From Planctomycetaceae bacterium (GTDB taxonomy: Bacteria; Planctomycetota; Planctomycetia; Planctomycetales; Planctomycetaceae): 64,000 nucleotides of DNA. The first letter of the stretch is position 1. Every line of letters starts with the position of its first letter. Made by a program: the position numbers and the translations under genes. The notes beneath the pieces are model-generated. The model worked only from the letters and a program-made list of their open reading frames with translations. It made no database searches and was not told where the DNA came from. Positions 1-64,000 of this stretch are shown piece after piece. Location: assembly GCA_021732785.1 (NCBI GenBank), contig JAKFUG010000071.1, positions 1 through 64,000 on the forward strand, written 5' to 3'.

Positions 1-3
1 ATC

Positions 4-65
4 AGCCAGACTCCTTTCCCGCTGACGCGTGCTCAGTGGAGTAAACCGGGGAGTCTGGCTTTTTT
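4..65 (+). terminator. Intrinsic terminator of a plus-strand gene left of the window
   Basis: Perfect 11-bp inverted repeat: AGCCAGACTCC at 4-14 pairs with GGAGTCTGGCT at 50-60 and runs directly into TTTTTT at 60-65. The 35-nt loop contains a second small stem (CTGA at 22-25 with TCAG at 33-36). The T run lies on the plus strand, so it would terminate a transcript entering from upstream of the window. The stretch 66-141 holds nothing else recognisable. Confidence 0.75.
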
Positions 66-141
66 CATTTCTCCTCTTCTGCGTAAAGACCGCTTTTCCT
101 CGCACAGAAATCCGTCACGGCGTTGCCCTATCGGGTCGCGG

Positions 142-798
142 CTAAACGATGGATTTCCGTTCGCGAACCAGCGCTTCCATCCGCGCTAACACGTCTTCCA
201 CTGGCACCGAGGATGAATCCACTAACACAGCGTCTTCGGCAGGACGGAGCGGAGCACACGCGCGTTGCTGATCGCGCAGGTCGCGCTCGGTCTGATCGGC
301 GAGGATTTCTTCCAGCGAACAGTCCTGCCCCTGGGCGATTAATTCGGCCAGCCGGCGTTCCGCCCGGATTTCCGGAGTCGCAGTCAGGAAGAATTTGCAC
401 TCGGCGTGCGGAAAAACGATCGTTCCCTGATCGCGGCCTTCCGTGACGAGGTTCACATTGTCGGCGGCGCGGCGTTGCAGTTCGACGAGATGCTCCCGCA
501 CGCGCTGATTGGACGCCACCCGGGACGCCACTTCCGTGACCGAGGCGGTGCGGATGGCCTCACTGACATCGCGACCATCGAGCCACAACCGGTTCTCGCG
601 GAACGTCATCGACAGTTGCGGAGGGACCGCGGCGACGGCATCCCCATCGGCAATGGGGATGCTTCGTTCGAGACACACCAGTGCCACGGCCCGGTACATC
701 GCGCCGGTGTTGAGGAACTCGAACCCGAGCCGTTCGGCGAGCAGCCGCGCCACGGTGCTTTTTCCAGTTCCCGCCGGGCCATCGATGGTCACGATCAT
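142..798 (-). CDS. cmk: Cytidylate kinase
   Basis: Cytoplasmic kinase that phosphorylates CMP/dCMP with ATP in pyrimidine salvage. The 218-residue product has the P-loop GPAGTGKS at residues 7-14, followed by the CMP-kinase hallmark FLNTGAMYRAVAL near residue 28. Further on are GRDQGTIVFPHA (the (D)-binding G-R-D-x-G-T motif) and the LID-like arginine-rich segment around TERDLRDQQRACAPL. Length matches the family (about 220). The ATG at 798 is the only start close to the domain; its ribosome site is weak. It lies downstream of the GH38-like gene on the same strand, separated by 115 nt that contain a strong stem-loop, so it may be partly uncoupled from it. Confidence 0.96.
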   Translation of the reverse strand: MIVTIDGPAGTGKSTVARLLAERLGFEFLNTGAMYRAVALVCLERSIPIADGDAVAAVPPQLSMTFRENRLWLDGRDVSEAIRTASVTEVASRVASNQRVREHLVELQRRAADNVNLVTEGRDQGTIVFPHAECKFFLTATPEIRAERRLAELIAQGQDCSLEEILADQTERDLRDQQRACAPLRPAEDAVLVDSSSVPVEDVLARMEALVRERKSIV

Positions 799-854
799 GA
801 TCGGGCACGATCCTGTTTTTCGCGTCTTAAAGTGGGTTTGCCTGGGGAAGCATG

Positions 855-883
855 CCGCTCATCACGCGGAGCGTGATGAGCGG
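855..883. repeat. 13-bp perfect intergenic stem-loop
   Basis: CCGCTCATCACGC at 855-867 and GCGTGATGAGCGG at 871-883 are perfectly complementary with a 3-nt loop (GGA). It sits between the end of the GH38-like gene and the start of cmk, both on the minus strand. No T run follows on either strand, so it is not a canonical intrinsic terminator. It could be an mRNA-stabilising or REP-like hairpin. Confidence 0.7.
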
Positions 884-913
884 ATCTACGAACCGCGTGG
901 ACAATGTTCAACT

Positions 914-3835
914 TCAGGGGGCGAAGCGGAGTTCGATTTCGGCGACTTCGTAAGCGGCCATGTCAATCATCACGGCATCGCCTTCCATCGGCAACTCGCG
1001 GAGCGTTGTTCCGAGAAAATCCCGCTTGCGAGCCCGCACCGGCTGACGAAAACAGCGTAACCGCACAGGTCGCGGGCGGCCTTCCGTTTCGATCAACCGC
1101 ACAGCAAACCCCGGCTCCGAAATCGGCGTCGCGGAAGCGGAATCATCGGCGTCATCAATCCACGGAATGCAGTCCGACAGTTGTTCCAGTTGCACATTGC
1201 GGGCATCGAGATGGAACAGCCACCCGGAGACTCCCGAACGCGGCGGTCCGGCTGCCGGTACGACAAACGGCGGCAGCACCGCATCCCGTGCGGCTTCCAA
1301 CGGATACGGTTGATCGATCGCCACCGTGAAACGGAATTTCCGCTGCGTTTCTCCGGCGACGATGAGCAACGTGTCAACCATCCGCGCTCCGGTTTTGCGG
1401 TGAAACGGCAGTCCATGAGGGATAATCGTGGTCCGTTCGGATTCCGACGCGATTTCAATGTACTCCGTGCTTTCAAACCGCTCATTACCAAAGGCGTAAG
1501 CCCCGTCCAGCAAACAGCGGGTGATCGCCGCGGTGGCGTCATCCCAGGCGAAACGGGCGCAGAAATAGTTGTTCCAAGGATCGCCGTCGGGGACTTTGAC
1601 GTCGGTCAGTTCGATGTCGATGTCGATGATCGGTTTCGACCGGACCAGCCGTACGGTCTGCCGAAACCCCGCCATTTTCGAGTTGTCCTTCTGGTCGATG
1701 ATCTCGCCCCAGGACACGATTTCCGTGAATGGACCGGTGGTGGGCGGGATTTCGTGACCGAGGCACCGCGTTTCGGCATATTGCGATTTGATGGAGTCGC
1801 CATCATTGCCCGGAATGGTCCGTTCGCGTGGGAAGCGGAACGACACCAGTTGGCTGAAGCGGTTTTCGCGCTTGTTCGGACGCCGGACTTGCGTCACACC
1901 GCCGGTTTGTTCGTTGAGGGCGAGTTCAAAGCGTTCGTTGCGGATCACCCACGATTCGGCAACGGCGGATTTGCGCGGGGCGTCCTTCTTTGGTTCGGAC
2001 AGTGGCGGTGATTGCTGCGGAATCCATGCAAATCCGCAGCCGGGAATGTCGACCGTCACCACATGCCGACCGCTTGCGGTTGAGTCAAAATCCACGGCTT
2101 TGACCGGCCCCGCAATCGGCGGCGGTGACACCAAATCGGGCATCACCAGCGGACAGCGGCGATCAAACGCCAACGGATTGATCACCAGAAATCCGGGTTG
2201 CGAACCACTTTTCGGAGCGATGAGCGCAGCGAGCTTTGCCACGCTTTCGGATTCAAATTCCTGCAATTTCGATTCGGCATCGGCGACCACGACATCCGTT
2301 TCGCGATCCGGTCCGGCGGCTTCCACCGTGGCTTCCACGGTTTCTGCAACCTCGGAAGCAAGCGGGTGCCCGAACATCGCCGCGGTAACGGTTCGGCACC
2401 AGTTCGATAGATCAAACCGATGCCGTCGCAGCGTGTGTCCGCCGTACCGGCTGAGCGGATCGGCCTCACGGCGCGCCACGTGTTGAATCAAAAAAGGTGT
2501 GAAGTATTCCTTGCTTTCATAAACGGAAAGCCGTCCCGGAGAACCGGTCACTTCGAAGAATCGCGAGAGCGTCACGAATTTGCCGAGTACCGGCGCGTAC
2601 TTCTGCATGTTGCGCAGATCGTGGTACCACGGTGCGGTCACTTCCGGCCAGCGGGCCAGTGCCAAGCCCGCGACATGATCGTTGTCCATTGATTCCGCCA
2701 ATCGCACGGGCAACCGCAGGTATGTCGCCGAAGCATCCGCGGCGAGCGGGATGCGACTCCAGGCGTCGATGATCGAACCGTCGGGACTTTGCCAACGGAG
2801 ACGGGTCGCTTCCTGATCGGGATAGATGCCGTCATCCAGCACCACGTGCAACGCCCCGCGGTAGCCACTGCGCGAAAGGATCGCGGGCATCGCCGGGAAC
2901 AATCCGAATCGGCGGCGTCCCCACACCGTCGGCCGTTGCCCGGAAAATTTCACAAACTGTTCGCTGCCGCGATGCAGTGAATGCAAGAGCGACGCCATTG
3001 GCAGCACGGGATTCGACAACTCGCGCTCTTCACCACCGACGAGGCACAACCGCCCTGCGGCGACCGCCGCGTGCAGTGCGGCCGCTAATTCCGGCGTTTT
3101 CTCGCAGGCCGTGGAGAGGTCCGCTCCGATCACCAGCAGGTTGAACGGCGGGCAATCCGCAATCATGTCGATGAATTTCTGATCGAGCATTTCCGGCAAA
3201 ATCAGGCACAAATCAATCAGATAGCTTTCGACCGGATAAAACCGTTCGCGGGCTTCCAGCAGGACTTCGAATGCCGATTTGAGATGCGTTGCCGTGGTTT
3301 CGTGATCGCCCGCCATCACCGCCCGTGCGGCTCCCACCGCGCGCGTCTGCAAGCGGACTTCATCGATGCTGCTGAAGTTCCGCATGTGGCGGGTGAGCAA
3401 TTCCACCATCAACCAGCACGTGCCGAGCGCGTAAAAATCGGCGACGAGACCGGCATCCAATTCGGCGGGTTCCAACGCTTGCAACGCTGCCGCGGCCCAG
3501 TCTTCACGGCTGGCAAGGTCTTGTACCACAACCGCTTCGACAGAACGGGCACGGTCGGGCCAATCGTGCGGCAGCCAACCGTTCGCCGCATCGGGAATGA
3601 GATAAAGCTGCTCGGGTTGCGGCTCGGGCGGTTCATCGGCCCGATGCCAGCGCGGCAACTGCCCGGTCGAGGCGAGTAATTGGGGGTGCCATGCCACCGC
3701 CATGACATTCAGCAGCCCGGTTGCCGCAGCGTCGCCCTGCTCGCTCGGAAAATCTTCCAGGCTGTGACAGGGAATGAGGACGACAACATCACGATATTTG
3801 CGTTGCCCGATGGAAGGAGCTTCGGGAAAAGACAT
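914..3835 (-). CDS. GH38-like (alpha-mannosidase-like) protein with altered catalytic motifs
   Basis: A 973-residue protein with the layout of a glycoside hydrolase family 38 enzyme: N-terminal (beta/alpha) part, middle helical part, and C-terminal beta-rich domains with the family-like stretch FELALNEQTGGV. I see no signal peptide, so it is probably cytoplasmic. In GH38 enzymes the nucleophile Asp lies in a motif like W-x-P-D-x-F-G. Here the apparent counterpart is VWGRRRFGLFPAMPAIL (about residue 300), with Arg at the Asp position. The usual metal site H-x-H-x-D near the N terminus is also not evident (only CHSLEDFP). Fold assignment is by overall resemblance; enzymatic activity as a mannosidase is doubtful. 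Start ATG at 3835 has no strong ribosome site. Confidence 0.6.
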   Translation of the reverse strand: MSFPEAPSIGQRKYRDVVVLIPCHSLEDFPSEQGDAAATGLLNVMAVAWHPQLLASTGQLPRWHRADEPPEPQPEQLYLIPDAANGWLPHDWPDRARSVEAVVVQDLASREDWAAAALQALEPAELDAGLVADFYALGTCWLMVELLTRHMRNFSSIDEVRLQTRAVGAARAVMAGDHETTATHLKSAFEVLLEARERFYPVESYLIDLCLILPEMLDQKFIDMIADCPPFNLLVIGADLSTACEKTPELAAALHAAVAAGRLCLVGGEERELSNPVLPMASLLHSLHRGSEQFVKFSGQRPTVWGRRRFGLFPAMPAILSRSGYRGALHVVLDDGIYPDQEATRLRWQSPDGSIIDAWSRIPLAADASATYLRLPVRLAESMDNDHVAGLALARWPEVTAPWYHDLRNMQKYAPVLGKFVTLSRFFEVTGSPGRLSVYESKEYFTPFLIQHVARREADPLSRYGGHTLRRHRFDLSNWCRTVTAAMFGHPLASEVAETVEATVEAAGPDRETDVVVADAESKLQEFESESVAKLAALIAPKSGSQPGFLVINPLAFDRRCPLVMPDLVSPPPIAGPVKAVDFDSTASGRHVVTVDIPGCGFAWIPQQSPPLSEPKKDAPRKSAVAESWVIRNERFELALNEQTGGVTQVRRPNKRENRFSQLVSFRFPRERTIPGNDGDSIKSQYAETRCLGHEIPPTTGPFTEIVSWGEIIDQKDNSKMAGFRQTVRLVRSKPIIDIDIELTDVKVPDGDPWNNYFCARFAWDDATAAITRCLLDGAYAFGNERFESTEYIEIASESERTTIIPHGLPFHRKTGARMVDTLLIVAGETQRKFRFTVAIDQPYPLEAARDAVLPPFVVPAAGPPRSGVSGWLFHLDARNVQLEQLSDCIPWIDDADDSASATPISEPGFAVRLIETEGRPRPVRLRCFRQPVRARKRDFLGTTLRELPMEGDAVMIDMAAYEVAEIELRFAP

Positions 3836-3855
3836 GAAGATACATTCTCAATTTC

Positions 3856-3976
3856 GGCCCAACGGGCCAGTCGTTCCAATAGCCAGGGCCAACGGCCCTG
3901 GAAACGCGATCCCATCGTCATCATAGGCCCAACGGGCCGGCAGTTCGTTTCCAGCGAATGGCCAGCCCGTGGGGCC
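3856..3976. repeat. Cluster of four short palindromic repeats (GGCCCAACGGGCC type)
   Basis: GGCCCAACGGGCC occurs identically at 3856-3868 and 3926-3938. A variant with a longer palindrome, CCAGGGCCAACGGCCCTGG, lies at 3883-3901, and a degenerate copy is at 3960-3976 (on the minus strand, GGCCCCACGGGCTGGCC). The units are about 30-40 nt apart and each can form a short GC hairpin around AAC. They lie just upstream of the GH38-like start. Open frames across this block read through repeats and have no coding look; I regard it as a dispersed intergenic element. Confidence 0.65.
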
Positions 3977-4553
3977 GAAACATGTTTTATCTGCTCTTGC
4001 ACCTACAACACATCGCGATTTTTTACGATTTGATGCTAACGATCATGCCTGCCGCGGCTGTTCCGGGCGGGCTGGTGAAGTCTCTGGGAGCTGGTGCCGA
4101 TTTTCTGGGAACTTCTTCGCCTCCGACACGTCCAAGAAGTTACTGATTCCGAATCGCCATCTTTACATGGAACAAATGAACACAACTCTGCGATTGATCG
4201 GTCTCGGAAGTCACATTAGTGTGATCGCCCGGAACCAACCGCACAAGTCGTCGGGGAGAGGTGCCTTTAATTGTCGCAACTTGCTTTTCTGCTTGACGTT
4301 CGCGGAAACAAAAGTGTAGGGTGAGAGAGACTTTGACAACTGCCGTTCGGTTTGCCGCGCTCGCCGGTCATCCCGGATGGTTGCAGCACATCGACGACCG
4401 AATCAGCATCGTACCAACGATCCACAAACAGATCACGAAATCGAACTGAGGGCTCCGGAGGCGTTCATTCCGGTCAGTTTTCGAACTGATTGCTCGAATT
4501 CACTGGGATTCGAGAGGAACTCACCAGTTCGTTCACACGCAAGAGGCAACCGA
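3977..4553. other. Long intergenic region upstream of the pilus-like operon
   Basis: No convincing coding sequence. Small open frames here lack ribosome sites and family resemblance. Two things stand out: a 14-nt palindrome TCACATTAGTGTGA at 4211-4224 (TCACA-N4-TGTGA), and a promoter-like pair near 4293-4320. A perfect TTGACA at 4333-4338 has no matching -10 element. The region probably holds divergent promoters for the GH38-like gene and the pilM operon. Confidence 0.4.
4293..4320 (+). promoter_or_regulatory. Possible sigma70-type promoter for the pilM operon
   Basis: TTGACG at 4293-4298, a 16-nt spacer and TGTAGG at 4315-4320. The -35 hexamer is good (5 of 6), the -10 is weak. It would give a leader of about 225 nt before the pilM ATG at 4554. 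Offered only as a candidate. Confidence 0.25.
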
Positions 4554-6722
4554 ATGGCGGACAACCAAGCGGTCTGGGGTATTGAAATCGGTCAGGCGGG
4601 GCTGAAGGCCATTCGTCTGCGGTACGCGGAATCCGCGAGCCAGGTGCTCGCCGTGGCTTTCGATTACGTTCCGCATCCGAAACTGCTGAGCCAGCCGGAC
4701 GCCGTGCCGGACGAACTGATTCGGCAGGCGCTGGATACGTTTCTGTCGCGAAACAAGCTGGAAAACGATCTGGTGGCGATCAGCCTGCCGGGTCAAACGG
4801 CGCTGGCGAAGTTCATCCAGTTGCCCCCGGTGGAAGAAAGCCGCGTCGCGGAAATCATCAAGTACGAAGCCAAGCAACAGATTCCGTTCGCGCTCGAAGA
4901 CGTGATCTGGGACTACCAACCGCTCGGCGGTGGTGCCGCGGAGAGCGGGTTCCTGCTCGATGCCGAAGTCGGCCTCTTCGCGATGAAGAAGGAGCAGGTG
5001 CATCACCACCTGAAGCCGTTTCTCGATCGCAAGATTGAAGTCGAACTGGTGCAGATCGCCCCGCTGGGAACGTTCAACTTCCTGTGTTACGACCGGTACG
5101 GCATCCGCAAGGACGCCCCGCGACCGGAGATCGACGACTACACCGTGGTCCTCGATATGGGGGCCGACAACACCACGCTATTGGTCACCAACGGCAAGAA
5201 GATCTGGATCCGCAACGTCCCCATCGGCGGCAACCACTTCACGCGCGCTTTGACGAAGGAAATGAAACTCACCTTCGCCAAAGCCGAGCACCTGAAGTGC
5301 AACGCGACCAAATCGCCCGATCCGCGGGCGGTCTTCCAGGCCTTGCGGCCGGTCTTCAACGATTACGTCGCCGAAATCCAGCGGTCCATCGGCTTCTTCG
5401 CGAACGTGAACCGGAACGCGAAAATCGGTCGACTCGTCGGCGTGGGCAACGGCTTCAAACTCGCCGGCTTGCAGAAATTCCTGCAACAGAATCTGCAATA
5501 CGAAGTCGAACGCGTGGACCACTTCCAGGGAGCGGTCGGCGATCAGGTGCTGACGGCCCCGCTGTTCCAGGACAACCTGCTGACCTTCGTGGTGCCTTAC
5601 GGTCTGGCGTTACAGGGTCTCGGTTTGACCGACATCCACACCACGTTGCTGCCGCGGGAAATCGCGTTTGCCCGGCAGATTCGCCGCAAAAAGCCGTGGG
5701 TTGCCGCGACGGCCGCATCACTGCTGATCGGCATGGCCGCCTCGACCGCCGGATATGGCAACGTCTGGCATTCGGTCAGCGAGGCCCGTTTCGGTGAAGC
5801 CGAAAAGAAAGCCAAAGAACTGGAATCGCAGGTCGGCACTCTCAAGGGGAAATACAGCGGCGAAGAAGGCCGTAATTCCGGGGCCAAAGCCGCGGGCGAA
5901 AAACTGGTCGCCACGCTGCCCACGCGCGAACTCTGGATGGAAGTTTACAAAGCGATCGACGAGTGCCTGCCGCGCGATATTGGTCAACAACTCGATGAGT
6001 CCGAAATTCAGAAGATGAATCGAATTTCACTCGAAGGGGTGACCTGCAAAAAATATGACGATCTGGCAACGTGGTACGCGGCGTTGACCCCGGATCGCAA
6101 GACGTACATGCGGAAGGAAGACGCGGAAACCGGCCCCAGCGGCGTGGGTTACATTTTTACGCTGCTCGGCCACCATTATCACAACGATGCCGCGAATGCG
6201 ATTACGGGACAGGGACACAACTACGTTAAGGTCGCGTTCCTGGACAACCTCAACAAAGATCAGGTCGATGTTCGCGATTCGCTCAACGGGACGGTCATTG
6301 GCAAAGCTGATATTCGCCGGTTGGGAATCTCGCATGCGATTCCCGTGTGGAGTCCGCCGTCGAAAGAAGTGCAGTTTTATCCGCACGGTCGGCCCGGATC
6401 GAAGCGTTCCTCGGCTGGGGGCTTTGGTGCCGCGGGGGGATTTGGTGCTGGCAGCGGCGGCTTGAACGAAGGGGGGTTTGGTCAGCCCACTCCGGGAGCC
6501 GGTGCCTTCCCGGGCTCTACCGGTCAACCGCGTCCCTCGATCCTGCTGGACGACGACAAATCCGGCATGAAACCGATTCCCATCAAATTGACGTTGTTCA
6601 AAATCGAATTTGCCTGGAAACCGACGCCGATGGCTCAACGCAAGGAATTGGTCCCCGAGGGAACGCCCGCGGGGGATGCCAACGCCGCTCCCGCCGATCA
6701 AGCCACGCCGGCCAATCCCTAG
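4554..6722 (+). CDS. pilM: PilM-like actin-fold ATPase with fused PilN-like membrane part
   Basis: Cytoplasmic PilM of type IV pilus or secretion inner-membrane platforms binds the N terminus of PilN. The first ~360 of 722 residues are PilM: phosphate-1 motif WGIEIGQAGLKAIRL at the N terminus (Glu where Asp is usual), phosphate-2 motif VVLDMGADNTTLLV, and the conserved IKYEAKQQIPFALEDVIWDY. From about residue 381 there is a membrane segment (PWVAATAASLLIGMAAS) and then a coiled coil (EAEKKAKELESQVGTLKGK). This is the PilN arrangement, so the gene looks like a PilM-PilN fusion. Near residues 615-665 it is Gly/Ala/Pro rich. I start at 4554, not further upstream, because AGAGG lies 8 nt before this ATG and the family N terminus begins here. 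First gene of a three-gene operon. Confidence 0.85.
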   Translation: MADNQAVWGIEIGQAGLKAIRLRYAESASQVLAVAFDYVPHPKLLSQPDAVPDELIRQALDTFLSRNKLENDLVAISLPGQTALAKFIQLPPVEESRVAEIIKYEAKQQIPFALEDVIWDYQPLGGGAAESGFLLDAEVGLFAMKKEQVHHHLKPFLDRKIEVELVQIAPLGTFNFLCYDRYGIRKDAPRPEIDDYTVVLDMGADNTTLLVTNGKKIWIRNVPIGGNHFTRALTKEMKLTFAKAEHLKCNATKSPDPRAVFQALRPVFNDYVAEIQRSIGFFANVNRNAKIGRLVGVGNGFKLAGLQKFLQQNLQYEVERVDHFQGAVGDQVLTAPLFQDNLLTFVVPYGLALQGLGLTDIHTTLLPREIAFARQIRRKKPWVAATAASLLIGMAASTAGYGNVWHSVSEARFGEAEKKAKELESQVGTLKGKYSGEEGRNSGAKAAGEKLVATLPTRELWMEVYKAIDECLPRDIGQQLDESEIQKMNRISLEGVTCKKYDDLATWYAALTPDRKTYMRKEDAETGPSGVGYIFTLLGHHYHNDAANAITGQGHNYVKVAFLDNLNKDQVDVRDSLNGTVIGKADIRRLGISHAIPVWSPPSKEVQFYPHGRPGSKRSSAGGFGAAGGFGAGSGGLNEGGFGQPTPGAGAFPGSTGQPRPSILLDDDKSGMKPIPIKLTLFKIEFAWKPTPMAQRKELVPEGTPAGDANAAPADQATPANP

Positions 6723-6816
6723 TCGCTCCGCATCGTGAGTTCACGACGCACGATTGTTTTCGGACTTTGACGAATCCCGAGATCAGAAACGCCTTCCTGC
6801 CCCAGACGGTGATGCG

Positions 6817-8499
6817 ATGGATCAGCTCAAACAAGTTCTGCAATATAAATTCTGGATCCTGCTCGGTGTCGGCATCATCATGACCTTCACGGGATGGTGG
6901 ATGGCCACGGGGGCTCTTGCGGCGACCATCAAGGCCCGCAAGGATGTCCTCAGCAAAGTCGAGGGGAGTATTCCGTCGTCGCCGCAGACGATTCCGAACG
7001 ATCGCTGGTCGGCGGATCTGTCGAAAATCAACGATCAGCAACAGGCGCTGGTCACCGCGGCCAGCCGGGAATTGTGGGAACGTCAGAAGGCCCGCATGTT
7101 CTGGCCGCCGACCGTGGACGAATTCGCCAAAGACCTGCCGATGCGCGGCGAATTCAACACCACCGCTCGGGAACAGTATCGTACGAATTATCCGCTGGAT
7201 GCCGAACGCATCTGGCAAATTGTCCGGCCGGTCAAGAAATTCGACGGCTCCGGAATCGTCGAATTTCCCGGGACAAAATTTCCGATGCGGCGCTGGGGCG
7301 AACTCACTCCCACCTCGGCCGAAATGTGGGACGCCCAGGAAGACCTGTGGTTGATCGAACCCATTCTGGAAGCCATTCGCGATCTCAATGGCGATGAGAA
7401 TTCCACTCGGCTTGACGCTGCGGTGTATACGATCGAGCGCCTCGAACTCGTCGGCGGACTGCGTGGACAACCCATCGATGCCCCTGCGGCCAGCGGTGGC
7501 GCTGATGGCATGATGGGCGGAGATGCGGGTGCGATGTCCCTTTCAATGAGCCGCGGATCGTCGAGCGAGAGCGGGACCATGGGGGGCGGGAGTTTGGCGG
7601 GTGCGAAATTCTCCAAGGTTTCTGCGGACTTCAATTACAAAGAAGAATTTGGTGACGGCGGGGATCCTCCCTGGAAAGCTAGCAGCGGTGGCGGCGGCCG
7701 GAACATGATGAGTTTGGGAATGGCGGAAGGCGACGGGGCGTCGGGCACGCCCGCGGAATCAAACTATCGCCGTTATGTCGACGATGATGCGGCAGCGCCC
7801 TACAAGACGAGAGGTTTCTATCTGTCGGTGGTGATGGATCACCGCCGCGTGCCGGAATTGATTGCGGCGTTAACCGCGAACGGAAAGTCGGACTGGCCGA
7901 TTGAAATTGTCCGCGTGCAGGTCGCCCGAATGAATTCCGACGACAGTGAAGGTCCGGTCCCAGGCGGGAGCGCCCCCGGCGGACCGGGCTTCGCTGGCGA
8001 ATCGTCGTATCAACCAACGGCCGGTCTCGAATCGTCGTCCTTCGGCGGAGCACCGACGGAGAATTACAGCGGGGCGGAAGCCAATGCCACCGGATTTGCT
8101 TCCGAGCTGGCGGCACCAACCTCTGAAGAGGGCATCCGGGGACCAATGAGTCCCAGTGCCACGGCCCTTGCGTTTCAGAATGTTCTTCGCGATCCGTACG
8201 TTGCCAAGGTTTCCTTGTGCGGGCTGATCTACCTCTACAACCCGGTGGCTGCTCCGGAAACGCCCGCCGCGGAGCCGCCTGCGGCCACACCCGCTGCCGA
8301 CGAAAGCATGCCCGCCGAAGGGACTGACCCCACCGCAGAACCGATGCCGAACGCCGAAACTGATCCGGCGGCTCCTGCGGCACCCGGTGAGCCGGCTGCA
8401 ACAGCACCATCGAATGAGCCCGCGGCTAAGCCGGATCCCAATGCCCCCGACACTCCGAATCCGTCTCCTCCGGCAGCCGATACGCCTCCGCCAAAGTAG
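6817..8499 (+). CDS. Membrane-anchored pilus-platform partner, PilO-like position
   Basis: A 560-residue protein with one N-terminal membrane segment at about residues 12-34 (FWILLGVGIIMTFTGWWMA), followed by a helical stretch beginning ATIKARKDVLSKVEG. The rest should be periplasmic. About residues 228-300 are Gly/Met/Ser rich and the last ~80 residues are Pro/Ala/Glu rich, so both are probably disordered. Position after a PilM-PilN fusion, and the single N-terminal anchor, suggest a PilO-like role, but there is no sequence motif to prove it. The start was set at the ATG of MDQLKQVLQ, just before the anchor; the ribosome site is weak. It lies 94 nt after the pilM stop. Confidence 0.7.
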   Translation: MDQLKQVLQYKFWILLGVGIIMTFTGWWMATGALAATIKARKDVLSKVEGSIPSSPQTIPNDRWSADLSKINDQQQALVTAASRELWERQKARMFWPPTVDEFAKDLPMRGEFNTTAREQYRTNYPLDAERIWQIVRPVKKFDGSGIVEFPGTKFPMRRWGELTPTSAEMWDAQEDLWLIEPILEAIRDLNGDENSTRLDAAVYTIERLELVGGLRGQPIDAPAASGGADGMMGGDAGAMSLSMSRGSSSESGTMGGGSLAGAKFSKVSADFNYKEEFGDGGDPPWKASSGGGGRNMMSLGMAEGDGASGTPAESNYRRYVDDDAAAPYKTRGFYLSVVMDHRRVPELIAALTANGKSDWPIEIVRVQVARMNSDDSEGPVPGGSAPGGPGFAGESSYQPTAGLESSSFGGAPTENYSGAEANATGFASELAAPTSEEGIRGPMSPSATALAFQNVLRDPYVAKVSLCGLIYLYNPVAAPETPAAEPPAATPAADESMPAEGTDPTAEPMPNAETDPAAPAAPGEPAATAPSNEPAAKPDPNAPDTPNPSPPAADTPPPK

Positions 8500-8633
8500 T
8501 ATCATCATCGCCATCGTCGATTCCCGCAGCGTCGACGATTCGCATAACATGACCCGATCGCTCCACAGTTCGCCCATTTGAAGCATGCGTGCCGCTCCGG
8601 TCGACACGATGGAATTTTCCGAGGAATGTCGAA

Positions 8634-10805
8634 ATGAAGAAGTTCAACTTCAAAGCGTTTTTCGCCAATCACGGGGAAAAATTGGGCTTCGCCTGTGGCC
8701 TTCTGCTTGTCCTGGCGGTCGTGGGGACCAGTGAATGGCTCCCGTTCAACAAGGCTCCGGAAGAAATCATCAAGAAGGCGAAGGACGCCAAGGATCAGAT
8801 TGAACGCAACGTCTGGCCGGAAGAGACGAAGAAGGGATTTGTGATTCGTGATTTTGGTCAAAGCATTCGCGAACTGCGCGGACCATTAGCCACTTCCGCC
8901 TACGATTACTCCACGCCCTTGTGGCAACCGCTCTATCGCCCTCAGCAACTGGCGAAAGAGCCCGACTATCTGGCCGTGGTGGACCTGATCGCCGAGGCGG
9001 GCGACTTCGTCATGGCCGTCGCGCCGAAAGCTTCGGAGTCGATGCCGGAAGAATCCGCAGCGGTTGCCTCGACGAAGCCCGCTGCCGCCGGGGATGACAA
9101 TCCCTTTGCCCCCGCACGGGCGGCAACGACGTCTCCCCTCGGACCAGGAATGGCAGGGGCCGCGGCTCACGGTGGTCCCGGCGCGATGCCCGGGGGATTA
9201 TCTCCAGCCATGCCTGGGGAAGGAGCAGGCGCCCATGGAGCGGCCTCCCATGGTGGTTCCTTTGGCATGCCGATGCCGGAAGGTTTTGGCGTCGGCGAGT
9301 ATGGCGGGATGTCCGCTTTAGCACCGGGAGTGAAGGGACGCGGCGAACGGTTCATTTCGGTGCGTGGGGTCTGGCCGGTTTACCAGCAACTTTCACGCTA
9401 TCGCCAGGCCCTCAACCTGCAATCCGTCACCGACGCCCGAGCGTTGCTCGAACTGACAAACTTCGTGCTGGAACGCCAAACCGCCGTGGCCGCATCCGAT
9501 CCGTGGTCGGGCGAATGGCAAAAGATTGACATCGCCCGCGCCACGGAAATCCTGAATGAGTGTCCCGACTTCGACATCGACATCTTCGATCCCCGGCTGA
9601 TCGACTCCACCATCACCATGCCGTTGCCGAAACGCTTAACCGGCTCATGGCGTGATCTGGCGACACACCCGCAAATTGAAAACTTCAAGTTGAAGGGACC
9701 GGAACTCGAACGGGAACTGAAATTCCAGGAACGGTTGATGAACGAATACAACCGCCTCAACGCGCAGGCCCCGAAAACGGTGTCCCGCGGCGGGTTCAAT
9801 ACCGTTCAGCAAAACTTCCGAAAAATGTCCGATTCGATTTACTCCAACCCCGAAAGCACCCGGGCATTCGATTCGTCCATGAAAACCTTCATGGAAAGCG
9901 ATCAATCCAGTGCGCCCGGGGCAAAATTGAATCCGGCCGATCTCAAAGCGCGCATGACCGCCGCCGAACGGTTGTTCCTCTTCCGCTATTTTGATTTCGA
10001 TGTCCGTCCGGGTTATGCCTACCGCTACCGTGTGAAACTGGAGCTGCGCAACCCGAACTATCAGCGGCAACTCGATCAGGTCATCGACAAATCGGTCGCG
10101 GAAGGTCTCACTCGCGAAACGCCGTGGAGCACGGAATCCACCGTTGCCGTCGTCCCCGAAACCACGAATTATTTCTTGCGGAATGTGTTCCGCGATCCGC
10201 TGCATGAATCCGTGCGATTCGCATCCCGGGCCATCGCCAATCTCAAGATTTTCCAATGGGATCAGACCGTCGGCACGATGATCGCCGACACCATCGAGGT
10301 CAAGTCGATCGGTCAGTTCCTGGGTGAAAAACGGAAGACGTTCCACCTCGACGTGGCCAAGCCTTCGCTCCTGGAGGAAGAAGTTGCCTTCCAGACCGAC
10401 GACGTGTATCTCGATGGACTGGGCGATATTCGCTTCTCCGCGGACGATCACAAGGATTTGAAAATCCCCGCCGATCGCAAGGGGATGTTGGGATTGGTCG
10501 CGGAAGCCGTGGTGCTGAGCGAACTCGGCGAGTTGAAAGCCATCACCCCGGATACCAATTCAGACCGTGAAATGGACGCGCAAGCCCGCGTGCAGAACGA
10601 ACGCGCGCCGTTTGAAAAAATCAAAGGGAAGGAAGCCACCGCACCGAATCCGCTTGACGGCGGAGCCTTTCCCGGCATGATGCTTCAAGGTGGATCGGGG
10701 GGCACAATGATGCCGGGCGGGGCAGGGACCAATAAACGGGGGAAAGCCAAGCCGAACCCCCGCAAGATGGCCGCCGGAATGATGCCGGGCATGATGGGCC
10801 CGTAG
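8634..10805 (+). CDS. Membrane-anchored hypothetical protein of the pilus-like operon
   Basis: A 723-residue protein with a basic N terminus (MKKFNFKAFF) and one membrane segment at about residues 17-35 (LGFACGLLLVLAVVGTSEW). Residues ~160-235 are an unusual Gly/Ala/Met/Pro/His-rich linker (for example GGPGAMPGGLSPAMPGEG), and the C-terminal ~50 residues are also Gly/Met rich. The folded part between them (about 240-640) has no domain I recognise. The ATG at 8634 has GAGGA 8 nt upstream, better than an earlier in-frame codon at 8589. It shares topology and composition with the gene before it, so the two probably act together with PilM-PilN in an envelope complex. Confidence 0.75.
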   Translation: MKKFNFKAFFANHGEKLGFACGLLLVLAVVGTSEWLPFNKAPEEIIKKAKDAKDQIERNVWPEETKKGFVIRDFGQSIRELRGPLATSAYDYSTPLWQPLYRPQQLAKEPDYLAVVDLIAEAGDFVMAVAPKASESMPEESAAVASTKPAAAGDDNPFAPARAATTSPLGPGMAGAAAHGGPGAMPGGLSPAMPGEGAGAHGAASHGGSFGMPMPEGFGVGEYGGMSALAPGVKGRGERFISVRGVWPVYQQLSRYRQALNLQSVTDARALLELTNFVLERQTAVAASDPWSGEWQKIDIARATEILNECPDFDIDIFDPRLIDSTITMPLPKRLTGSWRDLATHPQIENFKLKGPELERELKFQERLMNEYNRLNAQAPKTVSRGGFNTVQQNFRKMSDSIYSNPESTRAFDSSMKTFMESDQSSAPGAKLNPADLKARMTAAERLFLFRYFDFDVRPGYAYRYRVKLELRNPNYQRQLDQVIDKSVAEGLTRETPWSTESTVAVVPETTNYFLRNVFRDPLHESVRFASRAIANLKIFQWDQTVGTMIADTIEVKSIGQFLGEKRKTFHLDVAKPSLLEEEVAFQTDDVYLDGLGDIRFSADDHKDLKIPADRKGMLGLVAEAVVLSELGELKAITPDTNSDREMDAQARVQNERAPFEKIKGKEATAPNPLDGGAFPGMMLQGGSGGTMMPGGAGTNKRGKAKPNPRKMAAGMMPGMMGP

Positions 10806-10834
10806 AAACGCCGGCAAGCCTTCGCATTTTCGAT

Positions 10835-10871
10835 CGAGGCCGCGCTGCGAACCAGCGCGGCCTCGCTTTTT
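10835..10871 (+). terminator. Strong intrinsic terminator of the pilus-like operon
   Basis: 13-bp perfect GC-rich stem: CGAGGCCGCGCTG at 10835-10847 with CAGCGCGGCCTCG at 10853-10865, a 5-nt loop (CGAAC), then CTTTTT at 10866-10871. It starts 29 nt after the last stop codon of the operon. Confidence 0.92.
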
Positions 10872-10897
10872 ACCGTCGGGCGAGATCCATTTCGACG

Positions 10898-11515
10898 TCA
10901 TTCGGGGGACGAGAATCCCGCGAGTTTCAACGCCGATGTGTAATCCTCGGGCCGATTGAGATTCTCCAGCGTCCGCAGGTGGGGATCGACGGCGCGCAGC
11001 CGCTCGACATCGATTTCGCGGGTGGGAACTTCATCGAACAGCAACCGCGATCGCAATCGATTGGCGGCGAGTAATTTCTCAACGGCGGGCAACACACTCC
11101 GGCGATAAACCGCGGCGAGCGGGTGAGAATGGTTCCCGTCGCAGGGAACCGCAATCGAGTCTTCGCCAAGCTCACAAAACAGGAATTCGACGAACGCAGG
11201 AACCAGCAGCGGAACATCGCAACTGGTCGCGTACACAACCTCCACCGACATCGGCAGGGCGCGCAACCCCGCCGCGATGCCTTCCAAAGGCCCGCGGGCT
11301 TCATGCCTGTCGCGGGTGATGATGAGGTCGCTGGGAAGTTCCGGCAGCAACTGCCCGCGCGACGCCACCACCACCAGATTCGACGGTGTGATCACCTCGC
11401 CAAGCAGTCGCACGACGCGTTGCAACATGCACTCTGGTCCGAACGGTAATGTAGCTTTCTCGCGGCCCATCCGCGTCGATTGCCCGCCGCACAGGACGAT
11501 GGCTCCGCGAATCAC
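10898..11515 (-). CDS. mobA: Molybdenum cofactor guanylyltransferase
   Basis: MobA transfers GMP from GTP to Mo-molybdopterin to make the bis-MGD type cofactor. The protein begins almost directly with the nucleotide-binding signature VLCGGQSTRMGREK (L-x-G-G-x-S-x-R-M-G-x-x-K). It continues with the conserved EGIAAGLRAL and the metal-binding Asp in YATSCDVPLL. Length is about 206 residues, normal for the family. I chose the GTG at 11515 because GGAG lies 7-8 nt upstream and the signature follows at once; another GTG at 11563 would add 16 unconserved residues. It is divergent from the formylmethanofuran dehydrogenase-like gene, an enzyme family that uses a pterin cofactor of this kind. Confidence 0.9.
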   Translation of the reverse strand: MIRGAIVLCGGQSTRMGREKATLPFGPECMLQRVVRLLGEVITPSNLVVVASRGQLLPELPSDLIITRDRHEARGPLEGIAAGLRALPMSVEVVYATSCDVPLLVPAFVEFLFCELGEDSIAVPCDGNHSHPLAAVYRRSVLPAVEKLLAANRLRSRLLFDEVPTREIDVERLRAVDPHLRTLENLNRPEDYTSALKLAGFSSPE

Positions 11516-11644
11516 AACGTCGTCTCCTGCGCGATCTTCGAGATTTGTCGCCGCCCGCTGCACCGGTTAGTCTGTAACCTCATCGCTCTCGCAAGCATGT
11601 GGCCGATACACAGACAGCTCAAGTTTAACAGGAACCGCAAGCCC

Positions 11645-12469
11645 ATGGCGCTGCGTCTCATCTATCGGGGCCAAACGTCCATCCCTGTGGAAGTGGAAGG
11701 GTTCACTCCCGATTGGGCGGCCGATAAATCGCTGGCTGAGATTGAGCGCTTCGAGATTTTCCACGGCAATTGCAAAATTCCGCTGGCAGAAATGTTCGCG
11801 GTCAGTGGGAATGCGGGTGACCGACGGCTCGATTTCGAGGGTGATCTCGCGGGGGTCCATTGGGTCGGTGCTCACATGCAGTCGGGTGCCATCCACATCC
11901 AGGGAAGCGTTGGCCGTCATCTGGGAAGCCAGATGCGCGGCGGCGAAATTGTGGTGCGGGGAGATACCGGCGACTGGGCCGGTTGCGAAATGCGCAAAGG
12001 GACGATTCACGTGCAGGGCAATGCCGGAGATCTCATCGGCGGGGCATACCGTGGCTCGACCAAAGGGATGACCGGCGGCGTGATTCTCGTCGACGGCAAC
12101 GCTGGTGATGAGATCGGCCACACGATGCGGCGCGGGTTGGTGGCGATTGGCGGCGGGGCAGGGGACATGGTCGGTTTCAACATGATCGCCGGCACCGTGC
12201 TGGTGCTTGGTGAGTGTGGCATCCGTCCGGGGGCCGGCATGCGGCGTGGCACGCTGGGATTGTTCGGACCGAATCCCCCGCCGCTGTTGCCGAGTTTCCG
12301 TTATGGCTCCACGTTCCAGCCGACGATGGTCCGCTTGCTGCTGCGTGACCTGCGTCAGCGCGGCTTTCGTGTCGACGATGCGTTATTCGATGCCGCATAC
12401 GATCTGTACCATGGTGATCTCGTTTCCGTCGGCCGCGGCGAGATCCTGCTACGTCACGTCGCCGTATAA
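11645..12469 (+). CDS. fhcC: Formylmethanofuran dehydrogenase subunit C homologue (FhcC/FmdC)
   Basis: A 274-residue single-stranded beta-helix protein of the FmdC/FwdC/FhcC family, related to the C-terminal domain of glutamate synthase. The repeat pattern G-x-x-G-x-x-M-x-x-G-x-I-x-V-x-G is plain (for example GSQMRGGEIVVRGDTGDWAG and GCEMRKGTIHVQGNAGD). In aerobic bacteria FhcC belongs to the formyltransferase/hydrolase complex of H4MPT-linked formaldehyde oxidation, which also occurs in Planctomycetota. Subunits A, B and D are not in the window. The ATG at 11645 has AGGA 11 nt upstream and gives the family N terminus; a longer frame from 11480 lies in the divergent mobA leader. Neighbouring mobA fits a molybdo- or tungstopterin requirement of the complex. 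Confidence 0.88.
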   Translation: MALRLIYRGQTSIPVEVEGFTPDWAADKSLAEIERFEIFHGNCKIPLAEMFAVSGNAGDRRLDFEGDLAGVHWVGAHMQSGAIHIQGSVGRHLGSQMRGGEIVVRGDTGDWAGCEMRKGTIHVQGNAGDLIGGAYRGSTKGMTGGVILVDGNAGDEIGHTMRRGLVAIGGGAGDMVGFNMIAGTVLVLGECGIRPGAGMRRGTLGLFGPNPPPLLPSFRYGSTFQPTMVRLLLRDLRQRGFRVDDALFDAAYDLYHGDLVSVGRGEILLRHVAV

Positions 12470-12499
12470 ACCACAGGCCGGTCGAGAAGGAGATCGATC

Positions 12500-13432
12500 A
12501 TGCGCCACGACGTGGTAACTCCTCAGCCCGCATTCACACCAGCCAAACCGCCGCGGCTCTGGTGGCGCGTGCTGTTGCGACTGGCGCTCATTTTCATCGC
12601 CGTCCCGTATGTGGCCGTCGGTGGATTGATGATCTTCATGCAGCGGCAATTGCTCTTTGTACCCACCAAAACGGGTCCGCTCCCTGCCGCCGAGTATTCC
12701 ACCGCCGCGAACCCGATGGAGGATGTCACCCTCACTGCTGCGAATGGCGTTGTTCTGCACGGCTGGCACTTTCGGAAGTCTCCAGACGAAGCCCGCTCAA
12801 CCAAACGGCTGGTGCTGTATTTTCCCGGCAATGCGGGATGTCGTCGCGATCGGATGAATGATTGTCGGGACTACACGCAATTGGGATGTGAAGTGTTGCT
12901 CATGGATTACCGGGGCTATGGTGATAACGATGGCTCGCCATCAGAAAGTTTATTGACGGCCGATGCACGCCGGGCGTGGATGTATGCGACGCAGAACCTG
13001 GGTTATCCCCCGGAACAAATCGTGATCTTCGGCGAGTCGCTCGGCGGAGCGGTCGCCATTCGACTCGCCGTGGAGCTTTCAGCGGAAGGCGATCCCCCGG
13101 CGGCGCTCGTCCTCAATTCCACCTTTGCTTCGATGGGAGACACGGTCGCCTGGCACTTTCCGGCGTATCCCTTCCGCTATTTCTTGCTCGATCCGTTTCC
13201 GTCCATTCAACGAATTCCGCAGGTGATGTGCCCCGTCCTGCAGTTTCATGGCACCGCGGATGAAACCGTGCCGTTTTCCCACGGCGAACGGCTCTTTGCG
13301 AAAGCTCCAGCGAGCGCTCACGGCATCCCCAAGCACTTCGTGACGATCCCCAATGCCGGGCACAACATGATTTCCGCCGCCGACATGACCGAGGCGATGC
13401 GCACACTGTTCGATCAAATCGATCAGCACTGA
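12500..13432 (+). CDS. Membrane-anchored alpha/beta hydrolase
   Basis: A 310-residue serine hydrolase of the BEM46/YqkD-like alpha/beta fold group. An N-terminal membrane segment at about residues 26-50 (LLRLALIFIAVPYVAVGGLM) is followed by LYFPGNAG (oxyanion region). The nucleophile elbow is GESLGG, with Ser near residue 180. The putative acid is in HGTADETVPF and the catalytic His in NAGHNM near the end. The substrate is unknown. A very good ribosome site AAGGAG lies 7 nt before the ATG. It follows the fhcC-like gene after 30 nt and could be cotranscribed with it. Its last 10 nt overlap the end of the convergent miaA. Confidence 0.88.
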   Translation: MRHDVVTPQPAFTPAKPPRLWWRVLLRLALIFIAVPYVAVGGLMIFMQRQLLFVPTKTGPLPAAEYSTAANPMEDVTLTAANGVVLHGWHFRKSPDEARSTKRLVLYFPGNAGCRRDRMNDCRDYTQLGCEVLLMDYRGYGDNDGSPSESLLTADARRAWMYATQNLGYPPEQIVIFGESLGGAVAIRLAVELSAEGDPPAALVLNSTFASMGDTVAWHFPAYPFRYFLLDPFPSIQRIPQVMCPVLQFHGTADETVPFSHGERLFAKAPASAHGIPKHFVTIPNAGHNMISAADMTEAMRTLFDQIDQH

Positions 13433-14367
13433 CCATCGATGAGACGCGCGGCCGTCACCGCGGGGTGTTCTCCCCCCGAGAGCGAAACCGCCCGGCATTC
13501 TTCCAGATTGCGGAACCATGTGACCTGCCGTTTCGCGAACTGCCGGGTCCGCGTCTGCACGGTGTCGATGATCTCGGCGGTGGATCCGCTGCCGGATTCC
13601 ATCCAGTCGAGCACCTCTTTGTAACCGAGGGCTTGCCGGGCGGTGCGTCCTAAACCGAGTGGACGTTCACGCAATGTCTGAACTTCATCGACCAGCCCGG
13701 CATCGAACATGTGCAACACGCGCTGATTGATCCGCTCGTGCAGTTCACTGCGCGGGCGATCCAGCCAGAAGATGTGTTGCGGACGATTCCCTTCCGCTTG
13801 TGGCGGCTCGGCTTGCTGCTCCGAAATCGGCCGCCCGGTGACGTGGAAGACTTCCAGGGCGCGAATCACACGGCGCGTATCATGGGGATGCAGACGCTCT
13901 GCGGTGACTGCATCGATCATGGCCAATCGCTCATGCAGCGCCATATGCCCATCCCGTGAAGCGAGCGATTCCAACTCCGCCCGATACGCCAAATCGGCGG
14001 CGGGACCGTCAAACACGCCACGGAGCACGGCCCGCAGATACATCCCCGCGCCTCCTGCAAACAACGGCACGCGGCCGCGGCTGAGAATCGCGCGACAACA
14101 CCGATCGGCCGCCGTAATGTACTCCGCGACGCTGAAGTCTTCGTGAGGATCGAGAACATCGAACAAATGGTGCGGGACGAGTGCCTGCTCGGCGGCGGTC
14201 GGTTTGGCGGTCCCGATATCCATGCCGCGATAGAGCGTCATCGAATCGAGCGCGATAATTTCCGCGTTGATCCGCTGCGCCAATTCGAGGCTCACGGCGG
14301 TTTTGCCGCACGCGGTGGGACCGGCGAGAAACCAGCATTGTCGCAGAATCGCCGGGTCAATCTTCAT
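13423..14367 (-). CDS. miaA: tRNA dimethylallyltransferase
   Basis: MiaA transfers a dimethylallyl group to A37 of tRNAs reading UNN codons, the first step to ms2i6A. The 314-residue protein has the P-loop GPTACGKT at residues 16-23, the conserved IIALDSMTLYRGMDIGTAKP (IPP transferase signature), and PHHLFDVLDPHEDFSVAEY. The central GGAGMYLRAVLRG and the late RQFAKRQVTWFRN are also typical. Length and order match the family. ATG at 14367. The 3' ends of miaA and the hydrolase gene overlap by 10 nt. The window's tRNA-Leu(UAA) has A36-A37, so it is a plausible substrate. Confidence 0.96.
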   Translation of the reverse strand: MKIDPAILRQCWFLAGPTACGKTAVSLELAQRINAEIIALDSMTLYRGMDIGTAKPTAAEQALVPHHLFDVLDPHEDFSVAEYITAADRCCRAILSRGRVPLFAGGAGMYLRAVLRGVFDGPAADLAYRAELESLASRDGHMALHERLAMIDAVTAERLHPHDTRRVIRALEVFHVTGRPISEQQAEPPQAEGNRPQHIFWLDRPRSELHERINQRVLHMFDAGLVDEVQTLRERPLGLGRTARQALGYKEVLDWMESGSGSTAEIIDTVQTRTRQFAKRQVTWFRNLEECRAVSLSGGEHPAVTAARLIDGQC

Positions 14368-14537
14368 GCCGTGGTCTGATTTTATCCAGGTGTCGGAAGG
14401 GGCTGAATGCCGTTGATTGACGGCTACGATTCCCGCCGGTAGGGATTTCCCCTAAGATAACGGGACTGCATGTGGGGACCAATCGGAAACGGGCCCCCCA
14501 ATCGAACGATGCCAGAATCTGACGGGACGCCTTACTG

Positions 14538-14987
14538 ATGGCTGTATTTGAGAGCCGAACGCCTTTGCCCTGCAACGCCGAGCGGGCGTTCTCGTTCCTG
14601 ACGCGACCGGCGAACATGAAAGCCATCGCACCGCCCGATCTCGACATGGTCTTCGTCACCGCTCCGGAAGTGATTGAACTCGGCAGCAAGCTGGTGTTCA
14701 AAGTTCGCGGCTTTGGCATTGTGCAGGAGTTCGAGCACGAAATCGTCGGCTTTGAACCGCAAGTGAGTTTTCGCGAAAAGATGCTCCGTGGACCATTGCC
14801 CAAATGGACCCACGACTACATTCTTGAACCGGCCGATAACGATCTCGTCGTGCTGATCAATCGCATCGAGTTCGAACCACCCGGCGGGATGCTGGGGATG
14901 ATCGTCACCGAAGCACGGGTGAAGGACCAACTGCAGGAAGGCCATCTGCACCGCAGCGCGGCTTTGCAAAAGCATCTCGCACCATGA
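14538..14987 (+). CDS. SRPBCC (START/Bet v1-like) family protein
   Basis: A 149-residue protein starting with the typical pattern FESRTPLPCNAERAFSFLTRPANMKAIAPPDL (split here only for description), that is, a beta strand, then the two short helices of the helix-grip fold. It ends in an amphipathic C-terminal helix. The pattern matches bacterial SRPBCC/polyketide cyclase-like ligand-binding proteins of unknown ligand. The product is presumably cytoplasmic. It is the first gene of a small operon: its stop overlaps the hisE start by 4 nt (ATGA). The 170 nt between it and the divergent miaA must hold both promoters; I could not pick out a clear one. Confidence 0.8.
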   Translation: MAVFESRTPLPCNAERAFSFLTRPANMKAIAPPDLDMVFVTAPEVIELGSKLVFKVRGFGIVQEFEHEIVGFEPQVSFREKMLRGPLPKWTHDYILEPADNDLVVLINRIEFEPPGGMLGMIVTEARVKDQLQEGHLHRSAALQKHLAP

Positions 14988-15343
14988 GCACGCCTTCGCC
15001 GGAATCGGTCCTCTCGCGACTCGCTGCCGTCATCGAACAACGTCGGCAGAATCGTCCCGCGGGTTCGTACACCGTGGAGTTACTCGACGGCGGCCCGGCG
15101 ATGATGTCGACGCGGATTATCGACGAAGCGTATGAACTCATCACGGCCGGTGCCGAAGCGGAGGACGATTTCCCGTCGCGGCAGGCGATCATCCACGAGG
15201 CGGCCGATGTCGTTTACCACCTCATGGTGTTTCTGACGTCCCACAATGTCGCCTGGCCGGACGTGGAGCGGGAACTGAATCAACGATTCGGCACAGGCGG
15301 ACTCGTCGAGAAGGCGCAGCGACAACCGGATTCCGCATCATGA
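14984..15343 (+). CDS. hisE: Phosphoribosyl-ATP pyrophosphohydrolase
   Basis: HisE splits pyrophosphate from phosphoribosyl-ATP, the second step of histidine synthesis. The 119-residue protein has the all-alpha NTP pyrophosphatase metal motifs E-x-x-E (EAYE) and E-x-x-D (EAAD), with the family stretch IIHEAADVVYHLMVFL and the N-terminal SYTVELLDGG. HisI is not fused to it. It overlaps the SRPBCC gene upstream and the small membrane protein downstream by 4 nt each, so translation is coupled. No other his gene is in the window, so the pathway is scattered, as is common in this phylum. Confidence 0.9.
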   Translation: MSTPSPESVLSRLAAVIEQRRQNRPAGSYTVELLDGGPAMMSTRIIDEAYELITAGAEAEDDFPSRQAIIHEAADVVYHLMVFLTSHNVAWPDVERELNQRFGTGGLVEKAQRQPDSAS

Positions 15344-15621
15344 CGGACAGAGAAGCCCGCTCGGCACGCGATGCCGGAACCATGATTGCGCTATTTTGCC
15401 TCATCGTCGGCAGCGCATTATTCATCGGTTTTGCTGCGGCCGTAATGCCGCAGCTTCTGGGCGTGTTTCTGGTTGTCGGGTTATTTCTGGGAGCCGTCGC
15501 GCTGCATTACGTCGTCTGGGGCTGGTGGTTGACCGCCGTGCTGAAAACCGACGAGAGCGAGGCCCGTGATGCCAAGTCTTCCGACGAAGAGGCGAACCGC
15601 GGATCCCCTGCGGAACGGTGA
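15340..15621 (+). CDS. Small two-helix membrane protein
   Basis: A 93-residue protein with two hydrophobic segments, about residues 14-36 and 38-60 (IALFCLIVGSALFIGFAAA and LLGVFLVVGLFLGAVALHY), and a short charged, Ser/Glu-rich C-terminal tail. No family recognised. ATGA overlap with hisE supports it as a real third gene of the operon. Its last 115 nt overlap the end of the convergent HD-GYP gene, on the side where both proteins have disordered tails. Confidence 0.65.
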   Translation: MTDREARSARDAGTMIALFCLIVGSALFIGFAAAVMPQLLGVFLVVGLFLGAVALHYVVWGWWLTAVLKTDESEARDAKSSDEEANRGSPAER

Positions 15622-17303
15622 TGGCCTGGGTTCCCGAACCGATTTCCAATTCCCGACCACGTACCATAGAGCGCGTTGTCCAGCAGATTGCCGTCCTGCA
15701 GCGTATACCCTTCACACAGGGCGCGGATCTCATCCCGCGCGGCAAAATAGGCATCGACAATCCGTCGGTCCCACTGTTCACCGGCCCCGCGGCGAAAGAT
15801 TTCCTCGACACGTTCGAGAGGCATTCCACGACGATAGGGCCGATCGCTGCTCATCGCATCGTAGCTGTCCGCCACGGCGATGATGCGCGCCATCAAGGGG
15901 ATCGCGTCCCCTTTCAAACCTTGCGGATACCCGCGGCCGTTCATCGCCTCGTGGTGACTGCGAACACCGGGAAGAATGTGCTGCAAGTGCTTCAGCGGTT
16001 TCAGGATCTCATAGCCGATATCCGGATGTCGCTGCACTTGTTCAAATTCTTCCGGGGTCAACTGGTCTGGCTTGCGGAGAATGCGATCATCGACGCCAAC
16101 TTTACCAATGTCGTGCAGCAGCGATGACAAGTAGATCGCGTTTTGCAGGTCTTCCGAGTGCCCGAGTTGTTCGCTGAGTCGGCGGGCAATCAAGGCCACG
16201 CGTTCGCTATGCCCCCGCGTGTACGGGTCCTTTGCGTCCAACGTCGAGACGAGCGAGCGCACAAAATCAATCAGCAGTTCATCTTGTTCGTGAAACAACC
16301 GCTGGTTTTGCGAGTGCGTGCTCAGCATCCGCGCCACGGTCGTCAGCAGGTTCGACTCCACGAGACCGTACAGACCGTAGCGAAGGTTACAACTGACAAT
16401 CCATCCGTAGCGGCCATTGCGGTCGCCGATGGAGGCCGCCAGCAGACTTTCCAGTCCCGGATAATCCTCGCCCAACAACACCCCGGCCAATTCATTTCGA
16501 ACAATGGCGCGCACGCCGCCTTGCATGTTCAGCGTATGCAGCAGTCTTTGCACACTGTGGTCATCGAACGGCACTTTCCCCGCCGTCAACACATGCTGCA
16601 CATGATCGTCATCTTCGATCACCACGAGATGCCCGGCGGCATCAATCAAGCCGTGCATGCGATGTAAACAGTGCTCGGCCAATTCGCGCACACTGCGGGC
16701 GAGATTGAGATGCTCCGAGACACCGTGGAGCATGGTGACTTCATCACTCGCATACTCCAACTGCTGGCTGAGAGCTCCGATTTCATATTCGAGAGTGGCT
16801 CCGCGGGATTCGAGATTCAACCGGTGGAGCAGGCCCTCAATCAACCGTTTTCCGATCGCGAACGACATCGTCGGTGCGTTGGCGAGGAACGCATCAAATT
16901 CGGAATTCGTCCAGCCGTCCTGGGCCGCGGCTTGCGCCAGCACGATCGGCCGGGCCTGGGGATTCGTCAAAAAATAACTGGTTAATGCCAGCCCGTTGCT
17001 CAACAACCCGGGCAAGGGCAGGGCGACCTCCACCAGGTCGTGGTCTTCACAATGGAAGACGACATGCGCCCCTTGCGGTAGCTGACGGCGTAACTGCACG
17101 GAGCAAAACGGAACGGTCCGGACATGCGAACGGGCGACGATTTCACCGGTGGTGACGTCGAGGCATTCCCACCCGAGACCGGACTGCTCTGCAAACCATT
17201 CGACCCAATGCTGCGCCGACGATTCGGCAATGATCGAGCGCGAACGCCCCTTCAACGAGGCGGTGGTTTCGGTGCCGGTGTTCGATGCAATCCGCGCGGG
17301 CAC
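15507..17303 (-). CDS. HD-GYP domain cyclic-di-GMP phosphodiesterase-like protein
   Basis: A 598-residue putative signalling protein. The HD-GYP domain covers about residues 345-530: HD pair in LLHDIGKVGVDD (His397-Asp398), then RHPDIGYEIL, then HHEAMNGRGYP at 450-460, and DSYDAMSSDRPYR. The last motif normally reads HHExxDGxGYP; here the Asp is Asn (residue ~455). The N-terminal ~330 residues contain a helical stretch and a GAF-like region (about 190-330) that may be a sensor. Start is GTG at 17303 with the purine-rich GAGGGGG 8-9 nt upstream. The C-terminal ~55 residues are low complexity and lie over the neighbouring convergent gene. Target is expected to be c-di-GMP (inference). Confidence 0.87.
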   Translation of the reverse strand: MPARIASNTGTETTASLKGRSRSIIAESSAQHWVEWFAEQSGLGWECLDVTTGEIVARSHVRTVPFCSVQLRRQLPQGAHVVFHCEDHDLVEVALPLPGLLSNGLALTSYFLTNPQARPIVLAQAAAQDGWTNSEFDAFLANAPTMSFAIGKRLIEGLLHRLNLESRGATLEYEIGALSQQLEYASDEVTMLHGVSEHLNLARSVRELAEHCLHRMHGLIDAAGHLVVIEDDDHVQHVLTAGKVPFDDHSVQRLLHTLNMQGGVRAIVRNELAGVLLGEDYPGLESLLAASIGDRNGRYGWIVSCNLRYGLYGLVESNLLTTVARMLSTHSQNQRLFHEQDELLIDFVRSLVSTLDAKDPYTRGHSERVALIARRLSEQLGHSEDLQNAIYLSSLLHDIGKVGVDDRILRKPDQLTPEEFEQVQRHPDIGYEILKPLKHLQHILPGVRSHHEAMNGRGYPQGLKGDAIPLMARIIAVADSYDAMSSDRPYRRGMPLERVEEIFRRGAGEQWDRRIVDAYFAARDEIRALCEGYTLQDGNLLDNALYGTWSGIGNRFGNPGHHRSAGDPRFASSSEDLASRASLSSVFSTAVNHQPQTT

Positions 17304-17632
17304 CGTGATGGCCCCCTCAATCGGCTCCTTCCGTATTGTTTCGACATGCGAGCGACGCCGTCCATTCGCAGGCGGGCCGAGACAGGAAACCCGTTACGGC
17401 TCCCATCGGCCCATCCTCAACTGTAGTTCGGAAAAACACCGACGCAAATCCGGGCAAACCGTGAGGTAAAGACTGCAAAAGTCGACCGTTCACGATGGCG
17501 GGAGACGCAAATTGCCCGACACTGATCCGCGACAGAAGCGTTGCAACCCGCAGAAACGACAGCCTGAAGTCGGGCGGCACGAGCGCGAAGAAGTTCGCAT
17601 CCGACCGCGGGTATCAACTGAAAGGCGAGTTT
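17304..17632. other. Intergenic region upstream of the HD-GYP gene
   Basis: A 329-nt stretch between the end of the S2P-type protease gene and the HD-GYP start (both minus strand). Open frames here (for example 17317-17580 on the minus strand) have no family resemblance or ribosome site. It presumably holds the HD-GYP promoter; I see no clear motif. Confidence 0.4.
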
Positions 17633-18640
17633 TCAGGACGTTTTTCTGGTCCGATCGCGCAGGGCTTCCGAGGCTTCACGCAAGCGTCGACGTTCGACGG
17701 CGGTCAGGCTTTCGAGGCCGCTTTCATGCACCTTCGCAAGCAAGAGATCGAGTTGTTGCTCGAGGTCGATCAGCCGGGCCTGTTCCCGTTCCGTCCGTTG
17801 TTGCCGCCGCCGTTGTTGCCAGAGTTGCCACCAGGAGGCAGAGGGCGTCCGCCTGGCATCCTCGGCGTTTCGTTCCAGGCTGGTATAACCCTGCGAAAAG
17901 TCATAACCGAGAAAGGAGTCGTCACCGGCATCCTCCATTCCCCGTTGATTCCACGACGCCATATTGATCAGGAGCAGAATCGCTCCCAACGCCACCGCCC
18001 ACGGCCAATTGCCCATGAGCCCGACGCCCATGGCAATCCAGCCCGATGCCAACCCGGCCATCGTCACGCCGCGAAACGCGGCTTCGCTGCCGCTCTGCGA
18101 TTGCCAACTCGTCCACAAAAGCTGTCCGCCGTCGAGGGGCAGCGCGGGAATTAAATTGAGCAGGAACAAAATCCAGTTCACCGCGAAGAACACCAGACGG
18201 GCATCAATGGTCCACGATGCTTCGGTGAACTCAAAAATGGGCAGTTCAAAGGGCACCATGACGCTGCGGAGTTGTTCCGGCGCGTAAAGCAGCGGCGATG
18301 TTGCCGCACAGCAGACAAGATTCACCAACGGACCAGCCGCGATGGTCACCAGACGACCCGTTGTCGATCGCGGAAGATGGAGCATCGCCAAACCACCGAG
18401 CGGCCAGATCAGAATTTCGTCTGCCGCCCCGCCCATCAACCGGCAGGCGATGACATGGCCGTACTCGTGCAACAAGATCGCGACGAATAACGCCACGGTC
18501 AGCGCGCCCCCCATCGTCGAACCGAAGCGAACCATCAGAATCAACGGGACGGCGACAAAGAAAATACTCACCCGCACCTGTGTCGCAAACCATCGACCAC
18601 AAGGGACCGACCACGACACGGCGGCAAAGCGATCATTCAT
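17633..18640 (-). CDS. Site-2-protease-like membrane metalloprotease (M50 family)
   Basis: Intramembrane zinc metalloprotease of about 335 residues. The zinc motif HEYGH is at about residue 58-62 inside a membrane helix (VAILLHEYGHVIA). The second M50 motif is NLIPALPLDGGQLL, with the metal-binding Asp in DGG. There are five to six membrane helices, then a cytoplasmic tail from about residue 240 with a Gln/Arg-rich helix and a motif like LLAKVHESGLESLTAVERR. That tail resembles the C-terminal helical domain seen on bacterial rhomboid-type proteases. Such proteins cut membrane-bound substrates, often anti-sigma factors; the target here is unknown. I use the ATG at 18640; a TTG at 18670 is less likely. 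Confidence 0.88.
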   Translation of the reverse strand: MNDRFAAVSWSVPCGRWFATQVRVSIFFVAVPLILMVRFGSTMGGALTVALFVAILLHEYGHVIACRLMGGAADEILIWPLGGLAMLHLPRSTTGRLVTIAAGPLVNLVCCAATSPLLYAPEQLRSVMVPFELPIFEFTEASWTIDARLVFFAVNWILFLLNLIPALPLDGGQLLWTSWQSQSGSEAAFRGVTMAGLASGWIAMGVGLMGNWPWAVALGAILLLINMASWNQRGMEDAGDDSFLGYDFSQGYTSLERNAEDARRTPSASWWQLWQQRRRQQRTEREQARLIDLEQQLDLLLAKVHESGLESLTAVERRRLREASEALRDRTRKTS

Positions 18641-18807
18641 CGGATAAAACCGGCGGAATTCGGGCAGCAATCACCCAGGCAACTTTTCGTGAGCATCATT
18701 TCGCACCCGCGCAGTCTAACGCTGTCGCTCAGACCCCGCAATTGGGGTTTACGGAACGAACATTCCCAGCGGGTGATCGATTTTGCTCCTCGATTCCGTT
18801 CCGGTTT

Positions 18808-20130
18808 TCATGCGTGACGTTTTGGTGCCGCCCAGTGGTCGCGATACTCCCGTCCGAGCAGCTTCTCGGCCGCCGGATCGTCGTGAATCTGTTCGCTCTG
18901 CGGATCGACATTGAGGACCCGCCCGACACGGGTCGCGATATTGCCGAAATGGCACAAGGCGGTGGAAAGATAATTGATCTCGATGTCGGCGTTCGGTCGA
19001 GCCCCGGTGCGGATGCAGTCGAGAAAGTTCGCGTGATGGGCCGCCAGATCGGGGCCAGGTCCCGTCGATTCTTCGATCAGCTTGTTGCGCGGGCCGTAGA
19101 GTTGATACCGCCCCGTCTTGCCGAGGATCATCATCCCCTCGGTGCCGTAGTAAGCGTCGCCGTTCTCAAAACCTTCCTGGAAGTAGGGCGACCAGATGCG
19201 TTGTTCGTAGATCAGTTGTTTCGGCTTCCCCGATTTCGTCGCACCGGGATATTCGAAGATTACCGTTTGGGTATCGGGGAATTGCTGATCATCATCGAAG
19301 TAGCTCTTGCCTCCCAGCGCTGCGACACGCGAGGGATGCGTTTCCACACCCAGCCCCCAGCGGGCGATATCGATGTCGTGGACACCGTCGTTGCCCATGT
19401 CGCCACAGCCGAAGTGATGCCACCACCGCCAGATGCCCGGCAGAAAGTTGGATTGGTACGGGACAGGGGTCACCGGTCCGAGCCAGAGTTCATAATCGAG
19501 GTGCGGCGGCGGCGTGGACGGTTTTTGCTTGCCGATGGTGCCGCGGCGCTGACTGTTCCAGGCCTTCGCCACGAGAATCTCGCCAACGACACCCGATTTC
19601 AGTTTGTCCATCGCCTTAATGATGTGGGCCGTGCTGCGGCTTTGAGTGCCGACCTGCATGACGACATTATTCTTCCGCGCGGCTTCAATCATCAGCCGGC
19701 CTTCACGGAGATTGTGCGAGCAGGGCTTCTCGACATAAACATGTTTGCCCGCGTTGGCAGCCAGAATCGCGGCGGGGGCGTGCCAGTGATCGGGCGTGGC
19801 AATCCAGACGGCTTTGATGGTCGGGTCATCGAGAACATGCCGCATGTCCTTGACGACTTTGGGAACCACCCCGGTCGCTTTCGTGATGGTGTCCGCCGTC
19901 TTGGCGGCGCGCTGCTCATCGACTTCACAGACCGTCGCCAACCGCACGGCCTTATTTGTGACGAGTTGGCCGACGTGGTTCGATCCCATGCCCCCGGGAC
20001 CGATGATGGCCACGTGGATGGGATCCGATTCCGCCGCCAGCGTGTTTGTGGCATTGGCGGCGAAGACCCCGGCTGCGAAAGCGGCTGCCGTGGTGGAGTG
20101 TCCCAGGAATTCGCGACGATTTCCGGTCAT
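18808..20130 (-). CDS. Tat-exported Gfo/Idh/MocA family oxidoreductase
   Basis: A 440-residue NAD(P)-dependent sugar or inositol dehydrogenase-like protein. The N terminus is a twin-arginine signal (TGNRREFLGHSTTAAAF then an Ala-rich hydrophobic run to about residue 33). The Rossmann motif follows (VAIIGPGGMGSNHV), then the conserved EKPCSHNLREGR (Lys of the EKP motif) and GNDGVHDIDIARWGLG. Planctomycetota have many such exported paralogues, presumed to act on sugars with periplasmic cofactor; substrate unknown. AAGGAA lies 6 nt before the ATG. It is the last gene of a minus-strand series that starts with the DUF1549/1553 gene, 30 nt after the PPC-domain gene. Confidence 0.93.
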   Translation of the reverse strand: MTGNRREFLGHSTTAAAFAAGVFAANATNTLAAESDPIHVAIIGPGGMGSNHVGQLVTNKAVRLATVCEVDEQRAAKTADTITKATGVVPKVVKDMRHVLDDPTIKAVWIATPDHWHAPAAILAANAGKHVYVEKPCSHNLREGRLMIEAARKNNVVMQVGTQSRSTAHIIKAMDKLKSGVVGEILVAKAWNSQRRGTIGKQKPSTPPPHLDYELWLGPVTPVPYQSNFLPGIWRWWHHFGCGDMGNDGVHDIDIARWGLGVETHPSRVAALGGKSYFDDDQQFPDTQTVIFEYPGATKSGKPKQLIYEQRIWSPYFQEGFENGDAYYGTEGMMILGKTGRYQLYGPRNKLIEESTGPGPDLAAHHANFLDCIRTGARPNADIEINYLSTALCHFGNIATRVGRVLNVDPQSEQIHDDPAAEKLLGREYRDHWAAPKRHA

Positions 20131-20160
20131 GATGCGTTCCTTAAGGTGTGGGTCGAGACG

Positions 20161-21867
20161 TTACTTGCTCTCCGCGGACGGCTTCTTCTCAATGACTGTC
20201 AGCCAGAATGATTCGAAAGCCGTGTCGAGTTTGGCAGGCGTTCGTGCGAAGCGTTGCGATTCCTTCGGTGCCGCAGCAGTTCCGCGAAAACGGATGCGGC
20301 CGGAAAACGGTTGACCTTCGGACGTGAGTTTCAATGTGACCTGCTTCTCGGTCGGCTCTTTCATCTCCGAGGTGACGGGCATCGCAGTCACGCCCGGCGG
20401 CAAATCGACCGCTTCGATCGTGATCGGTCCCACGGCCCCCTCGATACCGGATCGACGGACGACGTTGATCGTCACTTCGGTCGGCTTGTCGGGATTAACG
20501 ACAAAGGCGTCGGCGGTCGCCGTCAATTCAAAGTCCGATTCTTCCAGCCGCGCAGTGAGTAGGTAGAAACCACGGTCACTACCGTGGCGATGCCGGTCGG
20601 TGATGCTCAGGATATAATCGCCCTCTTCTGCGGCTTTGTGAGTCAGAACGCAATCGCGACCGGAGCCGGTGTCGTCCACATCGGCCACGGATTGACCACT
20701 GGGGCTCGTCAATCTCACAACGGGGTCGAGCACCAAATCCAACGTCCTTGATTCCACGGTCGCCAGCAACGCATCCCCTTTTTTCATGGCGATGCGGTAG
20801 CGGTCCGCTTGTTTCGGTTGACGAAGACAGCCCGTGATTGATTGCGACAACGCGATCGGCACGGCATCATTCGGCGCTGTAACGTTGGGAGCAACGATGG
20901 TGCTCCCCGGCACGAGTCGCACTCGCGCGCTGCCCGCGATGTCAGGATTGAACACGAATCCGAACCGCGCCGCCGACGGGACGCGCATGTCGCCGAGCGG
21001 TTCGAATTCGGCCTGCTCGGTCAATCGCGTGCCGCCCCACGGTTGGATGGGAATCTGTGACTCTGCTGGCAGATTCCACCCGATCATCGCCGCCGTTCCG
21101 GGATTGTCGAGCGGCGCGGTCAAAGGGATGGCGTGGGTGACGAACGGCCCGGTTGTCAGCGTCAAACGATAGAACGACGTGTCGCTGCCCTGGAAGGCAA
21201 TCGACGTGTTCGGCGTCGACGAGTAACCGAAAATGCGAACCAAATGAGGACCGGTCTTCTTCACGGGGAACACAATCCGCGGATCGAGTCCGGCGTCATC
21301 ATGATTCTCGGCGAGCACAGTGCCATCCGGGGTACACACCTGCAAGAGCGCATCAATTGGCGAACCGAGTTTGCCGTTCGCATCAACGGACGCAATCAGC
21401 GTCTGTCCGGCCTCGAGCGGAATCACAAACCCATCGAGATCGGCCCCTTTCAGTAAGCCGTTGATGATGACACGGGATTCCATCAACGCCTGGGCCGCAC
21501 GCGGGGCATTGTTTGGTTCGGTCTCGACGATTTCCGGGAGGTTTCCGATGAGAAACGGTACCGCGTCGGAGGCTCCTTCGGGATTGAACAGCCGGAGCCA
21601 GATCCGATCGGACGCGAGATCGGCCGGGATGCTGACGTCGATCTGACCGGACTCGGTTCCCGGCTTAATCTCGACACCCGGTGCATCGATCGAAACCGGC
21701 CAGGGGAATTTCCCTGTCAACTTGACTGCCACCGTCGTTCCGCGCCGGCCACCCGGCGGAAAGACGTAGGATAAGGTGGGCGCTTCGGCATGGGCCGCGC
21801 TCGTAAGGAATGTCAGAAGGAGTGCTGTGGGGCCTGCAAAGCGGCAAGCGGAAAGCAAAATCATCAA
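20161..21867 (-). CDS. Exported PPC-domain (pre-peptidase C-terminal-like) protein
   Basis: A 568-residue secreted protein with a signal peptide (about residues 1-27, ending AAHA). The first part, APTLSYVFPPGGRRGTTVAV, is the N-terminal beta domain typical of planctomycete homologues. Two PPC-like beta-sandwich domains follow, near residues 115-225 (ETEPNNAPRAAQAL, then DLDGFVIPLEAGQTL) and 330-430 (QADRYRIAMKKGDALLATVE). A further Ig-like domain lies near the C terminus. No protease domain is attached. The role is likely binding or structural at the cell surface. The gene starts 4 nt after the DUF1501 stop, so the two are translationally close. Confidence 0.82.
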   Translation of the reverse strand: MMILLSACRFAGPTALLLTFLTSAAHAEAPTLSYVFPPGGRRGTTVAVKLTGKFPWPVSIDAPGVEIKPGTESGQIDVSIPADLASDRIWLRLFNPEGASDAVPFLIGNLPEIVETEPNNAPRAAQALMESRVIINGLLKGADLDGFVIPLEAGQTLIASVDANGKLGSPIDALLQVCTPDGTVLAENHDDAGLDPRIVFPVKKTGPHLVRIFGYSSTPNTSIAFQGSDTSFYRLTLTTGPFVTHAIPLTAPLDNPGTAAMIGWNLPAESQIPIQPWGGTRLTEQAEFEPLGDMRVPSAARFGFVFNPDIAGSARVRLVPGSTIVAPNVTAPNDAVPIALSQSITGCLRQPKQADRYRIAMKKGDALLATVESRTLDLVLDPVVRLTSPSGQSVADVDDTGSGRDCVLTHKAAEEGDYILSITDRHRHGSDRGFYLLTARLEESDFELTATADAFVVNPDKPTEVTINVVRRSGIEGAVGPITIEAVDLPPGVTAMPVTSEMKEPTEKQVTLKLTSEGQPFSGRIRFRGTAAAPKESQRFARTPAKLDTAFESFWLTVIEKKPSAESK

Positions 21868-21871
21868 TCGA

Positions 21872-23209
21872 TTACCCCATCACTTCGGGAATCGGGCGTG
21901 AATCGCTGACGATGTGCGTTGGTCGGCCTGACGGTGTGTAAAGAATCTTGTCGGGATCGATGCCGAGCTTGCGGTAGACCGACGACACGAGATTCTCCGG
22001 GGCGTAGATTTTGTCGATCGCCGAGTACCCGCTGCGGTCGGTGGCCCCGACGATTTGCCCGCGCGGCGTGCCACAACCGGCCATCAACACTGAGATCGCA
22101 CTCGACCAGTGATCGCGTCCCGGAGTTTTTGATCCCGGCAGCGTCGAAATCGCGGGGGTGCGGCCGAACTCGCCCATCACCAGCACCAGCGTGGTATCGA
22201 GCATGCCGCGCTGGTCGAGATCGTCGATCAACGTTGCGACCACCGCATCAAACGCGCGGCCCTGTTTGCGGAAGGCGGGGAAAATGTCCGAATGGTGATC
22301 CCAGCCGCCGTTGTTCAGCGTCACGAATGGGACACCGGCTTCGACCAGCCGCCGGGCCATCAAGGCGCGCTGACCGAACGAATTGCGACCGTAGGCTTCG
22401 CGAACCGATTCCGTTTCGCGCTCGATGGCGAACGCTTCGAGCGCCTTTTCCGACGTCATCAATGACAACGCCTGCTGATAGTTCTCGTCGACGCCGAGGA
22501 TCGGATCACCGGCGGCACGGTCACGGAACCGGAGCATGCCATCGAGTTGACCACGCAGTTCGCGGCGATTGAGCGCCCGGCCGTCGGCGAGATCCTGCGG
22601 CAGCGTGACATCGCGCACACGGAACGATTTGTTGTTCGGATCATCGCCCACCACAAACGGTGCGTGCTTCGCGCCGAGGAAGTTGGGGCCACCGCTGCGG
22701 GTCATCTCGGGGAGCGAAAAGTACGGCGGCAAACCATCCGGTGCCCCCCGTTCGGCCGAGACGATAGAGCCCATGCTCGGATGAAAGCTGACGAACGCCC
22801 CGCAACTGACAGGGATACGTGTCGGAGCCCCGGTCATCATGTAGTGATTACCGGCCCCGTGGTTGTTCTGGTCGTGCTTCACCGAACGGATAATCGTGAG
22901 TTTGTCACTGATCGCCGCCAGCTTCTCCATGTTCTCGGAGAAGTACGCGCCGGGGATCTTCGTGTTGATCGGTTCGAATTCCCCGCGAATTTCCGCCGGG
23001 GCATTCGGTTTGGGGTCGAATGTTTCGAAGTGACTGGGGCCGCCGTCGAGCCAGACGAGAATGCACGCCGTCGGCTTGGTCGTTGCAATGGGGTTGGCCC
23101 GCGCGGACAGCCGCAGCGCTTCCACGAATCCACCGCCGAGCAGCGATCCCAGCCCGAGCTTTAAGCAATCCCGCCGCGCGAGACCTTCACAATTCCGATG
23201 CACCGTCAT
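21872..23209 (-). CDS. DUF1501 Tat-exported protein (sulfatase/phosphatase-like fold)
   Basis: A 445-residue planctomycete protein of the DUF1501 family, which resembles the alkaline phosphatase/sulfatase superfamily. The N terminus RRDCLKLGLGSLLGGGF is a twin-arginine type signal. The family hallmarks are present: CILVWLDGGPSHFETFDPKP, the HDQNNHGAGNHYMMTG segment, NNGGWDHHSDIF, and VLVMGEFGRTPAI followed by GRDHW. These carry the metal-like Asp, His and Glu residues of the fold. The function is not established; the constant pairing with DUF1549/DUF1553 proteins, as here, points to a shared surface process. GAGGA is 8 nt before the ATG. Confidence 0.93.
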   Translation of the reverse strand: MTVHRNCEGLARRDCLKLGLGSLLGGGFVEALRLSARANPIATTKPTACILVWLDGGPSHFETFDPKPNAPAEIRGEFEPINTKIPGAYFSENMEKLAAISDKLTIIRSVKHDQNNHGAGNHYMMTGAPTRIPVSCGAFVSFHPSMGSIVSAERGAPDGLPPYFSLPEMTRSGGPNFLGAKHAPFVVGDDPNNKSFRVRDVTLPQDLADGRALNRRELRGQLDGMLRFRDRAAGDPILGVDENYQQALSLMTSEKALEAFAIERETESVREAYGRNSFGQRALMARRLVEAGVPFVTLNNGGWDHHSDIFPAFRKQGRAFDAVVATLIDDLDQRGMLDTTLVLVMGEFGRTPAISTLPGSKTPGRDHWSSAISVLMAGCGTPRGQIVGATDRSGYSAIDKIYAPENLVSSVYRKLGIDPDKILYTPSGRPTHIVSDSRPIPEVMG

Positions 23210-23224
23210 TCGATCATCCTCACA

Positions 23225-23290
23225 AGCCCGAAGCGCGAGCGCCGGGTTCTTTGATTCACTCGGAAGAACCCGGCGCTCGCGCTTCGGGCT
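23225..23290. repeat. 27-bp perfect inverted repeat within the DUF1549-DUF1501 operon
   Basis: The arms at 23225-23251 and 23264-23290 are perfectly complementary; the left arm begins AGCCCGAAGCGCGAGCG and ends CCGGGTTCTT. The loop is 12 nt. It fills most of the 92-nt gap between the DUF1549/1553 stop and the DUF1501 start. No T run follows on the minus strand, so read-through is possible. Perfect arms suggest a dispersed palindromic element and not an ordinary terminator. Confidence 0.85.
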
Positions 23291-23301
23291 CGTTTGATTC
23301 G

Positions 23302-25530
23302 TTAATCGATGAAATAAAACTCCGGCGTGTTGAGCAGCGCCCAGAACAGGTCTTCGACGGCGGTGCGGCGCTGGTCGCGGGCCGGTAATGTCGCCGCGGC
23401 AATTTTCAGTTCGTCGGCAGTGGGCGGGCGGCCATAGATGCGCAGGAAGGCGTCCTCAACAATTTGCTCACTGGTGGATTCGCCAAGCGCAAGCGCTGCC
23501 GGGCGCGCATCGTCTTGTGTCAATTTTCGGTTGAGCGTCGGGGAATTCATCAGGTGTAACACCTGCGGCGTCGTGAAATCGGCGGTGCGTTCACACGGCG
23601 GGTCCTGATTCGGATCGGGGCGACCGAACGTGTCCAGAAACAGCGACGATGACCGGTGCGTCCACAATTGCGTGGCCCGCGACGATGGAGGCATGGCCGC
23701 AAAGTCTTCCTCGGTTCCCAGCACATCGTTGACGGCGTCGAGCAGCACTTCCGCCCGCAGCCGCTGCCGGTAATACCGTGAGAAGTTCTTCACGTCGGCG
23801 AGATTCCGTTCACCGGGAATCGAACTGAGACCGAACACGTGCGCTGTCGCAATCTGGCGAATGAGATGCTTGATGTTGTAGCCGTGATCGCGAAAATCCC
23901 TGGCAAGGAAATCGAGCAGCGCTTCGTTGGAAGCCGGGTTCGTCGTCCGCAGGTCATCCACGGGGTCGACCAATCCCTGTCCCATCATTTCGGCCCAGAT
24001 GCGGTTCGCCATGACCCTGGCAAAGAACGGGTTGTCCGGAGCGGTCATCCAGTTGGCCAGCACTTCCCGCGGATCGTCGTCGGGACCGATCTCCGGCGTC
24101 GGACCGGTCAACACTTTCGGTTCCACCAGTTCGCCAGTGCGACCATGTTTGAGCTGCTTCCGGCCTCCGCCCAGCGAGGTGAAAATCATTTCCTCGCCGC
24201 CGGAAATCGGTGGTGATAATCCCTGTCCCTTGCGACCCACTTTCGAAAAGAACGCCGCGAAACCGAAGAAGTCGTCCTGACTCCAGACTTCAAACGGATG
24301 ATGATGGCACTTTGCACATTCCAGCCGGATGCCGAGATACAACTGGCTCATCGACGAGCCGATTTCCACCGTCTCCGGCCGATCGCGATACACGACCGTG
24401 GCCCCATTTCGCCACGTGCTGCCCTGGGCGGTGACGATCTCACGGACGAACTGGTCGTACGGTTTGTTCTGCCGGAACGAATCGCGCAGGAACGCATCCA
24501 GCGACCAGACGGCTTTCATGCCCACACGGAACGGATTAGGACGCAACAAATCGGCCCATTTGTTGGCCCAGAAATCGGCATACTCGGGCCGTTCCAGCAA
24601 TCGGTCAACCAACTGGCGACGTTTGTCCGACGTGGTGTCGGCGAGATACGCCCGTGTCTCTTCCGGCGTTGGTAATCGGCCGATCACGCGGAGAAATGCC
24701 CGGCGGTGAACCTTGGCATCATCCGCCGCGGTGGACGGCAGTACGCCGAGCAATCGCAGCTTCTTCCAGACGAGTTCGTCGATCTCGTTCTGTCGCGGCA
24801 ATGCGGCGTAGACTTCCGGCGCGACCGTGCCCGGCAACGGGATCGTCACGGCACAGACCGCGAGATGGTTCATGTACCGAACCATCACGGCCGCTTCGCC
24901 GGGGACCGGTCCCGCCTGCACGTGACCGTCCGCATTGACCGCGGCGATGGCTTTGTCGTTGGTTTGAAACGCCGCGCCATCGGTCACATCGCGGCGGCGG
25001 CCGTCGGAGTATTCCGCAATCACTTTCAGCGGAAACGCTTCTTTCGGTGCGAGACTTTGGCTCGACGGCTCCACGGTCACGCGGACCAGTTTGGGAGCAT
25101 CGGCGGGTGTCCGCGGCGCACCGTTACGAATCCATTCGAGCAACAGTTGATAGTGCGAACTGCCGACCGCGAATCGCGCTCCGCCACCGTGGGGGATTTC
25201 GCCGATGGCTTTTTTGAGCAGCAGGCTCATCTCCGGCGCGGCGGGAATCACGCGCCGGCCGCGGGCTTGTTGAACGACGGCTTCATAGTCGAATTCGGAA
25301 TCAAAGCCCAGCAACGACAGCGCGAACCCATTCTGCCCGCGCGACTTCCCGTGGCAGGCCCCGGCATTGCAACCGAATCGTGTGAAAAGCGGTTGCACAT
25401 CGGTTTCAAAGGTGACTGCGGCATCACCCGCGGATGACTCGACCGCAAGGAGCCCGCCGATCAGGATAGCCAAGATCATTCGGGGAACTCGGGCGGTCTT
25501 CGGCATCACCATCGGCATCGTGCAAACCAT
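23302..25530 (-). CDS. Exported DUF1549/DUF1553 cytochrome-like protein with Big2 domain
   Basis: A 742-residue planctomycete protein. Behind a short N-terminal hydrophobic segment come, in order, a cytochrome c-like region with the heme-type motif CNAGACH (C-x4-C-H), a Big2-like Ig domain (about 155-230: VTVEPSSQSLAPKEAFPLKV), the DUF1549 domain with CAKCHHHP (C-x2-C-H) near residue 410, and the C-terminal DUF1553 domain. Function is unknown; the heme motifs imply an exported redox or heme-binding role. Start: ATG codons at 25530, 25518, 25512 and 25506 are all possible; I keep the longest, though the ATG at 25518 has a better-spaced GAGATGG. It heads the four-gene minus-strand series. Confidence 0.9.
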   Translation of the reverse strand: MVCTMPMVMPKTARVPRMILAILIGGLLAVESSAGDAAVTFETDVQPLFTRFGCNAGACHGKSRGQNGFALSLLGFDSEFDYEAVVQQARGRRVIPAAPEMSLLLKKAIGEIPHGGGARFAVGSSHYQLLLEWIRNGAPRTPADAPKLVRVTVEPSSQSLAPKEAFPLKVIAEYSDGRRRDVTDGAAFQTNDKAIAAVNADGHVQAGPVPGEAAVMVRYMNHLAVCAVTIPLPGTVAPEVYAALPRQNEIDELVWKKLRLLGVLPSTAADDAKVHRRAFLRVIGRLPTPEETRAYLADTTSDKRRQLVDRLLERPEYADFWANKWADLLRPNPFRVGMKAVWSLDAFLRDSFRQNKPYDQFVREIVTAQGSTWRNGATVVYRDRPETVEIGSSMSQLYLGIRLECAKCHHHPFEVWSQDDFFGFAAFFSKVGRKGQGLSPPISGGEEMIFTSLGGGRKQLKHGRTGELVEPKVLTGPTPEIGPDDDPREVLANWMTAPDNPFFARVMANRIWAEMMGQGLVDPVDDLRTTNPASNEALLDFLARDFRDHGYNIKHLIRQIATAHVFGLSSIPGERNLADVKNFSRYYRQRLRAEVLLDAVNDVLGTEEDFAAMPPSSRATQLWTHRSSSLFLDTFGRPDPNQDPPCERTADFTTPQVLHLMNSPTLNRKLTQDDARPAALALGESTSEQIVEDAFLRIYGRPPTADELKIAAATLPARDQRRTAVEDLFWALLNTPEFYFID

Positions 25531-25855
25531 CTCGACAAGAAACGCAATCCCGTGTCTGCCAATGGCGAAAGTTGACCGCGCTGGCCATTGCGACCCATCA
25601 ATTGTCGTTTACGCATGCAGTCGCGTCAACCGCGAACCGGCGGAAATCAATGATCGGTTAAGAGGGTAGTTTGAATTCCAAGGCGTCGGGGCAGGGGACG
25701 CGGCCGATGATTTTAGATTGATTTTGACATCCATATGTCGGACCCCCGCCCCGACACTTCAAACGGACCTACCGTCCAACGATCGAACCGCGCTTGCTCT
25801 CGTTGTGTCGAGAAGGTTTGATGACAGGGCTGTGTTTCTGTGTGAAAGGGGATTG
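25531..25855. other. Divergent intergenic region before the ternary-system operon
   Basis: A 325-nt region between the divergent DUF1549/1553 gene and the first ternary-system gene. It contains an imperfect inverted repeat (listed separately) and a TTGACA at 25724-25729 without a convincing -10 partner. No coding sequence is supported. Promoters for both sides must lie here. Confidence 0.4.
25685..25755. repeat. Imperfect inverted repeat with AT-rich centre
   Basis: GTCGGGGCAGGGGAC at 25685-25699 matches the reverse complement of GACCCCCGCCCCGAC at 25741-25755 at 13 of 15 positions. The 41-nt centre is AT richer than its surroundings. It lies about 100 nt before the start of the ternary-system operon. 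Confidence 0.45.
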
Positions 25856-26551
25856 ATGACGATGACGCCACTCGCCGATTTCCTCACCGCCTTGTGGGAA
25901 ACGGGGCAGGTCGCCGTTCCGGAACTTTCTCCCGGAGGAAAGAGCGACATTTCTCCCGCCGACGTCACGGAGGCCACACTGCGACTGCATTGTTATGCGA
26001 GCGACGAACGAACCGCGCTGCCGGGTGTGCCGCCGACCGTGGACGCCGCCGCGGCGATGTGGGGACTCACCGCGATGTTCGCGGCTTGCAGTCTCATCGT
26101 CCATCGTCAACAGACCGTGGAAATGTTTGCCTCACAATTTGATAGCCAGCAACTCGATTCCTCATCGTCCAATGTGGTCTATTCGGTCGATCTCGCGCTC
26201 CGTTTCCTGCCGGATGTCCATCGACTGGCGACGAAACTTTCCGAGAGCGATCCCCTCTGTGACGTGCTGGAAGAACTCGGGCGACGTTGGCCGTTGTCGT
26301 CTGTCGGGATGTCTTTTCGTGAGCCGCAGGAAACTTCCGCTGTCGATACTGCCGCATGGTGGAGTGATGATTGTCTCCGCCAGGTTTACCTCGATCGGAT
26401 CATCGAGCGCGAAGACTTCATGCGGTTGCATGAATCCTGCGTCGCCGATTCCCTGCGGGCGGTGATTGGCATCCATGACGATTTATCACCTAAGATTTCA
26501 TCGGCACTCAAAACAAAAACGGTTGCACTGACGGCACCGTCAGCAGACTGA
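25856..26551 (+). CDS. Small accessory protein of a MoxR-vWA-beta-propeller ternary system (bpX0-type, number uncertain)
   Basis: A 231-residue, mostly helical protein beginning MTMTPLADFLTALWETGQV. It has the pattern HCYASDERTALPGVPPTVDAAAAMWGL, which I associate with the small protein that precedes the MoxR ATPase in ternary systems. No signal peptide or membrane segment. The assignment rests on position and pattern, not on a proven motif. AAGGGG lies 5 nt before the ATG at 25856; an earlier frame start at 25718 lies in the presumed promoter region. The MoxR gene begins 19 nt after its stop. Confidence 0.65.
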   Translation: MTMTPLADFLTALWETGQVAVPELSPGGKSDISPADVTEATLRLHCYASDERTALPGVPPTVDAAAAMWGLTAMFAACSLIVHRQQTVEMFASQFDSQQLDSSSSNVVYSVDLALRFLPDVHRLATKLSESDPLCDVLEELGRRWPLSSVGMSFREPQETSAVDTAAWWSDDCLRQVYLDRIIEREDFMRLHESCVADSLRAVIGIHDDLSPKISSALKTKTVALTAPSAD

Positions 26552-26570
26552 GACGATTTTCGGGAACAGC

Positions 26571-27740
26571 ATGTCGACATCCGCTATTGATCCTTCTGTC
26601 TTCACCGACATCGCCGGACGGTTAACCGCCGAAATTTTGGAACCGATGAAGCAGGCGTTCGTCGGCAAAGAGGAAATTATCGACCTGCTGGGCGTGGCGC
26701 TGGTCGGCGGTGAAAATCTATTCCTGCTCGGCCCTCCGGGAACGGCGAAGAGCGCGATCGTGCAGGAACTCGGCCGGCGTATCGGCGGGCGTGTCTTCGA
26801 CTATCTGCTGACGCGCTTCACGGAACCGAATGAACTGTTCGGTCCGTTCGATATTCGCCGGCTGCGCGAAGGGGACCTTGTCACCAACACGCAGGGAATG
26901 TTACCGGAAGCGGAGTTTGTCTTTCTCGACGAACTGCTCAACGCCAACAGCGCGATTCTCAACAGTCTGCTGACGGTGCTGAATGAGCGGGTGTTTCGCC
27001 GCGGGCGGGAAGTCATCCCGGTCCCCATGTTGATGGTCGTCAGCGCCAGCAATCATCTGCCCGAAGACGAAGCGTTGCGGGCGCTGTTCGATCGGTTCCT
27101 GCTGCGCGTGCCGTGTGAAAACGTTCCCGGCGAACGGCTGGGGGAAGTACTGACCGCGGGCTGGCGATGGGAAACTAATCGACCGCATCCGGAGACAAGC
27201 TTGCCGGTGGAATCGCTGCGGACCTTGCAGAAGGGGATCGGACTCGTCGATCTCGCGCCGATGATGGGGGCCTATGTCGGCTTGATTCAACGGCTGCGAA
27301 CGGCGGGGATGGCGGTCTCGGATCGCCGCGCGGTGAAGTTGCAGCGCGTGATTGCCGCCAGCGCGTTGCTGAGCGGTCGGTTGCAGGCGGACGTTTCCGA
27401 TTTGTGGGTCCTGCGATACATCTGGGACACGCAGGAACAGCAATCGTTGCTGGCATCGCTGGTCCGGCAGGCCATGACCACCGCGGAAGGTCCCGATCCC
27501 GATCGCCGGCATCCGCGCGCGAAGCAAACCGATCGGCCCGATCCGGAACAATTATCCCGTGAGATTCAACAACTCTCGGAACAAGCCGCGGCCCCGAATG
27601 TCACCGATGTTGACCGAGCGGTGCTGCGCGACAAATTGGGGCTGCTCGCCGGACGCTGCGAATGGGTCGCCGATTCGTTGCAGCGCACGCATCTGCAACA
27701 CGAAGTCTCGGCCGTCTGGAAACTGCTGGGGGCTCCGTGA
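26571..27740 (+). CDS. MoxR-family AAA+ ATPase of a ternary system
   Basis: A 389-residue AAA+ ATPase. Walker A GPPGTAKS is at residues 54-61, Walker B FVFLDE at about 116-121, sensor 1 SASNHLPE at about 158-165, and the arginine-finger-like DRFLLRV at about 174-180. The long helix 2 insert ELLNANSAILNSLLTVLNER is typical of MoxR/RavA. MoxR ATPases work as remodelling chaperones together with vWA proteins; a vWA-containing partner is encoded two genes downstream. The C-terminal part (about 200-389) is helical. The next gene follows after 2 nt. This is the likely NTP-driven motor of the five-gene unit. Confidence 0.93.
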   Translation: MSTSAIDPSVFTDIAGRLTAEILEPMKQAFVGKEEIIDLLGVALVGGENLFLLGPPGTAKSAIVQELGRRIGGRVFDYLLTRFTEPNELFGPFDIRRLREGDLVTNTQGMLPEAEFVFLDELLNANSAILNSLLTVLNERVFRRGREVIPVPMLMVVSASNHLPEDEALRALFDRFLLRVPCENVPGERLGEVLTAGWRWETNRPHPETSLPVESLRTLQKGIGLVDLAPMMGAYVGLIQRLRTAGMAVSDRRAVKLQRVIAASALLSGRLQADVSDLWVLRYIWDTQEQQSLLASLVRQAMTTAEGPDPDRRHPRAKQTDRPDPEQLSREIQQLSEQAAAPNVTDVDRAVLRDKLGLLAGRCEWVADSLQRTHLQHEVSAVWKLLGAP

Positions 27741-27742
27741 TC

Positions 27743-28525
27743 ATGACGACAACCCGTCCACAAGCCACATCGCCCATTACCGCCTGGGTGGCACGCGTTC
27801 CCTTGGACCATGTGAACGCCGTCGTGATACTGCGCAGCGAACCGGGGCTGATCGCCTGCGAAGACGAGCACCACTGCTGGATTCGTCCCGCAGTGACCAC
27901 GGCACCGTTAAAAGACGAATTGTCACGGCGTTTGCGGTTGCTGGCCGTGGCCGAGTTGATGCACGTCACGCCTGCGGGGACCGTCATTCCGTGGGGGAAA
28001 CGCGTTCCGACGGGGCAGCTTCCCGCGGGAACATGGACGCCGCTGACGGAATTCTTCACGCCGGGTGCGCCGGTCGCTCGCTATGCGGCGCAGCAACCTG
28101 AACCGACCAAGCTGACGTTCGTCATGTGTGAAAACATGGTTGCACCGTCACTGCTACGGCTCCCGTTGTCCGAATGGCGGGCCTACGTCAGCACCGCACC
28201 GAATGTGCGGTTATCCCGCTGGGAATTTGCGGCGAACCGTCATGGCGAGGTCCTCGTTCGGGGCACGCCGTTGCCGTCACTGCCGGGACAACATTATTGG
28301 GAAGCCGAAGGGTTGCTGATCCCCTGCGGGTGGCATTGGTCGCCCGCCGTTTCTGCCGACATCGTTCGCAGCGTGCTACGGCTCGAACCGGCTGTGTTCG
28401 CGCTCGCCGACATTGTGACATCCACCTGGGAGACCCTTTCACCGGACGCCTTTGTGCCCGCCCGTCGGCAAAACGTCCGCGGCACAAAGATCGAACTGAT
28501 CGCCACCGATGAGGCCGCATCATGA
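27743..28525 (+). CDS. Accessory protein of the ternary system (bpX1/bpX2-type, number uncertain)
   Basis: A 260-residue protein beginning MTTTRPQATSPITAWVARVP. It has the pattern GLIACEDEHHCWIRP, then a Trp-rich strand (LPAGTWTPLTEFF), and near the end YWEAEGLLIPCGWHW. This resembles the small beta-rich protein found between the MoxR and vWA genes in ternary systems; I cannot fix the domain number. It has no membrane segment. ATG at 27743, 2 nt after the MoxR stop, with a G-rich stretch 10 nt upstream. Its stop overlaps the next start by 4 nt (ATGA), supporting coupled translation. Confidence 0.7.
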   Translation: MTTTRPQATSPITAWVARVPLDHVNAVVILRSEPGLIACEDEHHCWIRPAVTTAPLKDELSRRLRLLAVAELMHVTPAGTVIPWGKRVPTGQLPAGTWTPLTEFFTPGAPVARYAAQQPEPTKLTFVMCENMVAPSLLRLPLSEWRAYVSTAPNVRLSRWEFAANRHGEVLVRGTPLPSLPGQHYWEAEGLLIPCGWHWSPAVSADIVRSVLRLEPAVFALADIVTSTWETLSPDAFVPARRQNVRGTKIELIATDEAAS

Positions 28526-31308
28526 GCGCGCCCCCCGCCGATGAGATCGTGCGCTACTTCACCCCTGCGGGGTCATCGTTTTGGCGTTGGTCGGGAACCG
28601 GCTGTGCAGAAATTGAAACCGCTCGCGAACCGGTCACACTCCTTGCATTCCGTGGCGAACTCCGTGAATTACTTTCGGCCATGCAACCGCAGGGATGGCC
28701 GCCGCTGTCATCGATCTTACTGCTGATGGCAGCGACACGCGAAAGCTGGCCGATGGTACGGGAACCGTTGCGGGGCTTCTTCGATGTCACGTCTCCCAAG
28801 AATCCGTTCGTTGCCGATGTGATCGAACAGCTTGACCGCTTGCACGCGTTGCCCGCCGATTTACGGGAATCGACCAACGCCCGGCATCGGCTGCTGATGG
28901 TCGTGTTCGAAGGCAGCCGCCCGCTGCTGAATGCCACCCAGGCGGCCGAAGGGCTGAAGTTGTTGACGGCGGTCATTCCCCATCGCGAGCCGGACAACTG
29001 GGATGAAGAAGAGCTGCCGAAGAAGCCCGGCGTGCGTTTTGCCGATTGGACGCGCAGCCTGCGTATCGGGCTGGCCCGGCTGAATGAAGAATCGCTGCGA
29101 AGCCGGCAACTCACCGGTTTGGATCACGTCGTTCTTCCCGCGCCGATTCCGCAACCGCCTCCGTTGCCAACACCAGCACTGCCCAGCACGCACGCCGCGC
29201 GGTTATGGGAATGGTCGCATGATCCACAGTTGTATGGTGTCGCCCGCATCGCCCGGCAGTTGCTCTCCGTCGCCACGTGGCCGCGACGGTTGAGTCAACC
29301 CGATGATCTGCCCCTCGGTGGCGTGTCGGACCTGACGAATCGCGGGCCGCTGGATCGACTGTTGTTGACGGAACTCGCGCAGGATGACGATGCGCTGATG
29401 GTGCGAATCGCACTCAATGAAGCGCTGTATCTGCGACGGGAATGTCCGCGTCAGGAAAGTGCCCATCGACGAACCATTCTGGTTGACGCCGGGTTGCGGA
29501 TGTGGGGTCGGCCGCGTGTCTTCGGAGCCGCGGTTGCGCTGGCTATGGCGGCGGCTCAGGATCGCGAGGCATCGCTGACCGTGGTTATCTCCGTCACGAA
29601 CCATGAGGGTTGGCGATCACCCGATATCGACACGCGCGATGGTGCGCTCGAACTTCTCGGCGCATTATCCCCGAAGCTGCACCCCGGGGATTGCCTCGAA
29701 GAATGGCGTGCATGGAATGATTCCGCTGAGACTGACCACGAGTACGTGCTGGTCACCACGCCGGACGTCGTGCGGCAACCCGAGTTTCAACAACAGCTCA
29801 CGCATCTCCCGGTCGATCTCCGGATTGCCCTGGTGGACGGCAACGGCCGGTTCGAGTTGCACACGCATTCCTCGCACGGATGGCGAACTGAATTCACGGC
29901 GGAACTCGATCTCGACGAACTGCTCAAGCCGCCGCCGGAAACCCGCACGCTGTCGTTGACGACGTCGGCTCCCGATCGTTACCCGGCGATCCTGCGGATC
30001 ACATCGTTCCCGTTGCTGCTCACGCATCAGTTGGAGCCGGGGTACTGCTTCCCCGTCGGTGACGACAAGATGGTCACGCTCGCTTCCGGGGGCCGCGTGC
30101 TGTTGTGGACGCAGTCCCAACGCGGCGGTCGACAATTGGCAACGGACGTCCCCCGCGGCAAAGTGGAAACGTGGTCCACAATGACCACCGCCGAGACCGG
30201 CCATTCACAGCGGACTCTCGCGGTCTTGCGAGCGAAACAGTGGACACTGCTCACAATCCACGCCGAGGCGCGAACCTGTCACACCGTGGAATTGAAGAGC
30301 GACTGGGCACCGTTTGATCCAACAGTTCGCGCCGTGATTTTGCCGGAATGTGTGGTGCTGATTTCCAAACGAGGAATGGCGGCTTTTTCACTCACATCGG
30401 GAGAATGGCTGCATACTTCGACCGAATATCAACTCCATGAAGGCTTTCACGGTAATCGTTACCTTTATTGTCCGGGAGACCACTGGCATCGCCTTTCCTT
30501 CGATGGTGAATTGCGCGCCGAACGAGTTCCGACAGCAAAGAATCTGTTGATGCTGATTGATCCCCCGGAGACTTACAGTCCCGATGGTCCCATCGAAGTT
30601 CCTGCCGACGGTGTGCGCGAAGCCGGCACGCATCGAGTCCCACCGTTTCGGGGGAGCGAAATCAATTTTGCTGAGCAGCGCGGCGATCTGGTTCTGGTTG
30701 CGGGACGATTCGAGACGTTGAACAATCGTTCCGGAGGTAACTACGCGTCATGCGCCATCTGGGACATGAACCATTCGGAGCACGGATGGAATCTCGGCTA
30801 TCACTCCAGCCAGCACGAACTTGCTTTCCACCATCGAATTACCCATAAATTTCACACGCGGCCGGCCCTGCGTACGAAGCTCGCGGGAATCGTGTGCGAC
30901 GGAAGCATGGTCTGTCTCGTGTCGACTAAACAGAAATGGTGGCGGATCAAGCCCACCGATGACAAGTTGACATTGAGCCCGCAAGCCATCCTTGCGGATG
31001 TCACCCCGGCACCGTTGGAACGGCTGCGCTGGCCGGGCGTTTCGACCGTTATGCACACGGCTAAACTCGCGAATGGTAACGCCGTGTGGCTGGATGCCCG
31101 CGGGCTGTTGCATTTGCTGCCTGCCGATGCGCAGCAACCGGAAATCACGCTGGTGCTCGATGAAAACGCCATCAGCGGCTGGGTCTCCGACGGTCGCCAA
31201 TTTGGCGATGCGTATTATCTCACGAACTTTTTGGCCGGGGGAGAACATCTTTCGATCATGATGGCCTGGCAAACTCTCATCGCACCTTTTTTTGGCATTC
31301 GCTCATGA
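28522..31308 (+). CDS. vWA-like plus beta-propeller protein of the ternary system
   Basis: A 928-residue protein. The N-terminal ~300 residues are helical with a Pro-rich linker (IPQPPPLPTPALPST). A vWA-like Rossmann domain starts near residue 317 with RTILVDAGLRMWGRPRVF and extends to about 480. The MIDAS consensus DxSxS is replaced by DAGLR, so metal binding is uncertain. From about 490 to the end, repeated blades of beta structure with patterns such as MVTLASGGRVLLWTQ indicate a beta-propeller. A MoxR partner of this kind would receive ATPase-driven remodelling (inference). ATGA overlaps at both ends couple it to its neighbours. Signal peptide absent. Confidence 0.8.
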   Translation: MSAPPADEIVRYFTPAGSSFWRWSGTGCAEIETAREPVTLLAFRGELRELLSAMQPQGWPPLSSILLLMAATRESWPMVREPLRGFFDVTSPKNPFVADVIEQLDRLHALPADLRESTNARHRLLMVVFEGSRPLLNATQAAEGLKLLTAVIPHREPDNWDEEELPKKPGVRFADWTRSLRIGLARLNEESLRSRQLTGLDHVVLPAPIPQPPPLPTPALPSTHAARLWEWSHDPQLYGVARIARQLLSVATWPRRLSQPDDLPLGGVSDLTNRGPLDRLLLTELAQDDDALMVRIALNEALYLRRECPRQESAHRRTILVDAGLRMWGRPRVFGAAVALAMAAAQDREASLTVVISVTNHEGWRSPDIDTRDGALELLGALSPKLHPGDCLEEWRAWNDSAETDHEYVLVTTPDVVRQPEFQQQLTHLPVDLRIALVDGNGRFELHTHSSHGWRTEFTAELDLDELLKPPPETRTLSLTTSAPDRYPAILRITSFPLLLTHQLEPGYCFPVGDDKMVTLASGGRVLLWTQSQRGGRQLATDVPRGKVETWSTMTTAETGHSQRTLAVLRAKQWTLLTIHAEARTCHTVELKSDWAPFDPTVRAVILPECVVLISKRGMAAFSLTSGEWLHTSTEYQLHEGFHGNRYLYCPGDHWHRLSFDGELRAERVPTAKNLLMLIDPPETYSPDGPIEVPADGVREAGTHRVPPFRGSEINFAEQRGDLVLVAGRFETLNNRSGGNYASCAIWDMNHSEHGWNLGYHSSQHELAFHHRITHKFHTRPALRTKLAGIVCDGSMVCLVSTKQKWWRIKPTDDKLTLSPQAILADVTPAPLERLRWPGVSTVMHTAKLANGNAVWLDARGLLHLLPADAQQPEITLVLDENAISGWVSDGRQFGDAYYLTNFLAGGEHLSIMMAWQTLIAPFFGIRS

Positions 31309-34295
31309 GAGTTGTGCCACTTCAATTAACACGCCAACCGCATGCCGTTCGCGCTGCCAGCGCGTGGCTTGTGTCGGGAACCTCGTCGGCGGACTGGCTG
31401 GCAGAAGTCGCCCGCTGGCCGGTGAAACAGTCCGCGCTGCGGTTCCTGATCTTGCCGCAGAGTGGGAATCATGTGGCGGATGCTGCGCTCGTGCTATTGA
31501 AGGAGCCGTTGCCGGAATCGTTTCATCCCGGCCGCGCCCAGCCATACGGACTGGTGGCAGGCAATTTGTACGTTCCCTGCGAAGCCGACGTGGAACCCGC
31601 GCTAACCGACCGCGAATGGGCATCGTTGCTGCCGGGGGAAGAAATGATTTACGTCTGGCGCGCCCACGGTGATCTCGTCGGCGTCGAACCGACGGAAGTG
31701 CGCACCATCGCGGAGTTGCTCACCGCGCGTGCCTCGGCAACAAACGGTTGGACGGAAGCCCGCGATCTGCCGGCGTTCGTATCACGGTTGCGATCGATCA
31801 CCTCTTCGATGCCGATTCCGACGTTGGAAGATGTCGCCACGAATTGGCAAAAAGAAATCGGACCGCCGGACGTCCCGCACAATCTTCCGCCATTACCGGG
31901 AGAGTCGCCGCTGCATTGGACGGAACGGCTGGCGGAGGCGACGTCGGGAATCCGCAAATTCTTGCGGTCGTTTTCGCAGCGGCTCTCCCAGTTCTATCAA
32001 CGATTTCGCGGTCTTCTGCGCGCCGTCGGGCTGGGACTGCTGGCGCTCTTGATCGTGCTGATCTTGCGGAATCTCGGCAGCAGCACGTTCGGATCGTGGA
32101 CCGACATTCTCGTCTTCCTCTTGATCGCGTCGTTGGTCGCCGGCCTGATTCGGGCAGGGCGAAGTTTCGACCCCGTGGTGGAGGCAGCGCCCGCGTCACC
32201 ACGTTCTCCTTCCGTAAACGGTGGCGGCATCGCCCGCGGGATGCAGTCCTTTTGGAAGTGGGTCCAGGGGAGTGTCTCGGCCGCAATGCCCAAGGGGATG
32301 ACGCTCTCACCGTTCGCGGAGGCCGATCGCCGTCAGCGCGAGCGCGAAGTTCAGCGCCTGTTACAGATGCTGTATCAAAACCCGGAAGAAGGCTTGCGAC
32401 ATGCGATTCCGTTTGGCGGCGAGGCCGGTCGGGGTATCGCTGCGGCCGGCAATCAACTTGTCGCGCGGGATTTCAATTTCCGTCTGGGAACCGGTGGTGG
32501 CGGGGGAGCCGCCGACTATTGGGACATCTCCGTCGAACAGCAACTGCGGTTAACGGCGTCGTACCGCATCCTGGCCGAGCGCGAACAGCGAGCGGGGCGA
32601 CATCGCCGCGCTGCGTACATCTATTCGCAACTGCTCGACGATTGGCGGTCCGCTGCCACGGCGCTGGTGGCCGGTCATCATTACGCCGATGCCGCGGTGA
32701 TCTACGAGAAGCGATTGAACAATCCTGCCGAAGCGGCGCGGTACTACGAACTCGCTGGCCAATTCGACAAGGCGCTGCGGTTGTACGTCGACTCATCCAA
32801 CTGGATTGCCGCCGGCGATTTATGCACCCGCGCCGAACGATCTGACGAGGCTCGCGTGCATTACCGCACGGCGGTGGGAGCGGCGGTGACGAACGGAAAT
32901 GTGCCGTACGCCGCGGAATTGCTGGAGCAGAAACTCCACGCCGTGGACGAGGCCTTGGTCCTTTTATCGGATGCCTGGCCGATGAATTCCCGGGCCGACG
33001 TCTGCCTGGACGCCTGGTTCGATTTGACGGCCCGACACCATCGCCAAGAAATCGCCGCGGGAAAAGTGGCCGAGCTTTCGAGACAAACGACGCAAGCCGA
33101 AGCCCTGCGTTTGTTGCCTCGCCTGATGCGCGTCCATCAAAAATATCCGGACGCGAACGTGCAGCGCGAAGCCTCGGAAGCCACACTGCAAGTGGTCGCC
33201 CGGCACCTGACCGACGCCACGTCTGCGGCGACGCAAACCCTCACGGCGTTCCTCCCCGCATTGGTTCCGAACGATCGGCTGTTGTCGCGGGATTGCCAGC
33301 GGTATGTCGAACTCCGCCGTTCGCAGATTCCCCCGACACCCCCCGTTAAGAAAGTGACCCCGCTCCGGCGAGAACACGAGTTTTCGATCGGCGATCTTCC
33401 GTTTCTTGTCCCGGCATTCGCATCCGATCACGGCTGGGCGATTCTGACCACCACGGCCACCGCATCACAGAAGCAGTTGCTGATTCTGACATCGTGGAGC
33501 GAAGTCACCTCCCGTTGCTGGCTGGAGCAGCGCTCAAGTGCGACATCGCTCGTCGGTATCAGTCCGCGGCATCGTGAAATCTGGCTGCGGTCCTCGCTGG
33601 CTCCCCTTCGCGTGCGGTGGAATTCCGGGGCCGAGCAATGGAATGTGATTTCGCCCGAATACTTGCCGATGAATGCGGTGCAAGTTCTCCCCGGAGACGC
33701 CATCACGCGGGTGATGTGGTTTGATGAAATGGGTGCCGTCTGGCTGTCGTACATGGCTCTTCACGGCAGCAATATCCGTTCGGTTCGCATCGCCGAGGAA
33801 TGGCTGGGAGATCCGCAGCATGTCGTGCCTCTGCTGCGCGGCAAGGCCGCCCTGCACGCGTTTGGCGATCACGAAGTCATGACGTTTCTGCCGGTCGGCG
33901 ACGACCAGATTTTTGCCGAACACTTCGATCGCAATGGCATCCGCGTGTGGACGGGCATGCTTCCCGGCGAGGAAGCCGTCTGCCTTTCGGAAAAGGATTC
34001 GCGGCACGTCCTGCTGTTGAAGAAAGACGCCGTGGTGGTGATCGAGGATGTTTACCGTGCGGATTCCAGCCAGCGTCTGCTCTCGGGTTGGTCTTACCCC
34101 AAAGCGGCGCTGATGCTGAACGGCCTGTTCGTGATCGTTGATGAAGCACGAATCGCGTTGTTCCGGACCGGCGACAGCACTCCTGTGATGGAGTATCAAC
34201 ACGCCGCCGCGACTCCGGTGGCCATTGCACGGATCGGCATCAACCGCTTTTCGGTGCTCCGCAGCAATGGTGCCGTCGAAGTCTGGACCTGGTAA
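31305..34295 (+). CDS. bpX6-like protein: membrane segments, TPR-like repeats and beta-propeller
   Basis: A 996-residue protein with several parts. Residues 1-120 resemble the bpX6 N-terminal domain (AASAWLVSGTSSADWLAEV and a GNLYVPC-like turn). Two hydrophobic segments lie at about 240-258 (VGLGLLALLIVLILRNL) and 266-284 (WTDILVFLLIASLVAGLI). TPR-like helical hairpins follow at about 430-560 (YADAAVIYEKRLNNPAEAARYY). The C-terminal ~300 residues look like a beta-propeller (AVWLSYMALHGSNIRSV, VEVWTW at the end). It would anchor the system at the membrane. Start overlaps the upstream stop by 4 nt. It is the last gene of the unit. Confidence 0.82.
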   Translation: MRVVPLQLTRQPHAVRAASAWLVSGTSSADWLAEVARWPVKQSALRFLILPQSGNHVADAALVLLKEPLPESFHPGRAQPYGLVAGNLYVPCEADVEPALTDREWASLLPGEEMIYVWRAHGDLVGVEPTEVRTIAELLTARASATNGWTEARDLPAFVSRLRSITSSMPIPTLEDVATNWQKEIGPPDVPHNLPPLPGESPLHWTERLAEATSGIRKFLRSFSQRLSQFYQRFRGLLRAVGLGLLALLIVLILRNLGSSTFGSWTDILVFLLIASLVAGLIRAGRSFDPVVEAAPASPRSPSVNGGGIARGMQSFWKWVQGSVSAAMPKGMTLSPFAEADRRQREREVQRLLQMLYQNPEEGLRHAIPFGGEAGRGIAAAGNQLVARDFNFRLGTGGGGGAADYWDISVEQQLRLTASYRILAEREQRAGRHRRAAYIYSQLLDDWRSAATALVAGHHYADAAVIYEKRLNNPAEAARYYELAGQFDKALRLYVDSSNWIAAGDLCTRAERSDEARVHYRTAVGAAVTNGNVPYAAELLEQKLHAVDEALVLLSDAWPMNSRADVCLDAWFDLTARHHRQEIAAGKVAELSRQTTQAEALRLLPRLMRVHQKYPDANVQREASEATLQVVARHLTDATSAATQTLTAFLPALVPNDRLLSRDCQRYVELRRSQIPPTPPVKKVTPLRREHEFSIGDLPFLVPAFASDHGWAILTTTATASQKQLLILTSWSEVTSRCWLEQRSSATSLVGISPRHREIWLRSSLAPLRVRWNSGAEQWNVISPEYLPMNAVQVLPGDAITRVMWFDEMGAVWLSYMALHGSNIRSVRIAEEWLGDPQHVVPLLRGKAALHAFGDHEVMTFLPVGDDQIFAEHFDRNGIRVWTGMLPGEEAVCLSEKDSRHVLLLKKDAVVVIEDVYRADSSQRLLSGWSYPKAALMLNGLFVIVDEARIALFRTGDSTPVMEYQHAAATPVAIARIGINRFSVLRSNGAVEVWTW

Positions 34296-34402
34296 CTGCG
34301 GACGATTCCATCGCCAGTTGACAATGGTCCTCGCGCGGCTGACCGGATATTCTCCAAGCCAGTTCGCCGGATGAAGTTCGTATTCCACGAAAGCCAATCG
34401 CG

Positions 34403-34906
34403 ATGGGTGATCTGACGCATTTCGATGACCAGGGTGCCAGCCGCATGGTGGATGTCGGTGGGAAAGCGATCACGGAACGAATGGCGCGAGCGGAATCGTT
34501 TGTTCACATGCAGCCCGAAACCCTGTCGCTGATCCGCAATCGCCAGGTAGCAAAAGGGGACGTGCTGGATGTCGCGCGGCTCGCCGGAATCATGGCGACC
34601 AAACGGACCGCCGATTTGATCCCGCTCTGCCACCCGCTGGGGATTGATGCCGTCGACCTGGACCTGCAAATCATCGATGACCGGACGATTCGGATTGAGG
34701 CCACCGTGAAGGTCCAGGGCCGAACGGGTGTGGAAATGGAGGCGCTCACCGCCGTAACCATCGCTGGATTGACGATTTACGACATGTGCAAAGCCGTCGA
34801 CCGGGGAATGACGCTCGGCCCGACACGGTTATTGGAAAAATCGGGCGGGAAGAGCGGCCCCTTTCGAGCGGATGCGCCGCCGTCTTCCTCCAAGCCAATG
34901 GGTTGA
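34403..34906 (+). CDS. moaC: Cyclic pyranopterin monophosphate synthase
   Basis: MoaC acts with MoaA to make cyclic pyranopterin monophosphate, the first intermediate of molybdenum cofactor. The 167-residue protein shows SRMVDVGGK, the active-site stretch [15 protein letters not shown], and [15 protein letters not shown] with [13 protein letters not shown] (catalytic Lys). Length fits (about 160). It lies 107 nt after the ternary-system operon and has no strong ribosome site, so the start is by family alignment. With mobA at 10.9 kb it forms part of a scattered molybdopterin pathway. Confidence 0.95.
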
Positions 34907-35264
34907 CTCCGTTTCGTCCGATGATGAAAGCGGAAAACCGGCGTCCTGTGCGGGATGGGAATACCAGAACGGAGCTTTCCCACTGTCCGGCAAAACTGGC
35001 AATTGCGCACCAACGCCATTCTTGTTCGCACGTAAATGCCTGACGACAATTGAGTTAGAGGAAATTTCTCCAGTCGCCGCCGCGGGGCATGGTGACGCGA
35101 TCCGTAGCGAAAATGCGACCGGAACGTTAACCTGCGTTAAACGAACACACTCGGCGACGGTTTCCTTCGTGGAGACAGCGGGGACCTGGGAGTGATTCGG
35201 CTGGGTTCCTTGGCGCTCAATCCGGCCCGATGGGTCCACCGCCTCGTGGGAAAAGCGATTCGAC
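34907..35264. other. Intergenic region between moaC and the polyprenyl synthase gene
   Basis: 358 nt in which I find no supported gene. Open frames on both strands overlap one another and show no domain. No inverted repeat with a T run is visible. A promoter for the downstream gene is expected but not identified. Confidence 0.35.
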
Positions 35265-36275
35265 ATGACCGAACAAACGGCAAGCGATCCGACCTCCAAG
35301 TCGGCCCCCGTATTGAGTCTCGTGGAAGAGGCCATTGGTGCCGACCTGATCGCCGCGGAACAAGTGCTTGCCACGGAACTCGATTCCACGAATCCGTATG
35401 TCAGTGACATCCTGCAACACGTCACCCGCTTTCGCGGCAAGCGGTTGCGGCCCATGTTACTGCTCCTGACGGCGGATGCCAGCGGCGGAATTCGGGCTGC
35501 CCACCACACGCTGGCCGCCGTGGTGGAAATGATTCACCTCGCCACGCTGGTGCATGATGACGTGCTGGACGAAGCGTCGACCCGCCGGCATGTGGCCACC
35601 ATCAATGCCCGCTGGAACAACGAAACCAGCGTGCTGTTCGGCGACTATCTGTTTACGCATTCTTTCCATCTTGCCAGTTCCCTTGAAACGACACACGCCT
35701 GTCGCGCCATCGGTCGGGCGACGAATATCGTGTGCGAAGGGGAACTCTCGCAGATCAAGGAACGGGGCAACCTCGACCTTTCGGAAGAAGCCTACTTCAA
35801 GATCATCGACGGCAAGACCGCCGAATTGACCGCGTTGTGTGGTTACCTCGGGGCTCATTATGCGCAGGCCGACAGTCGCGTCGTCACGGCGATGGAACGG
35901 TACGGTCGCCAATTGGGACTGGCGTTCCAGATTGCCGACGACGTGCTCGATCTGGTCGGAAACGAACGGAAAACCGGCAAATCGCTCGGTTCGGATTTAC
36001 AAAAACAGAAGCTGACCTTGCCGCTGATCCGGTTGCTCGCCAAGGCGACCGATGTCGACGGCCATGCCCTCCGTCAATTGCTGCTGCATCCCGATGAAAC
36101 CACGCGGGAGAAGTTGCAGCCGTACCTCGACCGCAGCGACGCCATGATGTATGCCCACCAGCGGGCCTTGCAGTTAGCGCAGGATGCCCGGCAGCAACTC
36201 GAAGCGGTTGCGCCGTCGCGTTCTCGGCGAATTCTTGCAGAAATCGCCGAATTCGCGGTGCAGCGGACGTTCTAA
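35265..36275 (+). CDS. Long-chain trans-polyprenyl diphosphate synthase
   Basis: A 336-residue class I prenyltransferase of the IspB/HepT type, making the polyprenyl side chain of a quinone from FPP and IPP. First aspartate-rich motif HDDVLDEASTRRH is at about residue 97; second, QIADDVLDLVG, at about 223, followed by KSLGSDLQKQKLTLPLI. FRGKRLRPML near residue 50 is the usual IPP-binding arginine stretch. The residues just before the first motif (MIHLATLVH) are small enough to suit a long chain. Chain length cannot be read reliably, so I do not choose between ispB and hepT. It starts from the ATG at 35265 with TGGGAAAAG upstream. Confidence 0.93.
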   Translation: MTEQTASDPTSKSAPVLSLVEEAIGADLIAAEQVLATELDSTNPYVSDILQHVTRFRGKRLRPMLLLLTADASGGIRAAHHTLAAVVEMIHLATLVHDDVLDEASTRRHVATINARWNNETSVLFGDYLFTHSFHLASSLETTHACRAIGRATNIVCEGELSQIKERGNLDLSEEAYFKIIDGKTAELTALCGYLGAHYAQADSRVVTAMERYGRQLGLAFQIADDVLDLVGNERKTGKSLGSDLQKQKLTLPLIRLLAKATDVDGHALRQLLLHPDETTREKLQPYLDRSDAMMYAHQRALQLAQDARQQLEAVAPSRSRRILAEIAEFAVQRTF

Positions 36276-36299
36276 TTAACGCTCGAAACGCCGATTGCG

Positions 36300-36382
36300 G
36301 TGTGCCACTGGCTCCGCCAGTGTCTTCGCTTTTCGGTAGTGAAGAGTTGATTCAAAGAGCACTGGCAGAGCCAGTGGCACAC
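36300..36382. repeat. 23-bp inverted repeat (TGCCACTGGC type)
   Basis: Arms at 36300-36322 (begins GTGTGCCACTGGC) and 36360-36382 are complementary except for one mismatch, with a 37-nt spacer. It lies between the convergent polyprenyl synthase and cyclophilin genes, next to a terminator. The sequence GTGCCACTGGCTCCGCCAGTG is of the kind I have seen dispersed in planctomycete genomes (recollection, not tested). Confidence 0.8.
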
Positions 36383-36415
36383 ATGGCATAGAATGATCGT
36401 GTGACGCCATCGGGC

Positions 36416-36457
36416 AAAACGAAAAGGCCCTTCGTCTGCGTGCAGTCGAAGGGCCTT
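36416..36457 (-). terminator. Intrinsic terminator of the cyclophilin gene
   Basis: On the minus strand, AAGGCCCTTCG (from 36457 down to 36447) pairs with CGAAGGGCCTT (36434-36424). An inner CTGC/GCAG stem lies between them, and TTTTCGTTTT follows (36425-36416). It ends the cyclophilin transcript 24 nt after the stop codon. It could also stop read-through from the convergent gene, though the T run is only on the minus side. Confidence 0.85.
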
Positions 36458-36480
36458 GCTCGTAATTCGATCGCGGCGTG

Positions 36481-37059
36481 TTACTTCACTTCGCCGCAGT
36501 CTTCGACGACCACCTTGGCGGAGGTCTTGCCGCTGCGGGAGCCGACGGCTTCGATGGCTTTCACCACGTCCATGCCTTCGACCACTTTGCCGAAGACGAC
36601 GTGCTTGCCGTCGAGCCAGTCGGTCTTGATGGTGCAGAGGAAGAACTGCGAACCGTTCGTTCCCGGCCCGGCGTTCGCCATGCTCAGGATGCCCGGGCCG
36701 TCGTGCTTCAGCTTGAAGTTTTCGTCGGCGAACTTTTCGCCGTAGATCGACTTTCCACCGGTGCCGTTGTGGTTGGTGAAGTCTCCCCCCTGGCACATGA
36801 ACTCGGGGATCACGCGGTGAAAGCTCGACCCTTTGAAGCCGAAGCCCTTTTCACCGGTACACAGCGCCCGGAAGTTCTCGGCGGTCTTCGGGACCACATC
36901 GGAACGCAATTCCATCACAATCCGCCCGGCCTTTTTCCCGCCGATGCTCATATCAAAGAACACTTGCGGCAACTTCTCTGCACTCATCGCTACTGTCCCC
37001 ATTGCAACACTTGCCGCGGCGGCAACCGACGTGGCCAACACATCTCGACGCGTCAACAT
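36481..37059 (-). CDS. Tat-exported cyclophilin-type peptidyl-prolyl isomerase
   Basis: Cyclophilin that isomerises X-Pro bonds, here outside the cytoplasm. The 192-residue protein begins [21 protein letters not shown], a twin-arginine-like signal to about residue 26. The cyclophilin fold follows: [22 protein letters not shown] (FHR and QGGD active-site residues), [27 protein letters not shown]. The ATG at 37059 has GGGAG 8 nt upstream and places the signal at the very N terminus; an earlier ATG at 37101 would add 14 residues that spoil this. The pairing of an RR signal with a cyclophilin suggests a folded-export route (inference). Confidence 0.92.
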
Positions 37060-37210
37060 GAACCAGACTCCCGTCACTTCAACAACCTCCAGCGAGCGCA
37101 CGCGGCTGACCTGAGTTGCTGATCGTCTCCCTACGGCGAGTCATTATGCCATTCGAGAGTGCTTTCCGAAAGATTCCCGCCATGCACGCTGCGATCACGG
37201 CCGAAGACCG

Positions 37211-37287
37211 TAGGGTTTGCCGAGTCCGCGAGGCGAACCGTAAGAGCGTACCCACCTTGGTTCGCCTCGCAGACTCGGCAAACCCTA
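37211..37287. repeat. 29-bp inverted repeat (TAGGGTTTGCCGAGTC type)
   Basis: Arms at 37211-37239 (begins TAGGGTTTGCCGAGTC, ends GCGAGGCGAACC) and 37259-37287 are complementary except for one position, with a 19-nt spacer. It lies 20 nt beyond the TonB receptor stop and on the promoter side of the cyclophilin gene. No T run, so it is not a plain intrinsic terminator. It has no sequence in common with the other large hairpins of the window. Confidence 0.85.
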
Positions 37288-37307
37288 CCAAGCTGGTCAC
37301 GGCAGGA

Positions 37308-39578
37308 TCAAAACGTCAAACCGACCTGACCGCGGAGCGTCGTGGGGGCTCCGGGGGTGATTTGCAGGTCGCTGACCGACCCGGCGTAGTACCGCTTATC
37401 GAACATGTTCTCGATGTAGAGGGCGGCGTCGAACGAGCCCCGGCGGTAGAAGAGACCACTGTCCCAGCGCGTGTAATCGGGCAGCCGCAAAGTCCCGCCG
37501 AAGGCCGCGAGGCGGTCATCGACGTAGACCAATCCCAAGCCGCCGCCGAGCGTGTGCTGCTGGTTTTGAATCACGTTGTACCGCGTCCACATGTTCACGG
37601 TGTGGCGCGGCACATTTCGCGGGCGGCGACCGTCGATCGTGGGGTCGGTATTATCGTGCAGCAGGGCATCGGTCATCGTGTAGTTTGTGGTCGTTGACCA
37701 ACGGTCGGTGATCTGGCCGAGCAGGCTCAATTCCACGCCTTGCACGTTCTGGCGTCCCGCTTGCGACGTGACGAAAAAGGGTGGCGCGCTGACTTGTTTG
37801 TCGATCGTGATGTTCTGCTTTTCAATCCAGAACCACGCGGCCTGCACGGCCAGGCGTTGGCTGACCTGGTATTTCGACCCGACCTCCCACGACTCGCCCA
37901 ACTCCGGCTTCAACGACGTCGTTGTCAGCCGCGGACCACCGGACGGCGGGTCGAAGGAACGCGAATAGTTGCCGTACAGGCTCCACACATCGGGTATGGG
38001 TTGATAGATGAGCCCGGCCCGCGGCGTCCAGCGGTCGAAGTTCTGATTGGTGTTGACTGGCCCCAAAATGGGGATGCCGAGAATGGCCAGTTCCCGATCG
38101 AAGACGACGTTCGTATCGTCAAACCGCAGGCCGTACATCGCCGACCAATGCTCGTCGAACTCGACGAGATCCTGTGCGTAAAATCCGTGGCGGTTCTGTC
38201 GAAAGCCCGAATCAAACACCGCGGGCGTGAGCACAAACGGCGGATTCGTGTAGACCGGATTCGCTCCGTCGATGGTCAGCGGCGGGAAGCCCGGCAGCGA
38301 CGACTGCGAGCGGAAATTGTTCGAGATGAACCAGCCTTGTTCGGTACCAAAGACCGTCTTGTGTTCCATCCCGCCGAGTTCGTATTCCCCGGCGAGATTC
38401 AGCGTGAGGCCGTAATACTGCTCGAAGAATTGGGGGATGTTCTGCCGCCCACGGTCGAACATGGTCGTCCCGGCGGTTTGCGAGGTGGGAAATGTTCCCG
38501 AGGACGGAGCGTAATAAAAAATCGTCGTGGCACCGGCCCGCATGGTCCAGATGTCGTCGATTTTGTGATCGAGAAAGACCGATTGCCGCCAATCCTGGTA
38601 AACCTGGAAATCATTCCCTGGCTCACCGAGAAAACGGGTGATCGGCAACGTGCTGACACTGCCATCCACCGCGGCAACACCGGTATCGAAGCGACGCCGA
38701 TCTTTGAGATATTCGCCTTCCCACGTGATGGCGGTGTCTTCGTCGATGATCCAACTGAATGACGGCGCGACGAATTCCCGTTCGTTGTAACCAAAGTCGC
38801 GAAACGTGTCGCTCTTTTCATAGGCGGCGTTCACACGGAAGAGGACGTTCCCGTCATCGTTCACTTTCCCGTTGGCATCGATGGTATGCCGCTGAAAATT
38901 GAAGCTGCCGAGCTGCGATGTCCAGCGGGTGAAGTCGTCGTTCAACGGCTTCTTGGTGATGAGGTTCACCGTGCCCGATGGTTGTGTGGCACCGTAAAGG
39001 ATCGAGGAGGGTCCCTTCAGGACTTCGATGCGGTCCACGTTGGCGAAGTCGCGCGGCGTGTAAGTCGGATCGAGCAAGCCGTTTTTCCGATAGTTGCGCG
39101 ATGTGACTTCAAAGCCCCGCAGAATGAACGAATCGGGCCGCAGTTGATCGCCGAGTTTTGCCGCTCCGGCGACATCGCGAAAGATGTCGTTGATGCGCAG
39201 CGCCTGCTGGTCGTGCAGCACTTCGGACGTGACCACACTCACCGAGGCCGGCAGTTGAATATCGGGAACGTTGACGATCGACCCGGTGGTGGACGACGCC
39301 GCTCGATAACCGGTGGCTGGCGGCGAACCGAAAATCGTGCTCTGCGTGATCGTCGGCGGACCGCCCGGGGTGGGGGTAAAATCGCCGGTGTTGAAGACGG
39401 TGTCGGGGGAGTTGCCGGTCGGTAACGGCGTGGCTTCCACTTTCACTTCGGGAAGCGTGGGTTCATCACTCGCGGGAGTTTTCGGTTCTTGAGCGACAAC
39501 CGTCGACGTCCACGCTGCGAGGCAAACCATCGCCCATGCGCACGTCGAAGACCAGCGCGAGCGACGGATTCGTGTCAT
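37308..39578 (-). CDS. TonB-dependent siderophore-type outer-membrane receptor
   Basis: A 756-residue outer-membrane importer. A signal peptide (about 1-30, ending VVA) precedes a TonB-box-like EVKVEAT. The plug domain follows with QQALRINDIFRDVAGAAKLGDQ, the RGF motif in ILRGFEV, and RIEVLKGPSSILYGATQPSGTVNLI, which is characteristic of siderophore receptors. The beta-barrel ends in Phe (LRGQVGLTF), as required for outer-membrane insertion. Presence of such a receptor indicates an outer membrane with TonB energy coupling. Start ATG at 39578 has AAGGA 10 nt upstream; a TTG at 39602 is rejected. I found no convincing Fur box or cobalamin riboswitch upstream. Confidence 0.95.
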   Translation of the reverse strand: MTRIRRSRWSSTCAWAMVCLAAWTSTVVAQEPKTPASDEPTLPEVKVEATPLPTGNSPDTVFNTGDFTPTPGGPPTITQSTIFGSPPATGYRAASSTTGSIVNVPDIQLPASVSVVTSEVLHDQQALRINDIFRDVAGAAKLGDQLRPDSFILRGFEVTSRNYRKNGLLDPTYTPRDFANVDRIEVLKGPSSILYGATQPSGTVNLITKKPLNDDFTRWTSQLGSFNFQRHTIDANGKVNDDGNVLFRVNAAYEKSDTFRDFGYNEREFVAPSFSWIIDEDTAITWEGEYLKDRRRFDTGVAAVDGSVSTLPITRFLGEPGNDFQVYQDWRQSVFLDHKIDDIWTMRAGATTIFYYAPSSGTFPTSQTAGTTMFDRGRQNIPQFFEQYYGLTLNLAGEYELGGMEHKTVFGTEQGWFISNNFRSQSSLPGFPPLTIDGANPVYTNPPFVLTPAVFDSGFRQNRHGFYAQDLVEFDEHWSAMYGLRFDDTNVVFDRELAILGIPILGPVNTNQNFDRWTPRAGLIYQPIPDVWSLYGNYSRSFDPPSGGPRLTTTSLKPELGESWEVGSKYQVSQRLAVQAAWFWIEKQNITIDKQVSAPPFFVTSQAGRQNVQGVELSLLGQITDRWSTTTNYTMTDALLHDNTDPTIDGRRPRNVPRHTVNMWTRYNVIQNQQHTLGGGLGLVYVDDRLAAFGGTLRLPDYTRWDSGLFYRRGSFDAALYIENMFDKRYYAGSVSDLQITPGAPTTLRGQVGLTF

Positions 39579-39879
39579 GCAAAGAACGTCCTTGTTCCGC
39601 AAACGGCGAAAATGATCCCTTCACGAGAAATCATCCCCATTCATCCATCGGTTCCGAATGCGGCTCAAGCCGTGGTTCATTCTGACGCAGGTGAGAATCA
39701 CGGCGCAAGAGTTGAACGACCGTCGGTAAAGTTCACCGAGGTTCACAGACTCGAAAGCTCAAGGTTGAGCGACTTTGCGAGCGGGTTGGGGAAATTTAAC
39801 GATTGTAGCAATCGTGCCGGACGACGTGGGTTGAGACAGCAAACCTGCATTTCGTGTCGGCGCGAGCCCGGACGCGGTG
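39579..39879. other. Intergenic region upstream of the TonB receptor
   Basis: 301 nt between the TonB receptor start and the ROK kinase stop (both minus strand). I see no gene, no conserved cobalamin-box, and no good 19-nt Fur palindrome. The promoter of the receptor must lie here. Confidence 0.35.
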
Positions 39880-40833
39880 CTATTCCGCTGCGGCGAGTGC
39901 GAGAGCACCGTGGACGACCACGCTTTCTCCCAATGCGGCAGGAACAACGGGGCACGACTGCCGGAGTGGCGGGAAGCTGAATCGATCCACGGACTGACGC
40001 AACGGCCCGAAAAACACGTCTTCCCCCGCGAGTGACACGCCCCCTCCAACAACCACGATGTCGGGGGCGATGAGCGTGATCACCTGCGCGATGGCCCACC
40101 CCAGGGTTATCGTCGCTTCGTCATACGATTTTTGCGCGAAAGCATTCCCACGATTGGCCGCCGCGGATAAATCTTTTGTCGTGAGTGAATTCAGCCGCCC
40201 ACCGACGCCGCTCAATAATTCTTTCGCGGGATCGCTGTCGCGATCCTCATCGACCAGTTCCGCCAGCCATTTTTGAACTCGTGCGGAAATCGCCGGGCCG
40301 GCAGCGATGGACTCGACCGTGTCGTGTGCAGTCGTCGCCATAATTCCGGGACGCAGGTGCCCAATCTCCGCGGCGGCGGGACGATCGGTCCCATGAATCT
40401 GCCGGCCCATGACGAGCCCGCCACCAATCCCGGTTCCCACGGTCACATAGAACACGGTTCGGGCATCGCGGCCGGCACCATACGTCGCTTCGGCCAACGC
40501 GGCGACATCACAATCGTTGCCCAACCGCGTCGGCACACCAAGATGCTGTTTGGTCCATTCCACCAGCGGGAATTGATCCCATCCGGGGACCTGATGGCTC
40601 GTTTGAACGAGACCCCGCGCGCCGAAAACCGGGCCGCCAAAGCCATAGCCAACACGTTGCACACGATGCCGGGCCACGAGATCGGGCCCGACGCTCGCAA
40701 TCTGTTCGCGGATCCCCGCACCGCCGCGGGTGATGTCGACATCGAGCCGGACCAATTCCGCAAAGGTGTGCCCGTCACCGGGACCGACACCCAATTGGAG
40801 TTTTGTCCCGCCGATTTCGATGCCCAGAAACAT
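39880..40833 (-). CDS. ROK family sugar kinase-like protein lacking the usual zinc motif
   Basis: A 317-residue ASKHA-fold kinase. The ATP phosphate loop is FLGIEIGGTKLQLGV at the N terminus. The catalytic Asp is in LGNDCDVAALAEATYGAG, and VTVGTGIGGGLV is the second phosphate loop. Most ROK proteins have a zinc site C-x-C-G-x-x-G-C after E-x-G-H. Here EIGHLRPGIMATTAHDTVES carries no Cys, so the zinc site is absent. Sugar specificity is not readable; glucokinase is the default guess. The start at 40833 (MFLGIEIGG) has GAGAG upstream and is preferred to a longer frame from 40896, which would overlap the STAS gene. It lies 37 nt after that gene. Confidence 0.85.
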   Translation of the reverse strand: MFLGIEIGGTKLQLGVGPGDGHTFAELVRLDVDITRGGAGIREQIASVGPDLVARHRVQRVGYGFGGPVFGARGLVQTSHQVPGWDQFPLVEWTKQHLGVPTRLGNDCDVAALAEATYGAGRDARTVFYVTVGTGIGGGLVMGRQIHGTDRPAAAEIGHLRPGIMATTAHDTVESIAAGPAISARVQKWLAELVDEDRDSDPAKELLSGVGGRLNSLTTKDLSAAANRGNAFAQKSYDEATITLGWAIAQVITLIAPDIVVVGGGVSLAGEDVFFGPLRQSVDRFSFPPLRQSCPVVPAALGESVVVHGALALAAAE

Positions 40834-40870
40834 CACACGCTCTCTGCAAAATGTCCGTGCGAACCGTCGG

Positions 40871-41260
40871 TCAGACAGCGACTTCGCGAATCTCAAACAT
40901 GGAAATCAGCTTCGTCATTTCCAGAACGTCGAGCACGTCCTTCGACGGGTTATAAAGTTCAACCCGTTCCAACCGTTTCCGCAAGCTGACCAGCACGCCC
41001 AGCATTCCACTGGGAACGAGCACGACCCCGGTGAGATCGAAAGCCAGCACCTGACACTGAAAATCTTCAATCAGCTTGAATAACTGATCGCGATACGCCG
41101 CGATGCAGACTTCATCGGGCACATCCTGTCCGGCAAAACCGACGACCGTCAGCGGCCCGGTCTGGTAGACGCGGAGGACGCCCGGTACCGCGGGGGCATG
41201 TTTCGGCGTGGAATCCTGATCGCTGGGAACGGGAGTTTCGTCGTGAATGCTGTCGCTCAT
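40871..41260 (-). CDS. STAS-domain protein (anti-sigma factor antagonist-like)
   Basis: A 129-residue protein. The first ~30 residues are disordered, then a STAS domain: [26 protein letters not shown] holds the strand-loop-helix with the Ser (P-S-G) at the position that is phosphorylated in SpoIIAA-type antagonists. It could act in a partner-switch with an anti-sigma kinase, but no such kinase is nearby. It shares the strand with the ROK gene and probably its transcript. Confidence 0.82.
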
Positions 41261-41462
41261 GAACTGCTTCGTCCTGGGGAAGAGAAGGGATCATCCCGTG
41301 AAAATCGAACCCGAAGTATACTCGGCAAGCGCGAGAGCGGCCACTGTTCGCAGCACTTGAAATCCCCTAAATTACTTGGCTGTAATGCCTTGCGGTTTCT
41401 CAATCGTTCCGGAATCACCAAAATCGAACCCGCGGCTGTCTCCAGGACTCACTTCATCCCTC

Positions 41463-41490
41463 TTGGATTCCCGAGACTTGTTGTTATACT
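41463..41490 (+). promoter_or_regulatory. Candidate extended -10 promoter for the A-type carrier gene
   Basis: TATACT at 41485-41490 is preceded by TG one nucleotide upstream (TGTTATACT), an extended -10 element. TTGGAT at 41463-41468, 16 nt before, is a weak -35. It would give a leader of about 90 nt. The remainder of the 327-nt gap 41261-41587 shows nothing else. Confidence 0.4.
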
Positions 41491-41587
41491 TTTGGTAGTA
41501 ACTTCCCCGGCGGATACGGTTTGTGGCCAGGATGGCAGACAGCGCTTCAAGCCGGCTGACCCCATTAAATTGAGGAGTGCGAGTTCC

Positions 41588-41920
41588 ATGTCCGTGTTGT
41601 TGACCGAAAAAGCGGCGGGTGAAATCAAGCGGGTGATCGCGGAACAGAAACTTTCTGACGCAACGGTACTGCGGATTGGTGTTGCCGGCGGCGGTTGCAG
41701 CGGCTTCCAGTACGCCCTGGGCTTTGATTCGTCGACCGACGAAACCAAAGACAGCGTTGGCGAGCAACACGGAATCAGGGTCGCGGTGGACAAGAAAAGC
41801 GACCTGTACCTCGATGGCACCACCATCGACTTCTACGATGGCCTGGAACGTCGCGGATTTACCTTCAATAATCCGAACGCCGTGAAATCCTGCGGTTGCG
41901 GCAGCAGCTTCCAGGCGTAA
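41588..41920 (+). CDS. A-type iron-sulfur cluster carrier (ErpA/IscA-like)
   Basis: A 110-residue Fe-S cluster carrier that delivers clusters to apo-proteins. The three conserved cysteines are present: Cys37 in [11 protein letters not shown], and Cys102 and Cys104 in [10 protein letters not shown] at the C terminus. [13 protein letters not shown] is the usual N-terminal helix. The ATG at 41588 has GAGGAG 10 nt upstream; the frame is open further upstream but carries no homology. No isc/suf genes are adjacent. ErpA, IscA and SufA cannot be told apart from sequence alone, so I give no symbol. Confidence 0.92.
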
Positions 41921-41955
41921 GCCCGAAGCCTATCTGATTTATCGGTCAGGCATAC

Positions 41956-41994
41956 AAAACAAGCCCGACATGGGATTCCATGCCGGGCTTGTTT
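41956..41994. terminator. Bidirectional terminator between the A-type carrier gene and topA
   Basis: AAACAAGCCCG at 41957-41967 pairs with CGGGCTTGTTT at 41984-41994, and an inner CATGG/CCATG pair extends the stem. A-rich left flank and T-rich right flank fit termination in both directions of these convergent genes. Confidence 0.75.
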
Positions 41995-42028
41995 GCATAT
42001 CAGTCGATTGATTCGCCGGATGGCAAAG

Positions 42029-44659
<2,631 letters not shown>

Positions 44660-44881
44660 GCTGTGACCAATCCGTGTAAGACCGCCGGAACTTGCCGGGG
44701 GCGTTGACCTTGTGCCTCGTTCTGACCAAGCTACAATGCGACCCTTTGCGGGATCGAGTAGCCGGACCATCCTTAGAGCATCGTCCGGCGCTCTGTCAAG
44801 CGTGCTCGGCATTGACGCCAGGGACGCGTCGATGAATTTTCGCCGGTTAAGGCGGCGAGTGTCACTCCAGGATTCGGCTTC

Positions 44882-47377
44882 ATGAATGGTTCGCCGTTTG
44901 CGGTTTTTCGCCGGAATCAACGCCAGTTAATGGTCGTCGTCACCGGCCTCGCGATGTTCTCCTTTGTGTTCCTCGACGCGGCCACGTCCCGGTCGGGACA
45001 ATTGCCGATGTCGCTCGGCGTACTGTCGGTCGCCCTGATCTGCGCCGGCGGGATGTGGGTCGTGGGAGCCCCGCGGGCCAAAGGAGGCGAATGGGCGCTG
45101 TACGGCGCGATCGTCGGCGGCGTGATCGCCTTTTTCGGCATCCGCGCGCAATCCAATGCCCCCATCATCACCACGAATATGGGCTCCTTCTCGCGATCGG
45201 AATTGCAGCGTCTGCAAGGACGACGCAACCTCGCCAATAACTTCATGGCTGAAGCGTCGAAGAACCGGTTCAACATTTTCGGCGGCACGAACGAGCAGCA
45301 GATCGTGATGCGCTCGCTGCATCTGGCGGAAGCGAAAAAGTACGGCATCTCGGTGAATGACGAAGCCGTCAACGACTACATCAAGAAGGTGACGCAGGAA
45401 AAACTCTCGCGGCCCGATTACGAAAAAGTTTTGCGTGACCTGCATGTCGGTGAAAGCGATCTCTTCGACATCCTGAAGGAAGAACTGGCGATCCAGCTTT
45501 TCCAGCAGATGGATTTCCCGCCGCAACAACGCTTCGGCCAGGGAACGGTGCAAACCCCGCTGTCGCTGTGGAAGCAATTCCAGATGCTGCAAGTCCGGGA
45601 ATCGCTGGACACCGTCGCGGTACCGGTCTCGCAATTCGTGAGTCAGGTGCCCGAACCGAAGAACAGCGAATTGATCGCTTTCTTTGACAAGTTCAAAGAC
45701 AAGCGTCCGGGGCAAAACGGGAGCCCGGGCTTTGTACAGGAACGCAAAGTTCAGTTGGGCTACGTCGCCGCCGACTTTGAAACGTTCGAGAAACTCGTCG
45801 GGGAAGTGACCGACGAACAAGTGGCCGAGTACTACACGAAGAACAAAGAGCGTTACCGCGTCTTCGAAGTGCCGGATTCGCCGAGCGGTCCCGCATTCGG
45901 CGATGACGCTCCCGCGAATGCGCTGCAGCCCGCGAATGTCGAAGCACCGAAGGCGGAACCGGAAAAAGAAGCCCCCGCAACGCCGGACAATCCCGCAGCG
46001 GAAAACAAAGAAGAGAAGGGGACCGACAGCAAGCAGCCCCCCGCGCCCGCCAAACCGGAAGACGGAGCGGCGGAATCTCAATGCGGTGCGGAAGACAAAC
46101 CCGCCGGAGAAGACAAACCCGCAGAAGACAAGCCCGCGGCGGAGTCAAAGCCCGCGGACGAAAAATCGGCGGAGACGAAACCGGAAGACGCGAAGCCCGT
46201 AGACAACAAGCCCGCCGAACCAGAAGCTCCTGCGAAACCTGGCGCAGGGGACATCACGCTGCCGCCCGCGCCCGGTGGGAATCCGGAAGTCCCTCCCGCC
46301 GCGCCGCCGAAATACCGCGAACTGGATGACACGCTGAAGGGCGAAATCCACGAAACCATCCTGAAGGAACGAGCCTTTGAAAAGATGGGTGTGGTGATCG
46401 AAAAAGCGCTCGCCGCAATGTCGACGCTCAACGACGAATACCTCCGCGCTGAAAAACCGGAGGACCGGAAGGCAGCCGGGGAGGCGATCACGAAGAAACT
46501 GAAAGCGTTCGCGGAAGAGCACGGCTTGAAGTACGCAGAAACCAAGCCGATGACGCAGTCGGAATTGCTGAACGCAGTCGATGAGCCGATCGCCATGTCG
46601 ATGCAGCCGTCGCCGAATCAGTTCCAGCCCGGGTCATCGGTGCCGGAAATTGCTTTCGAGGACGATCTCCTGTTCTATCCCCGTTCCGCGGATGCGTTCG
46701 TTCGCGATAAACGCTTTGCTTACTGGAAGATTGCCGACTTCCCGAGCAAGGTGCCGGAATTCAAGGAAGTGGAAGCTCAGGTGGTGGAAGCCTGGAAGTT
46801 TGAAGTAGCGCGTCCAATGGCCGAAAAACGGGCCAGGGAACTTGCCGATCTCATCAACGTCACCAAGAAACCGATGTCCGAAGCGCTGGCGGGCCAGACC
46901 GTCAACAATCTGCCCGACGGCCCGGCAACCACCGTGCATCACACGTCCCGGTTCACGTGGCTGAATGTGCCCCGGAACATTCCGATGCAGTTCCAACAGC
47001 AGATGCCCGAACCGCAGATCTCGGTGATTGACGGCGTCGATCGTCCGGACAATGAATTTATGAAAACGATCTTCGAAGACCTGACCGTGGGGCAGGCGGG
47101 GATCGCGCCGAATCAGATTCGGTCTGCATACTATGTCGTACAGGTCAAAGATCGGGATGGCGTCGCCGAGAAACCGGAAGACGACAATCTCGCGTTGAAG
47201 TCGTTGCAGCAGCAGTTCCTTATGGACGGTCGCACGGGCTTCTTCAACCCAGCGTACATGGCGCTGGCGCGCTATCCGCAAAACGAAATTATCTCGCACT
47301 GGCAAAGCAAACTGAAGGAGCGGTACAACCTGGAGATGCCGAGCGAGAAGGATGGCGTGGGCGACAACGAGCCCTGA
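44882..47377 (+). CDS. PpiD/SurA-like membrane chaperone with repeat insert, parvulin domain not evident
   Basis: An 831-residue protein with three N-terminal hydrophobic segments, at about 15-35, 43-62 and 72-88. Next comes a SurA-N-like helical domain (HLAEAKKYGISVNDEAVNDYI, DYEKVLRDLHVGESDLFDIL). From about residue 340 to 470 there is a low-complexity Lys/Pro/Ala/Glu insert made of near-repeats such as EDKPAGEDKPAEDKPAAESK. After it come KYRELDDTLKGEIHETIL and a C-terminal domain. In PpiD a parvulin domain sits at this place; its GGDLG-type motif is not visible here. Role as an envelope folding factor is inferred. The long linker may be unfolded. ATG at 44882 is close to the first membrane segment. 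Confidence 0.75.
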   Translation: MNGSPFAVFRRNQRQLMVVVTGLAMFSFVFLDAATSRSGQLPMSLGVLSVALICAGGMWVVGAPRAKGGEWALYGAIVGGVIAFFGIRAQSNAPIITTNMGSFSRSELQRLQGRRNLANNFMAEASKNRFNIFGGTNEQQIVMRSLHLAEAKKYGISVNDEAVNDYIKKVTQEKLSRPDYEKVLRDLHVGESDLFDILKEELAIQLFQQMDFPPQQRFGQGTVQTPLSLWKQFQMLQVRESLDTVAVPVSQFVSQVPEPKNSELIAFFDKFKDKRPGQNGSPGFVQERKVQLGYVAADFETFEKLVGEVTDEQVAEYYTKNKERYRVFEVPDSPSGPAFGDDAPANALQPANVEAPKAEPEKEAPATPDNPAAENKEEKGTDSKQPPAPAKPEDGAAESQCGAEDKPAGEDKPAEDKPAAESKPADEKSAETKPEDAKPVDNKPAEPEAPAKPGAGDITLPPAPGGNPEVPPAAPPKYRELDDTLKGEIHETILKERAFEKMGVVIEKALAAMSTLNDEYLRAEKPEDRKAAGEAITKKLKAFAEEHGLKYAETKPMTQSELLNAVDEPIAMSMQPSPNQFQPGSSVPEIAFEDDLLFYPRSADAFVRDKRFAYWKIADFPSKVPEFKEVEAQVVEAWKFEVARPMAEKRARELADLINVTKKPMSEALAGQTVNNLPDGPATTVHHTSRFTWLNVPRNIPMQFQQQMPEPQISVIDGVDRPDNEFMKTIFEDLTVGQAGIAPNQIRSAYYVVQVKDRDGVAEKPEDDNLALKSLQQQFLMDGRTGFFNPAYMALARYPQNEIISHWQSKLKERYNLEMPSEKDGVGDNEP

Positions 47378-47405
47378 TCCAGTCCTGATTTCCCACCACA
47401 ACGCG

Positions 47406-47437
47406 GCCCCCCGGTTGCCTTTCGGTCGCCGGGGGGC
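47406..47437 (+). terminator. GC-rich stem-loop, probable terminator
   Basis: GCCCCCCGG at 47406-47414 pairs with CCGGGGGGC at 47429-47437 (9 bp, all G:C), loop 14 nt. Only a weak T-rich tail (TGTTCATTT) follows. It lies 29 nt after the PpiD-like stop. Confidence 0.55.
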
Positions 47438-47622
47438 TGTTCATTTGAGGCGAAAAGCCATTCGGCGGCCTCAATCGATTTCGTTCGGTTGACTGGACAA
47501 CCTCCAACGCGCATCTATAGAACCTGCGTACTCAGATTGAAGGACATCGCTTCGACGGGAAGCGAAATGACATTTTGACGGAATCGTCGACCGATTTCGC
47601 TGAGACGCTTGAAAAGGCCACG

Positions 47623-48378
47623 ATGAACAACACGTCGGCAAATTCCCACAGCAGCGGCCCGGCCATGATTGAGGCCCGCGGCCTCAGCAAGTTCTACGGG
47701 TCGTTTGCGGCGACGCAGAACGTTTCGTTCTCGGTCCCCCGCGGACAAGTCTGCGCGTTTCTCGGACCGAACGGTGCGGGCAAGTCGACCACGATGAAAA
47801 TGTTAACCGGGTACCTTGCTCCGTCGGAAGGGTCCGCGTTCATCGGCGGATTCGACGTGAGCACCGACCGGCTCGCCGCGGCGCGGTTGCTCGGTTACCT
47901 CCCCGAAAACGGTCCCTTGTATCTTGAAATGACGCCATCATCGCTGCTGCATTTCATGGGTGACATCCGCGGGATGGCGGCGAATGTGCTGCGCGATCGC
48001 CTCGAATATGTCGCCAACAAATGCTCGCTGCAAAGCGTGTGGGGCAAGCCGATCAGCAAGCTGTCGAAAGGTTTTCGGCAACGTGTGGGGATGGCCCAGG
48101 CATTGCTGCACGACCCGCAGGTGTTGATTCTCGATGAACCCACCAGCGGGCTGGACCCGAACCAGACTCACGACGTGCGTCTGCTGATTCAAAGTTTGAG
48201 CCAGACCAAAACGATTTTGCTGTCGACGCACATCCTTCAGGAAGTGAAGGCGGTGTGCGGCCGCGTGGTGCTGGTGAATGAAGGCCGGGTGGTCTTCGAC
48301 GGTCCGGTCGCCGACATGGAAGCCGGGCAGCACACGATGGAAACCCGGTTCCGCGAACTGACCGGCGCAGGCAAATAG
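47623..48378 (+). CDS. ABC transporter ATP-binding protein, GldA-like
   Basis: A 251-residue ABC ATPase of the GldA/NosF/CcmA type. Walker A GPNGAGKST, signature LSKGFRQRVGMAQAL, Walker B VLILDEPTSGLDP and the H-loop LLSTHILQE are all intact. The neighbour is an ABC-2 permease fused to a GldG-like domain, which points to the GldA-GldF-GldG type transporter first known from gliding Bacteroidota; gliding is not implied here. ATG at 47623 with AAGG 5-6 nt upstream is chosen over a TTG at 47575. First gene of a three-gene operon. Confidence 0.92.
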   Translation: MNNTSANSHSSGPAMIEARGLSKFYGSFAATQNVSFSVPRGQVCAFLGPNGAGKSTTMKMLTGYLAPSEGSAFIGGFDVSTDRLAAARLLGYLPENGPLYLEMTPSSLLHFMGDIRGMAANVLRDRLEYVANKCSLQSVWGKPISKLSKGFRQRVGMAQALLHDPQVLILDEPTSGLDPNQTHDVRLLIQSLSQTKTILLSTHILQEVKAVCGRVVLVNEGRVVFDGPVADMEAGQHTMETRFRELTGAGK

Positions 48379-48493
48379 CCTGCCGTCGTCCATGAGCGAC
48401 CATCCCGCCGGTAAACGTGACCGGCGATCTCCGCAGAGTTTGTCCCCGCCTGATTCGACATCGCCTGGTTTTTTGATTGAGGATTGCCGGAAT

Positions 48494-51166
48494 ATGCCGC
48501 GTCTGCATGTGATTCTTGCGGTTTTCCAACGCAACTTCTGGAGCTATTTCTCCGGAGTGACCGGTTACCTGTTCATTGTGGCGTTTGTGCTGGTCGGTGC
48601 CCTCGCGGCTTTCAGCGAGGAGTTCTTTACCGACAACCTGGCCAACCTCGACAAGCTGAATGCGTACTTTCCGCAGATTCTGCTCTTCCTCGTGCCTGCC
48701 ATCACAATGGGTGTCTGGTCGGAAGAAAAGAAGCTGGGCACGGAAGAGTTGCTCTTTACGCTCCCCGTCTCCGACCTCGAAGTGCTGCTGGGCAAGTACC
48801 TGTCGGTCGTGTCGGTCTATACCGTCGTGCTCCTCTTTTCGCTGACGCACTACATCGTGCTGCGGATGATCGGCGACCCCGACTCGGGATTAATCGCCAC
48901 CACTTATGTCGGTTACTGGCTGGCTGGCTGTGCGCTCCTCAGCGCCGGCATGGTGGCGTCGTATCTGACGGCGAGCACCCCGGTGGCGTTCGTGCTGGCG
49001 GCGATCCTCTGCGCGATTCCGGTCTTCATCGCCAACCTGCCGATGCCCGTGTGGGCCACGCGCTTTATCGGACACGATCGCCTCTTTGATCAACTGAGTC
49101 TCGCCGAACAATTCCGCCAGTTCGGTATGGGTTTCATCCCCCTTTCCGGCGTGTTGTATTTCGTCTCGTTTGCGGCGCTGATGCTCTATGTGAACCTCGT
49201 GCTCATCGGCCAGCGGCATTGGGCCGGTGGCAACCGCGGAACGGACATGGGCTGGCAATACGTCGCCCGCGCTGCATCACTGGCAGTCGTGCTCTTCAGC
49301 GCCAATGCCGTCATGGCCAACGTGAATGTTCGTCGCGACTGGACCACGGAAAAAATCTACACGCTCAGCAGCACCACGACCAAGCTTCTGAAAGAACTGC
49401 CCGACGATCGCCCGGTCCTGATGCAGGCTTTTGTCAGCAAGAACGTTCCGCGCGAATATGTTTCCGTACGGACATCCTTGCTCGGATTGTTGACGCAATA
49501 TCAGCAATATGGCCGCGGGCACATCACCGTCCGTGTCGTGGAAGTCGATCCCTTCAGCGACCAGGCCGACGAAGCCCGCAAGTTCGGTGTCGAACCGCGC
49601 AAGGTGCAATCGGAACGCGGCGGTCGCATTCAGGTCGACGACGTCTTCCTCGGCTGCGTCGTCAACAGCGGCGCGAATGAAGTCGTCATCCCGTTCTTCG
49701 AAGTCGCGATTCCCATTGAATACGAACTGACGCGATCGGTCCGCACCGTCGCCAGCAAAACCCGGCGCACCATCGGCATTCTCGAAACCGATGCCAAGAT
49801 CAATGGCGGGTTCGACATGCAGTCGTTTCGCAGTTCGCCCGAATGGCGGATCATCTCGGAACTGAAGAAGCAGTACAACGTGGAAACGGTCTCGGCCGCC
49901 GGGCCGATTGACGACTCGAAGATCGATGTTCTCATCGCCGTACTGCCGTCGTCGCTCGATCAGAATCAGATGGCCAACCTTGTCGACTATGTCCGCAAGG
50001 GGAAGCCGACGCTGATTTTCGATGACCCGCTGCCGGCTTTCAATCCGGGCATGGCGCCGAAGCAACCGAAGCCGCGGCAGGGCGGCATGATGATGGGCGG
50101 ACCGCCGCCCGAAATGAAAGCCGACGGCGGCAAAGCCACGTCGCTGGTGAACCTGCTCGGCATCCAATGGCAGTACGATCAAATCGTCTGGGCGGACACC
50201 ATTACGTTGCTGCACCCGGAATTCGCGGAAGTCGTGCGTCCGGAAATGGTCGCCATCAGCAAGAAGAGCGGGACCGATTCCGCCTTCAGCGACAAGAGCG
50301 AAATCACCAGGGGATTGCAGGAACTGTTGATGTTCTTCGCCGGGACCATTCGCCCGCGGGAAGGAAGCAAGCTCAAATTTGAACCGCTGTTGCGGACCGG
50401 TAAAAACGCGGGCCTGCTCAATTGGGATCAGTTCGTCCGGCCCGGCATGTTCGGCGGGGTCGACATTATCGATAACCCACGGCGAAAATCGGACGACACG
50501 GCCCACGTCGTCGGCGCGCAGATCAAGTCCGAAGAGGGTGACAAAGAAAACAAGATCAACGTCATCTATGTCGCCGATGCGGACATCATTTCCGACTGGT
50601 TCTTCATGGTCCGCGAACGGCGGATGTACAGTCTGGACCTCGATAATGTGACCTTCGTGCTCAACGCTGTCGACTCCCTGGCGGGTGATCAGGCTTATAT
50701 CGAACTTCGCAAGCGCCGCCCGAAACACCGCACATTGACGGTGGTGGAAAAGCGGACGGAGAAGTTCATCAAGCAAAGCCTCGAAGAACGCGAAGCGGCC
50801 GCCGAAGACGCCAAGAAGAAGTCCGAAGCGGAGAAAGAAAAATTCGATCAGAAGATTGAAAAGCTCGAAAAAGACGACACCCTCGATGAGGTCGCCAAAC
50901 TGCAACAGTTGGCGTTAGCCCGACAGGAACGCGATCGTAAGATCGAAGTGTTTGAAGCGCAGAACGAGCAGGAAAAACAGAAAAGGCTGGACGAGATCCG
51001 GGCGCGGGAGAAACGCGAAGTCCGCGGTGTGGAGCATTTCTACGCCCGACTGGCAACGATCTTGCCGCCCATTCCCGCGTTGATTCTCGGGTTCTTCGTC
51101 TGGTTGCGGCGGTTGCAGAACGAGCAACGCGAAGTACCACCGGCCCGTCGCCGCGCGAACCGCTAA
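48494..51166 (+). CDS. ABC-2 permease (GldF-like) fused to GldG-like domain
   Basis: An 890-residue fusion. Residues ~1-240 are an ABC-2 type permease with about six membrane helices (FSGVTGYLFIVAFVLVGALA, VPAITMGVWSEEKKLGTEELL). From about 260 a further helix leads into an extracytoplasmic GldG-like domain (YTLSSTTTKLLKELPDDRPV and DVLIAVLPSSLDQNQMANLVDYV). A charged coiled coil (EREAAAEDAKKKSEAEKEKF) lies near 770-850, followed by a last membrane helix (LPPIPALILGFFVWLRR). The ATG at 48494 (MPRLHVILAVFQRNFW) gives the family start; an ATG at 48392 would add 34 unconserved residues. Lies 115 nt downstream of the ATPase gene. Confidence 0.88.
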   Translation: MPRLHVILAVFQRNFWSYFSGVTGYLFIVAFVLVGALAAFSEEFFTDNLANLDKLNAYFPQILLFLVPAITMGVWSEEKKLGTEELLFTLPVSDLEVLLGKYLSVVSVYTVVLLFSLTHYIVLRMIGDPDSGLIATTYVGYWLAGCALLSAGMVASYLTASTPVAFVLAAILCAIPVFIANLPMPVWATRFIGHDRLFDQLSLAEQFRQFGMGFIPLSGVLYFVSFAALMLYVNLVLIGQRHWAGGNRGTDMGWQYVARAASLAVVLFSANAVMANVNVRRDWTTEKIYTLSSTTTKLLKELPDDRPVLMQAFVSKNVPREYVSVRTSLLGLLTQYQQYGRGHITVRVVEVDPFSDQADEARKFGVEPRKVQSERGGRIQVDDVFLGCVVNSGANEVVIPFFEVAIPIEYELTRSVRTVASKTRRTIGILETDAKINGGFDMQSFRSSPEWRIISELKKQYNVETVSAAGPIDDSKIDVLIAVLPSSLDQNQMANLVDYVRKGKPTLIFDDPLPAFNPGMAPKQPKPRQGGMMMGGPPPEMKADGGKATSLVNLLGIQWQYDQIVWADTITLLHPEFAEVVRPEMVAISKKSGTDSAFSDKSEITRGLQELLMFFAGTIRPREGSKLKFEPLLRTGKNAGLLNWDQFVRPGMFGGVDIIDNPRRKSDDTAHVVGAQIKSEEGDKENKINVIYVADADIISDWFFMVRERRMYSLDLDNVTFVLNAVDSLAGDQAYIELRKRRPKHRTLTVVEKRTEKFIKQSLEEREAAAEDAKKKSEAEKEKFDQKIEKLEKDDTLDEVAKLQQLALARQERDRKIEVFEAQNEQEKQKRLDEIRAREKREVRGVEHFYARLATILPPIPALILGFFVWLRRLQNEQREVPPARRRANR

Positions 51167-51227
51167 CGGCCACATTGTCATTTGAGTATTCACGGGGAAG
51201 CCCCCCGATTTGGTTGAGGATGGGGAC

Positions 51228-52838
51228 ATGACCGAAATCCAACGCACTCTCACATTTGCCGTAACGGCGGCGCTCTCGCTCGTCGTGGCTTGGGCGGCAA
51301 CCCCGGGACCACCGAAGGCCCCCAAAATTTATGAGAATGTCGGCAAAGATTTTTATCCCGACTTCAAGAACGCCGATGCCGCCAAACAATTGGACGTGAT
51401 CGCCTACAACCCCGATACCGCCGAAGCGCGCGTCTTCGGTGTGGCGTTCAAAGACGGTCTCTGGCGGATTCCCTCGCGGCACAATTATCCCGCCGATGGT
51501 AAAGACCGACTCGCCAAGTGCGCGGCATCAATGATCGAACTCAAACGGGAAGTGCTTGCCGGTTCGCGCGCCGCCGATCACACCGAATTTGAAGTTGTCG
51601 ACCCGTTGGATGAGAAGTCCGAATCGCTGAAACGCGGACAACGCATCACGCTCAAGGATGAAGCCGGCAAAACGCTCGCGGATTACATCATCGGCAAGGC
51701 CGTCCCCAGTCGCGCAGGCTACTACTATATCCGCCGTCCCGATGAGGATACGACCTACGAAGCCAAGGTCGAGCTACAACTTTCGACCAAGTTCGCCGAC
51801 TGGATCGAACCCGATCTGCTGAAACTCGATGGGCCGAAACTCAACAACATCACCGTCGACAATTACTCGGTCGATACAGATAAGGGCCGCATCCTCCGTA
51901 GCGATCAGAGTGTGCTGACCCGCAATCCGACGACCGATCCGTGGAAGCTGAAAGAACTCGACGAAACGAAGGAAGAGGTCAATCAGGACGAGGTCCGCAA
52001 GCTCGTCAGCGCATTGGATGATCTCAAAATTGTCGGCATCCGTCCCAAGCCGATCAAATTGCAGCGCGATCTCCGGCTCGACTCGGGGATCAAACTCGAT
52101 CAGGCCACGGCCATGGACTTGGGGATCAAAGGCTTCTTCTTCGCATCCACTCCCGATGGCGGCCAGCAACTGGTCTCCAAAGAGGGGGACGTGATCGCGT
52201 CCACCAATGAAGGTGTCGAGTATCTGCTCCACTTCGGCGAAGTTTTCAGCGGCAGCGAAGAGGAAATTGAATTCGGTTTTGCCAAGGGCGATGAAGCAAA
52301 AGACGCTGAGAAGAAAGACGACGGTGAGGGTGACAAGAAAGCGGCAGATACTTCAAAAAAGAAGAACCGTTATCTGTTCGTCACCACGCAGCTCAACCCG
52401 GAAGCATTGGGACCGAAGCCGGAAGAGCCGGTGAAACCTGAGGAACCGGGTGAAGCTCCCAAGGTGGATGTCCCGGTTCGCGCAGAAGACAGTCCCGCCA
52501 GTGCAGATCAACCGGAAAACGTGGGCCCGCTGGCCGAGTACAACGAAAAGAAGCGCATCTACGACGCCGCCCTGGCGAAATACGAAGCCGACAAACCGAA
52601 ATTTGAGGCCGACGAGAAATCCTACGAGCAGAAGTCAAAGGATGGCGAAAAGAAGGTGAAGGAACTCAACAACCGCTTCGCCAACTGGTACTACGTGATT
52701 TCAGCGGATAGCTTCGAAAACCTGCGCCAGGGCCGCAAGACCTTGGTGAAAGAGAAGGGGGCCGAAAAGCCCGCCGGCAATCCGGAAGCGGGTGCTCCCG
52801 GCTTCCCCCCCGGATTCAATTTCGGTGCCCCGAAATAG
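51228..52838 (+). CDS. DUF4340-like membrane-anchored protein of the Gld-like operon
   Basis: A 536-residue protein with one N-terminal hydrophobic segment (about 4-24: TLTFAVTAALSLVVAWA). A DUF4340-like extracytoplasmic beta-rich part follows (FGVAFKDGLWRIPSRHNYPAD, DYIIGKAVPSRAGYYYIRRP). The C-terminal third holds a Pro/Glu/Lys-rich stretch and a coiled coil (YEADKPKFEADEKSYEQKSK). DUF4340 genes regularly follow GldG-like genes, so it is probably a subunit of that transporter. ATG at 51228 has GAGG 8 nt upstream. A strong terminator follows. Confidence 0.85.
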   Translation: MTEIQRTLTFAVTAALSLVVAWAATPGPPKAPKIYENVGKDFYPDFKNADAAKQLDVIAYNPDTAEARVFGVAFKDGLWRIPSRHNYPADGKDRLAKCAASMIELKREVLAGSRAADHTEFEVVDPLDEKSESLKRGQRITLKDEAGKTLADYIIGKAVPSRAGYYYIRRPDEDTTYEAKVELQLSTKFADWIEPDLLKLDGPKLNNITVDNYSVDTDKGRILRSDQSVLTRNPTTDPWKLKELDETKEEVNQDEVRKLVSALDDLKIVGIRPKPIKLQRDLRLDSGIKLDQATAMDLGIKGFFFASTPDGGQQLVSKEGDVIASTNEGVEYLLHFGEVFSGSEEEIEFGFAKGDEAKDAEKKDDGEGDKKAADTSKKKNRYLFVTTQLNPEALGPKPEEPVKPEEPGEAPKVDVPVRAEDSPASADQPENVGPLAEYNEKKRIYDAALAKYEADKPKFEADEKSYEQKSKDGEKKVKELNNRFANWYYVISADSFENLRQGRKTLVKEKGAEKPAGNPEAGAPGFPPGFNFGAPK

Positions 52839-52863
52839 TTCGCACCGCTTCATTTTGAAAACA

Positions 52864-52905
52864 AGCAGGCCGGGCAATATCGACATTGCCCGGCCTGCTA
52901 TTTTT
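52864..52905 (+). terminator. Strong intrinsic terminator of the Gld-like operon
   Basis: 15-bp perfect stem: AGCAGGCCGGGCAAT at 52864-52878 with ATTGCCCGGCCTGCT at 52885-52899, a 6-nt loop, then ATTTTT at 52900-52905. It starts 26 nt after the DUF4340 stop. Confidence 0.95.
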
Positions 52906-52993
52906 GCTATCGACGCGACATTGAGATGAGGCTTCAGCGAAACTGAAGTCCCCCGTTATTCGGCCAATCGTCGCAAGTCGTTACAGGGTCAAG

Positions 52994-53079
52994 TGTCGCT
53001 GGCGGGACTCGAACCCGCACGGGGATTACGCCCCAGCAGATTTTAAGTCTGCTGCGTCTGCCGGTTTCGCCACAGCGAC
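52994..53079 (-). tRNA. tRNA-Leu (anticodon UAA)
   Basis: An 86-nt class II tRNA on the minus strand. Acceptor stem GTCGCTG (53079-53073) pairs with CAGCGAC (53001-52995), and the discriminator is A (52994). The anticodon stem GCAGA/TCTGC closes the 7-nt loop CTTAAAA, with anticodon TAA at 53045-53043. A long variable arm (GGGCGTAATCCCC) and the T loop GGTTCGAGTCC are clear. CCA is not encoded. It decodes UUA. It is the only tRNA in the window. Confidence 0.95.
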
Positions 53080-53234
53080 CCTCAAGATATGGTATCGACC
53101 GCGGATTTCCTTCGCTAGCGGTCGCGGCGAGGCCGTCTTGACGAGATTGCCATTTTGCTCTGTAATTCCTTTCGCTGACTTAAGATGTATGCGGATCAGG
53201 ATGATCCGCCCGGTGCGCGAAGGGAATTGCGCGG

Positions 53235-54356
53235 TTGTTGACATTTGATCGTTATCTGCTGCGCAGCTTTGCACACGTCTTTACCGCGTGCTTTCTGGCC
53301 CTGTTCGGGCTCATGATCATTATTGACCTGCTGGAAAATCTGGACGATTTCCTGGCCCGCAATCGCGATGGCGGGATCATCGGGCTGGTCAAAGCGATCG
53401 GCGAATTCTACGCCATTCAATCCATTTTCTTTCTTGATCGGGCCGGCCCGGCCTTGCTGGTGATTTCGGTCATGACCGTGCTGATTCTCTTTCAGCGGAG
53501 CGGTGAATTGCACCCGTTGCTCGCCGCGGGGATCCCGATGTATCGGGTGCTGCTGCCGATTGTGGGAGCCGCCGCGATGGTCAGCGGGATGCTCGCACTC
53601 AATCAGGAAATGGTCATCCCCCGGTTTGCGCATGCGGCGTATGCGGCGCGGGGAGGTGGCGACTCTGCCGCCGTCCGTGTGGAATCGATCTATGACAATG
53701 CTTCGCGGATTTCGATCGACGGTCGCAATCTGCGCATGGCGGAACGAACGATCGAGCAGGCGGAGTTTGTTTTACCGGCACCGTCCATCGCCAGCGATCT
53801 AACCATTTTGAAAGCCGAGAAGGCCGTACACTGCCCCGCAGCAAGCGGTCATTCCGCCGGATGGAAGTTGTACGGCGTGCGCCCGCGCTATCGCGAATTG
53901 GAATTGACGGAAGCGGGATTGAAAGTGATTCATCCCGGTGAAGGCGAAGACGAAGCGTTCGTCACAACGGCCGTTACCTGCGACCAACTCTACAAGCGCG
54001 GATCGAGCTATGCTTTGCTTTCGACCCGCGAATTGATGGATCGCATTGTCAGTCCGGCCTTCGGTCCGGAAACCGTGCATCGATTGATCGTTCATCTGCA
54101 CGGCCGATTCGTGCAGCCCTTGCTGAACGTGATCACGGTGTTGTTGATCATTCCGGTGATGGTTCGCCGGGAAAGCACGGGGCTGGTTGCCGATTCCGCG
54201 CTCTGCGCCGTTGTGCTCTCCATTTTCTTTGGCGCGGTCTATGCCGGAGGCTATCTGGGACAGGCCCATCTGGTCGCTCCCGATCTCGCCGCCTGGGTGC
54301 CAGTCGTCGTGGGTGGGAGCCTGTCGGCCTGGTTTTCCGGGGTGATACGAACTTAA
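53235..54356 (+). CDS. LptF/LptG family permease
   Basis: A 373-residue protein of the YjgP/YjgQ (LptF/LptG) family, the inner-membrane permease part of LPS export. TM1 is near residues 10-30 (SFAHVFTACFLALFGLMIII). Further helices lie at about 60-120, with a periplasmic beta-jellyroll-like region in the middle (about 130-260). Three helices close the protein (FVQPLLNVITVLLIIPVM, LCAVVLSIFFGAVYAGGYL). Start is TTG at 53235 (a second TTG follows at once), with AAGGGAA about 10 nt upstream. A single gene is seen here; the partner permease and LptB must be elsewhere. The next gene begins 4 nt after its stop. Confidence 0.9.
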   Translation: MLTFDRYLLRSFAHVFTACFLALFGLMIIIDLLENLDDFLARNRDGGIIGLVKAIGEFYAIQSIFFLDRAGPALLVISVMTVLILFQRSGELHPLLAAGIPMYRVLLPIVGAAAMVSGMLALNQEMVIPRFAHAAYAARGGGDSAAVRVESIYDNASRISIDGRNLRMAERTIEQAEFVLPAPSIASDLTILKAEKAVHCPAASGHSAGWKLYGVRPRYRELELTEAGLKVIHPGEGEDEAFVTTAVTCDQLYKRGSSYALLSTRELMDRIVSPAFGPETVHRLIVHLHGRFVQPLLNVITVLLIIPVMVRRESTGLVADSALCAVVLSIFFGAVYAGGYLGQAHLVAPDLAAWVPVVVGGSLSAWFSGVIRT

Positions 54357-54359
54357 AAC

Positions 54360-56054
54360 ATGTCGACTATCCGGGCTGATCTTGGCGTGATAACGGTTTC
54401 GGAGCGGGCAACTTCCGTTCCGCGATTGGCTTTAACTTCGCGCGCAACGTCATCGGCCGTGACCGTCCGCGTCCTGAGTGCGATCGCGGTGCTGGCCGTT
54501 TGCCGTTGGCTCTATCTCGGTTGGATTCCGCTGGAACTCGCGGCCGACGAAGCTTACTACTGGGATTGGTCACGCCAACTGGATTGGGGCTATTACAGCA
54601 AGCCGCCGATGATTGCGTGGATTGCGGCGCTGGCAACAAATCTGGGCGGCGACAATGCGTGGGCTCTGCGGTCCCCGGCCGTTCTCTGCGGTGCCGTCGC
54701 CTTGTGGGGCGTCTTTGCGCTGACACGTTCACTCTACGATGAACGTGTTGCCTGGTGGGCGTTCCTCATTGTGGCAGTCACTCCCGGCAATGCCGCGATG
54801 TCGCTGTTCATGACGATCGATGCACCGTTTCTTTGCGCCTGGGCCTTTGCCGTCTGGTGTGTGTGGGAACTCTTCGGCAAGGAACGTTCACCCCGCGTCT
54901 GGTTGCCGTATGCGGTCCTCGCCACAGGCTTGGGACTGCTCTCCAAACAAACGATGGTCGCATTGCTTCCGCTCACAGGAGCATGGTTAGCGACTCGGCA
55001 AAAATCGCGAAAGCCATTCCCAAAATTGACGTATGCCCTTTGGGTCAGCGGCAGTTTGCTGTTCTGCCTCCCCGCCCTGGTGTGGAACTTTCAGAACGAT
55101 TGGCTCACGGCCCAGCACACGCGCGAACATTTTCAATGGCGCGCGCTCGGTTTCGAACGTCAGCTCGCTTTCTATCTGGAATTCCACGCCGGCCAGGCGG
55201 GGATCGTTTCTCCATTGATGTATTTGCTGGTGACAGTGGTCTGCATCGCCGCCTTGATTCAATGGCGCGGCTTGCCCGACCGCGAACGATTTCTGCTCAG
55301 TTTCGGTTTGATTCCGTTGTCGATGATTACCGCGCTCAGCTTTTTCCAGCGCGTTCAACCCAATTGGCCCGTCGCATTTCACCTCACGAGTATGATTTTG
55401 TTCGCCGCGTGGGCCTGCAAGAAATGGTCCACTCAAGGATGGATTGACCGTTTCCGCAGGGGGACATTGCCCGCATTCGCAGTGAGTCTGGGTTTTCTGG
55501 CGCTCTTCTACACGACCCCGGTTGTCATGCCGCTGACACCCTGGGTCGGCGGTTCGTGCGATCCGTTATCGCGACTGCGTGGATGGAAACAACTCGCCGC
55601 CGATGTCGATGGTCTTCGACAGGAAACCTGCGGTGACGAAGAACCTCTCATCGTCACCATGACCGGCCGGGGACTCGTTAGTCAGCTCGCATTTTATCTG
55701 CCGGATCATCCCCGCGTTTACCACTGGAATGCGGCCGGAACGATCGTTTCCCAGCACGATGTCTGGGGCGGCCCCAAAGACTGTGCGGGCCGCGATGCGC
55801 TCCTCATTCTGCCCGCCAAGCAACCCGTGCCGGATCAATTCGCGGCGGCATGCACTTCGCTGACGCCGATTGGTTGCCTGCGGCAAGAACGGGGCGGCAA
55901 GCGTCACGATGATTTCGACGTCTGGTTAGGACGGAATTTATCGAAATGGCCCCTACCAGATCCGCATGCCATTCCACCATCGGCACCCATCAGCCCACGC
56001 ATCGACAATTCGCCGATCGCCGAAGCGCTCCCCTTAGAGGAATCGCGGCAATGA
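54360..56054 (+). CDS. GT39/ArnT-like membrane glycosyltransferase
   Basis: A 564-residue multi-span protein of the PMT/ArnT (GT39) fold, using a lipid-linked sugar donor. The catalytic acidic motif is ADEAYYWDWSR in the first periplasmic loop (Asp-Glu pair), followed by GYYSKPPMIAW. The later region has LLSKQTMVALLPL and many helices up to about residue 400, then a periplasmic C-terminal domain. The acceptor and sugar are not known; its position after the LptF/G gene and before a PAP2 phosphatase suggests lipid A or another envelope lipid. ATG at 54360 is 4 nt after the previous stop; its own stop overlaps the next ATG. Confidence 0.88.
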   Translation: MSTIRADLGVITVSERATSVPRLALTSRATSSAVTVRVLSAIAVLAVCRWLYLGWIPLELAADEAYYWDWSRQLDWGYYSKPPMIAWIAALATNLGGDNAWALRSPAVLCGAVALWGVFALTRSLYDERVAWWAFLIVAVTPGNAAMSLFMTIDAPFLCAWAFAVWCVWELFGKERSPRVWLPYAVLATGLGLLSKQTMVALLPLTGAWLATRQKSRKPFPKLTYALWVSGSLLFCLPALVWNFQNDWLTAQHTREHFQWRALGFERQLAFYLEFHAGQAGIVSPLMYLLVTVVCIAALIQWRGLPDRERFLLSFGLIPLSMITALSFFQRVQPNWPVAFHLTSMILFAAWACKKWSTQGWIDRFRRGTLPAFAVSLGFLALFYTTPVVMPLTPWVGGSCDPLSRLRGWKQLAADVDGLRQETCGDEEPLIVTMTGRGLVSQLAFYLPDHPRVYHWNAAGTIVSQHDVWGGPKDCAGRDALLILPAKQPVPDQFAAACTSLTPIGCLRQERGGKRHDDFDVWLGRNLSKWPLPDPHAIPPSAPISPRIDNSPIAEALPLEESRQ

Positions 56055-56839
56055 ACGGGGAATCGACGCTTGCTCGCGTCGCCACAACGACCGCAGAACC
56101 AAAACCATGGCCTTCGTCGATCCCAGCGGGCCACGGGGTTAACGCGGCGACAGACTGGATTGGCACGCCATTTCAGGCACACTGGCCGATCGCCTGGCCA
56201 TTGGGACTCATCGCGCTCTTCACGGTCGTTTTCCGTTGCACGAAGGCCGATATCGCCATCTCGGATCTGTTCTACGATCACGCAACACAACAATGGAGTT
56301 GGTTCTTCAACACCGGATGTACGCTGTTCTATCGCCGTGGAATTTATCCGGCGTTTGTTTTATTCGGCGCTTCCGTCGTTTTGCAAATCGCGGGGATCAT
56401 CGCCCGGCGCGGGAATCTCTATCGCGCGGGACTATTCTTGTCGCTGTTGTTCATCATCGGTCCGGGAATGATTGTCAATTACGGATTCAAGAATCACTGG
56501 GGACGACCGCGCCCGCATCAAATTAAGGATTTCGACGGGCCAATGGCATTCGTGCCCCTGGGGTCGCCGGGGATCTCAGCGCATCACAATTCGTCGTTCC
56601 CCTCGGGCCATGCTGCCGTCGCGTTCTACCTGATTGGCCCGGCCTTTCTGGCCAGTCCCCGACGTCGCGGACTCGGCACAAAACTCATGATCGCTGGTCT
56701 CGGCTTCGGCGGCGCAATGGCGCTCGTGCGCGTGATGCAGGGCGGCCATTTCATGTCCGACGTCGTCTGGTCGGCCGCCATCGTGTATTTCACCGCAGTG
56801 GGTCTGTCGGTGCTCATCCTCAAGCCGCGTACGTCATAA
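56051..56839 (+). CDS. PAP2 family lipid phosphatase
   Basis: A 262-residue membrane phosphatase. The three PAP2 motifs are present in order: KNHWGRPRPHQ (K-x6-R-P), SSFPSGHAAVAF (P-S-G-H), and RVMQGGHFMSDVVW (R-x5-H-x3-D). About six membrane helices. Lipid A phosphatases of the LpxE type are in this family, which fits the context, but undecaprenyl pyrophosphate phosphatase is an alternative. ATG at 56051 overlaps the stop of the GT39 gene (ATGA) and is preferred to an earlier start at 55946, which lies in the GT39 frame. Confidence 0.9.
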   Translation: MNGESTLARVATTTAEPKPWPSSIPAGHGVNAATDWIGTPFQAHWPIAWPLGLIALFTVVFRCTKADIAISDLFYDHATQQWSWFFNTGCTLFYRRGIYPAFVLFGASVVLQIAGIIARRGNLYRAGLFLSLLFIIGPGMIVNYGFKNHWGRPRPHQIKDFDGPMAFVPLGSPGISAHHNSSFPSGHAAVAFYLIGPAFLASPRRRGLGTKLMIAGLGFGGAMALVRVMQGGHFMSDVVWSAAIVYFTAVGLSVLILKPRTS

Positions 56840-57088
56840 CCGCCGACGATTCCAGAGCAGTACAAACGCCTTCTTCCTTGGGGACGGAAGGACATAGATC
56901 ACCGGACTCGCGAAGCCCGACAACGTCAGCGGCTGCAATCGGGCGTCATTGAGATCCAGCGTCGGCGATCCACTCTCTGATAACGACGGCCCCGTTTCCA
57001 GCATGCGATCCCTTCCACAAGGATGTGTTGCGGCGTAATCTGGATGCTTGTCATTGACGAATTTCGATCACTCTGAATTCGGTGCTGC

Positions 57089-57682
57089 ATGTCGTTTTAC
57101 TCGCCCGACGAACTACAGAAGATCGGTTTCGCGAGTCTGGGGAGTGACGTGAAGATCGACCGTATGGTCATGATTTATGGTGCCGAGCGAATGCACCTCG
57201 GCGATAATGTCCGCATCGATGCATTTTCGATTCTTTCCGCGACGGGTTTCAAGATTGTGTTTGCGGGGCACAGTCACATTGGAGCCGGCACTTACGTCTT
57301 CGCGAATGGCGGTGACGTGCGCTTCGACTTATTTTCCACCGCTTCGCCAGGCTGTCGGATCTTTACCGCATCCGATGATTTCAGTGTTGGAATGCTGCGT
57401 GTTCCGCAACTCGATGCGGCTTATCGACAGGTCAAACAGGGGCCGGTCTGGTTTCGGGAAAATGCCGGCATCGGGAGCAACGTGGTGGTTCTGCCGGGAT
57501 GTACGCTCGGGATCAATGCCACCGCGGGGGCGAACATGGTGGTGCGGAATTCCATTCCCGATCATTGCCTGGCCTACGGACTTTCGCCGCTGAAACTGCG
57601 TCAGAAAGATCCCGAGGTTTATCGCGCGCTCTCCGAACAGGTGAAGGCCGAACTCCACATGCGCGGCGACACCATTCCGTAA
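57089..57682 (+). CDS. Hexapeptide-repeat O/N-acyltransferase
   Basis: A 197-residue left-handed beta-helix acyltransferase. The hexapeptide pattern is visible in IGAGTYVFANGG and in NAGIGSNVVVLPGCTLGINATAGANMVVRNSIP (quoted as adjoining motifs). It resembles WbbJ/LacA-type sugar acyltransferases. The catalytic His common in this family is not certain. It lies 250 nt after the PAP2 gene and 20 nt before the aminotransferase gene, so it may acylate the product of that enzyme. ATG at 57089; ribosome site weak. Confidence 0.82.
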   Translation: MSFYSPDELQKIGFASLGSDVKIDRMVMIYGAERMHLGDNVRIDAFSILSATGFKIVFAGHSHIGAGTYVFANGGDVRFDLFSTASPGCRIFTASDDFSVGMLRVPQLDAAYRQVKQGPVWFRENAGIGSNVVVLPGCTLGINATAGANMVVRNSIPDHCLAYGLSPLKLRQKDPEVYRALSEQVKAELHMRGDTIP

Positions 57683-57701
57683 CGCCAGGAAGTCCCGCGG
57701 C

Positions 57702-58898
57702 ATGACAATCGACTTGGCGATCCTCGGAGGCACACCGGCGTTTACGTCACCGCTGCATGTCGGTACTCCGAACATCGGCAATCGCACCGTGCTGATGGCC
57801 CGCTTTGAAGACGCGCTCGACCGCCGCTGGCTCACGAACGATGGCCCCTTCGTCAAAGAGTTTGAAGCCCGCATGGCCGCGAAGTTACAGGTGCGAAACA
57901 GCGTCGCGGTCGCCAATGCCACGGTGGGATTGGAACTCGCGATTCGTGCGCTGGGCATGACCGGTGAAGTGATTGCCCCCTCGTTTACTTTCATCGCGAC
58001 GGTGCATGCGCTGCAATGGAACGGGATCCGCGTCGTCTTTGGCGACATCGACCCGACCACGCACAATCTCGATCCAACGGCTGTGGAGAAGCTGATTACA
58101 CCGCGAACCACGGGGATCGTCGCCACGCACGTGTGGGGCCGGCCGTGCGCCATCGGACCGTTACGGGAATTAGCGGATCGATACGGTCTGAAATTGCTGT
58201 TCGATGCCGCTCACGCGTTCGGCTGCTCGGCCGGAGAACAGCCGATCGGCGGGTTCGGAGACGCGGAAGTTTTCAGCTTTCACGCCACAAAGTTCGTGAA
58301 TTGCGCCGAAGGGGGCGCGATCACCACCAACGATGACGAACTCGCCCGCCAGTTGCGCTTCATGCGGAATTTCGGCTTCGCCGATTACGATTGCGTGGAA
58401 CGACTCGGCACCAACGGCAAAATGTCCGAACTCTCCGCGGCGATGGGACTGACTTCTCTCGAAGCCATGGACGAGATCATCGCGACCAACCAAAGGCACT
58501 ATGCCGATTATCGACAACGGCTCGCATCCATTCCGGGGATCACCCTCGTGGATTACGACTCACAATTTCAACAGAACTATCAATACGTCGTCGCGGTGTT
58601 GGATGAAGCACGGTTCGGACTTTCACGCGATGAACTGGTGCAGGTGTTGCATGCCGAACGCATCCTCGCGCGACGGTATTTTTACCCCGGCTGTCATATC
58701 CACGAGCCGTATCGGACGTTGGAGCCGAATGCGGGACTGACGCTGCCGCACACGGAAACGTTGTGCCAGCGCGTCCTGTTGTTGCCGACCGGGACCGCAG
58801 TCGGCGTGGAAGACATCGCGAAAATTGTAGAGCGAATTCAAACGGCGACCGCGCATGCCGGCCTAGTTCGGGCGGCATTGAAATCAAGGCACGCCTAG
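57702..58898 (+). CDS. DegT/DnrJ/EryC1/StrS-family sugar aminotransferase
   Basis: A 398-residue PLP aminotransferase acting on nucleotide-linked ketosugars. The hallmark features are TNDGPFVKEFE, APSFTFIATVHAL, THVWGRPCAI, FDAAHAFGCSAGEQPIG (Asp contacting the pyridine N), and the PLP Lys in SFHATKFVNCAEGGAI. All are in order and length fits. Likely substrate is a dTDP-keto-hexose; the exact sugar is not readable. AGGAAG lies 9 nt before the ATG. With the acyltransferase it would make an N-acylated deoxysugar for a surface glycan (inference). Confidence 0.9.
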   Translation: MTIDLAILGGTPAFTSPLHVGTPNIGNRTVLMARFEDALDRRWLTNDGPFVKEFEARMAAKLQVRNSVAVANATVGLELAIRALGMTGEVIAPSFTFIATVHALQWNGIRVVFGDIDPTTHNLDPTAVEKLITPRTTGIVATHVWGRPCAIGPLRELADRYGLKLLFDAAHAFGCSAGEQPIGGFGDAEVFSFHATKFVNCAEGGAITTNDDELARQLRFMRNFGFADYDCVERLGTNGKMSELSAAMGLTSLEAMDEIIATNQRHYADYRQRLASIPGITLVDYDSQFQQNYQYVVAVLDEARFGLSRDELVQVLHAERILARRYFYPGCHIHEPYRTLEPNAGLTLPHTETLCQRVLLLPTGTAVGVEDIAKIVERIQTATAHAGLVRAALKSRHA

Positions 58899-58944
58899 CC
58901 TCGGTGTCCGCATGAGGTCGCCAATTTTCAAAGCTGGAGTCGAC

Positions 58945-59838
58945 ATGCGCGAGCTCGTAAAAGCGTGGTTACAACGGCACAGTTGTATGCAGTTGCCCCT
59001 GCTTTGGGTACGCGATGCGATCAGGCAAATCAGAAGTTGGGGCGAAGACCGGCACTCGCGGAAAACATCGCACGCCGTGGATCGCCCGTTGCTGGAAATC
59101 GCGATCGAGGAGCGGCAGGAATTGATCGCCGCGCGCCGCAGTTGTACCGCGCCGTATCGTCGGCCATTCGATCCGCCGTTGATCTCCGTTGTGATCGCCA
59201 CTTACAACCGCTCTGAAATTCTCACCCAGCGAACGCTGCCCGCATTGTTGTGTCAGGATTACCCGCATTTGGAGATTATCATTGTTGGCGATGGTTGTAC
59301 GGATGACACGATGCAACGTCTTGCGCAAATGAATGACGCGCGCATCCGTTTTGAGAATCTCGCCGAGCGTGGAAAGTATCCGGATGCGCGCGAGGCTCGG
59401 CACATGGTGAGCGGCGTGCCTCCGATCAATCGCGCTATGGCCCTGGCACAGGGGGACTGGATTGCCCATTGCGATGATGACGAGCTTTTCACGTCGAAGC
59501 ATGTTCTCCAACTTTGGGAGCACGCCGAGAGGTATGCCTATGAATATGTCTGGGCGCAACAGTTACAGGAAGTCGCACCGGGGAATTGGATTCAACAAGG
59601 AACTTCCGCATTGCATCGATTCGACATCCCGCATTCGACTTTACTGTACCGCACATACCTTCGCTGTTTTCAGTACGATATCGAGTCCTGGAAATTCGGG
59701 CTCGGTGCCGATCGGCATCGGCTTCGCCGCATGCGATTAGCGGGCGTCCGTTGCGGATTTCTCTCGAAAGTTGTCACCCTGGCTCCCCTGCGTCCGTTCA
59801 CGACGCGGCCATGGGCTGAGGCTGAAGATCGGGATTAG
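58945..59838 (+). CDS. Family 2 glycosyltransferase
   Basis: A 297-residue GT-A fold glycosyltransferase. The core is PLISVVIATYNRSEILTQRTL at about residue 75, then IIIVGDGCTDDTMQRL, and the acidic CDDDELF near residue 175 (D-x-D type, nucleotide-sugar metal site). No membrane helix. ATG at 58945 is preferred over 58912 since GGAG lies 5 nt upstream. It follows the aminotransferase gene after 46 nt and probably belongs to the same surface-glycan group. Confidence 0.87.
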   Translation: MRELVKAWLQRHSCMQLPLLWVRDAIRQIRSWGEDRHSRKTSHAVDRPLLEIAIEERQELIAARRSCTAPYRRPFDPPLISVVIATYNRSEILTQRTLPALLCQDYPHLEIIIVGDGCTDDTMQRLAQMNDARIRFENLAERGKYPDAREARHMVSGVPPINRAMALAQGDWIAHCDDDELFTSKHVLQLWEHAERYAYEYVWAQQLQEVAPGNWIQQGTSALHRFDIPHSTLLYRTYLRCFQYDIESWKFGLGADRHRLRRMRLAGVRCGFLSKVVTLAPLRPFTTRPWAEAEDRD

Positions 59839-59893
59839 AATCCACTCCCGGATATTCCAATTCGGAATGCAATTTCCTTTTTCGGATGAGGCG

Positions 59894-61582
59894 ATGCTGG
59901 CGACGCCGTGTGTCTTAACAATTTGCCTGCAAGCGCTGTCGTTGTCGCAGCCACTGGCTCCCGCGCCCGCATCGACCGTCTATCGTGGCGGTGCGGTTTA
60001 CACCGTGGATGCCGCGCGGAGTTGGGCGGAGGCGGTTGCCATCCACGAAGGCAAGATTGTCTACGTCGGACCAAACACCGGTGCAGCCAAGTGGGTTGGA
60101 CCCGCCACGCGCGTCGTCGAGCTGAACGGCAAGATGATGTTGCCCGGGTTTCACGACTCCCACGTCCATCTGGTTGGCGGCGGCATCGAACTCGACGAAT
60201 GCGATCTGAACGGAACAACGAATCTCACCGAAGTGCTCGACCGCATTCGCAAGTATGTGGCAAAGTATCCGGATCGAGCGTGGATCCGCGGCAGCGGCTG
60301 GCCGCTCACCATGGCCGGAGGGAATCCAAACAAAGCGCTGCTCGACGACATTGTTTCCGATCGCCCGGTGATGCTCGACGCTTTTGACGGGCATTCCATC
60401 TGGGTGAATTCGAAAGCGCTCGCCATCGCGGGCATCACGAAAGCGACGCCCGATCCTCCGCTGGGGCGCATCGAACGCGATCCCGCCACCGGCGAACCCA
60501 CGGGCACACTGCGCGAACTGGCCGCGCGATTGGTCAGTAGCAAGTCGCCCATCTACTCGCCGGAAGACTACCGCGAAGGATTGCGTCGCGCACAAGCCAT
60601 GGCGAATCGCTTCGGCATCACATCGGTTCAGGAAGCGTCGGCACGAATTGAGCATCTCACGGCGTTTTCAGAACTCGATCGGAAGGACGAGTTGACTACC
60701 AAAGCCGTTCTCGCCATGCGGTATGATCCCGCGAAGCCGATGTCGCAAGTGCCGCAGTTTGTCGAGTGGCGCGAAAAGTATCGCGGCAAGCGATACCGTG
60801 CGACCAGTGTGAAAATCTTCGAAGATGGTGTGATCGAATCCAAGACGGCGGCCCTCATCGAACCGTATCTCGGCGGGACCGAGCGCGGTTGGCTCAACGT
60901 CGAACCGGAGGTGCTGAACCCGCTTGCCGCCGAGTTGGATCGTCTCGGCTTTCAGATTCACATTCACGCGATCGGCGACCGCGGCATTCAGGCCTCGTTC
61001 GATGCGCTCGCCTTCGCCCGGAAAACGAACGGTGTCCGTGACTCCCGCCATCACATTGCCCACATTCAGTTATTCGATCCGCCGGACATCGCCCGCTTCC
61101 GAAAGTTGGGGGTCATTGCCAACTTTCAATCGCTGTGGGCGTATGCCGATCCGTACATTCTCGACATGACGATCCCGGTTCTCGGCCCGGAGCGTTCGCG
61201 GTGGCTGTACCCCATCCGCAGTGTGGCGAATACCGGTGCGATGATTGTCGGCGGCAGCGATTGGCCGGTGACGTCGATGAATCCGCTGGAAGCCATTCAG
61301 GTCGCCATTACCCGCCGCGGCCCGACCGAAAAGCCCGGTCCGGCGTGGCTGCCCGAAGAACTCGTCGACTTGCCAACAATGATTGCCGCTTACACCATCA
61401 ACGGTGCGTACGTCAATTTTCAGGAAAAGGAAACCGGCAGCATCGAAGTCGGTAAAGCCGCCGACCTCATCGTGCTGGACCGTAACCTGTTCGACATTCC
61501 GCCCCATGAGATTCACGACGTGAAAGTAGTCAGCACGATTCTCGACGGCACGGAAATTTATCGTGCTGGTGAGGAGCGGTAA
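59894..61582 (+). CDS. Exported amidohydrolase, YtcJ-like (amidohydrolase_3)
   Basis: A 563-residue metal-dependent hydrolase. A signal peptide covers about residues 1-25 (MLATPCVLTICLQALSLSQP). Metal ligands are in LPGFHDSHVHLVGGG (H-x-H), IHIHAIGDRGIQASFDAL and HHIAHIQLF, and the Asp is in VGGSDWPVTSMNPL. The C-terminal ITRRGPTEKPGP and GKAADLIVLDRNLFDI are family-typical. Substrate unknown. The ATG at 59894 gives a good signal peptide and is preceded by GAGG, though close; a longer frame opens at 59771. The MtfA-like gene follows 2 nt after its stop. Confidence 0.9.
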   Translation: MLATPCVLTICLQALSLSQPLAPAPASTVYRGGAVYTVDAARSWAEAVAIHEGKIVYVGPNTGAAKWVGPATRVVELNGKMMLPGFHDSHVHLVGGGIELDECDLNGTTNLTEVLDRIRKYVAKYPDRAWIRGSGWPLTMAGGNPNKALLDDIVSDRPVMLDAFDGHSIWVNSKALAIAGITKATPDPPLGRIERDPATGEPTGTLRELAARLVSSKSPIYSPEDYREGLRRAQAMANRFGITSVQEASARIEHLTAFSELDRKDELTTKAVLAMRYDPAKPMSQVPQFVEWREKYRGKRYRATSVKIFEDGVIESKTAALIEPYLGGTERGWLNVEPEVLNPLAAELDRLGFQIHIHAIGDRGIQASFDALAFARKTNGVRDSRHHIAHIQLFDPPDIARFRKLGVIANFQSLWAYADPYILDMTIPVLGPERSRWLYPIRSVANTGAMIVGGSDWPVTSMNPLEAIQVAITRRGPTEKPGPAWLPEELVDLPTMIAAYTINGAYVNFQEKETGSIEVGKAADLIVLDRNLFDIPPHEIHDVKVVSTILDGTEIYRAGEER

Positions 61583-61584
61583 CG

Positions 61585-62352
61585 GTGTTCGCATGGTATC
61601 GGCGCTGGCGACGTCAGCGGTTGTTGTCGCGACCGATCGATCCGGCATGGATGGCGTGGATTGAAACCCGTTGCCGACCGTTTTGTCATCTCACGGCGGC
61701 ACAGCAAGCGCGACTGGTGAACGATCTGCGCGTCTTCATCGCGGAGCATTACTGGGAGGGTTGCAATGGCTTGACGGTCACCGACGAGATGCGGGTCACG
61801 ATTGCGGCCCAGGCGTGCCTGATCGGCTTAGGTTTCCCGGCGATGCCATTTGGACGATTGCTGTCGGTACTGATTTATCCCGATACCTACGTCGGTCAGG
61901 CAATGCGACAACAGCCATGGGGCGGCGTGCGGGTGAGCGATGAGCCGCGGTTAGGGGAGGCGTTGTATCAGGGACCGCTGGTGCTCAGTTGGCGAACCGT
62001 GCTGGAGCAAACCACCGGTTTACCTTCACCGCGGAATGTCGTCATTCACGAATTCTCGCATCTGCTCGACATGGAGAACCACTCCGTCGATGGCATTCCC
62101 AATCTCGATGGCACCCAGTCGCCGAATTGGGTGGCGATCTTCGAAGAAGCATTCGACCGGCTGGTGCGACAGGCCCGTCTCGGTCGCGTTTCGGTTCTGG
62201 ATGATTACGGAGCCACCAGCAAAATCGAATTCTTTGCGGTGTCGAGCGAAGCCTTCTTCGAACAGCCGCGACGATTGCTCGACGAGTTTCCGTCGTTGTA
62301 CGGCATCCTGAAAGAGTATTATCGACAAGACCCCGTGCAGTGGGGCGAGTGA
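61585..62352 (+). CDS. mtfA: MtfA-like zinc peptidase (M90 family)
   Basis: A 255-residue metallopeptidase of the MtfA type, which in E. coli binds the Mlc repressor and has aminopeptidase activity. The zinc motif HEFSHLLDMENH is at about residues 155-166 (H-E-x-x-H with a following Asp). The Glu/Phe stretch EFFAVSSEAFFEQP near residue 215 is also family-typical. GTG start at 61585 with GAGGAG 8 nt upstream. Two nucleotides separate it from the amidohydrolase stop, so they are coupled. No Mlc homologue is in the window. Confidence 0.9.
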   Translation: MFAWYRRWRRQRLLSRPIDPAWMAWIETRCRPFCHLTAAQQARLVNDLRVFIAEHYWEGCNGLTVTDEMRVTIAAQACLIGLGFPAMPFGRLLSVLIYPDTYVGQAMRQQPWGGVRVSDEPRLGEALYQGPLVLSWRTVLEQTTGLPSPRNVVIHEFSHLLDMENHSVDGIPNLDGTQSPNWVAIFEEAFDRLVRQARLGRVSVLDDYGATSKIEFFAVSSEAFFEQPRRLLDEFPSLYGILKEYYRQDPVQWGE

Positions 62353-62394
62353 ACCTGAAGGTGTGTTACGGTGTCGGTGGTAGATCATAAGAGA

Positions 62395-62416
62395 CCCAGC
62401 CATAAGAATGGCTGGG
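62395..62416. repeat. 9-bp perfect intergenic stem-loop
   Basis: CCCAGCCAT at 62395-62403 pairs with ATGGCTGGG at 62408-62416 with a 4-nt loop. No T run follows. It lies 43 nt after the MtfA-like stop and 23 nt before the arfB start. Confidence 0.6.
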
Positions 62417-62439
62417 CTTCCGGGGCGTAGTGGAACATC

Positions 62440-62877
62440 ATGGCGGGCGAAGCAAAAGACGATCTGATTATCAGCGCGCGAGTGCGAATTGTCGCCGGCG
62501 AGTTGGAGTGGTCGTTCGCGCGCAGCAGCGGCCCCGGCGGCCAGAACGTCAACAAGGTGAACTCGAAAGCGGTGCTGCGGTGGCGGGCCGTTGATTCCCC
62601 CTCGCTGCCGGACGATATTCGGCAACGATTCCTCGTGCGGTTCCAATCCAAGCTGACCGAAGACGGCGACATCGTCATCGCCAGCGATGAGTACCGCGAT
62701 CAACCGAAGAACATCGCTGCCTCACAAGATAAGCTGCGGGAGATGATCCAGCAGGTGCTGGTGGCCCCACGCAAGCGCAAAGCGACCAAGCCGTCACTTG
62801 GGTCGAAACGACGGCGTCTGGAAGGCAAGCAGCGGCAGTCGGAAAAGAAAGAGGGCCGTCGCCCACCGGCGGAGTGA
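62440..62877 (+). CDS. arfB: Alternative ribosome-rescue factor / peptidyl-tRNA hydrolase
   Basis: A 145-residue class I release-factor-like protein. The GGQ motif is at about 33-35 in SSGPGGQNVNKVNSK. A basic Lys/Arg-rich tail (PRKRKATKPSLGSKRRRLEGK) would enter the empty mRNA channel. It frees peptide from stalled ribosomes lacking a stop codon. ATG at 62440 gives the family N terminus. The gene is convergent with the small secreted-protein gene, 13 nt apart. Confidence 0.94.
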   Translation: MAGEAKDDLIISARVRIVAGELEWSFARSSGPGGQNVNKVNSKAVLRWRAVDSPSLPDDIRQRFLVRFQSKLTEDGDIVIASDEYRDQPKNIAASQDKLREMIQQVLVAPRKRKATKPSLGSKRRRLEGKQRQSEKKEGRRPPAE

Positions 62878-62890
62878 TGGCCGCCGGTTG

Positions 62891-63394
62891 TTAAATCGGA
62901 CCACGCGGAGGAGCGGCTGTGGTACGAACTTCGCCGGAATGGTCCTTGCGTCCCACCGGCTGAATGAACCGCAGATGCCCGTCATCGAGTTCCGGCGGGA
63001 CCTCGATTGAGACACGCCCTCGGGGTGGTACGACCGGTCGCGGCACCCAATCGGAGGGGGGAACGGACTCCGGTGAAATGGCTCGGGGCGGAGCGACCGG
63101 AAAATACTTCGGATCCGGCGCGGGGCCTGAATTTCCGGTTCTGTCGGTGAGTTGTCGCACGTGTTGAGCCAGCGCAGTTTGCCCCGCGGCGTCCAAGTGC
63201 TCCGCGGCAATCCGCAGGTGATCGGCCGCAGTCGTCGCCGGCAATCGCGCCGGCGGCGGGTTGGCTGCCGCCGGGGTGATTTCGGGGAAATCGTCAGCGG
63301 AAACCGAAAGGACAGGCGTGAAGGATCGTTGTCCCAGCACGACCCCGGCCAGGAGACACGCCAAACAGGCCCATTGGCAACGAACCTTCGTCAT
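62891..63394 (-). CDS. Small secreted Pro-rich hypothetical protein
   Basis: A 167-residue protein with a signal peptide (about 1-28; CLACLLAGVVLGQ). A short helical pair HLRIAAEHLDAAGQTALAQHVRQL follows at about 60-83, a motif I have seen in other planctomycete exported proteins. The rest is Pro/Arg rich. No catalytic motif. ATG at 63394 has AGGA about 10 nt upstream. Function unknown. Confidence 0.7.
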   Translation of the reverse strand: MTKVRCQWACLACLLAGVVLGQRSFTPVLSVSADDFPEITPAAANPPPARLPATTAADHLRIAAEHLDAAGQTALAQHVRQLTDRTGNSGPAPDPKYFPVAPPRAISPESVPPSDWVPRPVVPPRGRVSIEVPPELDDGHLRFIQPVGRKDHSGEVRTTAAPPRGPI

Positions 63395-63601
63395 GGTCAC
63401 TCATCCTGCATGAGCGGATCCCGAGTTTTATGGTCAATTCGACGGCCGGAGTTTTAGTGAATCTGAGCCATCAGGGCGAGAGCGAATTCTCAAGGCTTTC
63501 AGGGTGCTTGCCGACGGGGATGCGTTCGACCTATGATCAATGAGCAGCGTGGTTTCGTGTGATGGCCGTTTCGATGTTTTCCCAGAGAGTACAGTGCATT
63601 T

Positions 63602-64000
63602 ATGGGCTGGTTTGATCGTTTGAAGCAGGGTCTGCAGAAAACCAAGCAGCTTCTGCAGACCGACGTCCGCGACCTCTTCAAAGCGGGGGAAATCCTCGAC
63701 GAAGAGAAGCTCGAAACTTTCGAAGCCCGGTTGATCCGCACGGATATGGGGGTCGTCGCGGCGAATCGGATTGTGACCGAACTCCGCACGCTCTACCTCG
63801 GCCGCACGCTCGATCTCCCGCAGTTGTGGGGAACGGTGAAAGCGACGCTGAAAGATTTGCTGAAGGGCTCCGACGATGTGCATGCGATTGCCGATCAGCC
63901 GCTGTCGCCCTTGAAAAAAGCGGAAACGAAGCCGACGGTGATTCTCGTCTCCGGCGTGAACGGCGTCGGCAAAACGACGACCATTGCCAAGCTCGCGAAG
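63602..64000 (+). CDS. ftsY: FtsY, signal recognition particle receptor (partial, right edge)
   Basis: The first 133 residues run to the window end without a stop. MGWFDRLKQGLQKTKQLL begins the N domain directly. The G1 motif GVNGVGKTTTIAKLA is at the right edge. FtsY is the GTPase that receives SRP-ribosome complexes at the membrane. The N-terminal acidic A domain of E. coli FtsY is absent. The ATG at 63602 is the natural start; the reading frame continues past 64000. Confidence 0.93.
   Translation, partial: MGWFDRLKQGLQKTKQLLQTDVRDLFKAGEILDEEKLETFEARLIRTDMGVVAANRIVTELRTLYLGRTLDLPQLWGTVKATLKDLLKGSDDVHAIADQPLSPLKKAETKPTVILVSGVNGVGKTTTIAKLAK

Follow-up and report, generated by a model that had tools for sequence, protein, structure and literature searches.

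Five genes were identified on the plus strand between positions 25856 and 34295 of the window, the stretch of 64,000 nucleotides from a planctomycete-like bacterium that was analysed, and sequence and Pfam assigned them as bpX4, bpMoxR, bpX2, a bpX0/bpX1 protein and a bpX3 protein. All five products scored far above the curated cut-offs that Pfam sets for the families of the published beta-propeller ternary systems, so chance could be excluded for the family assignments, and the ternary-system membership proposed in a preliminary description of the window was established. The two small accessory proteins of that description are bpX4 and bpX2. The genes are:

25856..26551, plus strand: bpX4 gene, 231 aa (Pfam bpX4 1.6e-46; position 1 in 81 of 81 five-part loci)
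26571..27740, plus strand: bpMoxR AAA+ ATPase gene, 389 aa (Pfam bpMoxR 3.8e-96; nearest solved structure RavA, 5.7e-46)
27743..28525, plus strand: bpX2 gene, 260 aa (Pfam bpX2 1.7e-47)
28522..31308, plus strand: vWA-like/propeller protein gene, 928 aa (Pfam bpX0 5.2e-18, bpX1 3.9e-14; AF2 mean pLDDT 81.5)
31305..34295, plus strand: bpX3/TPR/propeller protein gene, 996 aa (Pfam bpX3 3.2e-27; AF2 mean pLDDT 74.8)

The gaps were 19 nt between bpX4 and bpMoxR (26552-26570) and 2 nt between bpMoxR and bpX2 (27741-27742), followed by ATGA overlaps at 28522 (bpX2 and the 928-aa gene) and 31305 (928-aa and 996-aa genes), which bore out the tight unit described earlier in all its coordinates. A single gene order on a single strand was kept in all 81 loci where the five parts were recognised, and the five genes apparently form one operon. 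The open frame of bpX4 reaches upstream to a TTG at 25718.

The ATPase scored 320.5 bits with the bpMoxR model of Pfam, against a cut-off of 27, and one feature was located in it:

26730..26753, plus strand: Walker A loop GPPGTAKS, a GxxxTAKS variant (from the sequence; invariant in a 14-row alignment)

The P-loop, the Walker B region and the ALFDRF (arginine-finger) region were all intact, and the catalytic motifs were conserved in the 14-row alignment. RavA chains were the only solved relatives at E up to 1e-5, while the RavA equivalog model of NCBIfam gave 175 bits, below its cut-off of 681. Close bpMoxR relatives lacking recognised partners were observed at L119 and L167, where 12 and 19 kb of sequence were covered; they lie among unrelated genes. 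The reading of them as a new variant was set aside, and they could represent remnants, reuse or errors of binning.

The 928-aa protein contained the following parts:

28642..29100, plus strand: bpX0 helical domain, residues 41-193 (Pfam bpX0; helices in the model)
29434..29931, plus strand: vWA-like alpha/beta region, residues 305-470 (strand order in the model; hhalign to true vWA, prob 10)
29485..29499, plus strand: D-x-G-x-R motif, D322-R326 (D in 91, G in 82 and R in 81 of 91 sequences, window included)
30013..31185, plus strand: beta-propeller region with extra strands, residues 498-888 (best Z 11.3, 255 residues aligned; strands in the model)
31060..31290, plus strand: bpX1 C-terminal domain, residues 847-923 (Pfam 3.9e-14; 32 of 32 members)

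Among 32 family members, window included, bpX0 was matched in 31 and bpX1 in every one. The protein had been described as vWA-like with a beta-propeller, and the propeller was confirmed in the AlphaFold model (rmsd 4.7 for the best match), where it lies C-terminal to the vWA-like region. For the vWA part, residues 316-450 are alpha/beta in the model, but Pfam VWA matched none of the 32 members at E up to 0.01, and the family profile gave a marginal hhalign prob of 10.1 to true vWA domains, with 100 shuffles reaching up to 6.3. A search of solved structures with the family profile gave a single chance-level match (E 0.36), and no vWA structure match was obtained from Foldseek and VIA, whose lists were occupied by propellers and left the vWA region barely probed. 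The canonical MIDAS motif is D-x-S-x-S; in this family the standard MIDAS is not conserved, and the conserved D-x-G-x-R stands in place of the vWA metal site.

Four parts were distinguished in the 996-aa protein:

31305..31724, plus strand: bpX3 N-terminal domain, residues 1-140, carrying the shared module (hhalign to fvmX7, prob 95.9, E 5.2e-9)
32010..32150, plus strand: two hydrophobic helices, residues 236-254 and 264-282, a predicted membrane hairpin (hydropathy 2.61 and 2.12)
32532..33326, plus strand: TPR-like helical solenoid, residues 410-674 (regular helices, block pLDDT 86-98)
33351..34292, plus strand: C-terminal WD40-type beta-propeller, residues 683-996 (best Z 17.6, 259 residues aligned)

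The propeller match had an rmsd of 4.0, and a beta-propeller was present in the predicted structures of both large proteins, and the earlier reading of this one as a membrane/TPR/beta-propeller protein agrees with its two strongly hydrophobic segments, solenoid and propeller. The TPR assignment comes from the predicted model, no Pfam TPR model matching the protein. Between the bpX3 N-domain and the TPRs lies a hypervariable slot of 44-188 aa, whose top-residue frequency is 0.17, compared with 0.39-0.41 in the part preceding it and 0.50 in the part that follows. A hydropathy of at least 2.0 in this slot was reached by only 7 of the 74 proteins of the family, counting that of the window; the membrane hairpin is missing in most of the family, which rules out membrane work as its common function.

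A further module was recognised in bpX2:

28097..28465, plus strand: C-terminal half of bpX2, module in common with fvmX7 and the bpX3 N-domain (hhalign prob 97.8, E 1.2e-12 to fvmX7)

The bpX2 profile behind this value was built without L081, an fvmX7 sequence. In 60 column shuffles the comparison with fvmX7 gave at most prob 4.7, and 60 shuffles for the bpX3 N-domain gave at most 1.2. By these profile comparisons, fvmX7, the C-terminal half of bpX2 and the bpX3 N-domain share a homologous module, which links two system types.

A strong bpX2 match was present in 69 of 297 genomes of the class, patchily within genera, and the system was absent from the same-genus genome G001, which is rated 100% complete. 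This patchy presence is unlike that of a housekeeping assembly factor. There was no clean empty site: in G001 the two flanking blocks sit on different contigs, and in genus g28 one genome (G031) has the anchor channel/PAS genes and no system, with a differing other side, while in three (G030, G050 and G061) the anchor channel was not matched. In genome G008 bpX2 was found alone. Culturable carriers include Aeoliella straminimaris and Chitinophaga (loci L129, L168 and L177). Around the loci no sixth partner gene stood out. The widest neighbour cluster was a large permease-like protein, RND-like by reading, at 8 loci with varied distance, side and orientation; the remaining clusters covered at most 5 loci each, mostly of one genus. 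For the five genes, all unsaturated comparisons gave dN/dS below 1, and none exceeded 0.31, indicating purifying selection, and their rate of change was often above that of most neighbours. Some flank rows with dN/dS above 1 and very low dS were left out because they look like spurious antisense frames.

We regard it as about an even chance that the locus encodes a complete, probably working beta-propeller MoxR-vWA system in which a RavA-like ring, acting by way of the vWA-like/propeller adaptor and the TPR/propeller protein, remodels a complex. MoxR would form a hexameric ring hydrolysing ATP, and the 928-aa protein would be its adaptor, gripping a client or partner through the rebuilt site, where the arginine of D-x-G-x-R probably replaces the metal ion. 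The ring would then remodel a complex of which the TPR/propeller protein is part; in this organism the hairpin probably anchors that protein at the inner membrane. The same kind of module in bpX2 and the bpX3 N-domain would probably offer paired or alternative binding surfaces of the complex. This mechanism is supported by the Pfam cut-offs, the intact ATPase motifs, the exclusively RavA solved relatives, the order kept in 81 of 81 loci, the propellers in both models, the conserved D-x-G-x-R, the common module and dN/dS below 1, and it is weakened by the absence of Pfam VWA matches in 32 members, the marginal profile match, the rare hairpin and the patchy presence.

The preliminary description saw in the unit a biological conflict machine. 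Membership of the ternary systems was upheld by the five proteins and the constant gene order; the conflict role has as its sole source the 2020 computational paper (PMC7159879), whose section 22 predicts it and names a variable N-terminal region as the possible effector, and it gained no direct support here. In such an immune or abortive system the vWA/propeller protein or bpX3 would sense an invader and the ATPase ring would free an effector, perhaps the membrane hairpin of bpX3, a possibility that we hold to be real but doubtful. Patchiness, the hypervariable slot and evolution that is often faster than in the neighbours are compatible with it, and single flank proteins strongly matched the defence models SWIM_XIII, HEAT-ARM_XIII, PD-T4-6 and mad6. 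However, the five proteins had no PADLOC match at E up to 1 and no known effector domain by Pfam, and the flanks of 22 loci showed no clear excess of defence models over controls in a small, crude comparison, both sets having scattered PADLOC matches (25 of 46 and 25 of 28 families listed). Flank genes were called by a simple script, and the set comprised 118 of 163 called proteins (the nearest three per side, those above 900 aa dropped); the controls were 71 of 82 called proteins from five stretches and distant window genes, not a random sample. The MoxR query met one plasmid record and no convincing phage copy, the MoxR tree groups by phylum, and the low dN/dS also counts against conflict. 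The flank results, the plasmid and phage findings and the MoxR tree, indirect and small as they are, lean against a typical anti-phage island.

A dedicated maturation chaperone for one enzyme or respiratory complex, as RavA-ViaA or NorQD, with its client encoded elsewhere in the genome, would suit the RavA-like MoxR, the purifying selection and the ordinary Pfam families that were commonest in the flanks (among the best 25 of 163 families). This is quite unlikely in our view, given that no neighbour conserved across genera offers a possible client, presence is patchy within genera and the standard MIDAS is not conserved. Two propeller proteins and a TPR-like solenoid in one operon could also make a static signalling scaffold, gathering partners and just switched on by the ATPase; but in 9 of 10 within-genus pairs identity was higher for MoxR than for any of the other four proteins, and its catalytic motifs are conserved, which suggests work cycles and leaves the scaffold highly improbable. 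We lean to assembly or stress remodelling of a complex over a dedicated anti-phage system, and the "conflict" label, a published prediction, is not adopted as fact. No laboratory function for the class was found in open-licence papers; the module of two system types, the D-x-G-x-R motif and the hypervariable slot, which here holds a membrane hairpin, give testable handles.

RavA-ViaA is a ring plus a vWA partner, and RavA is the nearest solved MoxR ATPase; the present system differs in scoring below the RavA model cut-off and in its partner, which has a propeller but lacks a standard MIDAS. According to PMC7159879, VMAP ternary systems have a MoxR plus vWA core, to which the MoxR and the vWA-like protein here correspond, but there the order is VMAP-MoxR-vWA, unlike the order here, and Pfam recognised neither a VMAP component nor a known effector domain among the five proteins. 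The preliminary description had called the system undescribed, which did not hold for the class: Kaur et al. 2020 (PMC7159879) described it in section 22 as subsystem 4, beta-propeller-containing MoxR-vWA ternary systems, to which Pfam bpMoxR and bpX0-bpX4 belong. Judged by its sequence the locus is a complete copy of this known class, typical of the family. It agrees with that account in all components, the vWA part as a vWA-like region, in the GxxxTAKS P-loop, said there to be "often" present, in a third component that joins a globular N-domain to a membrane segment, TPR and propeller, and in occurrence (planctomycetes, Verrucomicrobia and Bacteroidetes). It differs in that about four propeller blades were given for the vWA component, where strand reading of our model suggests more, and in that the membrane segment of the third component was strong in just the 7 of 74 sampled proteins. 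The module link, the D-x-G-x-R replacement and the fixed gene order are absent from the sections of that paper used for comparison. FtsH ternary systems (subsystem 3; Pfam fvmX5-fvmX7) have a related MoxR (hhalign E 1.6e-47) and the fvmX7 module homologous to those of bpX2 and bpX3, but possess FtsH, fvmX5 and fvmX6, which gave no meaningful profile match to bpX parts except FtsH to MoxR over 24 columns at the P-loop. Equivalence of bpX4 or bpX0 to fvmX5 or fvmX6 was ruled out (profile probabilities at most 0.7), and fvmX7, taken as the marker of FtsH systems, was not found in the genome carrying the locus. A broader proposal, which we put forward as unlikely, is that the bpX2 C-terminal half, the bpX3 N-domain and fvmX7 are versions of one formerly unrecognised module for partner binding. 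It would define a superfamily of MoxR machines whose vWA site is metal-free and filled by an arginine, remodelling chaperones and not immune systems, and whose ancestral machine later swapped its second half, taking propeller/TPR in one line and FtsH in the other.

The five open frames of the operon on the plus strand were separated by gaps of 19 nt and 2 nt and then joined by two ATGA overlaps, as the preliminary description had claimed for a tight five-gene unit. All five proteins passed curated Pfam cut-offs (bpX4, bpMoxR, bpX2, bpX0 plus bpX1 in the 928-aa protein, and bpX3 in the 996-aa protein), and these families were named for MoxR-vWA-beta-propeller ternary systems. The proposed membership in such systems was thus borne out by the HMM check, and gene set and coupling are therefore real. 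The features concerned were as follows:

25856-34295, plus strand, five-gene MoxR-vWA-beta-propeller operon
34403-34906, plus strand, MoaC-like gene (named by sequence), 107 nt downstream of the operon
52993-53079, minus strand, tRNA-Leu (TAA), the sole tRNA and sole Rfam match in the window

Read-through from the operon into the MoaC-like gene could occur.

All five recognised parts were found in 81 of 112 distinct loci, window included, and in 81/81 of these the order was the same and a single strand was used. The loci were chosen by bpX2 or bpMoxR matches, so these counts show how the parts travel and not how frequent the system is. Several of the other 31 loci, not all, stopped at a contig end; no bpX4 was recognised in six (L126, L134, L136, L141, L142 and L150) even though MoxR was preceded by 1.7 kb or more of sequence, and L134 was also without a recognised bpX3. 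In L043 (3821 to 5857 and 7781 to 8822) and L113 (10871 to 12213), stretches of about 1-2 kb split the normally compact operon, separating bpX4 from MoxR and bpX2 from vWA. The vWA and bpX3 frames of L112 were broken into short frames, possibly a pseudogene or an assembly error.

The MoxR protein carried the P-loop variant GPPGTAKS, and its Walker B and ALFDRF regions were intact and conserved. RavA was the only solved relative at E up to 1e-5. Two close bpMoxR relatives (L119:2126-3274 and L167:8941-10179) stood solitary amid unrelated genes, with no recognised bpX partner within the 12 kb and 19 kb examined; they may be remnants, reuse or binning errors.

For the 928-aa protein, the predicted model (mean pLDDT 81.5, pTM 0.57) was helical in its N-part, alpha/beta at residues 316-450 and also contained a long beta region, which matched propellers by VIA-align (best Z 11.3, rmsd 4.7, 255 residues). 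By our own reading of the strand list, this propeller seems to exceed the "about four blades" given for the vWA component in PMC7159879. Propellers were recovered in both large proteins, as first described. The vWA assignment was weaker: Pfam VWA models matched 0/32 family members, window included, and a profile built from 26 of this genome's own vWA domains aligned in the expected register, with D322 opposite the metal-site aspartate, at marginal significance (probability 10.1, E 0.0031; best of 100 shuffles 6.3 and 0.0058). The metal-site motif of vWA domains is D-x-S-x-S. D322, which opens a D-x-G-x-R motif (D322-R326), was conserved in 91/91 sequences, and the two serine positions were occupied by G in 82/91 and by R in 81/91. 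Since D-x-G-x-R is strongly conserved, its sequence suggests a rebuilt site and not a decayed one, in which, we infer, the arginine would take the metal's place. Some vWA domains of ternary systems lack one or both aspartates, as stated in PMC7159879.

The 996-aa model (mean pLDDT 74.8, pTM 0.47) began with a small alpha/beta domain, followed by a low-confidence linker with two hydrophobic helices and then by a TPR-like solenoid. It ended in a propeller, modelled with moderate confidence, which was aligned with WD40 proteins (best Z 17.6, rmsd 4.0, 259 residues). The bpX3 N-domain was separated from the TPRs by a hypervariable slot of 44 to 188 residues, with a mean top-residue frequency of 0.17, compared with 0.39-0.41 in the sequence that precedes it and 0.50 in the sequence that follows; the C-terminal propeller of bpX3 proteins was likewise variable (0.26). 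A predicted membrane hairpin occupied the slot of the window copy. Only 7/74 family proteins, window included, had a slot segment with hydropathy of at least 2.0, so strong anchoring is predicted as a trait of the window copy and a few others. When the cut-off was relaxed to 1.7 and applied to the entire protein, 23/74 bpX3 proteins were flagged, but so were 65/108 MoxR proteins, which made this setting unusable.

A module shared with FtsH ternary systems, the sister class, was revealed in bpX2 and bpX3. At E up to 0.001, bpX2 matched in 76/297 class genomes, of which 74 passed the cut-off; by our own count 69 matches were strong, and the 7 weak ones were frames of about 1,000-1,300 aa, all in genomes containing fvmX7. 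The one such frame that was inspected proved to encode fvmX7 from an FtsH ternary system. After one fvmX7 sequence was purged from the bpX2 profile, profile-profile comparison matched the bpX2 C-half to fvmX7 (probability 97.8, E 1.2e-12) and the bpX3 N-domain to the same part of fvmX7 (95.9, 5.2e-9), and the two bpX parts to each other only at 57.1 and 1e-4, all E-values being those of single comparisons. The best probability was 4.7 in column-shuffle controls (60 for each of the three pairs) and at most 5.1 for the remaining bpX parts against fvmX7. Sections 21 and 22 of PMC7159879 make no mention of this module; they propose a common ancestor for both classes and note their common P-loop variant. 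In FtsH ternary operons (L095, L186-L204), fvmX7 was encoded either once or by two genes in tandem, with products of about 1,160 aa. Since the tandem pair occurred in 10/22 FtsH loci, the idea of two module copies per machine is suggestive only.

The system was patchy within genera, and absent from a same-genus genome rated 100% complete. Matches to fvmX7 were present in 68/297 class genomes, 21 of them (our own count) together with bpX2, against about 16 expected under independence. A named-genome scan gave 255 bpMoxR relatives, the best 80 of which came from Planctomycetota (50), Verrucomicrobiota (17), Bacteroidota (8), Wallbacteria (2), Acidobacteriota (1) and no assigned phylum (2). On a quick MoxR tree of 81 rows, window included, with 29/78 inner branches unresolved, phylum labels changed 5 times versus 25.8 in shuffles, so spread between phyla seems uncommon within a sample skewed towards relatives of the window.

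A role in biological conflict is, in our judgement, less likely than not but a serious alternative. The label is a published prediction for this system, made in PMC7159879, and agrees with the patchy presence, the hypervariable bpX3 slot and five genes that often change faster than their neighbours. However, dN/dS was about 0.03 to 0.31 for the five genes (unsaturated comparisons, 10 within-genus pairs), and none of the five products matched a PADLOC model at E up to 1. Among 118 flank proteins the commonest Pfam families (25 listed of 163) were ordinary ones, sulfatases and DUF1501/1549/1553 among them, and defence models gave no clear excess over 71 controls (among the matches listed, 25/46 and 25/28 families). 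Single flank proteins did match SWIM_XIII, HEAT-ARM_XIII, PD-T4-6 and mad6 strongly, above any listed control match. By this survey, the copies do not lie within evident islands of defence genes. Mobile elements also spoke against a conflict role: with an E limit of 1e-60 the MoxR query hit one of 72,556 plasmid records, while its matches in 50,697 phage records numbered only 11, all partial (query coverage no higher than 76%, identity up to 42%) and some of them in bacterial records.

An ATP-driven remodelling machine is the reading we favour, and we give it about even chances. MoxR would form a RavA-like ring, the vWA-like/propeller protein would serve as its adaptor, and both together would remodel a complex containing the TPR/propeller protein. 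No experiments on MoxR-vWA-beta-propeller ternary systems were found in the literature searched, which included PMC10907252 with its treatment of MoxR systems. Judged by its genes, the window system is a complete member of this known class, to which the present comparison adds the shared module, the D-x-G-x-R site and the gene order.
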